A stretch of 35,760 nucleotides of DNA from a virus, in IMG/VR virus record IMGVR_UViG_3300035698_027721, positions 1-35,760 of that record. The stretch is one strand, 5' to 3'. This document shows positions 1-35,760 of the stretch, in pieces. The notes below the pieces were generated by a model. It did not search any database, was not told the origin of the DNA, and saw only the letters and a list, made by a program, of their open reading frames with translations. The position numbers were made by a program, and so were the translations under genes. Each line of letters opens with the position of its first letter. Position 1 is the stretch's first letter.

Positions 1-1
1 A

Positions 2-148
2 GCAATGGAAATAGATTGGAGAGTAGTTGAAGAGGTAGAGAAAGTCTTATCTAAGGCTGAGAGAGCTGTTTCTGATAAGGTTCTAAAGGGAGAAGTTGTC
101 CAACTTCTTACTAAAATACAAACCACATTAGGTAGTCTAGCTAGATAG
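2..148 (+). CDS. C-terminal part of an unidentified protein (5' end outside window)
   Basis: An open frame enters from the left edge and ends at TAG 146-148. It could also start at the ATG at position 5, which would make a 47-aa protein, but no upstream sequence is available to look for a ribosome binding site. The visible peptide is a predicted amphipathic helix rich in Glu, Lys and Val, ending in LGSLAR. I do not recognise a family. It lies in the same direction as all downstream genes and is separated from the next one by a 71-bp gap that carries a putative promoter element and a hairpin, so it probably ends a transcription unit of late genes. It could be the tail of a head or scaffold protein, but nothing in the residues proves that. 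Confidence 0.5.
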   Translation, partial: AMEIDWRVVEEVEKVLSKAERAVSDKVLKGEVVQLLTKIQTTLGSLAR

Positions 149-164
149 TTGGGATTCTAAGTAG

Positions 165-198
165 TATTGATATTACCATATATTACAGATTGGTAATA
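165..198 (+). promoter_or_regulatory. TATTGATA element followed by an 8-bp hairpin ahead of the first complete gene
   Basis: TATTGATA lies at 165-172. A stem of TATTACCA (171-178) and TGGTAATA (191-198) with a 12-nt loop follows, and then the strong ribosome binding site GAAGGGG (204-210) before ATG 220. The same layout of element, hairpin, TAGAAGGGGAT and ATGGAA recurs at 4088-4134. That TATTGATA is a phage late promoter core is inference. It differs from the T4 late consensus TATAAATA at two positions, and the hairpin could instead act in the 5' leader by protecting mRNA or tuning translation. Confidence 0.4.
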
Positions 199-219
199 AC
201 TTAGAAGGGGATCTCTTTT

Positions 220-543
220 ATGGAATATGAAGATCAGTTGATGAAAACAATTATGTCAGGGATTGTCATTGTTTTAGGTGCAGGAACACCTGTAATACTC
301 TTTTTTCTTATTAAAGACCTAATAAGGAACATAGTTGCTGGATTAGAGATAAAGCTTAATTCTAATTATCAGTATGTGAATAATTTTGAATTCGAAGGCA
401 GAAAGGAATGTAGAATAGTAGATATAGGGTTTACTGAGGTTACTATACAAGATCTTTCTACTGAACAGATTATATCAATATATAATAAGGATTTTCTTAG
501 TGCTAAAGTTTGGAAAAATCACACATTGAAGGAGCACAAATGA
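220..543 (+). CDS. Miniature MscS-like membrane protein (one helix plus beta domain)
   Basis: This 107-aa protein has one hydrophobic segment (about residues 11-33), then a short amphipathic helix and a soluble beta-rich domain (about 45-100). The order matches the pore-lining TM3 plus beta domain of the MscS family. Similar features are IVLGAG in the helix, a RNIVAG turn (SNLAAG in E. coli MscS as I recall it), a short polar loop before a beta barrel, and a late YNKDFLSA segment resembling the family's IPNGKIIAG. The two outer helices and the C-terminal alpha/beta domain of full MscS are absent. It may form a small oligomeric pore or alter host channels, but neither is shown. The start is fixed by GAAGGGG 9 nt upstream. 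The stop overlaps the next start as ATGA. Confidence 0.6.
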   Translation: MEYEDQLMKTIMSGIVIVLGAGTPVILFFLIKDLIRNIVAGLEIKLNSNYQYVNNFEFEGRKECRIVDIGFTEVTIQDLSTEQIISIYNKDFLSAKVWKNHTLKEHK

Positions 544-1061
544 GTAAGGTAAAAGAACAGTTAGTAGAGTTAGCTGATAATCTAGATCAGAAAGGACTTC
601 ACAAAGAAGCTGATGAAGTAGATAGAATCATTATAGCTAAAGAAGAAGAAGGAGAAGGAGAAGGTAACGATAAAAAAGGATTTGTTACTAATATAGAAGA
701 AGATACAGTAGGAAATGATAATTTCAGAAAAGTTCTTTATACCGGAGAACATAGCCAGTTAGTTCTAATGTCTTTAAAAGAAGGTGAAGATATTGGAGAA
801 GAGGTTCATACTGTTGATCAGTTTTTTAGGATTGATAAAGGAGAAGGTAAGGCTATTATTAACGGAGAAGAGTATATGGTATCAGATGGCTTTTCGATAA
901 CAGTTCCTGCAGGTGCTAAGCATAATCTAATTAATACAGGTGAAGAGGATCTAAAGTTATATAGTGTTTATTCACCACCTCAACATGAAGATGGAACGAT
1001 TCATGCAACTAGAGAAGAATCAATGGCAGAAGAAGAATTTAACGGTAAGACGACAGAATAA
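540..1061 (+). CDS. Cupin-domain protein with N-terminal LADxLDxKGL motif
   Basis: I start this gene at ATG 540, which overlaps the previous stop (ATGA) and follows GGAG, rather than at ATG 510, which lies inside the upstream gene. The product is 173 aa. Residues 8-31 carry the recurrent helical motif also found at 1088, 2670 and 8377. An acidic Gly/Glu linker (about 34-46) follows. Residues about 60-160 are a single cupin barrel with H90 and DQFFR in the first motif and PAGAKH (H128) in the second. The late stretch YSVYSPPQHEDGTIHAT is typical of a widespread small bacterial cupin family. Such cupins bind a metal and may act as sugar isomerases or sensors, but the substrate here is unknown. 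The motif looks like an appended tag on a household fold. Confidence 0.75.
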   Translation: MSKVKEQLVELADNLDQKGLHKEADEVDRIIIAKEEEGEGEGNDKKGFVTNIEEDTVGNDNFRKVLYTGEHSQLVLMSLKEGEDIGEEVHTVDQFFRIDKGEGKAIINGEEYMVSDGFSITVPAGAKHNLINTGEEDLKLYSVYSPPQHEDGTIHATREESMAEEEFNGKTTE

Positions 1062-1264
1062 TGTTTAGTAAAAAAGCAACAGAACAATTAATAGAGTTAG
1101 CAGATTCTTTAGATTCCAAAGGACTTGGAGAAGAGGCCGATGAAGTAGATTCTATACTTGATCGTTGTAAATTCAGGAAGAAGAAAGATAAAGATTACGA
1201 TAATTTTTCTAAAGGATTTGAAGCACCAATATTATATGACGGAATTCAAAGATCAGGTCTTTAA
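1061..1264 (+). CDS. Small protein with N-terminal LADxLDxKGL motif
   Basis: This 67-aa protein is read from an ATG that overlaps the preceding stop (TAATG), so it is translationally coupled to the cupin gene. Residues 10-33 are the recurrent motif, nearly identical in pattern to that of the cupin protein (ADSLDSKGL then EEADEVD). A basic stretch follows (about 36-43, FRKKKDK region) and then a polar tail without recognisable fold. Its function is unknown. It is small enough that the motif itself may be the functional part, which supports the idea of a docking or multimerisation helix pair. DNA-level similarity to the upstream motif (GATGAAGTAGAT shared) fits an old tandem duplication. Confidence 0.65.
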   Translation: MFSKKATEQLIELADSLDSKGLGEEADEVDSILDRCKFRKKKDKDYDNFSKGFEAPILYDGIQRSGL

Positions 1265-1279
1265 AAGGGAGTAGTAACA

Positions 1280-1459
1280 ATGTTTAAATTTTTTAAAAGG
1301 ATTAGGAGGGCAAAAGCATTTGTCCAGAATAAAAGTAAAAAGGTTAATGCATTTAAGAAATGGATTTTTCATGATTTGAGTAAAGGTGATTATAAAACAG
1401 CTCAAGATAAAATTAAAGAAGAGTATAAAGAGACTATTGGGGAGATAAATAAATTATGA
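1280..1459 (+). CDS. Small basic protein of unknown function
   Basis: A 59-aa reading frame starts at ATG 1280, preceded by AAAAGGGAG at the usual distance, and ends at TGA 1457-1459, overlapping the next start as ATGA. The N-terminal half is very basic and aromatic (MFKFFKRIRRAK, then KSKK), and the C-terminal half is a charged helix (about 37-57). There is no signal peptide or clear membrane segment. The strong ribosome binding site, the overlap with its neighbour and the codon use support a real gene. The basic amphipathic N-terminus could bind membrane surface or nucleic acid, and I cannot choose between them. No family was recognised. Confidence 0.6.
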   Translation: MFKFFKRIRRAKAFVQNKSKKVNAFKKWIFHDLSKGDYKTAQDKIKEEYKETIGEINKL

Positions 1460-2496
1460 AAAGATTATTAATTTTAGTAGTCTGCCTTTTCTTAGGATGT
1501 ACTTTTTTTGGACTTGGCAAGAAAGAGATTGTACTAATTGGAGATAAGATTCCGAATGCATCTAGAGGATTTTGTACTTTTGGAACAAGAGAACCTTTAT
1601 CTTTACCATATAGAACTAATGGGATTTACTATCATAGCCATGATCCTTGGGGACATGATCTTTGGCAAATAGTTGATAATATAGACTATATAATGGTTGC
1701 AGATATAAGAACAGATCCTAGGCTTAGGAATGACGGAGATAAAAAGAAGGAATTAGAGAAGAGTCTAGAGTTTTTTACATATTCTTTTGCTATGCAGAAA
1801 GATATATACGATGCTAAGTTAGAAAGTCAAAAAGCTCTTATTAAGACAATCATCGAATCTAATAAGGGAAGAGTCTGGGAGGTTGGTAATGAACCAAATT
1901 TACTTCCTTATATTCAGCCTAAAAGTGCAGCTTATCTTTATTCTATTTATTGTAAATACATTAAGAGTTTAGATTCTACTGCCAAGGTGATGAATGGGGG
2001 ATTATTTGTCACAGAAGCAATGCCAAATATTAGACAAATCTTTAAAGTATTTCTGCCAGAAGAGCTTACTTATACTACAGTAGAATATTATAAGATTTAT
2101 CTTGAAGAGGTTAAGAGATTAGAATGTAAAGTAGATATAGGTAATATTCATATTTATCCGTTTGTGATGGATATGAGTTATGGATTAAAGAGTTCTTTAG
2201 TTGAGATTCGTAGTTTATTAGATGTGTATGATATTAAAGAGATTTGGGTTACAGAAACAGGTAATATTAATCCTTTATTGCCAGAGAGTTTATTATTATC
2301 TGGTACTTCTAAGCTTTTAGATTTTTATACTCATAATATAATAGGTATTACGAGATGGTATTGGTTTAAATTTGAAGGTACAGATTTGAACTTTGAGAGA
2401 TTTGGGTTGCCAGGTCCTGTGACAGGGTTACTGAAAGATGGAAGTTTAACTGAACTTGGTAAGTTATATGTTAAAAAATATGAACAAAGTAAATAA
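1456..2496 (+). CDS. Exported lipoprotein with glycoside hydrolase (clan A-like) fold
   Basis: This 346-aa protein begins with a short signal peptide and a lipobox (LFLGC, Cys15), so it should be lipid-modified and anchored in the host envelope. The body looks like a TIM-barrel glycosidase of clan GH-A type. WEVGNEP places a candidate acid/base at Glu146 after strand 4. WVTETG places a candidate nucleophile at Glu267 after strand 7. The aromatic stretch RWYWFKFEG (about 305) suits strand 8 and the sugar site. I cannot name the GH family; GH5-, GH39- or GH113-like relatives are all possible. As an envelope lipoprotein rather than a tail depolymerase it may remodel surface sugars after infection, for example to block later phages, which is inference. 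It overlaps the upstream stop by ATGA. Confidence 0.65.
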   Translation: MKRLLILVVCLFLGCTFFGLGKKEIVLIGDKIPNASRGFCTFGTREPLSLPYRTNGIYYHSHDPWGHDLWQIVDNIDYIMVADIRTDPRLRNDGDKKKELEKSLEFFTYSFAMQKDIYDAKLESQKALIKTIIESNKGRVWEVGNEPNLLPYIQPKSAAYLYSIYCKYIKSLDSTAKVMNGGLFVTEAMPNIRQIFKVFLPEELTYTTVEYYKIYLEEVKRLECKVDIGNIHIYPFVMDMSYGLKSSLVEIRSLLDVYDIKEIWVTETGNINPLLPESLLLSGTSKLLDFYTHNIIGITRWYWFKFEGTDLNFERFGLPGPVTGLLKDGSLTELGKLYVKKYEQSK

Positions 2497-2510
2497 ATAA
2501 GGAGAAAATT

Positions 2511-2750
2511 ATGAATCCGGAAGGCCCTACAATTGATGATATGATTGATAGTTGGTTAATACGTTACCAAAAAGCAATTGAAGCAGGAGATAATGAAGCT
2601 AAAGAGAAAGCTGAAAAGTATCTTAGAATATTGTCTGATAAAAAGAAAGAAAGAAAAACGATAGCAAGTTTAGCAAAGTTAGCTGATTCATTAGATAAAA
2701 AAGGTTTATTGAAAGAAGCTGATCTTATAGATAAGATTATTAAGAATTAA
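2511..2750 (+). CDS. Small helical protein with C-terminal LADxLDxKGL motif
   Basis: This 79-aa protein follows the lipoprotein gene after 14 nt, with AAGGAG just before the ATG. Residues 8-45 form a charged helix, and residues 54-77 are the recurrent motif (LADSLDKKGL, EADLIDKII) placed at the very C-terminus instead of the N-terminus. The fact that the motif can sit at either end argues that it is an independent module. The gene is the last of its transcription unit and is followed 28 bp later by a strong intrinsic terminator. Its function is unknown. An internal virion protein or an assembly adaptor is possible but not shown. Confidence 0.65.
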   Translation: MNPEGPTIDDMIDSWLIRYQKAIEAGDNEAKEKAEKYLRILSDKKKERKTIASLAKLADSLDKKGLLKEADLIDKIIKN

Positions 2751-2778
2751 AATATACTAATATTTTTTAAAGTCACAG

Positions 2779-2815
2779 AGCCTCATGTATGCAAATATGT
2801 GAGGCTTTTTTATTT
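2779..2815 (+). terminator. Strong rho-independent terminator
   Basis: AGCCTCA (2779-2785) pairs with TGAGGCT (2800-2806). Two wobble pairs and three more A-T pairs extend the stem to 12 bp, closed by a GCAA tetraloop (2791-2794, GNRA type). A T-rich tract (TTTTTATTTTTATA) follows directly. This separates the accessory genes 220-2750 from the M16 peptidase gene. Confidence 0.85.
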
Positions 2816-2841
2816 TTATAGTGATTTTTTTAAAAAAATTC

Positions 2842-2854
2842 TCTATTATATAAT
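2842..2854 (+). promoter_or_regulatory. Candidate promoter for the M16 peptidase gene
   Basis: Between the terminator and the GTG start at 2893 the sequence is almost pure A+T. It contains a perfect TATAAT (2849-2854) and the string TCTATTATATA (2842-2852), which resembles the TCTATTGATA element seen at other gene-block starts. No good -35 box lies 17 bp upstream, where there is only a T tract. A promoter is expected here because the upstream terminator is strong, but the exact core is uncertain. Confidence 0.35.
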
Positions 2855-2892
2855 AAGGAAGAAAATAATTAAATTAACTAAAAGGAGTTACA

Positions 2893-4050
2893 GTGCAAAC
2901 AATAAACTTAAAAAGACCTACAAATGGAATTTACTTAGATTTGATTTTTAGAGGTGGATCTATCGTTGAGAGTAAGCCAGGGCTTGCTCATTTCCTGGAA
3001 CATATGACTTTTTGTGGAACACCAAAGAGATCTGAAGCTGAGATGCAGAAAGTATTATCTGAAGAAGGTATCCTATATAATGCGTGTACTGATCACGAAT
3101 ATATTGGATATCAGTTCTATTTCGAAAAAGAGTCCACTCAATTAACATCTGATGTAATGTCAGATATTTTAACAAATGCTATTTTTCCTAAAGACCTACT
3201 CGAAAGAGAAAGAGGAGTTATCTTACAAGAGTTAGCAAGACGTGACTCAGATCCTCAAATCGCAGTTTACGACCTATTGTTTAAAGGTCTTTATAAAGGT
3301 TCGAATTATGCTATCCCTGTAATAGGGACAGAAGAAACTATAAAGAGTATTACCAGAGATGATATTGTTGATTATTATAATAAATATTTGTGTAGTGAGA
3401 ATGCTTATCTGGCTGTTTATGGAGATACGATTCCTGAAGCTAAACTTATGAAAGGGATTAAACTCGAAAGAGAACCTGTAGAGTTTGAAGAGTCAGAGAA
3501 GTATCTTGAGAAGCAAATGGATACAGCAGCAAATATTGTAACATATGGCTGGCGTGGTTATTCTTATTTGAAAGATGATCGTAAAGACTATTTCAGTCTT
3601 AAGATTCTAGCAAATGTCATGGGTAGAGGAGATACGAGTAGGGTATTTGAAAGGATACGTACTAAAATGGGATTAAGTTACAATCCATCAATGGGTTTCT
3701 ATCCTCAAAGTGATACTGGAATTATTATCGGAGGATTCACAGTGACTCCAGATAAATGTCAAACTTGTAGAGATGCGTTAGAAGAAGAAGTTGAAAAAAT
3801 GATTCAGGATGGTCCTACTCAAGATGAGATTAATCGTGAAGTTAGAACGGTTATAAAAGGTGAAAGGATGGGCGAAGACAAAGTAAGTTGGACAGGAAAT
3901 GCGTCAAGAAGATGTATTAGGTTGTCTGAAGACTTTTTTGATAATTACGAAGATGATTACAAAGCTGTAACCATTGATTCGGTACATGAATGTGCTAAGA
4001 AGTATTTATCGGCTGAACCAACTATTGCAATGGTTCGTCCTAAAAAATAG
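2893..4050 (+). CDS. M16-family (insulinase/processing-peptidase-like) zinc metallopeptidase
   Basis: The 385-aa product starts at GTG 2893, 6 nt after AAAGGAG. The inverted zinc motif HxxEH is intact (HFLEH, His33, Glu36, His37). The third ligand is Glu113 in LQEL, 76 residues downstream, as expected for the family. The second half keeps the substrate-binding Arg/Tyr pair (Arg256 and Tyr263 in RIRTKMGLSY). The length fits the roughly 400-aa M16B type that works as a dimer. It lacks the usual first two beta strands ahead of the HxxEH region, so the N-terminus is shorter than normal. No signal peptide is visible, so it should act in the cytoplasm or in the virion. Its own terminator-promoter junction suggests separate control. 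Possible roles are maturation of virion proteins or digestion of host peptides; both are inference. Confidence 0.85.
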   Translation: MQTINLKRPTNGIYLDLIFRGGSIVESKPGLAHFLEHMTFCGTPKRSEAEMQKVLSEEGILYNACTDHEYIGYQFYFEKESTQLTSDVMSDILTNAIFPKDLLERERGVILQELARRDSDPQIAVYDLLFKGLYKGSNYAIPVIGTEETIKSITRDDIVDYYNKYLCSENAYLAVYGDTIPEAKLMKGIKLEREPVEFEESEKYLEKQMDTAANIVTYGWRGYSYLKDDRKDYFSLKILANVMGRGDTSRVFERIRTKMGLSYNPSMGFYPQSDTGIIIGGFTVTPDKCQTCRDALEEEVEKMIQDGPTQDEINREVRTVIKGERMGEDKVSWTGNASRRCIRLSEDFFDNYEDDYKAVTIDSVHECAKKYLSAEPTIAMVRPKK

Positions 4051-4085
4051 TTTAAGAGCTTTCAATTTTTATAATAATCTCTTTT

Positions 4086-4113
4086 TATATTGATATTTAG
4101 TCTCATCAATATA
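4086..4113 (+). promoter_or_regulatory. TATTGATA element inside a 9-bp dyad
   Basis: TATATTGAT (4086-4094) and ATCAATATA (4105-4113) form a perfect 9-bp inverted repeat with a 10-nt loop. TATTGATA lies at 4088-4095. GAAGGGG (4114-4120) follows at once. As DNA it could be an operator overlapping a promoter, and as RNA a hairpin next to a ribosome binding site. The run TAGAAGGGGAT is identical to that at 202-212. Confidence 0.4.
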
Positions 4114-4128
4114 GAAGGGGATTTTTTT

Positions 4129-4155
4129 ATGGAAAGTATTGATACTTTCTTATAA
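4129..4155 (+). CDS. Possible 8-codon leader peptide ORF (MESIDTFL)
   Basis: ATG 4129 stands 8 nt after a strong GAAGGGG site and is followed by only seven more codons and TAA 4153-4155. The upstream context matches that of the MscS-like gene at 220, including the ATGGAA start. It either is a translated leader controlling the gene at 4176, or is the remnant of a lost gene that kept its promoter and leader. No independent proof of translation is possible from the sequence. Confidence 0.35.
   Translation: MESIDTFL
4132..4149 (+). promoter_or_regulatory. 18-bp dyad within the leader ORF, possible operator or hairpin
   Basis: GAAAGTA (4132-4138) and TACTTTC (4143-4149) are a perfect 7-bp inverted repeat around TTGA, and the middle again reads TATTGATA (4137-4144). 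It lies 27 bp before the ribbon-helix-helix gene. Proteins of that class bind short palindromes in their own control regions, so autoregulation here is a reasonable inference. Confidence 0.35.
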
Positions 4156-4175
4156 AAGCATAAAAGGAGAATATG

Positions 4176-4337
4176 ATGCCAAAGGGTATTGCTTTTAAAA
4201 TTGAAGATGAATTTCACAAACGTTTAAGAATTCTTCTTATTAAGAATAATAAGAAGTTAACTCAACTAGTCAAAGAGCTTTTAGGGGAATGGGTACTAAA
4301 AGCTGAAGAGAGGGAAAAAAATGCTATACAAAAATAA
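4176..4337 (+). CDS. Ribbon-helix-helix (Arc/CopG-like) DNA-binding protein
   Basis: This 53-aa protein starts at the second of two tandem ATGs (4173 and 4176). The second is better spaced from AAAAGGAGA (4162-4170). The pattern fits a minimal RHH dimer: a beta strand GIAFKIE (4-10), helix A DEFHKRLRILLIKNN (11-25), a turn, and helix B KLTQLVKELLGEWVLKAEE (27-45). Such proteins are usually repressors binding short palindromes through the paired strands. The dyads at 4086-4113 and 4132-4149 are candidate sites. It is the first gene of the block of structural genes and overlaps the next start by 17 nt, so a role in controlling late gene expression is plausible. It could instead be an antitoxin-like remnant, but no toxin gene is adjacent. 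Confidence 0.7.
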   Translation: MPKGIAFKIEDEFHKRLRILLIKNNKKLTQLVKELLGEWVLKAEEREKNAIQK

Positions 4338-4917
4338 TTCAGATTCCATTATACCACTTGGATCAAAAGTCTGTCAACCAAAAGGTACTATTGATCTTAC
4401 AGAAGAGGAAATTCAAGATTCTGCAATCACACCTTATATAGGTCCTATGAATCTTGTAAAAACAGATGTAGCTATTCCTGTTAAAGTAGCTCCTAAGCCA
4501 GAAGCTCTTAAAGTCGAAACGCTTGAAGATCCTACATCAGGAACAGTCGAAACTGACGTTACAGGAGATGGGGTTGGGGCTGTAGTGCTAGCACCTAAGC
4601 CAAAAACGGAAACAGAGTTAGAGGAAGAAAAAGAGAAAGAAAGCGCTCATGAGACTGTAGGTATTTCTATTAATGAGAAGCTTGAGGATGGTACAACTGT
4701 TCGTATTAGACAAGAAGTCCCTAAAGAGAAGTTTAAAGTTTTTCTTAAAAAGCTTAAGGATATCGGCTTTTGGAAAAAAAAAGTTGAGATAGTTGAAATA
4801 GAAGAAAATCTTGCTCTTCTCGAATTGACAGTAGATGAGTTTAAGAAAGGTAGAGTTAAAGAAGCTCTTGATAATAGAATTAAAGAACTTAAGGCAAAAG
4901 TAACACGTGGCAAGTAG
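4321..4917 (+). CDS. Putative virion-associated protein with Pro/Glu-rich linker
   Basis: This 198-aa protein has three parts. Residues 1-50 look like a small beta domain (VCQPKGTIDLTEEEI) comparable to the N-terminus of the next protein. Residues about 52-108 are a Pro-, Lys- and Glu-rich low-complexity linker. Residues about 110-198 are a compact charged alpha/beta domain ending in a long helix (LTVDEFKKGRVKEALDNRIKELK). No known family was recognised. The gene overlaps the preceding RHH gene by 17 nt and lies 4 nt before its neighbour, so all three are probably made together. Position among head-neck genes suggests a structural or assembly role, which is inference only. Confidence 0.5.
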   Translation: MLYKNNSDSIIPLGSKVCQPKGTIDLTEEEIQDSAITPYIGPMNLVKTDVAIPVKVAPKPEALKVETLEDPTSGTVETDVTGDGVGAVVLAPKPKTETELEEEKEKESAHETVGISINEKLEDGTTVRIRQEVPKEKFKVFLKKLKDIGFWKKKVEIVEIEENLALLELTVDEFKKGRVKEALDNRIKELKAKVTRGK

Positions 4918-4921
4918 ATGA

Positions 4922-5713
4922 ATGGTAATCAAGAATATATGGAATGAGCCTCGTAATTATTCTGATTTAGATAATCTGGTTTTATTGCCAGGTGAGAGTA
5001 TAGATCTTTCTAAATTTTCTTCGAGAAGAAGAGACTCTTGTAAAGAACTTCAAAATGATTTTGCAAAAGGATACTGCATCTGCATAGGCAAGAGTGCAGT
5101 GTCCTCATCTAAGGCTTCTTTCTTAAAGGAAGCCAGAAATAGGTCATTGGGTATTGAACGTCGTCTTGATGAAATTAAGATTCCCCCTAAACGAAAAACT
5201 CTTCCTCCTAAAGTTACTTCTCTTGATAAGAGAACTCTTTTGGCTCAAGATCAAGAACAAAAACAAGAGCCAGAAAAGCAAGAAAAATCATACCGTAAAG
5301 TCTTTGGACCTCCCGAGAAAATTGTTATCCCAGAAGTAGATAAAGATATGGTGATTGTAGCTCCTAATGGAGGTATGACTGTTACTAAACTTCCTCAAAA
5401 GGATCTTAAAGTAATAGAGTTAGAACCTTTTAATTTAAGTAGCCCAATGCATTATAAACTACCTAAACCTATAGAAAAAGAATATGAGCCTGAGTCAGAG
5501 GTGGGGGAAGAAGAAGAGGCAGTAGAACAAATGATTAAGAGGACTCAGGCTACGGAGTACAAGCCATCACTAATATGTATGGGCATAAATAGGATGGGTA
5601 GACCGTGCAATAAAAGGGCTGTACGTGGTCATAAGTATTGCATAAAACACATGCCTGAGGAAGAAAGGATTGATTATCAGAACAAAAAGAGAGGAACTAG
5701 GTTTTCAAATTAA
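4922..5713 (+). CDS. Putative virion-associated protein with C-terminal Cys3His zinc finger
   Basis: This 263-aa protein begins with a beta domain (1-57; LLPGESIDLSKFS) that resembles the N-terminus of the previous gene in pattern: a strand, a proline-glycine turn, the xIDL motif, then a short helix and a final strand. The middle (about 85-210) is Lys-, Pro- and Glu-rich and probably extended. Residues 219-243 hold Cys219, Cys229, Cys240 and His243 with the signature GRPCNKRAVRGHKYCIKH, a small zinc-binding unit known from many phage and bacterial proteins (DUF5763-like as I recall it). ATG 4922 is chosen because it opens the long frame; the nearer ATG 4918 gives only 9 codons. The role is unknown; a DNA- or protein-binding accessory structural protein is possible. 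Confidence 0.55.
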   Translation: MVIKNIWNEPRNYSDLDNLVLLPGESIDLSKFSSRRRDSCKELQNDFAKGYCICIGKSAVSSSKASFLKEARNRSLGIERRLDEIKIPPKRKTLPPKVTSLDKRTLLAQDQEQKQEPEKQEKSYRKVFGPPEKIVIPEVDKDMVIVAPNGGMTVTKLPQKDLKVIELEPFNLSSPMHYKLPKPIEKEYEPESEVGEEEEAVEQMIKRTQATEYKPSLICMGINRMGRPCNKRAVRGHKYCIKHMPEEERIDYQNKKRGTRFSN

Positions 5714-5722
5714 GGAGAAATT

Positions 5723-6682
5723 ATGGCTGATTCTTGTGAAGGCAGAAGAAAGCTAACTATAGATCACGAAGCAGATCATGAACCAGTAAAGAATAATGAC
5801 AATTTAAGAATGGCTCGTAGTGATTCTGCTGTATTTGAATTTATACTTACAGACCCTATTACTGATGATGTTCTTGATCTTACTGATGCTAGTCTTGTTA
5901 GATTTTCAATTAAGACTCCGATTACTCAAGGACAAGGAAATACAGACCTTAAAGTAATTAAGAGTAGTGCTGTCCCAGGAGAGATAACGATTCTTACTCC
6001 TAGAACAGATGGTAGAGTATTTGTAGAGTTATTGTCGCAAGATACTGTAGGTATGGATCCAGGAGAATATAAGTATGATATAGAAGTGGTTTATAGTGAC
6101 GGTCGTGTTAAGACTCCGGTTAATGATCACTTCCAATTATTAGAAGATATAACGCTTGATGGGGCTCCTGCTGGACAACAATATTGTCCTATATTGACAA
6201 GTAAAGGTCAATATATGAAAAGGACTTCTTTGAAGATGGCTAGAGTATTACTTAAGGATTTTAAATTATCTCCAAAGATTCAGGCCTATACAGATGAAGA
6301 ACTTAACATTTTACTTGACATATCTTTAAATGACTTTAATGCGTATCCAATGTTTACAGGACTTGGTTGGAATGATCTTGATTGTTCATGGTTAGGCGTA
6401 ATTGCTCGTGGTGCACAAGTTATGGCTTTACAGGCTCAAAGCTTAATAGAACAAGGTCGAGAATTTACTATAAATGATAATGGTATTTCGTTTACTCCTC
6501 CTGGACTTGGTGCACATATAATGTCATTAGCGTCAGCGATATCTACTCAGTATGAAAAAGAAAAAGAAGCAATTAAGGGTAATATGAAACCAGGACCACA
6601 ATACCTCGGTGTATTCAGGCCTTTGTCGATATTGCCTTCACTTATACGTTTGAAGCATTTAAGAGAGAGACAAATTGTTTAG
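5723..6682 (+). CDS. Connector/neck-type virion protein with Ig-like N-terminal domain
   Basis: This 319-aa protein starts after AAGGAG. Residues about 30-145 form an Ig-like beta domain of the BppU N-terminal kind (DVLDLTDASLVRFSIKT, then GEYKYDIEVVYSDGR). Residues about 165-319 are mainly helical (SLKMARVLLKDFKLS, LNILLDISLNDFNAY, IARGAQVMALQAQSL) and end in the FTPPGLGAHIMSLASAI region followed by a basic tail. The helical half resembles head-tail adaptor or neck proteins, in which helices pack around the portal. The exact position in the virion cannot be read from the sequence. The stop overlaps the TTG start of the next gene by 8 nt, so the two are translationally coupled. Confidence 0.55.
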   Translation: MADSCEGRRKLTIDHEADHEPVKNNDNLRMARSDSAVFEFILTDPITDDVLDLTDASLVRFSIKTPITQGQGNTDLKVIKSSAVPGEITILTPRTDGRVFVELLSQDTVGMDPGEYKYDIEVVYSDGRVKTPVNDHFQLLEDITLDGAPAGQQYCPILTSKGQYMKRTSLKMARVLLKDFKLSPKIQAYTDEELNILLDISLNDFNAYPMFTGLGWNDLDCSWLGVIARGAQVMALQAQSLIEQGREFTINDNGISFTPPGLGAHIMSLASAISTQYEKEKEAIKGNMKPGPQYLGVFRPLSILPSLIRLKHLRERQIV

Positions 6683-8282
6683 ACAGTTATCAAAACATAA
6701 AGAAGCTCAAACTGCTCCTGTTTATAAAACTCCAGGTGGGAGATATGTAACAGTGACTGACATGGTAACGGATCCGAATTTTGGGAAACCAGGGAAGAAG
6801 TTCAAGCCAATTCATTATAAGCCAGCTCCTATGAGTAAAAAGAAAAAACGATTTGCAGCAGGGTTAGAGGTTGTTTATACTTTAGAGGAAGCTAAGAATT
6901 CTGATTTTTCAATATTTTTAGCTGGTCCTACGTATCGAGTAGGTGAAGATTATGAGGGAGTTAAGAAAGGTTGGAGAGAAGAAGTTATAGCTCTTTTAAA
7001 GAAGAAAGGATATAGTGGAATTGTTTATTGTCCCGAATATGCAGAGGGTGATAAGAAGCCGAAAGGATGGACATATAGTAAGCAGATTCAGTGGGAGATT
7101 GATAATTTAAATAAAGCATCAATTGTTTTATTTTGGATACCTAGAGATTTAGAAACATTGCCAGCTTTTACGACTAATATTGAATTTGGAGAATGGTTAT
7201 CATCTGGTAAGATGGTGATTGGGTTCCCAAAAGAGGCTCCTAAGAATGAATATATTACGGAGAAGTGTAAATTATTAGATATCCCAGTTTCTTATACCAT
7301 AAGTGCATTAGTAGCTGAAGTAATGAAGAAAGTAAAAGATAGTAATAAAGAGAATATTTATTTTACATCTGATACTCATTTTGGGCAAGAAAGAACATTA
7401 AAATTATCTAAACGACCATTTGAAAATGTAAAACAAATGGACACAACACTTATTACGAATTGGAATAATATAATAACAAATAATGATATTATTTATCATT
7501 TAGGAGATATTGGTGATATAGATTATCTTAAGAAGTTAAATGGTAAAAAGATATATGTAGTTTTGGGAAATTATGAAGAAGATGATAAGAATGCAGAGAA
7601 TCTTTTAAAAAAAGATAAGCGTGTTGAGGTATTACCTTCAGGATCTAAAATAGATATTAAAGGTGAGGAATACACATTAATTCATAAGCCTGAAGATGGT
7701 GAAAGTCGCAAAGATTTTTATTTATATGGTCATACACATGCTTTACAAAAGGTAAAGCGTAATGGGGTAAATGTTGGTACAGATAATTATAATTTTAAAC
7801 CGATAGATGCTGAGGCTGTAAAGTTTTTTAGGAATGCTGTTTTGAATCATTATGATGAAAATGTTTTTGTGGATTCTATAGGTAAAAGGGAAAGTTCGGC
7901 TCATCTGATCTCTTCTAAAGATACATCTGCACTTTCTTCTTGGAGACGCAATGAAGATTATGGTGAAGGTCTTTATACTAATATGGAAAAATATAAAAGT
8001 GTTAGTGATTATTTACAGAAGAAGAAACGTAGGAGAGCGAGATTACTTACTTTATTGAAGATAAAGAAAGCAAATATAGTCTGTCCTAAGTGTCAAGGTG
8101 ACGACGTAAGTTTTGTAAAGATAGAGGGGAATAATCCCTTATATTATTGTAACAAATGTAAGGAAATGATTTTAACAACTAGAAGAGATGAAAGAGGAGA
8201 TTGGACAGATCAATATATGTCTAATACAATGAATACTACTTCACCGTATGATAATGTAATTGATAATAGAAGTTTTGTGTAA
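6675..8282 (+). CDS. Fusion protein: nucleoside 2-deoxyribosyltransferase-like, metallophosphoesterase-like and zinc ribbon
   Basis: This 535-aa product opens at TTG 6675 inside the previous gene; in-frame ATGs at 6762 and 6831 lack a good ribosome binding site. Residues about 77-215 match nucleoside 2-deoxyribosyltransferases: FSIFLAGP, WEIDNLNKASIVLFWIP and the TNIEFGEW segment with a likely catalytic Glu170. Residues about 227-385 match calcineurin-like phosphoesterases: SDTH (Asp233, His235), LGD (277-278), LGNYE (298-301), H337 and GHTH (352-355). The usual GNH is GNY here, so the normal catalytic histidine is missing. Residues 470-495 are a CxxC...CxxC zinc ribbon. The combination suggests nucleotide or NAD-type metabolite processing, in DNA modification or against host defence; the substrate is unknown. 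It sits oddly among structural genes. Confidence 0.75.
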   Translation: MFRQLSKHKEAQTAPVYKTPGGRYVTVTDMVTDPNFGKPGKKFKPIHYKPAPMSKKKKRFAAGLEVVYTLEEAKNSDFSIFLAGPTYRVGEDYEGVKKGWREEVIALLKKKGYSGIVYCPEYAEGDKKPKGWTYSKQIQWEIDNLNKASIVLFWIPRDLETLPAFTTNIEFGEWLSSGKMVIGFPKEAPKNEYITEKCKLLDIPVSYTISALVAEVMKKVKDSNKENIYFTSDTHFGQERTLKLSKRPFENVKQMDTTLITNWNNIITNNDIIYHLGDIGDIDYLKKLNGKKIYVVLGNYEEDDKNAENLLKKDKRVEVLPSGSKIDIKGEEYTLIHKPEDGESRKDFYLYGHTHALQKVKRNGVNVGTDNYNFKPIDAEAVKFFRNAVLNHYDENVFVDSIGKRESSAHLISSKDTSALSSWRRNEDYGEGLYTNMEKYKSVSDYLQKKKRRRARLLTLLKIKKANIVCPKCQGDDVSFVKIEGNNPLYYCNKCKEMILTTRRDERGDWTDQYMSNTMNTTSPYDNVIDNRSFV

Positions 8283-8286
8283 CTGT

Positions 8287-8332
8287 ATATCTATTGATAA
8301 AACAAAATATTATAGAGGTAAAGAGATCAATA
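8287..8332 (+). promoter_or_regulatory. ATATCTATTGATA element with distant inverted half-site
   Basis: ATATCTATTGATA (8287-8299) is identical over 13 nt to 13698-13710. The inverted copy ATCAATA (8326-8332) could pair with TATTGAT (8292-8298) across a 27-nt loop. The element lies in a 70-bp gap, 53 nt before the start at 8353, which has its own GGAGG. Promoter function is inferred from position and recurrence. Confidence 0.4.
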
Positions 8333-8352
8333 AAAATTAATGGAGGTTCAAA

Positions 8353-8775
8353 ATGGACAATGAAGATCTTAAAAAACTAGTAATAGTAGCTGATTCCCTT
8401 GATTCGAAAGGTTTCACTAAAGAAGCTGAAGAGATTGATGAAGTTATTCAGGAAGTTATTGCTCCCGTAAAAGAAGAAAAGGAGAGAACTACTCCTAAGA
8501 AAACTATGAAAGCTTTTAAAAAACTTTATGAAGCAGCACAAAAGATTAAAGATGGTGATCTTGACTCAAGAGGCCCTTTTAGAGATCTTTTTGATAAAGC
8601 AAGATTTGAGGCTATGGAAATTTGTGAGTTACTAAAAGATATTGAATTTACATCTAAAGGGGAACAAGAAGCTGCTGAAAGTGGACTTATTGAGAAGAAT
8701 CTTGCTGATGAGCAAGCTATAGACAATGAAGGTCAAGGAACAGAAGTTCCAGCTATAGAAGTCGCTGTAATATAA
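8353..8775 (+). CDS. Small helical protein with N-terminal LADxLDxKGL-type motif
   Basis: This 140-aa protein follows AATGGAGG. Residues 9-32 are the fourth copy of the recurrent motif (VADSLDSKGF, KEAEEIDEVI), with the same spacing as in the three copies upstream. An acidic and basic linker (33-50) follows. Residues about 50-95 are helical (MKAFKKLYEAAQKIKDG, FRDLFDKARFEAMEICELL), and the tail (100-140) is acidic and disordered-looking. It is not a known fold to me. It opens a transcription unit behind a putative promoter and is followed 19 nt later by a neck protein gene. A head-neck assembly factor or internal virion protein is possible. Confidence 0.6.
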   Translation: MDNEDLKKLVIVADSLDSKGFTKEAEEIDEVIQEVIAPVKEEKERTTPKKTMKAFKKLYEAAQKIKDGDLDSRGPFRDLFDKARFEAMEICELLKDIEFTSKGEQEAAESGLIEKNLADEQAIDNEGQGTEVPAIEVAVI

Positions 8776-8794
8776 GTAGTTCCTGTTATAGAAT

Positions 8795-9886
8795 ATGGCA
8801 AGAATTAGAAGGTTGAATCTTAATCAGCTTGATGGTATTCATGTCGAGGAAACAACTGGGCCAGCCGATTTAGTTAATGGTACGGATCAAGAAGATGCCA
8901 ATAACCGGTTTCCCAGTTATCCTTATACAGGATATCATCGTAACACTATTGGTGAATACTTAGATGGAGGAGGAGCTTCTCCATATAGTAGACAACAACA
9001 TGGTGGTACAGAAGCTGATCGAGAAGGACTTTATTGGTACAATAGACATATCCAACGTCTTGAAACAATGATTCAAGCGACTGGGGAACCTGCAATTCTG
9101 TTGCGTAGAAAATGGACAGGGGAAGTTTGTCCATGCTATGATGGAAGAAGAGGACAGTCAAGGAATCGTTGTCCGATTTGTTATGGAACCGGATTTGTTA
9201 ATGGATATGTTCGTCATGTTAATCCTAGGGAAGTAGAAGGTAGAATTTATTGTAGAGTAGGACCTACAGAAGAAGATTTAGACTTACAAGAAGATGGAAT
9301 GAGACAGAAGTTCATTCCTAATGTTTGGACTCTTCCAATGCCAGTTGTTAGAGATAGGGATGTAATTGTTTTATTTGATCCTTGTACTGGGGAAGAGACT
9401 TGGAGATATGAGATTTTAGCAGTTACAAGAAATAGAGGATTTTTTAGAAAGTTTACGAGACAGACGTTTAATATGCATCAGTTTGAAAAGACTGACCCTA
9501 TTTATAAAGTAGATACTAATCTTGGGACAGCTTATAATGCAACTGGAGATCTTTCTGGTGGCATTGATCCGACTTATGATCCGCATCCAGGATATGGAGA
9601 AGTTGACCCAGCAACAGGTTATGGGGAAGCATATAATGATCTCGGATTTAGTGAAGGGTATTTGGCTGGATATGAAAAAGGTTATGAGGATGCAGTTAAT
9701 AAAAAAGATTTTGAAATTCAATTAGACTTAAATTATGATAGAGAGATAGATTCACCTTATGGGAAAAATGACCCAAACTATGATGGTTATGGGAAAGAGA
9801 ATTATTCTTATGGTTGGGATCAAGGCTATAGGGAAGGATTTACAGCAGGTGAAAATTATCTTACTAGCACTGTAGGGAGAGGTTAA
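8795..9886 (+). CDS. Neck-type structural protein with zinc ribbon and Tyr/Gly repeat tail
   Basis: This 363-aa protein has a disordered start, a helix about residues 75-97, and then the zinc ribbon VCPCYD and CPICYGTGF (Cys112, Cys114, Cys126, Cys129) inside a W-T-G-E context. I associate that arrangement with phage neck or head-completion proteins; the assignment rests on this and on gene position. Residues about 140-250 are beta-rich (FIPNVWTLPMPVVRDRDVIVLFD). The C-terminal 110 residues are unusual: repeated GY units (YLAGYEKGYEDA, YGWDQGYREGFTAG) in an acidic, Tyr-rich stretch. No strong ribosome binding site precedes ATG 8795, so it may depend on coupling with the gene 19 nt upstream. 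Confidence 0.55.
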   Translation: MARIRRLNLNQLDGIHVEETTGPADLVNGTDQEDANNRFPSYPYTGYHRNTIGEYLDGGGASPYSRQQHGGTEADREGLYWYNRHIQRLETMIQATGEPAILLRRKWTGEVCPCYDGRRGQSRNRCPICYGTGFVNGYVRHVNPREVEGRIYCRVGPTEEDLDLQEDGMRQKFIPNVWTLPMPVVRDRDVIVLFDPCTGEETWRYEILAVTRNRGFFRKFTRQTFNMHQFEKTDPIYKVDTNLGTAYNATGDLSGGIDPTYDPHPGYGEVDPATGYGEAYNDLGFSEGYLAGYEKGYEDAVNKKDFEIQLDLNYDREIDSPYGKNDPNYDGYGKENYSYGWDQGYREGFTAGENYLTSTVGRG

Positions 9887-9888
9887 TT

Positions 9889-11406
9889 ATGGCTGTTAAT
9901 GAAGTTTTATACCCAGATGATTTAGATACAAAAGATAATTTTCCTGATCTTGAAGTAGTTGTTCAGGACTCGTTTGTTGAGATTAATCGAAATGCTGAAG
10001 CTATAATTACGATAGAAGAGATTCTAGGAATAGATCCTCATATTGGCCCTTTTACTGAAGATCCAGATACTGCCACAGTTTCTCAGAGAATAGGTTATCT
10101 CGAAGAAGGAATGTCTTCAGGTAGATTTCAGCTTAATCAGATTAATGTAGCAAATGCTTTAATCGTTGAGCATGGCGCTGGAGTTACAACTGCATCAATA
10201 GGAAGAAATAAACTCGATAGAGATGGTTATGGGTCTAATTTTGGGAATGTCAAAACAACTGTAAGAGGTACAATGGAAGTTCTGGACTCTTCTGTATTTA
10301 GAGTAGGAACTGAAGTTTTAGCTGATAGAAGTTTATTTAAGGCAACAAGCAGAAAGTCTGCTCTTGGTCGTAGAATACCTGATTCTACTACAGGGAAAAT
10401 TGATTATAGCGGGATTCTAACTCAGAGTAATGTTGCAGATAATGCAATAGTTTCTATTCAAGATACTTATGAAGGATTTGAAGACGATAGAGATTTAAAA
10501 GATTTAAGTACAGAGTCCTTAGATCATGTAGCTTTATGGGTGTTAGGTAATGTTCAAATAGATGGTATATTGAGAGTTAGTGAATTAACTGTTGGTCATA
10601 ATGCTTTAACAGCAGATAGTATTTTGACCACACCTGTAGATACTACAACTTCTACAGATGCTAGTCTTATATATAGTACATATATTCATGTTAAATGGGG
10701 TGATTGGCATTCGCACGTTAAGAAGCCAGGCTCTTTTGATGCGGACGAAGAGAGCCCGCGTTGGGAAGTAGAACCTACAGTTCATAACTGGGGTATAATT
10801 GATCACAAGCAACTTGTTGGAATTCACACAACAAGTCAGACAGCTGACAATACAGAGGTTATAGGATTCGAAGCAAAAGCTGGTATAGCTTATCATGTTA
10901 CAGGTGGTGATGGGCATGACCATGATCCAGCAGGTTCTTTTGGTGGTTCTCAGGTTGATCACAATCATCTTAAGAATAATGGTACAGCAACGGGACATGT
11001 GAATAATGGTAATGATCACGAACATACACTTGGAGCTGGTGCAGCTATTCGACACGATAGAATGTTGAATACTGGTTCTTATACTCATACAGAAATTGAT
11101 GCTTTTATAGATACAGATTCCTGGGATTCAAAATATCTTAATCAGTTAGTTGGTGGTAAGCAAGAAGATGAATACGATACAGCTGACAGGCTTATAACCC
11201 GTACTATTTTTTCTGACACAGATGCGACGATCTTATTAGAGCAACATACCTTTACTTATGATCCTACGAACACATTATTTGTGCAAAGTATAACGAGAAA
11301 GATTTATGATAGATTAGCTCCTAGTACTTTAGGAGCGACAGTTACATATACTCTTACGAATAATGGTACTCGTTATTTAACAATGTCATGGACTAAGGCT
11401 GTATAA
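9889..11406 (+). CDS. Fibre-like virion protein (possible whisker or collar fibre) with His-rich region
   Basis: This 505-aa protein starts 2 nt after the upstream stop with GAGAGG before it. The N-terminus (about 22-75) has the pattern seen in many phage fibres: a helix with DSFVEINRNAEAIITIEEILGIDP, a Gly/Pro loop, then VSQRIGYLEEG. Residues about 80-260 are repetitive beta strands (SIGRNKLDRDGYGSN, SVFRVGTEVLADRSL). Residues about 335-395 are very His-rich (GDGHDHDPAG, DHNHL, NDHEHTL), typical of metal-stabilised trimeric fibres. The C-terminus ends in a beta domain (LLEQHTFTYDPTNTLF onwards). Its place between neck and terminator genes suggests a collar or whisker fibre rather than the main receptor fibre. 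That is inference. Confidence 0.5.
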   Translation: MAVNEVLYPDDLDTKDNFPDLEVVVQDSFVEINRNAEAIITIEEILGIDPHIGPFTEDPDTATVSQRIGYLEEGMSSGRFQLNQINVANALIVEHGAGVTTASIGRNKLDRDGYGSNFGNVKTTVRGTMEVLDSSVFRVGTEVLADRSLFKATSRKSALGRRIPDSTTGKIDYSGILTQSNVADNAIVSIQDTYEGFEDDRDLKDLSTESLDHVALWVLGNVQIDGILRVSELTVGHNALTADSILTTPVDTTTSTDASLIYSTYIHVKWGDWHSHVKKPGSFDADEESPRWEVEPTVHNWGIIDHKQLVGIHTTSQTADNTEVIGFEAKAGIAYHVTGGDGHDHDPAGSFGGSQVDHNHLKNNGTATGHVNNGNDHEHTLGAGAAIRHDRMLNTGSYTHTEIDAFIDTDSWDSKYLNQLVGGKQEDEYDTADRLITRTIFSDTDATILLEQHTFTYDPTNTLFVQSITRKIYDRLAPSTLGATVTYTLTNNGTRYLTMSWTKAV

Positions 11407-13665
11407 ATGATAGGATATCGTCGAGGCTATACAATCCAGGAACTAGAAGCTCTTAGTTTACCTTCTATAAAAACTTTTGAAAATATTGAGATGTTTCCAG
11501 CTACGAGTGATGGGGATAATCGTACTTTTTATTTTAATAAGAGTGGAATTAATGAAACGTTATGCGATAAATTAGGTCGTCAAGAGAATGGCCGTGGGTT
11601 AGCCCCTACGACATTAAAGTTTGGCTTAGATTATGCACTTTTTGAAGACGGAACTCTTATTGGGAAAAGTAGAATTGATGATATAGATTTAGCTAATGGA
11701 GTTGTTACTTTTAAAGATCCAGTGCTTTCAGGAGATAAAAAACAGGTTAAGAAATCAGTTGCATTAGATTATGTTGAGTCAACATTGCCTGAAGAAATAA
11801 TTTCAGCAACAAAGGCTAGAACTGAAGTGGATTTAGAATACATAACTAAGACCGGTGAGGAGAAAGCTGCTGTTAAGGCAAGTGTTGATATAACTGTTAG
11901 TTATATAGAGAGTACAGAGGTTGCAAAACAAGCGGGGGGAATATTAAATGGTTTTTTTGATAAAGTAAAACCAGGTAGTGCCACTCTTAATCTGTCAAGA
12001 CAATTTACACTAAAGGCTGAAAATGCAGGAGTGAAGGGTAATGGGATAACATTCTCTTTTATTGAAGGAGAATTTATACATTATACACTTGAAGCTTGGA
12101 ATAAGAATAATATAGATAAGCAAATTTTAATATATGATGAACATGGGAGAGGTGGAACTTCTGACGAATTTAAGGCTGTTTATGGCAGTACGACATTTAG
12201 AGTAGCAGTAGGGACATCTGTCTCAACAACGCTAGAAGGGGGGACAGAAGAACAAGATATAATTGAAACTTTTACTCTTAGGATGGAAGCTGAAAATGCT
12301 GGGGAAATAGGGGATAGTATTGCACTTACTTTTAATGGGGACATGACATTAGCAGAAAGAGTACAAGATTGGAATAATAATGTCCCTAGTAATCGTATTC
12401 CAGTTACAAGCACAACATTTCTTATAAATGATGAATTTATTAATTCTCCGGGTATTTTTCAATTATATGCTTTTGAAAATTTGATTGCAGGAACTCAAAT
12501 TCGATTTTCAGGTGGAGCGGAATTAGAGGTAGCAAAAGAAAATGAAGTTACGGATCTTGTCCCAATAGTTTTTGAGGCTGACGCTTATGGCCCCTCTGGG
12601 AATAATGTTGAACTCATTTTTGATGAAGATAATCTTAGAACTATACAACAAGTTATTGATGATGACGCTTATGGTGAAGTTACAGTAACAACATCTGATG
12701 CTGTAAAAGCGATTACGAACTGGAAGTCTGCAACAGTTAAGCTTTCAGGGGGAACAGGTGAATCTATTATTGAGAAAAGAGATGTAATGAATTCTGCTGT
12801 TGTAAGTTTTGAAGCAGACGCTTATGGATCACAAGGAGACGATATTGTATTAGTTTTTGATGGTATAGAAGAAGTACCAAATGTAGTAAGTAACTGGAAT
12901 ATATTTAACCCAGATAATACTGTTAGTCTTTCTAGAGCTCTTCCTGTTATTTTTGACACGACTCCTCCTGCTCCTGTAGTAGTCGAATTGGAAGACGGAA
13001 CAAATGAAGAAGGAATTTCTTCTAGTGTTCCTCTTAGTGGATCTATAGTAACATGTAATTATTACAAAAGAGCTAACCAGATTTCTTCTACTATTGATAC
13101 GAGTAGAAGTGGTACAGCTGATGTAGTAGATACCACTCATTTAGCCTTAGTGACAGGATCAACCATTTATGATTTTATAATTGGCGATTCGATAAGGATT
13201 ACGAAAGATAGTAATGAACAAGTATGTCAAGTAATTAATATTAGTTATCCTTGTTATGAATCAGCTACTGCTACTGATGGCATTTGGGACTCAAACGTTA
13301 TTCAATATGACAATGGAGGAACGCCTGCGGCTGCTGGATTTAGTATTGGTGATTCGGTTATTTTATTATTCGATTCGACTATATATACAGTAGTTGTCGG
13401 CTTTGAAGATCAAGATGGAACCTCAAATCCTAATGGCTTTTTTATAAGGCTGGAAGACTCTCCTGCTGTTTCTGGAGCAAGCCAAAGTGGGCTTTTAAGT
13501 CAATTTGCAGGACTACAAGTAGATGGATCTATAGCTAGTGACTTTATAGGGGAAAGAGTCGATTTTTCTTCTGTCATTATGAATTTAACATCCCCTCCTC
13601 CAATACCATATTCTGTGTCAATGATTCCCAAGAGACACGTCGGTAGTACTTTTACCAATATCTAA
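11407..13665 (+). CDS. Large structural protein with four tandem AenAGxxGnxI domains
   Basis: This 752-aa protein starts directly after the upstream stop. Residues 1-195 are a beta-rich leader domain. Four related units follow at about 199-280, 289-370, 385-450 and 463-537. Each begins with a strand and a variant of AExAGxxGNxI (KAENAGVKGNGI, EAENAGEIGDSI, EADAYGPSGNNV, EADAYGSQGDDI). Most then carry a helix ending in a conserved WN or NW, and all close near a GGT or DGT turn. The last 200 residues are another beta domain ending in a Pro-rich strand. Similar units occur in decoration regions of some phage sheath and fibre proteins as I recall. It is probably an extended neck or tail surface protein. 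Its stop precedes a regulatory gap. Confidence 0.5.
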   Translation: MIGYRRGYTIQELEALSLPSIKTFENIEMFPATSDGDNRTFYFNKSGINETLCDKLGRQENGRGLAPTTLKFGLDYALFEDGTLIGKSRIDDIDLANGVVTFKDPVLSGDKKQVKKSVALDYVESTLPEEIISATKARTEVDLEYITKTGEEKAAVKASVDITVSYIESTEVAKQAGGILNGFFDKVKPGSATLNLSRQFTLKAENAGVKGNGITFSFIEGEFIHYTLEAWNKNNIDKQILIYDEHGRGGTSDEFKAVYGSTTFRVAVGTSVSTTLEGGTEEQDIIETFTLRMEAENAGEIGDSIALTFNGDMTLAERVQDWNNNVPSNRIPVTSTTFLINDEFINSPGIFQLYAFENLIAGTQIRFSGGAELEVAKENEVTDLVPIVFEADAYGPSGNNVELIFDEDNLRTIQQVIDDDAYGEVTVTTSDAVKAITNWKSATVKLSGGTGESIIEKRDVMNSAVVSFEADAYGSQGDDIVLVFDGIEEVPNVVSNWNIFNPDNTVSLSRALPVIFDTTPPAPVVVELEDGTNEEGISSSVPLSGSIVTCNYYKRANQISSTIDTSRSGTADVVDTTHLALVTGSTIYDFIIGDSIRITKDSNEQVCQVINISYPCYESATATDGIWDSNVIQYDNGGTPAAAGFSIGDSVILLFDSTIYTVVVGFEDQDGTSNPNGFFIRLEDSPAVSGASQSGLLSQFAGLQVDGSIASDFIGERVDFSSVIMNLTSPPPIPYSVSMIPKRHVGSTFTNI

Positions 13666-13673
13666 AATTACCC

Positions 13674-13762
13674 AACTTGTGCAAGTTGTACGTACTAATA
13701 TCTATTGATATGTACTTCCTTTATTAGAGGAATAGTGTACATATAACTTGTACACGTTGCAC
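13674..13762 (+). promoter_or_regulatory. Control region: paired 18-bp repeats flanking ATATCTATTGATA and a bulged hairpin
   Basis: Two 18-bp copies, 13674-13691 and 13745-13762, agree at 15 positions (AACTTGTRCAMGTTGYAC). Each is itself a rough dyad. Between them lie ATATCTATTGATA (13698-13710) and a hairpin made of ATATGTAC (13708-13715) with GTACATAT (13737-13744) and an inner TTCCT with AGGAA. The layout looks like operator, promoter, operator ahead of the tail terminator, sheath and tube genes. No function is proven, and no RNA gene is recognisable here. Confidence 0.4.
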
Positions 13763-13787
13763 TTAATTAAAAGGTAGAAGGTAGTAA

Positions 13788-14963
13788 ATGCCACTTTTAA
13801 GACCAGAAGAATATTTTGGGAAGCAAGACATATGGGAACGTGAGCATACTTATGTGCCCCCTAGAGAGTATATTGTTGATACTCATGTAGATGCTATTAA
13901 GAATATTATAATCGATGGATTAAGAGATTTGTTTTTAAAGCATCAGGCGTTCCAATATGTTCCTAGAGCAGATGATATTCCTGGACCTGATTTGTGCAAA
14001 ACAGGAATAGTAATTACAGATGTATATAATTATGAAACAAGATTTCTCCCAGTTATAACAGTAAGAGTCAATAATAGTAATACACGTCATATAAGTTTTA
14101 ATCAGAATGTTGGTACAGAAGCTTATCTAATGGATGAAAGTGGGACTCTTACTAGAGATTCGTATGACCGACCAATTCCGATATTTTATGAATATGCAGG
14201 TGCTTGGGATTCAAGTGTTACTCTGAATATCTCTGCAGAAAGTACAATAGAGAGAGAAGAGCTGGTGACCTTTTGTTCAGTAGTAGCTATTAATTTACTT
14301 AGAGATTATTGGCGTTATGAAGGGATGTTTGTAAATAATGTATCGGTAGGAGGAGAAACGGAAGCTCCATTTGCAAATGATTATATTTTTCAACAATCTA
14401 TTACATTAGATGTTTATTCTGAATGGACAAGAAGAATTCCTGTTCCTTCAGATATCCTTGAAGGGATTAATATGCAGATGAATGTTGTTGATTCTAGTGA
14501 TTCAAGTGATATTAGTACTCGAACAGATTTAGTAACTCCTGCATTTCTAGTTGATAATTCTATTTTCTGGAATGGAGCAAGTTGGCAAGTTAAAACAATG
14601 TACAGAGATTTATTAGAAGATAGATTAGATTTAAATGGAACAATAGCGTTAATGGATGAGCTTATTGCTAGAGCAAATGTATTAAAAGGATCTCTAGTAT
14701 ATACCCATAGTTTGACTTCGTTTGATACAATAAATGTAAACGATTTCTTTTTATTGATGGTTCATGTAGATGATGCTTTAAGATTAGAAACGCACGATTT
14801 GCTTAGCAAATTAGATTCATATATAAGTACTTTAGTAGATAGTGCACAAATAGTATCATTAACAGCTAACCGAAATAGATTAGACGATATTGAGCGTACT
14901 TTAGTAGGTGACACGGTGGACGTAGGCGTTGGTTACGTTCCTAAAGGTAGTGGACAACTCTAA
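13788..14963 (+). CDS. Probable tail terminator / tail completion protein
   Basis: This 391-aa protein lies directly upstream of the sheath gene, where the tail terminator usually is. Residues about 30-225 fit that role: a helix (VDTHVDAIKNIIIDGLRDLFLKH), strands (GIVITDVYNYETRFLPVITVRV), an aromatic insertion and a second helix (LVTFCSVVAINLLRDYW) followed by strands ending in LDVYSEWTRRIP. The C-terminal 160 residues are helical and unusual for the family (LDLNGTIALMDELIARA, LETHDLLSKLDSYIST), so the protein is longer than a typical terminator. Start: ATG 13788 follows AAGGTAGAAGG. The call rests on order and secondary-structure pattern rather than a catalytic motif, and a neck protein remains possible. 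Confidence 0.5.
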   Translation: MPLLRPEEYFGKQDIWEREHTYVPPREYIVDTHVDAIKNIIIDGLRDLFLKHQAFQYVPRADDIPGPDLCKTGIVITDVYNYETRFLPVITVRVNNSNTRHISFNQNVGTEAYLMDESGTLTRDSYDRPIPIFYEYAGAWDSSVTLNISAESTIEREELVTFCSVVAINLLRDYWRYEGMFVNNVSVGGETEAPFANDYIFQQSITLDVYSEWTRRIPVPSDILEGINMQMNVVDSSDSSDISTRTDLVTPAFLVDNSIFWNGASWQVKTMYRDLLEDRLDLNGTIALMDELIARANVLKGSLVYTHSLTSFDTINVNDFFLLMVHVDDALRLETHDLLSKLDSYISTLVDSAQIVSLTANRNRLDDIERTLVGDTVDVGVGYVPKGSGQL

Positions 14964-15059
14964 AGAGTCTCGTTATTCTATTTTATGAAAAAGAGGTGAT
15001 TAAAATTTTCTCGTATTCTACGCGCTTCGATTTGTTAATTAAATTTAAAGGAGAATAAC
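14964..15059 (+). promoter_or_regulatory. Non-coding leader of the sheath gene with a 12-bp direct repeat
   Basis: This 96-bp gap holds TCTCGTTATTCTA (14968-14980) and TCTCGTATTCTA (15009-15020), two near-identical copies 41 bp apart. AAAGGAG (15047-15053) stands 6 nt before ATG 15060. No TATTGATA element or terminator is present. The only long-looking ATG (14985) opens a 4-codon frame. The repeats might bind a regulator of the most highly needed tail gene, which is inference. Confidence 0.3.
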
Positions 15060-17102
15060 ATGCCAAATATACAAGGTATAGTTGGATATGCTGTCCCTGG
15101 AGCGTATTCGATAGTAAGATCATTGCCAGGAGCAGTATCTCTTCCCGGCTCACCTACGGTTGTATGTATTTTAGGTAATAGAGGTCAAACGGAAGAAAGA
15201 TTAGTAGCTAGAGCATTAGGTGATGCACAAGATGGATTGCCTATTAATTTTACTTATGATGAAGGTCCTGATGGACGTCATTTTCAGCTTGGTAAAACTA
15301 ATCTTGTTACTGGTTCTGTAGAAATATATTTGAACCCAGTTGGCGATGGTAACGATACTCCTCTCGCAAAAGTAACTGGTGTCACAGATCCTAGATTTGA
15401 TGCTGACTCTACTTATGCTGGGACAAGAGTTGTTACTACAGATGCTTATGAAGATTTGATCACAGAATTTCCTACAGAAAATATTTTTGTAGAGCAGTTT
15501 GTAGGGGTAGACGGAATGGATAGATATCGTGTAAGATATATTGATCCTACTGTTACTGCTGATGATCCTACTTTTGGATTATCGTTTTCGGATGAAGAAG
15601 CTAGAGGACTTGACGGCTATCAAGCGTTATCAAAATCAGGGTACGATGGTTACTTTGGAGTTGGTGCTGCTGGTACTTCTGAGAGTCAGCATTATTATTT
15701 AGATGAGACAACTGGTCAGATTATTCTTGATCAGCCTCTTAATTTTAAAGATAGCTTATTCTCTAGTTATGTAGCAGAAGCAGATCTTAATGATCCAGAG
15801 TTGTTTTATGATATTGAAGATCTTTATGCAAAGCATGGATTTCCTTCTGTATTTAATAATATTTCACTAGCAGCTTCTCTCGCTTTTGAGAATGGTGCAG
15901 CAGCTGTTTTAGCATGTCATGGTGGAGTAACATGGACAGGTACTCGTTGGGTACAGGACCCTCAGTTTGTTGATGCTTTTGCTAAATTGAAAGCGGAAGA
16001 TCTTGACATTCTTGTTCCTGTTACTGATAAGAGAATTTTGAACGAGATTATTGTTCCTGCTTATCAACCAGGTGTATCCCCTTATGATAAGATTACTGAT
16101 GGTAAGATACTTATAGATCCTATTGGTGGTAGTGATGATCCTGGTCCAAATTTACCAGTAACTAGTGTCACAACTGCAGACGCAATAGTATATAAGAATA
16201 GTCAGACATTAGTTTTAGATGGTGTTGGGGATGACGGGTATGTAACAGAAGTAGTTAGTGGTGCTCTTAAAATTACTCTTAATACTGCATTGGTATGGGG
16301 TGATAAGGTTGCTGTCGACTATAATACTAGTTTAGATCTTCTTGCGATTCTTCAGGTTTCTGGAAAGAATCATGTTGAGTTTATGTCATCAACAGCCGAA
16401 AGAAAAGAGAGAATAATGTTTACAGGACCAGATGAGTTTGATACTGTCAGAGACTTGTATGATTATTTGACAAACAGTATTACTGGTGTTGCTGCTACAT
16501 TTGGAGATTCTTATAGATGTATGTATCTTGCACCTACTAATATTGAGAGAACAATTAATGGTAAGTTAGAAACATTATCTGGTTTATATATGGCTGCATC
16601 AGCTGCTGGTCTTGCAGCAGGTAATCAATATATTCCAGAACCACTTACCAATAAGACTATTGTTGGTTTTAATATTCCAAGAGATCAGAAGTTCACGAGA
16701 GCTCAAGTTTCAGTTCTTGGTGGTGATGGTATTGCTCTTTGTACTCCATTAGCAGCAGGAGCTAAGATTATTCATAGCATGACTACATCGAATAGCGGTA
16801 ATGCTGTTGAAGAGGAAATCTCTATTACAAGAGCTAGTGATTATGTTGCTAAGACTACAAGAGCACTTCTTGAAGCTCGATTTGTTGGAAAGACGATTCA
16901 GGTGAATACTGTTAATGATGTAACAGTAACGTCAAAATCTGTTTTAGCTTCTCTTAAAGCGCAAGCTATTATGCTTGAGTGGGCAAATCTTTCTGTGAAG
17001 CAAGATACAAGTGAGCCTCGTCAGATAAACGTAAGTTTTGACATTAACCCAATATTCCCATTGAACTGGATTAATATCGAGTTCTCAGTTGGGCTATTAT
17101 AA
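15060..17102 (+). CDS. Tail sheath protein
   Basis: The 680-aa product has the usual build of a myovirus sheath. The N-terminus carries a PGAYS...LPGSPTVVCILGNRG segment that marks sheath proteins. A large variable surface region (about 50-430) includes the inserted 16120-16320 beta unit. The conserved C-terminal domain (about 500-680) starts after the VAATFGDSYRCMYLAPTN region, contains ISITRASDYVAKTTRALLE and ends with strands LEWANLSVKQD and FPLNWINIEFSVGLL. The sheath contracts around the tube to drive injection. The gene has a strong AAAGGAG leader and lies 17 bp ahead of the tube gene. At 680 aa it resembles T4 gp18 in size (659 aa). Confidence 0.9.
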   Translation: MPNIQGIVGYAVPGAYSIVRSLPGAVSLPGSPTVVCILGNRGQTEERLVARALGDAQDGLPINFTYDEGPDGRHFQLGKTNLVTGSVEIYLNPVGDGNDTPLAKVTGVTDPRFDADSTYAGTRVVTTDAYEDLITEFPTENIFVEQFVGVDGMDRYRVRYIDPTVTADDPTFGLSFSDEEARGLDGYQALSKSGYDGYFGVGAAGTSESQHYYLDETTGQIILDQPLNFKDSLFSSYVAEADLNDPELFYDIEDLYAKHGFPSVFNNISLAASLAFENGAAAVLACHGGVTWTGTRWVQDPQFVDAFAKLKAEDLDILVPVTDKRILNEIIVPAYQPGVSPYDKITDGKILIDPIGGSDDPGPNLPVTSVTTADAIVYKNSQTLVLDGVGDDGYVTEVVSGALKITLNTALVWGDKVAVDYNTSLDLLAILQVSGKNHVEFMSSTAERKERIMFTGPDEFDTVRDLYDYLTNSITGVAATFGDSYRCMYLAPTNIERTINGKLETLSGLYMAASAAGLAAGNQYIPEPLTNKTIVGFNIPRDQKFTRAQVSVLGGDGIALCTPLAAGAKIIHSMTTSNSGNAVEEEISITRASDYVAKTTRALLEARFVGKTIQVNTVNDVTVTSKSVLASLKAQAIMLEWANLSVKQDTSEPRQINVSFDINPIFPLNWINIEFSVGLL

Positions 17103-17119
17103 TTTAAAGGAGGCCACAA

Positions 17120-17767
17120 ATGGCAGAAGGCAGAGAACAAACAGGTGGAAGTGGCATGGGCGTTACTTCAACTCTACATCAGACAGGGTTGCAGACGGCT
17201 TTAAGTACACAAATAAAGATATATGCTACTGGTAATGATGGTGACAAATATCCTATTGGAGCAATTCAGTCACTTGCTCCAACAGAAACAAGACCATTAC
17301 TTCGCATAAGTGAAGTCGGGACAGATGCAGTAGTCGAGATTATTCCTCAGGCAGCTACTACTATAGAGTTGTCGGTTACTAGGATAATTTTTGATTTTCA
17401 GAGATTACCAGCTGCATTTCAGAGAGGTTTTAGACATATCAATGCGGCAAGATTACCGTTTGATATTGTTGTAGAAGATTATAATGCTGCTCGCGAGGTA
17501 TCTGTAGGAGATGTTGGAGGGGTATCTGCAGGAGTAAGGGTTACTACAACCTACAAGAATTGCTGGATTAATACTTATAGTTTTAGTTATACCCAAGATA
17601 ATTATATGATTTCTGAGACAGCAACAATTTGGGCTGAGCATGTATATGATTCAGATAATGGAACAGGTATTGCTGTTGGTGGCGATGATACTTTTGAAGC
17701 AACTGCTAATGAGAGTGCAACAGCGAATACTCTCTCTGATGCTACTGCTGCACCTACTGTATCGTAG
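17120..17767 (+). CDS. Tail tube protein
   Basis: The 215-aa product immediately follows the sheath gene behind a strong AAAGGAGG. It is mainly beta-strand, with the pattern of tube proteins: IKIYATGNDGDKYPIGAIQSLAPTE at the start, a central VTRIIFDFQRLPAAFQRG, and YKNCWINTYSFSYTQDNYMISETATIWAEHV as the closing strands of the barrel. The last 40 residues are Ala-, Thr- and Asp-rich and probably flexible. Hexamer rings of this protein would stack to form the tube inside the sheath. Gene order (sheath, tube, chaperones, tape measure) supports the call. A hairpin 20 bp after the stop may reduce transcription into the downstream chaperone genes, which need less product. Confidence 0.85.
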   Translation: MAEGREQTGGSGMGVTSTLHQTGLQTALSTQIKIYATGNDGDKYPIGAIQSLAPTETRPLLRISEVGTDAVVEIIPQAATTIELSVTRIIFDFQRLPAAFQRGFRHINAARLPFDIVVEDYNAAREVSVGDVGGVSAGVRVTTTYKNCWINTYSFSYTQDNYMISETATIWAEHVYDSDNGTGIAVGGDDTFEATANESATANTLSDATAAPTVS

Positions 17768-17786
17768 GTAAAATAGAACCATTAGG

Positions 17787-17822
17787 TGGGGAGGGAGAAG
17801 TCCCCTCCCATCTTTAATTTTA
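17787..17822 (+). terminator. Terminator-like hairpin after the tail tube gene
   Basis: TGGG, a bulged G and AGGG (17787-17795) pair with CCCTCCCA (17803-17810) around a short loop, giving a G-C rich 8-bp stem in an AT-rich genome, followed by TCTTTAATTTTATATT. The T tract is imperfect, so termination may be partial. It would lower expression of chaperone and tape measure relative to tube, and could also protect the 3' end of the tube mRNA. Confidence 0.65.
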
Positions 17823-17844
17823 TATTTAAACAGAGGATGGCTTC

Positions 17845-18489
17845 ATGGAATCAGGTGGGAAAATTATAAATGCAAGTGCACAAGTTGGTGACTGTGACGA
17901 TAGTGGCATAGTTAAAGAAAAGTCATTAATAATTGATGATGTTAGTATTTTAGCAGTAGCTCCAGTAGCTCCAGTAGCTCCAGTAGCTCCAGTAGCTCCA
18001 GTAGCTCCAGTAGCTCCAGCAGCTCCAGTAGTTCCAGTAGCTCCAGTAGTTCCAGTAGCTCCAGTAGCTCCAGTAGCTCCAGTAGCTCCTGTAACTCCAG
18101 TAGTTAACTTTAATCAAATCAATGGAGATTTGAGTCAGTTAGTGAATGTAGGGAAAATTGAAGAGGAGATTAAACTTTTTGGATTTACGATTAATATATC
18201 AACATTGTCAGCTACTGAGAATACAGAGATATTAGAACGAACAGCATTGTTAACAGATGATACAGCTAGATTTAATGAATTAAGATATGAGATATTAGCT
18301 AAAGCGATTAAGTCTGTTAATGGAGCAAAATTAGAAGCTTTATATAATGGTCCTCCAATTAAGAATAAAGCAAAGGGTGTTATTTCTGGATTGCAGCAAT
18401 TGTTTGTTAATATGTTATTTGATAAATATAATGACATGGTAGAGCGCAGTGAAAAAGCTTTGGAAGAGGGGGCTGTCTTAAAAAACTAG
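17845..18489 (+). CDS. Tail assembly chaperone, short form (gpG-like)
   Basis: This 214-aa product is placed between tube and tape measure genes, the standard site of the chaperone pair (lambda G/GT type). Residues 1-37 are polar. Residues 38-85 are a 16-fold VAP tripeptide repeat, unusual for this role. Residues 88-214 are a helical domain ([55 protein letters not shown]). The last codons are TTA AAA AAC TAG, which form a slippery heptamer; a -1 shift makes a longer product (see 18486-18854). The chaperone is thought to coat the tape measure before tube polymerisation. ATG 17845 is preceded by CAGAGGA at a normal distance. Confidence 0.75.
17956..18099 (+). repeat. 16 tandem copies of a 9-bp unit (GTAGCTCCA) in the chaperone gene
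   Basis: Sixteen in-frame 9-bp units run from 17956 to 18099. Eleven are exact GTAGCTCCA, and the others differ by one base (for example GCAGCTCCA at 18019, GTAGTTCCA at 18028 and 18046, GTAGCTCCT at 18082, GTAACTCCA at 18091). They encode a Val-Ala-Pro linker of 48 residues. The near-perfect units suggest recent expansion by slippage, so copy number may vary between isolates. Confidence 0.95.
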
Positions 18490-18549
18490 CGAAGGAGCCA
18501 CTTAGCCGTCTTAGATGGAGGATTGCAAGGGTATTAGGTAGGTGGTTCC
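18480..18549 (+). promoter_or_regulatory. Programmed -1 ribosomal frameshift signal
   Basis: The heptamer A AAA AAC (18480-18486) lies in the correct phase (TTA AAA AAC) and is followed at once by the TAG of the short form. After a 7-nt spacer GGAGCCACT (18494-18502) can pair with GGTGGTTCC (18541-18549), a 9-bp stem with two G-U pairs and a 38-nt loop that could hold further pairing. Slippery site, spacer and stem all match the canonical pattern. The -1 frame is then open for 122 codons up to the tape measure start. Confidence 0.85.
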
Positions 18550-18854
18550 ATGATCCCGAATTTGATAAGCTTAATTCAGCACAGTGGAAATTTTATGCTG
18601 AGCAATTAGTTTTAGATGATATAGAAAAGATTGAAGGTAATAGAGATTTAGCCGAATATGCAATGGCGTTTATGAATAGTGAAGGGGTACAACAGGTTCA
18701 AAAACGTAGAGAAATTGAAAAGAATAAACCTTCTGATAAAGAATTTGCTAACCAATTGGAAACTATGTTTGGAAGAAAAACAAATTTAGAAAAAACAAAA
18801 AGACAGATAGAAGCATCATCTACTCCTCTTGATGAAATTAAGGTATTAAATTAA
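18486..18854 (+). CDS. Frameshift extension of the tail assembly chaperone (T part of gpGT-like protein)
   Basis: This is not a free gene but the -1 frame extension of the chaperone at 17845. It runs from CTA 18486 to TAA 18852-18854 and adds 122 residues, giving a long form of about 336 aa. The residues include a basic start ([21 protein letters not shown]), an aromatic helix (AQWKFYAEQLVLDDIEKIEG) and a charged coiled-coil tail. The stop abuts the tape measure ATG at 18855. In lambda the T part is what binds the tape measure, so this segment should do the same. An internal ATG at 18663 could make a 63-aa protein, but it has no good ribosome binding site. Confidence 0.8.
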   Translation, partial: LAKEPLSRLRWRIARVLGRWFHDPEFDKLNSAQWKFYAEQLVLDDIEKIEGNRDLAEYAMAFMNSEGVQQVQKRREIEKNKPSDKEFANQLETMFGRKTNLEKTKRQIEASSTPLDEIKVLN

Positions 18855-21800
18855 ATGGCAGATTTAAACAAATTATTTAAGGACATTATAGATAAAGCTC
18901 AAGGGGCTACTGCAGCAACAGGAGATTTTGCTGGAGGAATAGATGAACTTGGCGAAGCTCTTAAAGATGCTATTCCTGACGCTCAAGCGTTAGAAGATAT
19001 TCTTAAACAAGTTTCTTCTCAAGATTCTGCTCAGGCACGTCAAGGTATTGAATTACTCAAACAAACCCTTAAGGCAGCAGGTATTGATGTTTCTAAGTTA
19101 AGCGGAGAGTTCGAAAAATTAGGGAAAGCAGCAACTAAAGGGACAAGAACAACAGTAGAAGGATTAAAAGATGGAGCAAAAGCAGCAGATACTCTATCGA
19201 GTGCTATTGATAATAGTAGTGATTCTTTTGATGAAGCAGAAAGAAAGGCAGCAAGAGCTACTGCCAAAATGGAAAAGGGCCTTAATAAAGTCACGAAAGC
19301 TGTAGATAGTCTTTATGGTGGATTTAAAAGTGGGGATCTTTCTACATTAGTTGGTGGTAATAAGTTTGTTTCTTTTTTGCAAGGTGCTTTTGATTCAACT
19401 CAAAAATTAAATAGACAAGTTTTAGAGCTTGGAGCTACAACTCAATCTTTTGAAAAAGCCTCTAATAGAGTTGGTGAATTTAGAGGTCAGCTCCGGAGTA
19501 TGGGTGTAACTATGGGTGTAGGATATGAAGAAGCCCATAAATATAGTCATCAGATGCAAGAGGCAGGATTTAGTCAAGATCAAATTACTAAATCAGTTAA
19601 AGTTGGTGATCAACAGATGAAAGGGATGATTGCAACTCAAGCAGCAGCTGTTTCAGCAGGTATGACTTTTGCACAATCTAATGATTTGATGGCTCAATCA
19701 ATGCAACATTTTGGAGGTACAGCAGGAGATGCAGTTGAAAATATTGTCAATATAGGGACTGCAGCTCGAACTGCAGGGACTAGTACTAGGCTTCTTTCTC
19801 CTATAGTTAAAGGATTAATGGGAGATTTTAAATTTCTAGGAATGGATATTCAGAATGTTACTAATCTTATTGCCAATTCCGCTAAAGAATCAAAAACTGC
19901 GAAAGTAGATATGGAAGTTATGGGATCAGCAATTAAGGGCATGAGGGGTATGGGAATGGGAGGCATGGCCTTTTTCTCACAAATGGGGGGTGCTCCAGGA
20001 TCTAAAGGAGGAGGTGCTCTTACAGGTGCATTGCAAATGGAAGAAGCAATGGCAGGCAAAGGCGAAGGTGTAGAAGGCGCAATGCAGACGATAATAAAAG
20101 GGCTAGAAAGATCTACGGGAGGCAGTTTATTAACTCGATCACAGGGTGCTAATGGATCACAACAAGAGGCAGCTCGTTTTACGATGCAAAGATCATTGTT
20201 AATGAAACAACTTAGCTTAGATAGGGATCAAGCTTCTAGATTTATGGAAATTTCTCAACATCTACAAAGTTCTGATGTGTCTGGTAAAAAAAGAACGGCT
20301 TTAAATAAAGAGCTTGCTAGTCTTGGGAAAAATCAGAAAAGTTTTGCAGCAAAGACTTATACAGTGTCTCAACAAATGAAAGATTATTTACGAAAAATAG
20401 AATCTAAGGTTTCTGAGTTTGTAAATAGGTTTTTTGGTTGGACAAGTAAAGTATTCGGATTAAGTCGTCTTTCAACAGCAATAGGAGCGTCATTTGGGAT
20501 AGCATTAGCTTCATGGGGTCTAAAGAAGGTCTTAATGGGACTTATCCCAGGTGGTAGTGGAATTGGTGGAGCTGGTGGAATTGGTGGAGCTGGAATGGGG
20601 GTATTGTCAAAATTAGCTATTCCTGCAGCAGGTATTGGTGTAGGAGCATATCAAGGTATGCAATATATGAAAAGGGGGCCTCAAGATATTGGCAAGACAG
20701 AAAAAGGAATAAAGTTTGCTTCAGGATTTCTTGGAGGCTCAGAAGAAGGAGGACTTGGGAGTGCTGCTATAGGTGCTGCTAAAGGTGCCGCAATAGGGGC
20801 TTTTGCTGGACCGTGGGGAATAGCAATAGGCGCAGCGATAGGTGGATTTGCAGGTTTTGCGGGAGCTAAAAAATTAAATGATTTTATGGGTAGTCAAGAG
20901 ACGAAGCATGTTGCAGCTACTAAGGTAGGGACTGCAAAGAATGAGTTAGCACTTTTAAAAAAACGAGAAGCAGCTGGGCAACTCACTATAGATCAGGAAT
21001 TTAGATTAAAAGAACTTGAAGGTGCTAAAAAATTAGAGCAAATGGCTCTTTCGACTAAAGAGAGAGAAGAGTTTGAGTCTAAAAAGAAAAATGTTGATTT
21101 ATTGATGGGTAAAGATAAAGAGAGATATGAAGTATTATTAGCAAGGGAAACTGCATATAAAAAAGCTATTGAACAACAAAAATTAGAGTTTACAGAAATA
21201 GTTTTAACATTTGGGGGAGAGTGGGATAGAAAATTTAAGAAAATGTTTGGTATGGATGAAAATAAGACTGAATCTAGTATACGAAGATCAGGAGAGAATC
21301 AATATGCAGCAAAAGGCTTAATAAAAAATGCAAGGATGGCGAAATCTAACGATGCTGATTTAGCAAAGGCAGAAAGTTGGATGGGGAATACCCAATCGAA
21401 AGAGGAATTAAGCCTTATAGCTCTTAATAATAAAAAAGGATTTCTTTCAAAAGACGAAAGTGATAGATTAGATGTACTTCAAACTAAGCGGGTACAAGAT
21501 TATGAAAAACAACAGACATGGCTTGGTGTTTTATATAAGAAGCAAGATGATTTAAATGCTCAAGCTAATATATATAAAGACATACAAGACAGGACAATAC
21601 AAGAAGCTATTATAGCAAAATCTCTAGAAGGTAAAAGTACAAAAGAGATTCAAGAGATATTGAAACATAATGGATTAGATGTATCTAAGAAAGAGGCAAA
21701 AGCATTAGCAACAGGGTCAGTAGAAGCTTACTCGAGTGCTGGAGGACAAAAACTTTCTCTAGATCAATTAGCGGAGTTAAGGAAGAGTCTTACTGATATG

Positions 21801-22265
21801 TTGTCATTCCAAACTGCACCAGGCCAAGTTAAACAAGTACCTGGGTCTACTAATGAGGCAGTATTAGGATTAGTTCATGGAGGAGAATTCATTGGAAGAC
21901 CTAAAAAGATAGCAGAGGAAACAGGATCAAGTTTAGCTGAATTTGCTAAACCTAAAAAGATAGCAGACGAAACAGGATTAGTATTACAAACACTTACAGG
22001 ATCGATACCAGCAGCAGCAGGAAGTGCAGGAGCAGCAACAGCATTTAATGGCAATGCAACTAATGGGACAACTAATAATATAAATAATGCAGTGGGTGGA
22101 ACAGCAGTAGGGGGAGTAGCAGCAGGCGGGAGTGGAGAGCTTACAATAATTGTAAAAGGTGAAGGCGGTCTTGAAAATATAATTAATGAAAGAATTAAAA
22201 TTAATATAGCAAATGGCATATTAGTAGGAACGGCGAAAGCTCTTAATCAAGAGAAAAATGGTTAA
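18855..22265 (+). CDS. Tape measure protein
   Basis: The 1136-aa product starts immediately after the chaperone stop. Residues 1-160 are helical and coiled-coil-like with many Ala, Lys and Asp. The middle contains amphipathic helices rich in Met and Gln. Residues about 540-680 are a Gly/Ala-rich hydrophobic region with two probable membrane-spanning stretches (GASFGIALASWGLKKVL and the AAIGAFAGPWGIAIGAAIGG segment), as expected for a protein that enters the host membrane during ejection. A charged helical region follows. The C-terminus has a duplicated RPKKIAEETG / KPKKIADETG unit (about 1015-1042) and an Ala/Gly/Asn linker. No lytic domain was seen. At about 0.15 nm per residue the tail would be near 170 nm; this is an estimate. 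Confidence 0.9.
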   Translation: MADLNKLFKDIIDKAQGATAATGDFAGGIDELGEALKDAIPDAQALEDILKQVSSQDSAQARQGIELLKQTLKAAGIDVSKLSGEFEKLGKAATKGTRTTVEGLKDGAKAADTLSSAIDNSSDSFDEAERKAARATAKMEKGLNKVTKAVDSLYGGFKSGDLSTLVGGNKFVSFLQGAFDSTQKLNRQVLELGATTQSFEKASNRVGEFRGQLRSMGVTMGVGYEEAHKYSHQMQEAGFSQDQITKSVKVGDQQMKGMIATQAAAVSAGMTFAQSNDLMAQSMQHFGGTAGDAVENIVNIGTAARTAGTSTRLLSPIVKGLMGDFKFLGMDIQNVTNLIANSAKESKTAKVDMEVMGSAIKGMRGMGMGGMAFFSQMGGAPGSKGGGALTGALQMEEAMAGKGEGVEGAMQTIIKGLERSTGGSLLTRSQGANGSQQEAARFTMQRSLLMKQLSLDRDQASRFMEISQHLQSSDVSGKKRTALNKELASLGKNQKSFAAKTYTVSQQMKDYLRKIESKVSEFVNRFFGWTSKVFGLSRLSTAIGASFGIALASWGLKKVLMGLIPGGSGIGGAGGIGGAGMGVLSKLAIPAAGIGVGAYQGMQYMKRGPQDIGKTEKGIKFASGFLGGSEEGGLGSAAIGAAKGAAIGAFAGPWGIAIGAAIGGFAGFAGAKKLNDFMGSQETKHVAATKVGTAKNELALLKKREAAGQLTIDQEFRLKELEGAKKLEQMALSTKEREEFESKKKNVDLLMGKDKERYEVLLARETAYKKAIEQQKLEFTEIVLTFGGEWDRKFKKMFGMDENKTESSIRRSGENQYAAKGLIKNARMAKSNDADLAKAESWMGNTQSKEELSLIALNNKKGFLSKDESDRLDVLQTKRVQDYEKQQTWLGVLYKKQDDLNAQANIYKDIQDRTIQEAIIAKSLEGKSTKEIQEILKHNGLDVSKKEAKALATGSVEAYSSAGGQKLSLDQLAELRKSLTDMLSFQTAPGQVKQVPGSTNEAVLGLVHGGEFIGRPKKIAEETGSSLAEFAKPKKIADETGLVLQTLTGSIPAAAGSAGAATAFNGNATNGTTNNINNAVGGTAVGGVAAGGSGELTIIVKGEGGLENIINERIKINIANGILVGTAKALNQEKNG

Positions 22266-22276
22266 AAGGGGATAAG

Positions 22277-22897
22277 ATGGCTTTATTGGAAGAAGGTAAG
22301 CATGGAGAAGCAGCAGCTAATAGACAATTAGTCTTATGGGAAGTTCCATATCTTGGCTCTAGAAAATATATTCAAATGTATGTTAATCCTCAGAATATAG
22401 CGATCTCTAGTACGAAAGATGTATCAGAAACGAGAACTAAAGGTGGATATATTTTACAGTATTGGGGTGAGAAATTAGATGAAATTAAAATTGGTGGCAA
22501 TACAGGGTCGTCAGGAATAGAAGGGATTAATGTCCTTAAAGATATTTATAGAAGTGAGCAGTTATCATTACTTAATATCGTAAGGAATCAAACTATAGAT
22601 GGGACAAAAAGAAGACAGTCTTTAGCCCAACTTGCAGCTAGTGTAGTGATGCATTACGCAAGTGTTCAATATTTTGGATACTTTAAGAGCTTTAATTTTA
22701 CTGAAGATGCTAATCAGACTGGACTATATTCTTATCAGATCGACTATACAGTCACGAAGACTATTGGTCTTAGGAAAAATTGGGCTGGTTGGCATCGTGC
22801 ACCTCGCTCTACTTCTGAGGGAGCAGTGTATAATTCGCAAGAAGAAGCAAAACGAAAATCTAATATATCAGGTGAATTAAACTATCCAACTAATTAA
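22277..22897 (+). CDS. Baseplate tube-initiator protein (XkdP/gp53-like core without LysM)
   Basis: This 206-aa protein follows the tape measure after 11 bp, with AAAAGGGG before the ATG. It has the pattern of proteins that start the tail tube on the baseplate: a strand with VNPQNIAISSTKDVSETRTKGGYILQYWG, a strand DEIKIGGNTG, a helix SGIEGINVLKDIYRSEQ, then strands VVMHYASVQYFGYFKSFNFTED and LYSYQIDYTVTKTIG. PBSX XkdP has such a domain with a C-terminal LysM; here the LysM is absent, but the next protein has one inside. The tail of 25 residues is basic and disordered. Gene order in PBSX- and Mu-like phages supports the call. The family name is not certain. Confidence 0.55.
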   Translation: MALLEEGKHGEAAANRQLVLWEVPYLGSRKYIQMYVNPQNIAISSTKDVSETRTKGGYILQYWGEKLDEIKIGGNTGSSGIEGINVLKDIYRSEQLSLLNIVRNQTIDGTKRRQSLAQLAASVVMHYASVQYFGYFKSFNFTEDANQTGLYSYQIDYTVTKTIGLRKNWAGWHRAPRSTSEGAVYNSQEEAKRKSNISGELNYPTN

Positions 22898-22899
22898 TT

Positions 22900-25800
22900 A
22901 TGGCTAAAAATCTTTCAGAAAATACAGTATCAGTTTCATATGTTGAGAGTAGTTTTGATCAAGCTGCAAGTCTTCCAAAATTAAATTTTGGTGCTGAACA
23001 GCTTGTTTTAGAGCAACTCAGGCAAAAGGATGGGCAACGGGCATTCCCTGGACAATCTTTAAGAAGATTTGAAGATGAAGGATTGTCGCAGCTTGGGTTT
23101 TTATGGGCAGACACTCCTGAGTCTTCAGTTTTTGTTAGAAAAAAACAATGGCGAGATGAAGGGTGGAATTATATGACTGCCATAGATGGGCTATCTACAG
23201 AAGAGAAGAAAGTACAAACACTTACTAAAGATCAAACTACTGGACAATTTAAGAAAGAGCAAGATACAGTTGTAGCTGATATTGAAAATGATTCTACAAA
23301 ATATGAAGATGGAGGTTTGCTTAATCAGTTAATGAGACAAGTTTTGGGGAAGATTGTAACAAGAAAACTTGAATGGATGAATGATCATGAAAACTTTACT
23401 AAATCAGCAGCAGCAGTTCGTAGCTTTGTTCAGTTTGAAGAAGAGTCAGCAAAAGCGGCTTATTTTATAGATACAACAGACACAAAGGCATTGGCTGATG
23501 TAGTTAGATATGATATTGTTAGAGATGAAAAAGCTTGGTCTAAATTTACAAGTCAAAAAAGATATGATATAGTAGCTGCGATAGGAGATATTAATAAAGC
23601 TACTTTGCGTAATATAGCCTTATCCGCTACGAAGAATTTCGATAAAGTTCGATTTGAGAAAGAACTTGTAAGTGGAGCTTTTATAGTTTCTGCTGATACA
23701 AGAATTTATCACCAATATGGAGGAGATAGTATTGGTTCGTTTATTAATTCTAGTGGAGAATTAAGCGGTAGTGCTAGAGAAACTCTTACTAATCTGTATG
23801 CTCCTACTATTTTATCAGAAGCTTCTTTTACTCGTTATTTCGTTAAGGATGAAACGATTAATGGAGAGAGTAAAACGGATATATTTAATGGCATTATAGA
23901 ATTTGCAAATATACCTAGTATTACTACATCTGTAAGTTTAACTGGTGATGGTTCTGCAAATTTTACGTTAGAGAATCCAGGTAATATTTTACATATATCT
24001 AGAGACGATATTGAGTTGGCATTATATGAAAGAGAAGGTAAAAACTTTTATACAACTCCGAATGGTGCTACAGTTGATGCTGGAACTTTAGAAGAGACTG
24101 ATTCGTCTGAAGCAGGGAAACTTGTTTTTTATAGGGGAAGATATTATCCGAAAAAAATATTCGATAATTTAGGGAGAGATTATTCAGATACAGATCTTAA
24201 TTTTAATACAGAAAAGACACCTCCTCCTACAAAGACTGAGATGCAGACTGTAGACTCTGGCATTACATATACTGTAGTTAAAAAAGATTGGTTAAGTAAA
24301 TTAAGTGAGTTATGGAAAGTTTCTGTAGAACAGATTTTAGCGATTAATCCTATACTTGAAGATAGAGATTTTTTTAATGCTCAAAAGGAGAGATTAAGTA
24401 AAGGGGCTAAAAGTTTTTATGAGCGAGGACGTGATTTAATTTTCCCAGGGGATATTCTTCATATCCCTAAAGTAATAGAAGTAGAAGTTGTTGGTAATGA
24501 TGTTTTTGATAATACTGAACAAAAGAAAGATATTTCTTTAACGAAAGATGAGACAACACAAAAGCTTAGACAGGGTTTGCAAAAATATATTTTAAATAAA
24601 TGGGTAGTTGAGGCTACAGATCACGTTTGGGTTTGGATGTCTTCTCCTTCTAAATCAGTACATGTTATAGATTCGCCTGGTGAATCTGGAGATGATGATG
24701 TTGAATATGTAGTAGAATCTCCTGATACTATGATTTTTTTTAAAACACAATTAAAAGAATTATTACTTGAAAAAGAGAAACTTGAAGTAGAGATAAAAGC
24801 ATTAAAAGGGACAGAAGAGATAAAAGATTCTTCAGGAATTCTTATAGGAGCAGTAAAGGAGAAAAAGGAACCAGAACAAAAAGCAGTAACACAAACAGAA
24901 GCAGAATTAAAAGAGCTTCAGCTTAAAGGGATTAATGCTAAAATTAAACAGACTAATACAGCTATCGATAGTAGTCCATCTCAGACGACAGACTCTTTAA
25001 CGGCATCTCGTTCTGATTATGCTGGATTGCATAAAGATGAGCAAGATCAGACAGGGTATCCTAATTTATATGATGTCCTTAGTGAAGTTGAGGGTTTGTC
25101 AGAGCAACAATTTCAAGTTTTTGAAGGTGTTGTCGTTGATGTAACAGAGACTTATTCTAATGGGAAATATGATCTTAAGATACAATGTAAAGATGTATTC
25201 TTTTTTTTAGAGCTCTCAAGGATTATGGCCAAGCCAGGGCTTAAAGGGCTACAAGGGCCAAAGTATGAACTTAATAATCCAATTATTAGTTCTACAGACG
25301 GAGAGAATAAGGAAGGGAAGAAGACAAGTAATAGGGGATTTTGGAAGAGTGGAATGCTTGTTAAAGCTGATGAGTATATTTTCGATGATGCTATTAATAA
25401 AGGAGAGCCATCTAAAGATAATCAAGATGGTGTCGGCAATAAGACATCTGCTAAGGATGCAAAGAACAAAATAGGCATATTTATATCAACAAAGGCTTAC
25501 GCTAAAACAGATGCAGCGAATATAGTGAGTTTATTAATCCTTGGGATCCCTTATAATTTAGATTTATTTATACAATCGGCTTTAGAAGATGGAAGATTGT
25601 TTATCGATAATAATGTTGATGATAAGTCTAAAAAAGAAACAAAAACAGAGAATGGATTTTTTTCTATTATAAAACAACAGATTGGAGTTCAGAATGATTT
25701 TTTAGGAGACTTTAAACCGTTTACACCTATTCCACGAGATATTTTAAATTACGTAGAAGGTAAAGGTACTGGGGATATAAATTCAAATAAGGAAAGGATT

Positions 25801-27924
25801 GAGCAGCTTGAAGCAGAGCTAGAATTATTATTGGAATCAGCTAATAAGGTACTTAAGGGTCAGTTAAAGAGGGATAAGAATAAGACTGCAGATTTTAGGC
25901 TTATAGGAGGACTTCAATTTTATCCATATGAAGGCTCTAAGTTGAAAGAAAGTTTAGTAAAAGAATTACTTTATGGGACACAGCCAGGGGAGAGTAAGAG
26001 ATTAAGGATAAATGCTGATGATTTAGAAAAGAGAGTTACATGGGATAAATGGAGGAAAAAATCAGGAAGTGATTATAAAACTACTGCTTTGGTCCCAACT
26101 TTTAGCCAAGATAGTAAATCTATTCTTGCAGGAGTTTATAGGAAAAGAAAAGCGATCTACAGAGAAGAGGATCTCCCTGAAATTCGTGAAGAATATTTCG
26201 AAGGACTTCCAGAGGCTCAAAAACAAAAGTTATTAGAATTTTCAAGTAAGGGTATGATAAAACGTAGAGAGAATATTGTAACAAACAGTGATGATAATTA
26301 TTTGGTGATTAGTGATGAATATACAATGAATCAATCTATAGATGCTTTTAACTATGAGATAGGTGATGGGAATCAGAGTTTATGGCAGAGTGAATATGAA
26401 ACTCCTTTGAATACTTGTAAAAAAGCTGCAGAAGTTATTAATTTTGAGTTTTTTGCTGATGAGAATGGAAATATAAGATTTGAACCGCCTAAATATAACA
26501 GAATTTTAAAAGAACATTTGCCTAGGCTTTTTTCAGAAGGTGGAGCTATAGGACGGGCTATAAGTAAAAAATTTAAGGTAAATGAAGAATCTAAAATTTT
26601 TATATATAGAGGTAAGTTGGTTGATTATGCTAGAGAATATGATAAGCTACTAATGATACAACGAGATGAGGATTCATCAAATTCAGATCTTAATGTGCAA
26701 AAAGGTGTAGTTATTGGATTAGAAAATGAATTAGAGCATGATAGAGTTGAGATGGAAAATGAAGATTCTGAACTTTTAAAAATTATTCAAGAAGATAAGA
26801 TTCATAGAGTAAGTGACTCAATAATTATTTCTTCAACATTTAAAGAGTCGAAACCACGGTTTACAAGGTTGGATGTAAGTGGAGAACCATATTTGGTAGA
26901 TCTTAGAGCAGAGGCAGCAGAAACATATTATTGGTCTGGTGGTGTTGATTATGATTTATGGCGGAGTTATGGTTTTATCCCACAGCAAGTTTCAGTACCT
27001 TATGTGCATAGTGGTGAAGCAGCTAAGCCTTTTTGTAAAGCTCTTTTGGGAAGGCAATGGGGAAGAATTTTTACTGGATCAATTACAGTAAGAGGAGATA
27101 GTAAATATAGACTTAATGATGCTGTATATATAGAAGGTAAAGATATGTATTACAGAATAGCTGGTGTTAATCAGTCGTTTACTTATGGAAGTACATATCA
27201 AACTACTTTAACTTTAGATTTTGGAAGAAGACCAGAATTTATTATTCCAGATCCTTGGGATGAATTAGGACGTACAGCGATTGATACAATTGCTGGTAAT
27301 AAGGAAAATAATGATATAACATCTGTTGAAGAGATAAGAAAGGCAAAGAAAGAAGCGAGAGAAAAAGAGAGAGAACAAGCAGAAGCAGCAAGACAAGTAG
27401 CAAAAGATCTTAAGAATAATGTTTCTAAAAAACTTACGAGTAATCCACGTCCTTCCTCAAGTAAAGGGAATAGTGTAGAAACTCAACAACAAAGGGATAT
27501 CGCTAAGAAGAAAAGACAATTATTGGATGCACAACAAGAATATGACCGACTTTTGCAACAAAAGAATGTAATTGTACAAGAATTAAATAAAGCCAAAGTA
27601 CAAAGAGATAGTACACAAAAAGAATTTGAGATTACTGAGCAAGATACAGACGATAAAGGAACCGCTTTATTGATTGCAACAGGGGCTGCTTATATCCAAG
27701 CACTAGAAGAATTTAACAAAGCAGTAGATAACCGTCTTAGCGCTAGAATAAATAATGATAGAGCTCAAAAAAGAGTAAGTGAATTAGAAAGTAAGTTGGA
27801 GGAAGAAAATTCATTAATAGCTAAGGAAAAAGTTTTAGTCAATAAGCTCGATAAAGAAGTAGGAGAAGCTGCTAAAAATGACTTTTCTGATATACCAGGA
27901 GCTAGGGAGCTTTTAGATTTTTAA
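22900..27924 (+). CDS. Giant baseplate hub protein with internal LysM domain
   Basis: This 1674-aa protein occupies the hub position (XkdQ / gp27 / gpD-like). Residues 1-440 form an N-terminal part not assigned to a family. Residues about 456-525 are a LysM fold (TYTVVKKDWLSKLSELWKVSVEQILAINP to FPGDILHIPK) with a loop inserted before the last strand; LysM may bind peptidoglycan or just act as a structural module. Residues about 740-780 (FEGVVVDVTETYSNGKYDLKIQ) look like a hub beta domain. Residues about 1350-1450 include the closing strands TLTLDFGRRPEF. The last 200 residues are long coiled coils (about 1475-1650). No hydrolase motif was found. It is far larger than the usual hub (300-500 aa), so several baseplate proteins may be fused. 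Confidence 0.7.
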   Translation: MAKNLSENTVSVSYVESSFDQAASLPKLNFGAEQLVLEQLRQKDGQRAFPGQSLRRFEDEGLSQLGFLWADTPESSVFVRKKQWRDEGWNYMTAIDGLSTEEKKVQTLTKDQTTGQFKKEQDTVVADIENDSTKYEDGGLLNQLMRQVLGKIVTRKLEWMNDHENFTKSAAAVRSFVQFEEESAKAAYFIDTTDTKALADVVRYDIVRDEKAWSKFTSQKRYDIVAAIGDINKATLRNIALSATKNFDKVRFEKELVSGAFIVSADTRIYHQYGGDSIGSFINSSGELSGSARETLTNLYAPTILSEASFTRYFVKDETINGESKTDIFNGIIEFANIPSITTSVSLTGDGSANFTLENPGNILHISRDDIELALYEREGKNFYTTPNGATVDAGTLEETDSSEAGKLVFYRGRYYPKKIFDNLGRDYSDTDLNFNTEKTPPPTKTEMQTVDSGITYTVVKKDWLSKLSELWKVSVEQILAINPILEDRDFFNAQKERLSKGAKSFYERGRDLIFPGDILHIPKVIEVEVVGNDVFDNTEQKKDISLTKDETTQKLRQGLQKYILNKWVVEATDHVWVWMSSPSKSVHVIDSPGESGDDDVEYVVESPDTMIFFKTQLKELLLEKEKLEVEIKALKGTEEIKDSSGILIGAVKEKKEPEQKAVTQTEAELKELQLKGINAKIKQTNTAIDSSPSQTTDSLTASRSDYAGLHKDEQDQTGYPNLYDVLSEVEGLSEQQFQVFEGVVVDVTETYSNGKYDLKIQCKDVFFFLELSRIMAKPGLKGLQGPKYELNNPIISSTDGENKEGKKTSNRGFWKSGMLVKADEYIFDDAINKGEPSKDNQDGVGNKTSAKDAKNKIGIFISTKAYAKTDAANIVSLLILGIPYNLDLFIQSALEDGRLFIDNNVDDKSKKETKTENGFFSIIKQQIGVQNDFLGDFKPFTPIPRDILNYVEGKGTGDINSNKERIEQLEAELELLLESANKVLKGQLKRDKNKTADFRLIGGLQFYPYEGSKLKESLVKELLYGTQPGESKRLRINADDLEKRVTWDKWRKKSGSDYKTTALVPTFSQDSKSILAGVYRKRKAIYREEDLPEIREEYFEGLPEAQKQKLLEFSSKGMIKRRENIVTNSDDNYLVISDEYTMNQSIDAFNYEIGDGNQSLWQSEYETPLNTCKKAAEVINFEFFADENGNIRFEPPKYNRILKEHLPRLFSEGGAIGRAISKKFKVNEESKIFIYRGKLVDYAREYDKLLMIQRDEDSSNSDLNVQKGVVIGLENELEHDRVEMENEDSELLKIIQEDKIHRVSDSIIISSTFKESKPRFTRLDVSGEPYLVDLRAEAAETYYWSGGVDYDLWRSYGFIPQQVSVPYVHSGEAAKPFCKALLGRQWGRIFTGSITVRGDSKYRLNDAVYIEGKDMYYRIAGVNQSFTYGSTYQTTLTLDFGRRPEFIIPDPWDELGRTAIDTIAGNKENNDITSVEEIRKAKKEAREKEREQAEAARQVAKDLKNNVSKKLTSNPRPSSSKGNSVETQQQRDIAKKKRQLLDAQQEYDRLLQQKNVIVQELNKAKVQRDSTQKEFEITEQDTDDKGTALLIATGAAYIQALEEFNKAVDNRLSARINNDRAQKRVSELESKLEEENSLIAKEKVLVNKLDKEVGEAAKNDFSDIPGARELLDF

Positions 27925-27937
27925 TTGGGGATAAGAT

Positions 27938-29785
27938 ATGCCAGGTCAATTACCACAGGATTTTTCTTATGTAGAAATAGGTAGGATAGTTAACATTGAT
28001 GTTACTACAGGTAATTGTGATCTTTTAACACATAGTTTAACCTCTGGTCAAAGGACTACAATTCCATATACTCTTCCTTATGCTGGAAGAGGATGGGGGA
28101 TTTTAGTAGGGCCAGAAGATGGATCTCGAGTTGTTATTGGTTATACTGCAGTTAATAGCCCATACATATTAGCTTATCTTCCTAATACTCCTTTTTATAG
28201 TGATGATATCGAGGGGGGGGAAGGAGTTGGAGTTAACGAATTTCCTTATCGAAAACCTAGAATTGGTGAAATAGTCCTTCAGAGTAAAGCTAATAGCGGT
28301 CTTCACTTAAATGATGATGGAGATGTTAGGCTTGATATCGGAACAGGTACGTTTTTTGAACTGAATAAAGGTTTAGAAACAATTATACAAGAGAGTGTAG
28401 ATGTCCTTACAGTAAATGAAGCTGGAAAATTTAAATCAGGTTTAGTACGAAGAGATATTAGAGAAGAAGTAGAAAAGGAACTTGATGCATTATTTGGTAA
28501 TACTTTTGATGTAGATGTTTCTAAATTATTATATACGGAGATAATGGGTCAAAATCCAGAATATGTTCAACAAGAAGCAGAGCTACCAAATGGTCTTTAT
28601 GATCCGTCTTTTGATAGTACAGTGGGAGGTATATCAGCTAAGAATCCTGCATTAACAGAAATGCGGTTTGAAGTAGAAGAGTATGCTGATAGTAATGTAG
28701 GGTTAGATGAAGTCCGACTTACAGATGCACAAAAAGCAAAAGGTAAGATGGAATTTAATCGTCTATCAGATCTGCATTTGGGTACAGTTAGTAATGATTT
28801 TGGTAAAATATTAAGATTTGATCACGGGTTTGGTAAAGGGAATCAAGGTCATGGTAAGATATATTCTAAATCAACAGATTTCTTTTTTAATAAGAACAAT
28901 ACTTTGAAAAGTCCTCAGTATTCTGTAGATTTTGAACGATATGTAGATAAGATGAATAAGACTGCTTCGGCTATATTGCTTAAGACCCTTTTGCATACAA
29001 AGGGAGCAGATTTTAAAGGGAATTTAGAATCGAAAGATTTTAGAGGTGCACTATGGTCTTTATTGATAGATAAGGAAGGATTAACAAAGCTTGAAATTCC
29101 AGCAGCAACAAATTTAGGAGATTCAGCTGGGGAACCAGGAAGAGCTGGGAAGAGTATTATTGCAAATTTGAATGGGAGTTTAACATTAGCAGTAGGGAAA
29201 GAAAAAAGTGAAGATGTTAAAGTTAATGATGTTCTTGCTTCTGATGTGGCACATAGTACAAAAGGCAGATTAGATAGAAGTATAACATTAGATGCAGAAG
29301 GGAATATTGAAACTATTATCGGGGCAGATACAGAAAAGGGACAAAGTTGGATGCTTAAAACAGATGGTAGTATTGAAGGGCGAATTGGCAAAGATACAGA
29401 TAATGAACAAAGTGTTAAGATAACTACTGAAGGTGGTATTAATGTTACTATTAGCGGTCCTGATCTTCAGAAAGATGCTATAAATTTAACTGTTACTGGC
29501 AATATTAATCAAACAGTTACTGGTAATATTAATCAAGTTATTGATGGGGATGTAGACTCTTCTATCACAGGGGATGTCACCGCCAAGATTCAAGGGACTA
29601 CAGTTTTTGAAACTCCAAAAATGAAAGTTGGTAGTGACAGTGCTAAAGAGCATTTTGTTTTAGGAGATTCGTTTATGAAGTATTTTAATACTCATGTTCA
29701 TGTAGGTAATATGGGTGCTCCTACACTTCCTCCAACGTCTCCTATGTTGCCTACACTATTATCTAAAAAACATACGACGGAGTAA
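27938..29785 (+). CDS. Baseplate central spike protein (OB-fold, gpV/gp5-like)
   Basis: The 615-aa product starts with an OB-fold domain (about 10-90; VEIGRIVNIDVTTGNCDLLTH, then GRGWGILVGPEDGSRVVIGY), the usual N-terminal domain of gpV, gp5 and VgrG spikes. A middle region of about 400 residues is not assigned. Residues about 480-560 are beta-prism type repeats (VTGNINQTVTGNINQV, DGDVDSSITGDVTAK). The C-terminus has NTHVHVGNMGAPTLPPTSP (His586, His588), a metal-binding tip motif common in spikes. It would pierce the outer surface of the host. A run of eight G at 28213-28220 gives a Gly/Glu loop. Start: ATG 27938 after GGGGATAAG. Confidence 0.75.
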   Translation: MPGQLPQDFSYVEIGRIVNIDVTTGNCDLLTHSLTSGQRTTIPYTLPYAGRGWGILVGPEDGSRVVIGYTAVNSPYILAYLPNTPFYSDDIEGGEGVGVNEFPYRKPRIGEIVLQSKANSGLHLNDDGDVRLDIGTGTFFELNKGLETIIQESVDVLTVNEAGKFKSGLVRRDIREEVEKELDALFGNTFDVDVSKLLYTEIMGQNPEYVQQEAELPNGLYDPSFDSTVGGISAKNPALTEMRFEVEEYADSNVGLDEVRLTDAQKAKGKMEFNRLSDLHLGTVSNDFGKILRFDHGFGKGNQGHGKIYSKSTDFFFNKNNTLKSPQYSVDFERYVDKMNKTASAILLKTLLHTKGADFKGNLESKDFRGALWSLLIDKEGLTKLEIPAATNLGDSAGEPGRAGKSIIANLNGSLTLAVGKEKSEDVKVNDVLASDVAHSTKGRLDRSITLDAEGNIETIIGADTEKGQSWMLKTDGSIEGRIGKDTDNEQSVKITTEGGINVTISGPDLQKDAINLTVTGNINQTVTGNINQVIDGDVDSSITGDVTAKIQGTTVFETPKMKVGSDSAKEHFVLGDSFMKYFNTHVHVGNMGAPTLPPTSPMLPTLLSKKHTTE

Positions 29786-29788
29786 AAG

Positions 29789-30622
29789 ATGGGATTATTT
29801 GTACCTGATGTACAGTGTTTATTGAAAGTTTTTGAAACTGGGAACGTAGGGATTTCTGCATCTATGTTAGGTCCGAAAGCTAATCTTGATCCTAATGTTC
29901 CAGGGTTCCCAAATTTTGAAAAAACTATATTTAAAGGATTTGCAAAATCGTTTGAGCCACAATTAGTAATTGTAAAAGCGATAGGAGGGCTAATAGAAGC
30001 AGCTACAGAGTTTCCTAAAATAGTACTTAAAAATGTTGCTCAACCTCAAAAAATAGCTCTTTATTTAACAGAGAAACTTGTAGCACCTGCACTTGAAGCT
30101 CCTAAAGTTATACTCCCTTTTATACCTCCTTCAGTAGACTCGATAGGAAATTTAATTTTATCCCCTATTTTGGAAAATATGGTTATGCCGAAAATTCCCT
30201 CTTTTAGTTTCCCATTAGCTGGTTTAAATATTCCTATTCCGGAATTAGGAGGGGTGGGCGCTGCTAAAGGATTGCCGTCGATTCCTACATTACCTGGACC
30301 GTTCGGATTAATGTTACCTCCTAATCTTTCTACTATTCTCGGAATATTAATGATACCAATAAATTTATTGTTAGATTTTTTCAAAACAGCTTTGGGATTT
30401 TTTAAAGCAATAATTAAACCACCTGATATGCCTAAAGCAATTGCAGATATGCTTGCTCTTCCTAAGAAGCTTATCCCGTCAATAGATCTATTTGAGACAT
30501 CTATTGGGTTACCAAGTTTCCCTACACCTATGATCGATTTTATAAAGAAAACTTTTGAGGCTTTAATTAATCTTATTAAAGTTATGTTCGGGCTTCCTGG
30601 TGGGACATGTCCAATACAATAA
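29789..30622 (+). CDS. Proline-rich hydrophobic baseplate-region protein
   Basis: This 277-aa protein begins 3 nt after the spike gene stop. It is rich in Pro, Leu, Ile and Phe, with few charged residues, and has repeated PxxP turns between hydrophobic stretches (about 95-130, 140-185, 186-215 and 220-245). Cys at 10 and 274 are the only cysteines near the ends. It has no signal peptide. The repeated hydrophobic segments do not look like a regular transmembrane bundle because of the prolines. I do not recognise a family. It may be a membrane-active or tip-associated factor that rides with the spike, or a structural filler; both are inference. Confidence 0.5.
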   Translation: MGLFVPDVQCLLKVFETGNVGISASMLGPKANLDPNVPGFPNFEKTIFKGFAKSFEPQLVIVKAIGGLIEAATEFPKIVLKNVAQPQKIALYLTEKLVAPALEAPKVILPFIPPSVDSIGNLILSPILENMVMPKIPSFSFPLAGLNIPIPELGGVGAAKGLPSIPTLPGPFGLMLPPNLSTILGILMIPINLLLDFFKTALGFFKAIIKPPDMPKAIADMLALPKKLIPSIDLFETSIGLPSFPTPMIDFIKKTFEALINLIKVMFGLPGGTCPIQ

Positions 30623-30631
30623 AGGAATAAT

Positions 30632-33600
30632 ATGGCATTTGATGTTGATGATTTAGAAGATGATCTTGAAGACCTTAATACTGATAGGATAGATAAAGCA
30701 CTTGCAGAGTTTGATCCTTTATCTGCAGATCCTCAGAGTTGGACTTCACTTAAAGTAAGTGATTTAGTACCTGCAAGTTTTAAAGATGTTAACCTTGCAA
30801 ATTTAGGAAAGGCAAATGCAGCAATAGATAAAAAGCAAGGACAAGTTAATAAGCTTGTTAGTGATACACAAGGTCTTCTTACTGAGGTTAATTCTCTTTC
30901 TGGCGATTTGAAAAATTTACAAAAATATGTTACAGATCTTGCTACGAATACTCTTAATACAGGCGCACATTATAGATTGATTGGATTTGATGATCCTATT
31001 TCGAATAATGGACAGGCAGCTAGGCAGATTAAGAAAGTTTTGAACACACAGTTATTTGGCCCTACAGGTGTAGTAAAAGATCCGAATTTTCCTTATTATG
31101 TAGGGGATAGTGCTCGAGTAGGAGGATTTGTAATGCTTTGGGGAGCTCCTTCAAAAAAGAAGATAATAGAAAAAGCTAAAACGCTTGGTAAATTTTTCCC
31201 AGGGATGGGCGAAGGAATTCTTGGGGCTAAAACATCTTTTATAAAAGAAGTTGAAAAAATCCCAGATCAACTTTTTAAGGGAATACCAAACAAATATGAA
31301 GCTATGAAGAAAGATTGGGCTGATTGGAAAGACAGTACAGATCCAGGAAGAGTAGACTTAGGGGTTTTTGGGGATCTTGTTAATAAGACAGGCAAATGGC
31401 ATAGTCTTTCGGTTGCTAATCTACTTCCCTTTCTAAATCCTCTTAAAGCAGGATCTCCAGCTAATCTTGCCCTTCAGGGTGTAGATGAATTATTTGAAAC
31501 AGTCAATAGTTTGTTTAGTGTTATTGGCGGAGCGAGTAAAGCGATTGATAAATTAAATGATTCGATTCAAGAAGCTCAAGGGTTTATAAATAGTTCGCAG
31601 GGGTTTCTAGATGATCTTCTCGATATTGCTTTTGATACTGGCTTATACTTTCATGCATTTGGAGCAGAATATGGAGCAGGTACAGCAGATGAGTTTGCAG
31701 ATAATATTGTTACAGCGATAAATGATAGTAATGATCCTAATAGACCTACTTTTCAAGGAGATGTTGCTTATGTGGGAGGAATTATTGCTACTGTTGGGGG
31801 TCCTGATGCTAGTGGATTTGAAAAAATATGGAAACGATTTAGTACAACATGGAAATCTATTGGACTAGTAGGAGAGAGTTGGGGATCATCAGTTGATGAT
31901 GTATTTGGAAGTAATTTTTCTCCTGATAAAGATCCTGATAAGATAGTACACCCTGATAAGGATCCTACAATCCCAGTAGTTATTAATGAAGCTGATTATA
32001 TTTCTAGGATTCTTATTCCTAATGAGCTCAATATCCCTACAACAGCCGTAGGGATGTTAGTTATGCCATTTTTTATTAATGATGATGACATTCCTCCGGT
32101 TACTGCTAATAATAGTTTTGAGTATACTTCTGCTAACGATATTATAGTTAAGGTAGAAGCGAATTCAAGAGGTCAGAAGAGAGTTACTATTATTGAGTCG
32201 AACAATGTAATTACTATTAAACGTAACACGTATACATTTGTAGCTACGAACGATTTAAGTAAGATTACGTCTGTTATTAGTACTGTGAACTTAAGATGGA
32301 AGAACTATATAAGTGGGGAAGTTGTTGCTAGAGAAGATGGATCAATTAAAGAAGTTAGAGGTGATACTATTATTATTACTTATCCGGATGGGCAAAGAGT
32401 ACAATTGAGTGAAGATGGATCAAGTATAGTTACTTATACTGACGGGACAGAAGAAAGGATATCGGCTGATGGCTCAAAAGTTATTGCTTATCCAAATGGT
32501 GTTATTAAGCGTTATGATACAGAAGGCGTTTTAGTTATAGAAGAAGCACCAGAAGAGATAGAGACTAATGATGAGATAAGTAAAAGTAAGGCTACTATTT
32601 TAGCAGATGGATCGATTTCGAAAGAATTTCCAAATGGTAATGTAGAAGTAACAAGTCCTGATGGCAAGACAATAACAATTTCTTATCTAGATGGTACTAA
32701 GAAAATAGAAAAGGAAGATGGTACTATCATTGTTATAACAGAGACTGAACAAACTACTACTTTTACTGATGGCTCTAAGAAAATAGAAGATATAGCAGAT
32801 GGATTACTTACAGGAGGAATAATTCTTGTAACTGCTGATGGTACACAAATAGCTACAAATGAAAATACTGGAGTACAAACAATTACGGCTCAAGATGGGA
32901 CTGTAACAATTATTTATGGTGATGGAAGTTCTAGAATAATTAAGACAGATGGTACCATAAGAACTGTAAGTATTACAGATACTATAGTTGAGGAAAGAAC
33001 TGATGGTACTACTATAACAACGTATAGTGATGGATCAATTAAACAAGTAAATTCTGATGAAACCTTTACTTTTATAAGTAGAGATGGGGAAGTAACAACT
33101 GGTACAGAAACAGGAGAAGTAGTTATTGAAAATGATGATGGTTCTATTTCGAGGGTTATGAGCGAAGGATTAATTATTAGTAGAGAATTAGATGGAACAA
33201 TAAAGAAAGAGGACGAAACAATAGGTACAGTTGTTACTGTTACACCTCAGGAAATAATTACTGAAACAGCTGATGGGATAACGAGAGTAGCAACGGAAAC
33301 AAAAACAGTAACTACTGATGATGCAGGTAATAAGATAACTATCGAGACATCTGTAGAGATTGGGAATGAGGTTATAGATGATGTAGAACGAAAAGTAGCA
33401 TTTAAGGTAACTGTAACAATTACTGAACTTACTACAGGGAAGAAGGTTGTCCAGACTGAGAGGGAGCCAATTTATGATGAGGTTATTGTGGTAAGGAATG
33501 GGGAGGAAAAGCAGATTAAGATACCAGCTATCCGTTTTGGCGAGACCCAGAATATAACGACACAAGCGAATTTTGGCGAGTCCGTTGAGGTTCATGTTAA

Positions 33601-33727
33601 GAATGATAAGGGTTTGACTAAAATTATTAAAACTGATGTAAGAAGCGGAGAGACAACAAGAGAGGAAGTAAAGACAGAGGACTTAATAGATAGGTCTATT
33701 GATAATATAAACGAATTCGGAGGGTAA
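30632..33727 (+). CDS. Large baseplate/fibre protein with duplicated head and beta-ribbon DG repeats
   Basis: This 1031-aa protein follows a good AAAGGAAT site. Residues about 36-175 and 254-400 are two copies of one module (WTSLKVSDLVP and WHSLSVANLLP; GAHYRLIGFDD and GLYFHAFGAEY; ARVGGFVMLWGAP and AYVGGIIATVGGP). A short linker (420-560) leads to a region of about 300 residues (563-870) made of repeats with a DG or NG turn every 9-12 residues and alternating charged/hydrophobic strands (ITYPDGQRVQLSEDG, VTYTDGTEERISADG). The pattern is like the TCP10/CPAP G-box, an open antiparallel beta sheet, but no homology is shown. Residues 870-1031 are a final beta domain with a basic/acidic end. A rigid fibre or spacer in the baseplate is likely. 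Confidence 0.55.
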   Translation: MAFDVDDLEDDLEDLNTDRIDKALAEFDPLSADPQSWTSLKVSDLVPASFKDVNLANLGKANAAIDKKQGQVNKLVSDTQGLLTEVNSLSGDLKNLQKYVTDLATNTLNTGAHYRLIGFDDPISNNGQAARQIKKVLNTQLFGPTGVVKDPNFPYYVGDSARVGGFVMLWGAPSKKKIIEKAKTLGKFFPGMGEGILGAKTSFIKEVEKIPDQLFKGIPNKYEAMKKDWADWKDSTDPGRVDLGVFGDLVNKTGKWHSLSVANLLPFLNPLKAGSPANLALQGVDELFETVNSLFSVIGGASKAIDKLNDSIQEAQGFINSSQGFLDDLLDIAFDTGLYFHAFGAEYGAGTADEFADNIVTAINDSNDPNRPTFQGDVAYVGGIIATVGGPDASGFEKIWKRFSTTWKSIGLVGESWGSSVDDVFGSNFSPDKDPDKIVHPDKDPTIPVVINEADYISRILIPNELNIPTTAVGMLVMPFFINDDDIPPVTANNSFEYTSANDIIVKVEANSRGQKRVTIIESNNVITIKRNTYTFVATNDLSKITSVISTVNLRWKNYISGEVVAREDGSIKEVRGDTIIITYPDGQRVQLSEDGSSIVTYTDGTEERISADGSKVIAYPNGVIKRYDTEGVLVIEEAPEEIETNDEISKSKATILADGSISKEFPNGNVEVTSPDGKTITISYLDGTKKIEKEDGTIIVITETEQTTTFTDGSKKIEDIADGLLTGGIILVTADGTQIATNENTGVQTITAQDGTVTIIYGDGSSRIIKTDGTIRTVSITDTIVEERTDGTTITTYSDGSIKQVNSDETFTFISRDGEVTTGTETGEVVIENDDGSISRVMSEGLIISRELDGTIKKEDETIGTVVTVTPQEIITETADGITRVATETKTVTTDDAGNKITIETSVEIGNEVIDDVERKVAFKVTVTITELTTGKKVVQTEREPIYDEVIVVRNGEEKQIKIPAIRFGETQNITTQANFGESVEVHVKNDKGLTKIIKTDVRSGETTREEVKTEDLIDRSIDNINEFGG

Positions 33728-33728
33728 T

Positions 33729-34670
33729 GTGTCGCTTCCAGGACGAACATATGCGAACTTAGCTTCTAAAGTGCTAGAGAAAGTTTTTAAATCAGCTGAT
33801 AGTAGTATTGAGACTACGACGCTTTCTACACTTTTTAGGTTATTGGGATTTACTAGTAATATAAATGAAGATGACTCAGTAGCAGGTGATGATTTTGTTA
33901 AGTATATAAAAAGAAAGGGTAAGGGCATTGATGAGACTAAACTTGTTCTTTTAAAGTACTTTCAAGGTACAAAAAGTCGTATAGGGAAGTGGAAAAAAGA
34001 TACAAATGTTTTGCAAACAAACAAGATTTTACGACTTTTGGGAGAAGGAGCACCTGAACTTGTTATTGAACAAGAAGATACTTTAGAAGTCGCTCTGCAG
34101 AAAGTTAAGAAGTATAAAAAACAAATTTCTAATAATAAAGATGAAGTTGGGACTTTAAGTACACAAGAGGCTATGGTGACTGCATCAGTAGAAAAAATTG
34201 ACGCAGTAATTTCTTCATTACCAATAGAGGGACTTGGAGATTTTGGGCCAGAAATAATTTCATTAATTAAGGCTGATTCTAACTACTTAAGTAGAAGTGG
34301 ACAGCAATTAAGAAATAGAATTAGATCTTTAGAGGTAGAGTTGTCAAAATTAAAGAATCAAGATCAATTAATAGATACTGGTATTGATTATAGTAGTATC
34401 TTAGTAGAAGGTGATACTGAAGGTTTAGGTAAAATGTCTCTTTTGAAAGTTATAGAAGTGTTAATCTACGTATTGGGACTTAAATATGAATGTAGTGAAT
34501 GTTTTTATCTTAAAGAAGGCAAATGTACTCGGAACCCTGCGCAAGGAATAAAAGATACTGTTTCAACCAATTCATGTTTGGAAATATTTGGTGAAGTCGA
34601 TAATATTTATTGGAGATTAAGTGAAGAAGAAGAAAAGAAAGCAACAGCTGAACTTTCATTTAAGGATTAA
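33729..34670 (+). CDS. Helical baseplate-region protein with Cys4 metal-binding tail
   Basis: This 313-aa protein starts at GTG 33729, 5 nt after GGAGG; the ATG at 33727 is in another frame and closes quickly. The body is helical with coiled-coil segments (about 117-160 and 195-212). Near the C-terminus lies ECSECFYLKEGKC, then NSC (Cys255, Cys258, Cys266, Cys283), a likely zinc or Fe-S binding unit. No family name is certain. It sits between the beta-ribbon protein and the gp25-like protein, so a wedge-building or assembly role is likely. The Cys4 unit is rare in baseplate proteins and may hold redox or metal for folding. Confidence 0.5.
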   Translation: MSLPGRTYANLASKVLEKVFKSADSSIETTTLSTLFRLLGFTSNINEDDSVAGDDFVKYIKRKGKGIDETKLVLLKYFQGTKSRIGKWKKDTNVLQTNKILRLLGEGAPELVIEQEDTLEVALQKVKKYKKQISNNKDEVGTLSTQEAMVTASVEKIDAVISSLPIEGLGDFGPEIISLIKADSNYLSRSGQQLRNRIRSLEVELSKLKNQDQLIDTGIDYSSILVEGDTEGLGKMSLLKVIEVLIYVLGLKYECSECFYLKEGKCTRNPAQGIKDTVSTNSCLEIFGEVDNIYWRLSEEEEKKATAELSFKD

Positions 34671-34675
34671 ATAGA

Positions 34676-35113
34676 ATGTCATATGATATACAATTAACTG
34701 GTGGGAAGATATATTTAGATGATCAAAATGGTGATATCGAAATAGTCTCTAATTCTGATAAGTTAATCCAATCTATTTTAAAAGAGCTTTCGACTATTTT
34801 AGGCAGTGATCTTTTTGATCCATCAAGAGGATCTGAATTAACTTCGAGAAATGTTGGGGAGAGCTTAGATCCTGCAGTATTTATTACAAAAACAACATCT
34901 GATATTACGAGGACAATAGAGGCATTGAGAGAGTTACAAGAAAGACAAGCAACTCAACAATTCTGGACAGATGCCGAAATGGTTTCAGAGATTGAAGATT
35001 TAATTGTAGAACAGGATTCAATAGAGCCAAGACAATATAATGTAACTATTAAGGTGCTATCGAGGTCGTTAACACCTGTTAAAATTACGTTTACTATACA
35101 ACAGACTATTTAA
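34676..35113 (+). CDS. gp25-like baseplate wedge protein (GPW/gp25 family)
   Basis: This 145-aa protein has the gp25/GPW features: an N-terminal strand LTGGKIYLDDQNGDIEIV, the helix SDKLIQSILKELSTILGSDLFDP with the family's I-L-T-x-x-G-x-D-x-F-x-P-like end, then a Gly-Ser-x-L loop, a helix and a closing strand set (YNVTIKVLSRSLTPVKITFTI). It forms the wedge core with gp6/J and gp53 proteins. It lies 5 bp after the preceding gene and 10 bp before the J-like gene, the standard order. Length is normal for the family. Confidence 0.8.
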   Translation: MSYDIQLTGGKIYLDDQNGDIEIVSNSDKLIQSILKELSTILGSDLFDPSRGSELTSRNVGESLDPAVFITKTTSDITRTIEALRELQERQATQQFWTDAEMVSEIEDLIVEQDSIEPRQYNVTIKVLSRSLTPVKITFTIQQTI

Positions 35114-35123
35114 GAGGAAGCTT

Positions 35124-35760
35124 ATGGCTGTCATAAAAAACTTTTCCACAATAGTACAAGAGATGGAACAATTATTTAAACTTCGTCTTCCTAACGCTAA
35201 CCGCGGCAATGGCTCAGTAGTGAAAGAAGCTTTTATTAATAGTCCTGCTGCTCAAATAGCATTTTTACATGCTTCTATAGCACAAGCAAATCAAGCAAAA
35301 AGTATAGCTACTGCTTCAGGGTCGGACCTAGATAATTTAGCTGGCAATAATAATGTTACTCGTAATTCTGGGACTAGTTCATCAGGAACAGTCTACTTTA
35401 TTCTCTCTGAGAGTTTTCCTACAGGAGATGACGTTGTAGTCAATGATGGACAAACAATATCGAGTAGACAACAAAAAACTGTTGATTTTAGAATTGTAGG
35501 GACAACGACTTTGTCAGTAACTAATGCTTCTCTTTATGAAACACAAGCTAATAGGAGAGCATCAGAATTAGCAAGATTAGGATTTGCAGATGTTAAATAT
35601 TTAGCTATTGCTTCTATAGAAGCACTTGTAATTGGGAGCCAAGGTAATGTAGAGATAGGAACTCTTACGGTAACAAACATACCTGGTGTCCAGGCAGTTG
35701 TAAATTTAGAGACCACTATTGGAGGAACAGATTCAGAATCTAACGATTCTTTACGTAAGA
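35124..35760 (+). CDS. Baseplate J-like (gp6-type) wedge protein, 3' end outside window
   Basis: An ORF starts at ATG 35124 after AAGAGGAAG and stays open to the window end, giving 212 visible residues. The start has the J-like pattern: a helix FSTIVQEMEQLFKLRLP, a SGSDLDNLAGNNNVTR unit (a classic J motif, distant from the usual GxxLDxxAxxxGxxR), then strands (SGTVYFILS) and GTDSESNDSLRK, the E/D-rich stretch that precedes the next helix in J proteins. In gp6/J the two halves dimerise to join the wedges. Position after the gp25-like gene supports the call. The C-terminal dimer domain cannot be seen. Confidence 0.85.
   Translation, partial: MAVIKNFSTIVQEMEQLFKLRLPNANRGNGSVVKEAFINSPAAQIAFLHASIAQANQAKSIATASGSDLDNLAGNNNVTRNSGTSSSGTVYFILSESFPTGDDVVVNDGQTISSRQQKTVDFRIVGTTTLSVTNASLYETQANRRASELARLGFADVKYLAIASIEALVIGSQGNVEIGTLTVTNIPGVQAVVNLETTIGGTDSESNDSLRK

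What the first reader, a model, noticed from the sequence alone, without database searches (positions are those of the whole stretch)
6675..8282. Three-domain nucleotide enzyme fusion in the structural gene cluster
Seen: a deoxyribosyltransferase-like domain, a calcineurin-like phosphoesterase domain with GNY in place of GNH, and a CxxC-CxxC ribbon in one polypeptide, started at TTG inside the upstream gene. Known: the first family cuts N-glycosidic bonds of nucleosides or related metabolites, and the second hydrolyses phosphoesters. Inference: the pair could break or rework a nucleotide signal or NAD-like molecule, as anti-defence or for base modification. The missing histidine may change or abolish the phosphoesterase reaction.
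Basis: partly seen in the sequence, partly recalled or inferred. Interest (0 to 1): 0.75.

Follow-up and report, generated by a model that had tools for sequence, protein, structure and literature searches.

The report
Phage glycosidase–phosphoesterase fusion linked to NAD
A large tailed phage carries one protein that joins a sugar–base bond-cutting domain to a phosphate-bond-cutting domain; the same pair recurs in other large phages and some bacteria, repeatedly beside genes for making the cofactor NAD, so it probably takes apart an NAD-related nucleotide.

Summary
The ORF and its two enzyme domains are real. Window 6675-8282 encodes 535 aa: a Nuc_deoxyri_tr2 domain (Pfam E=1.3e-11) with the catalytic glutamate (E170), then a calcineurin-like phosphoesterase (phrog_547, E=3.7e-35) with GNY for GNH and all other metal ligands. 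The C-terminal CxxC/CxxC ribbon is real sequence, scores below Pfam cut-offs, and is absent from every relative found. GNY is not a private defect: 18 of 19 fused proteins have it (the other is GNW), and they group with standalone phage GNY enzymes. I found 18 further fused proteins (14 phage and 3 Clostridia in this order, 1 phage reversed). The same first domain is more often fused to NUDIX; one such protein, phage G gp334, is already published as an NAD-cyclase-like/Nudix fusion. Neighbourhoods point to NAD salvage: NAPRTase, NMNAT-NUDIX, NAMPT, nicotinamidase, NAD synthase and ADP-ribosylglycohydrolase lie beside family members. NAPRTase is enriched in carrier phages over controls (size-adjusted p=0.010). 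Most likely it is a two-step degrader of an NAD-derived nucleotide; a DNA-precursor role (dNMP-kinase neighbours) is the main rival. No activity is shown, and this window itself holds no recognised NAD gene. New variant of a known kind.

The parts
6675..8282 (+). Whole ORF, 535 aa, TTG start overlapping the upstream structural gene
   Evidence: ORF listing; AGAGAGAG upstream of TTG; codon usage
6675..6863 (+). N-terminal extension (residues 1-63), without counterpart in the 17 aligned fused relatives, low-confidence structure
   Evidence: alignment A5; AlphaFold2 pLDDT mostly below 60; coding by codon usage
6864..7340 (+). Nucleoside deoxyribosyltransferase-like domain (Nuc_deoxyri_tr2), residues 64-222; catalytic Glu E170 at 7182-7184
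   Evidence: Pfam PF15891 1.3e-11; AlphaFold2 pLDDT 91; Foldseek 4mcj 4e-8, YtoQ, MilB CMP N-glycosidase; E170 in 145/145
7311..7883 (+). Calcineurin-like phosphoesterase domain (phrog_547), residues 213-403; DxH 233-235, GD 277-278, GNY 298-300, H337, GHTH 352-355
   Evidence: phrog_547 3.7e-35; PF12850 4e-9; 1xm7 by sequence and fold; ligand conservation
7566..7574 (+). GNY in place of GNH; signature of the subfamily
   Evidence: 18 GNY + 1 GNW among 19 fused; standalone 43 GNH, 20 GNY; tree
8082..8159 (+). CPKC...CNKC putative zinc ribbon (C470, C473, C492, C495), specific to this protein
   Evidence: weak Pfam hits below cut-off; no relative of the C-terminal 136 aa in phage records (only a 0.5 E-value stretch) or viral contigs
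5723..6682 (+). Upstream structural gene (phrog_1084); its homologue in L243 lies near the homologue of 8795-9886 with an unrelated gene between
8795..9886 (+). Downstream virion structural gene, syntenic flank
   Evidence: phrog_38102/phrog_1004; homologue in L242/L243

Best explanation
This is a bifunctional nucleotide-degrading enzyme. The N-terminal domain is an N-glycosidase of the NDT/MilB/DNPH1 fold that uses a glutamate nucleophile to break a sugar-base (or sugar-sugar) glycosidic bond. The second domain is a two-metal phosphodiesterase/pyrophosphatase. They most likely act in turn on one NAD-derived nucleotide (NAD(H), NMN-type, ADP-ribose or a cyclic ADP-ribose). MPE in this branch and NUDIX in the sister branch would be alternative ways of cutting the diphosphate bond. 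In phages this would feed or protect NAD resynthesis, or clear ADP-ribose-type signals. In this phage the gene is an accessory insert in the late structural cluster. Shown: both domains, intact catalytic residues, recurrence of the fusion, partner exchange, NAD gene linkage in relatives. Inferred: substrate, order of reactions, physiological role.
For: Domains and catalytic residues intact. 18 further fused proteins plus adjacent-gene pairs in about 6 phage groups. The same NDT domain is fused to NUDIX in 44 distinct proteins against 19 with MPE. NAD operons: phage L009/L131 NMNAT-NUDIX | unknown | MPE | NDT | NAPRTase | ClpP | ADP-ribosylglycohydrolase; phage L073 NDT | MPE | NMNAT-NUDIX | NAMPT; phage L108 NadR-like | PnuC | NDT+MPE; phage L099 NDT+MPE with NAPRTase about 3 kb away; phage L091 GNY MPE | NMNAT | isochorismatase-like; bacterial L163, L167, L173, L185, L210 NDT+NUDIX with PncA, PncB, NadD, NadE or ADP-ribosylglycohydrolase. 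NAPRTase in 9/23 NDT/MPE and 10/21 NDT+NUDIX phage records against 5/38 MPE-only controls, size-adjusted p=0.010; 3 of 9 lie within 5 kb, tail P 0.009. Precedent: the phage glycosidase RyDEP sits in a NARP1 operon and turns 2'/3'cADPR into ADPR that fuels NAD synthesis (PMC13232231).
Against: No NAD gene recognised in this 35.8 kb window, and no NAPRTase or NMNAT-type gene in the record of the closest fused relative, L012, though records may be fragments. Most NDT+MPE phages show no NAD gene close by. dNMP kinase sits directly after NDT+NUDIX in 5 phages, which suits another substrate. The control set is not matched for phylogeny, so p values are optimistic. No activity is known for any member.
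Confidence: 0.5

Rival explanations
1. DNA-precursor or nucleotide-hygiene enzyme: a (d)NMP N-glycosidase of MilB/DNPH1 type coupled to a pyrophosphatase that removes host, damaged or modified nucleotides during phage DNA synthesis.
For: Closest characterised folds include MilB (CMP N-glycosidase) and, more weakly, DNPH1. dNMP kinase directly follows NDT+NUDIX in phages L018, L023, L033, L037, L043 and is near NDT genes in L028 and L057. Phage G gp334 lies about 10 kb from dCMP deaminase and thymidylate synthase genes.
Against: NAD salvage genes are the commonest recognisable neighbours in bacteria and recur next to NDT/MPE pairs in phages. dNMP kinase was not seen next to a true NDT+MPE fusion, only near one adjacent pair, L057.
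Confidence: 0.25
2. NAD-consuming signal maker with its own eraser, as proposed for phage G gp334: the first domain makes an ADP-ribose-type signal from NAD and the phosphoesterase degrades it (a toggle).
For: Published prediction for gp334 (AEO93593.1; PMC7824862, PMC9503650), which shares the first domain with this protein. TIR NADase domains appear among weaker fold matches.
Against: CD38-type cyclases are not among the 50 best fold matches; NDT-like and MilB structures rank first. Co-location with NAD synthesis suits recycling at least as well.
Confidence: 0.1
3. RNA or DNA end/cap processing, with the phosphoesterase acting as a nuclease or decapping enzyme and the first domain as an accessory.
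For: Mre11 structures appear among weaker fold matches; standalone relatives lie near RNA ligase in Vibrio phage D479 and an Erwinia phage; a zinc ribbon could bind nucleic acid.
Against: The ribbon is absent from all relatives found; the first domain has a small-molecule glycosidase fold with invariant catalytic residues; the nearest MPE structure is the small phosphodiesterase-like 1xm7.
Confidence: 0.1
4. Catalytically dead protein used as a virion or tail component, the GNY change marking loss of activity.
For: Encoded between virion structural genes and carries extra N- and C-terminal segments not found in relatives.
Against: All metal ligands and E170 are intact and GNY is shared by diverse phage and bacterial enzymes; active homologues lack the same His (PMC4320098).
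Confidence: 0.05

Closest known systems
Bacillus phage G gp334 (AEO93593.1), NDT-like/'Arc' + Nudix fusion (PMC7824862, PMC9503650)
   Same: Same first-domain family (41% identity) in a jumbo phage, fused to a phosphate-bond hydrolase
   Different: Partner is NUDIX instead of MPE; no ribbon; not in a structural cluster
NDT+MPE fusions found here (closest L012, 358 kb viral contig)
   Same: Same domain order, GNY motif, about 49-51% identity in each domain
   Different: No N-terminal extension, no C-terminal ribbon; neighbours are not recognisable structural genes
phrog_547 phage phosphoesterases (Enterococcus, Erwinia, Vibrio phages)
   Same: MPE domain with GNY, 41-44% identity
   Different: Standalone, no glycosidase domain in the same polypeptide
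Nucleoside deoxyribosyltransferase-like 4mcj, YtoQ, MilB CMP N-glycosidase
   Same: Fold; for 4mcj also the catalytic glutamate position in the alignment
   Different: Single-domain; of these the substrate is established only for MilB (from its PDB titles)
RyDEP of mycobacteriophage DyoEdafos (PMC13232231)
   Same: Phage glycosidase genetically linked to NAD resynthesis
   Different: RyR-domain fold, unrelated; no phosphoesterase domain

Membership tests
Nuc_deoxyri_tr2 (PF15891) | Profile score above the curated cut-off | tested here: met
   45.2 bits against cut-off 30
Nuc_deoxyri_tr2 (PF15891) | Catalytic glutamate of the NDT/MilB fold | tested here: met
   E170 in TTNIEFG, 145/145 relatives; aligns with the Glu of 4mcj
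Nuc_deoxyri_tr2 (PF15891) | Glycosidase or deoxyribosyl transfer activity | not testable with these tools
   needs purified protein
Calcineurin-like phosphoesterase (phrog_547 / Metallophos_2) | Profile match above the curated cut-off | tested here: met
   phrog_547 3.7e-35; PF12850 37.1 bits against cut-off 27
Calcineurin-like phosphoesterase (phrog_547 / Metallophos_2) | Metal ligands D-x-H, GD, N of GNx, H, GHxH | tested here: met
   D233, H235, D278, N299, H337, H353, H355
Calcineurin-like phosphoesterase (phrog_547 / Metallophos_2) | His of GNH (general acid in many members) | tested here: not met
   Tyr300; also Tyr in 18/19 fused proteins, Asn in MJ0936, Cys in YfcE (PMC4320098), so not a strict requirement of the superfamily
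Arc (ADP-ribosyl cyclase) of the DrHyd superfamily | Closest fold match to CD38-type cyclases | tested here: not met
   not among the 50 best Foldseek matches; NDT-like/MilB first
Arc (ADP-ribosyl cyclase) of the DrHyd superfamily | Homology to gp334, classified there by Iyer et al. | tested here: met
   tblastn 2e-23, 41% identity over the domain
NAD reconstitution pathways NARP1/NARP2 | Adps+Namat or NAMPT+NMNAT in the same locus | tested here: not met
   NAPRTase search of the record negative and no such family in the Pfam scans of window genes; the record is a fragment. Relative L073 does have NMNAT+NAMPT
Known anti-phage defence families (PADLOC) | Match to any PADLOC model | tested here: not met
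   no hit at E up to 1

The most novel reading that the evidence does not exclude
NDT+MPE proteins are an undescribed phage counter-defence enzyme that dismantles NAD-derived immune signals or toxic ADP-ribose products in two cuts and returns the parts to NAD synthesis, with MPE and NUDIX as interchangeable second halves; in this phage the enzyme is made with the virion proteins and could be delivered with the particle.
Probability: 0.2. Interest if true: 0.8.

Novelty: new variant of a known kind. Interest (0 to 1): 0.55.

Why it matters
NAD depletion and ADP-ribose signals are central to bacterial immunity, and phages answer with NAD resynthesis and signal-cleaving enzymes. A recurrent glycosidase-phosphoesterase fusion, with NUDIX as an exchangeable partner and NAD salvage genes as neighbours, names a concrete small set of candidate substrates and many natural variants to test. 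It also suggests that the GNY phage phosphoesterases, common and annotated only as 'phosphoesterase', may belong to NAD metabolism.

Tried and rejected
A scan of viral contigs with the full-length protein alone found no relative; domain alignments were needed. PADLOC gave nothing. The idea that GNY is a private inactivating change was rejected. A search for relatives of the C-terminal 136 aa gave only a 0.5 E-value stretch in one Gordonia phage and nothing in viral contigs, so the ribbon's role stays open. An initial 7-sequence NDT alignment was too divergent to search with. ThsB as a PDB hit of the NDT profile was not significant (0.095). Promoter-like matches around the gene were no more than chance. 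No NAD gene was found in the window's own record. Literature searches for this fusion found the NUDIX version only.

Full report
What is there. The ORF at 6675-8282 is open, starts at TTG inside the end of the preceding gene and encodes 535 aa. AGAGAGAG stands a few bases before the TTG, and the stretch before the first domain carries the codon usage of the other window genes in this frame only, so the early start is credible though not proven. Residues 78-186 match Pfam Nuc_deoxyri_tr2 (1.3e-11) and residues 213-403 match phrog_547 phosphoesterase (3.7e-35). Four cysteines (470, 473, 492, 495) form a plausible ribbon; the library hits to zinc ribbons are below their cut-offs, and the 17 fused relatives aligned with it end before it. 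The gene lies between virion structural genes of a contractile-tailed phage (sheath, tape measure); its sheath is closest, remotely, to those of Eggerthella phage LE2-3, Bacillus phage G and two Mycobacterium phages. The window is a 35,760-base linear virus fragment.

Catalytic residues. In 145 distinct relatives of the first domain the glutamate equivalent to E170 never varies, and neither does T166; W140-E141 and F-L-A-G-P are nearly invariant. The AlphaFold2 model of the domain is confident (pLDDT 91), and its best solved neighbours are the NDT-like 4mcj, YtoQ and, less strongly, the CMP N-glycosidase MilB; TIR domains come next with weaker E-values, and CD38-type cyclases are not among the 50 best. 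The phosphoesterase keeps D233, H235, D278, N299, H337, H353 and H355. Its GNY is shared by 18 of 19 fused proteins (the other is GNW) and by 20 of the unfused ones, against 43 unfused GNH. On a tree without that column the GNY proteins group together with few changes (support is patchy). The characterised phosphodiesterase MJ0936 reads GNN at that place, and YfcE, with GNC, hydrolyses phosphodiesters but not monoesters (PMC4320098). So the tyrosine marks a subfamily and does not by itself imply loss of activity.

The fusion recurs. Profile searches of viral and bacterial contigs and an architecture scan gave 18 further distinct fused proteins: 14 phage and 3 Clostridia in the NDT-MPE order and one phage group in the reverse order. 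Several more phages carry the two as neighbouring genes (L009/L131, L036, L057, L073, L074, L087). More often the same first domain is fused to a NUDIX domain (44 distinct proteins against 19 with MPE in either order), among them phage G gp334. On the NDT tree MPE and NUDIX as partners need only four changes, with many unresolved forks. MPE and NUDIX are unrelated folds that both cut phosphoanhydride or phosphodiester bonds (established knowledge), which suggests a common diphosphate-bearing substrate (inference).

Neighbourhoods. NAD genes recur. Phage L009/L131: NMNAT-NUDIX, an unknown gene, MPE, NDT, NAPRTase, ClpP, ADP-ribosylglycohydrolase. Phage L073: NDT, MPE, NMNAT-NUDIX, NAMPT. Phage L108: NadR-like, PnuC, NDT+MPE. 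Phage L099: NDT+MPE with NAPRTase about 3 kb away. Phage L091: GNY MPE, NMNAT, isochorismatase-like. Patescibacteria and other bacterial MAGs L163, L167, L173, L185 and L210: NDT+NUDIX among PncA, PncB, NadD, NadE and ADP-ribosylglycohydrolase. The NMNAT halves of L009 and L073 and the PnuC of L108 are named from sequence similarity and reading, not from a Pfam match of each. NAPRTase-family genes occur in 9 of 23 NDT/MPE records (in L073 this is the NAMPT gene) and 10 of 21 NDT+NUDIX records but 5 of 38 MPE-only records; the effect remains after adjusting for record size (p=0.010). In 3 of the 9 the gene lies within 5 kb of the NDT/MPE locus (chance about 0.009). Counts do not correct for shared ancestry. 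The rival signal is dNMP kinase, directly downstream of NDT+NUDIX in five phages.

Position in this phage. In the related structural cluster of L242/L243 the homologues of the window's 5723-6682 and 8795-9886 genes are separated by about 1.4 kb containing an unrelated gene and no NDT or MPE, so the fusion is an accessory insertion here. Whether it is packaged is unknown.

Known work. [quoted passage not shown]). I found no mention of the phosphoesterase version; the library is open-access papers only. A phage glycosidase of another fold, RyDEP, sits in a NARP1 operon and converts cADPR signals to ADPR for NAD synthesis (PMC13232231), which is a functional precedent and not a homologue.

Conclusion. 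Shown: two intact enzyme domains, a recurrent fusion with an exchangeable second half, the GNY subfamily and statistical plus operonic linkage to NAD salvage in relatives. Inferred: the substrate is NAD-derived and the two domains act on the same molecule. Not shown: any activity, any role in defence, or any NAD gene in this particular phage.

Noticed in passing
window 510-1061, 2511-2747, 8353-8775: Three otherwise different proteins share a 20-odd-residue motif (LADSLDKKGLxKEADxIDxII), N-terminal in two and C-terminal in one; it looks like a common tag and was not found in the other fetched loci or convincingly in phage records.
   Followed up: partly
window 2893-4050: A full M16 peptidase (both halves, 1.6e-27 and 6.4e-24) encoded beside the structural genes of a phage.
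   Followed up: no
window 510-1061 and 1456-2496: A cupin-domain protein carrying the shared motif and a glycosyl hydrolase catalytic-core protein at the left end of the window.
   Followed up: no
window 30632-33727: 1031-aa protein with three Tcp10_C repeats, 1.2e-21.
   Followed up: no
L018, L023, L033, L037, L043: Conserved order NDT+NUDIX followed by dNMP kinase in five phage contigs.
   Followed up: partly
L163, L167, L173, L185, L210: NAD salvage gene clusters containing the NDT+NUDIX fusion (split over two frames in L185) in Patescibacteria and other MAGs.
   Followed up: partly
L207:5989-7728 and L236:5956-7683: The same NDT domain fused to a roughly 420-aa C-terminal region of unknown nature in bacterial MAGs; L168 carries it fused to a different NUDIX-like domain.
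   Followed up: no
neighbours of phage NDT/MPE loci (alignment A8): One neighbouring gene encodes a PARP catalytic domain (1.1e-21) and others radical SAM proteins.
   Followed up: no

Follow-up and report, generated by a model that had tools for sequence, protein, structure and literature searches.

A probable programmed -1 ribosomal frameshift joining two tail-chaperone frames in a distant relative of Bacillus phage G

How is a long open frame translated when it overlaps the end of the preceding gene in the -1 frame and offers no evident start of its own? This question is raised by two overlapping frames in the tail module of a 35,760-bp virus record (the window, that is, the whole stretch of DNA analysed here). 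The phage from which this fragment derives has a contractile tail and is a distant relative of the jumbo Bacillus phage G. On the + strand of the window lie a tail sheath gene of 680 aa (15060-17102; PHROG 2839, E 4e-22; phage G gp178, E 6e-14), the gene of a probable tail tube protein which follows the sheath (17120-17767; 31% identity to phage G gp180, E 8e-9) and a tape measure gene of 1136 aa (18855-22265; PHROG 167 tail length tape measure, E 5e-16). The two chaperone frames are sited between tube and tape measure, giving the order sheath - tube - chaperones - tape measure. Further along, weak matches were obtained to a Pfam tail-tube-initiator family (22277-22897) and to baseplate proteins (27938-29785). 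Upstream of the tail genes, a 535-aa ORF (6675-8282) carries nucleoside 2-deoxyribosyltransferase-like and calcineurin-like phosphoesterase domains as well as a possible zinc ribbon.

The first of the two frames (17845-18489, + strand, as are all elements described within this region) encodes a gpG-like tail assembly chaperone of 214 aa, the short form. It matches PHROG 2792 (tail assembly chaperone) weakly, with an E of 0.02, and the family HMM with an E of 1e-36, in a model that includes the window's own row. The open -1 frame (18480-18854) encodes a second chaperone domain, a gpT-like extension, which matches its family HMM with an E of 1e-31, the window's own row again being included. The N-terminal part of the chaperone contains a Val-Ala-Pro repeat, encoded by a 9-bp tandem repeat of 16.7 copies (17954-18103, detected with Tandem Repeats Finder). 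This repeat is absent in the aligned relatives and is likely a length-variable linker.

An in-phase A_AAA_AAC heptamer is located at 18480-18486, inside the first ORF. The zero frame reads GTC TTA AAA AAC TAG (18475-18489), so that its stop codon TAG (18487-18489) adjoins the 3' end of the heptamer. The -1 frame opens at 18453 and closes with a TAA (18852-18854) which abuts the ATG (18855) of the 1136-aa ORF. It comprises 124 codons counted from the heptamer or 122 past it, and the predicted fusion is 336 aa long (214 + 122). The first-pass annotation, made from the sequence of this DNA, had described the in-phase heptamer in TTA AAA AAC TAG, a 122-codon -1 frame ending at the tape measure ATG and a long form of about 336 aa, all of which hold. 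The combination of heptamer and long -1 frame is far from a chance arrangement. Among 58 in-phase X_XXY_YYZ heptamers in the forward genes of the window, only the one at 18480-18486 leads into a long -1 frame; for the other 57 this frame extends over 35 codons at most, against 124 here. A -1 frame of at least 122 codons is open at only 0.3% of codon positions in the window. A search of Rfam returned no match.

Among named phages, Bacillus phage G (497 kb, NC_023719) is the nearest. It shares with the window the gene order sheath - tube - chaperones - tape measure and homologous domains in both frames. In phage G, gp182 is annotated as a joined CDS, 'tail assembly chaperone', over gp181, with an identical TTAAAAAACTAGC at the join; the junction sequences are GAATTAAAAAACTAGC in phage G and GTCTTAAAAAACTAGC in the window. 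In a tblastn comparison, the window's -1 frame matched the gp182 extension from residue 1, which is the heptamer (E 1e-3). In the zero frame, the C-terminal ~120 aa align with phage G gp181 at 33% identity. The two loci also differ in several respects: the second domain of phage G is longer (254 codons), its downstream hairpin is weaker and different from that of the window, its chaperone carries no Val-Ala-Pro repeat, and protein identity to the window is low.

The point at which this homology begins bears on whether the second frame could be a separate gene, initiated at its own start and translationally coupled to the first. The presence of a Shine-Dalgarno-like GAGGGGG just upstream would fit such an arrangement, as would the annotation of two ORFs at the same position in Eggerthella phage LE2-3. 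The first-pass annotation had raised a separate start as a point to be looked for; no ATG, GTG or TTG occurs in the window's -1 frame from 18453 up to 18663, where the first ATG is found, yet homology begins at the heptamer. Since position 18663 is far inside the conserved second domain, independent initiation could not yield the whole domain. LE2-3 itself carries an in-phase A_AAA_AAA_TAA. We therefore give almost no weight to a separate gene, and retain a frameshift at the heptamer as the means of joining the two frames.

To what extent is this site kept beyond phage G? Searches of IMG/VR with single proteins of the window (tape measure, tube or -1 frame) recovered no relatives. An alignment of five sheaths recovered 50 IMG/VR loci, and one of two divergent sheaths 39, of which 2 were already in the set. 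Profile models of the two chaperone domains were then scanned over these sheath-derived loci, a slippery site being no requirement; the models were built from heptamer-bearing members and may favour close kin, and a protein search is blind to the nucleotide heptamer. Both chaperone domains were present in 70 loci; the second domain occupies the -1 frame in 59 and the +1 frame in 11. An in-phase A_AAA_AAN was found in all 59 of the -1 loci (A_AAA_AAA in 50, A_AAA_AAC in 8 and A_AAA_AAG in 1), and the zero-frame stop directly follows the heptamer in 45 of them, lying a few codons on in the rest. A_AAA_AAC is common to all eight phage-G-like loci, the window included, and the K-K-L at the junction is invariant across this group. 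In two phage-G-like loci, TCA follows A_AAA_AAC and the zero frame ends 8 and 2 codons further on (L005:9229-9259 and L024:9568, respectively). The first of these contigs also carries, after the sheath, two adjacent similar ORFs of 239 and 256 aa (L005:6894-8415) which look like duplicated tail tube genes.

The nearest relative of the window's chaperone shows 29% identity. In a maximum-likelihood tree of 61 distinct fusions, the window, phage G and the remaining A_AAA_AAC loci group together (support 100/99); the exact place of the window is unsure because its branch is long (2.27).

Because phage G shares the heptamer and the -1 frame, and because 59 of 59 -1 loci keep A_AAA_AAN, we conclude with a probability of about 95% that the site is a programmed -1 ribosomal frameshift in a tail-assembly chaperone of the lambda G/GT kind. 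The joining of the two frames by a -1 shift, as proposed in the first-pass annotation, is thus supported by position, homology and comparative conservation. The same comparison makes it scarcely credible that a single gene was broken by an indel in the A-run, through sequencing error or in a pseudogene. A homopolymer does sit at the junction, but 59 loci of independent metagenomic origin and the genome of phage G, an isolate, are all interrupted at one and the same codon; conservation of the junction in an isolate genome and in dozens of metagenomic contigs excludes this explanation for the family.

Slippage could also take place during transcription, the RNA polymerase adding or dropping an A in the run so that some mRNAs encode the fusion directly. 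The tract is A-rich, and most relatives have seven A. However, the run contains only six A in the window and in all eight phage-G-like loci, and transcriptional realignment goes with A runs longer than seven (PMC3711429). Transcriptional slippage is therefore very unlikely. Moreover, the run is in X_XXY_YYZ phase at all -1 loci, and the Shine-Dalgarno-like and stem elements point to the ribosome rather than to the polymerase.

Folding places a predicted RNA stem 7 nt after the heptamer. It consists of 11 bp (18494-18504 paired with 18539-18549) enclosing an inner hairpin (18505-18526), with an MFE of -20.1 kcal/mol over 18494-18549 and a pair probability of 0.998 at the stem base. A 9-bp stem with a 7-nt spacer had been reported at this place: the stem is present and the spacer correct, but the helix extends to 11 bp. 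Compared with dinucleotide shuffles, the folding energy is unremarkable (z = -0.8). In an ungapped comparison, relatives retain between 4 and 11 of the 18 stem pairs, and the stem, if active at all, would therefore be private to the lineage of the window. Co-variation of heptamer and stem had been proposed as a check; the heptamer is kept in 59 of 59 -1 loci, but the stem neither co-varies nor persists. The earlier suggestion of a pseudoknot formed by the loop fared less well: the best complementarity between the loop and 18550-18610 amounts to 6 bp, and 90% of shuffles do as well or better, so that the pseudoknot is unsupported.

On the 5' side, the Shine-Dalgarno-like GAGGGGG (18466-18472), overlooked in the first-pass annotation, is a candidate stimulator. 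Its predicted duplex with the anti-SD sequence (-10.4 kcal/mol) is equalled by only 1.5% of 30-nt stretches in the window. An internal SD located 9-14 nt upstream stimulates -1 shifts (review, PMC5009743). GAGGGGG lies 7 nt from the heptamer in its strongest register, which falls short of this usual range, and 10 nt when counted from the GAGG core. AAGGAGGT occurs 12-13 nt 5' of the heptamer in many relatives with A_AAA_AAA. Most phage-G-like relatives have a weak SD-like element, unlike the window and many of these A7 relatives, where it is strong. Among the listed loci with a K/R/Q-E-V/I motif, the Glu codon within AAGGAGGT is GAG in 14 of 15; GAG makes up about a third of all glutamate codons in the same genes (122/361). 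As the loci are related, this apparent preference for GAG at the SD-like motif is suggestive only. Both the stem and GAGGGGG are predicted stimulators, with putative roles.

Taken together, these observations suggest the following scheme for the -1 frameshift. Most ribosomes translating ORF 17845-18489 would stop at the TAG and release the 214-aa short form. In a minority, the stem 3' of the heptamer would cause a pause and GAGGGGG on the 5' side would probably exert a backward pull, so that the tRNAs on AAA and AAC re-pair one base back and translation continues to the 336-aa long form. If lambda is a guide, the tape measure protein would be coated by both forms, with the long one recruiting tail-tube subunits; a fixed ratio between long and short forms, as proposed in the first-pass annotation, may be expected on the same kind of analogy. 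What the sequences show directly is the anatomy of the site, the homology of both domains to chaperone pairs of phages and the conservation of the heptamer; that shifting occurs, how efficient it is, what the two stimulators do and the function in assembly are inferred, the last by analogy.

No slippery heptamer is present in the 11 loci whose second domain is in +1 (L011, L015, L056-L062, L084 and L093). Relatives with the heptamer lost and both frames still open, which the first-pass annotation had considered evidence against a frameshift, therefore do occur, but it is in the +1 frame that their second domain is now found. Their junction is NNN_AAA_AGY, with a variable preceding codon and a conserved AAA_AGY (L011:9850-9900, L015:11057-11110). 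The protein joins read ..ISK|VVRTPEHQF in this clade and ..DLKK|IINEPEHRF in -1 relatives. The tree unites the +1 loci, which comprise 10 distinct sequences, in a single clade (99/97) placed within the -1 loci. Since the second domain has changed frame and this change defines one nested clade, it looks more like a changed direction of shifting than like a loss of shifting.

We lean, with some reserve, towards a switch of direction in this clade, A_AAA_AAN with its -1 shift having been replaced by AAA_AGY with a +1 shift; on the simplest reading of the junction, tRNA-Lys would move one base forward on AAAA. For a -2 step, the tRNA would have to re-pair poorly. Internal initiation was also considered, given an adjacent GTG in some of the loci; as this GTG is absent in L015, L058, L061 and L084, internal initiation cannot be general in the clade. 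At AAA_AGY there is neither a neighbouring stop codon nor a signal of the proline or RF2 type. If the switch is real, AAA_AGY would be an unfamiliar +1 signal, and selection would keep shifting itself, not its direction or its signal. One precedent was found for a +1 shift at the chaperone position, in the archaeal virus HSTV-2, where it is very likely +1 (PMC5009743).

For the window, the correct annotation is a joined chaperone gene, whose long form would be missed by gene callers. With its roughly 60 loci, the family can be used to ask which components of the cassette are maintained by selection: every -1 member has the heptamer, but stem and SD-like elements are present in some members and missing in others. 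Of the additional results, the clade with an apparent change in the direction of the shift is the most interesting. The -1 site itself is a further textbook case of a class already known in thousands of phages.

The lambda heptamer is G_GGA_AAG, different from that of the window, and the phage of the window is contractile-tailed. The likeness to lambda gpG/gpGT (Xu, Hendrix and Duda 2004, as cited in PMC5009743 and PMC3711429) is one of position and layout: in both, the pair precedes the tape measure gene, and a short and a long form arise through a -1 shift shortly before the first frame ends. In the lambda model, many gpG per gpGT are bound to the tape measure, and the T domain recruits the tube protein (PMC5009743). 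Within SEA-PHAGES genomes, 2397 tail-chaperone frameshifts have been annotated (PMC10885494). A_AAA_AAC belongs to the heptamers over-represented where frames change in bacteria; in reporter tests, two tail-chaperone cassettes shifted at 6-7% (PMC3711429).

Escherichia coli dnaX (PMC5009743) resembles the window in having an upstream SD-like element, an A-rich heptamer and a downstream stem. Its heptamer is A_AAA_AAG, whereas the Z base of the window is C, and the SD spacing of the window is shorter in the strongest register. Because the zero-frame stop adjoins the heptamer, the shift in the window yields the longer product, unlike in dnaX.

Further parallels are Mycobacterium phage Phrappuccino gp76/gp77 and the LE2-3 pair. 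Each has a related sheath, the same gene position, an in-phase heptamer (G_GGA_AAA in Phrappuccino) and a long -1 frame, with very remote proteins. In LE2-3 (MW679026; L003:7731), the A_AAA_AAA_TAA is associated with a 113-codon -1 frame, and the pair, annotated as two separate ORFs, is probably a joined chaperone that has so far escaped annotation.
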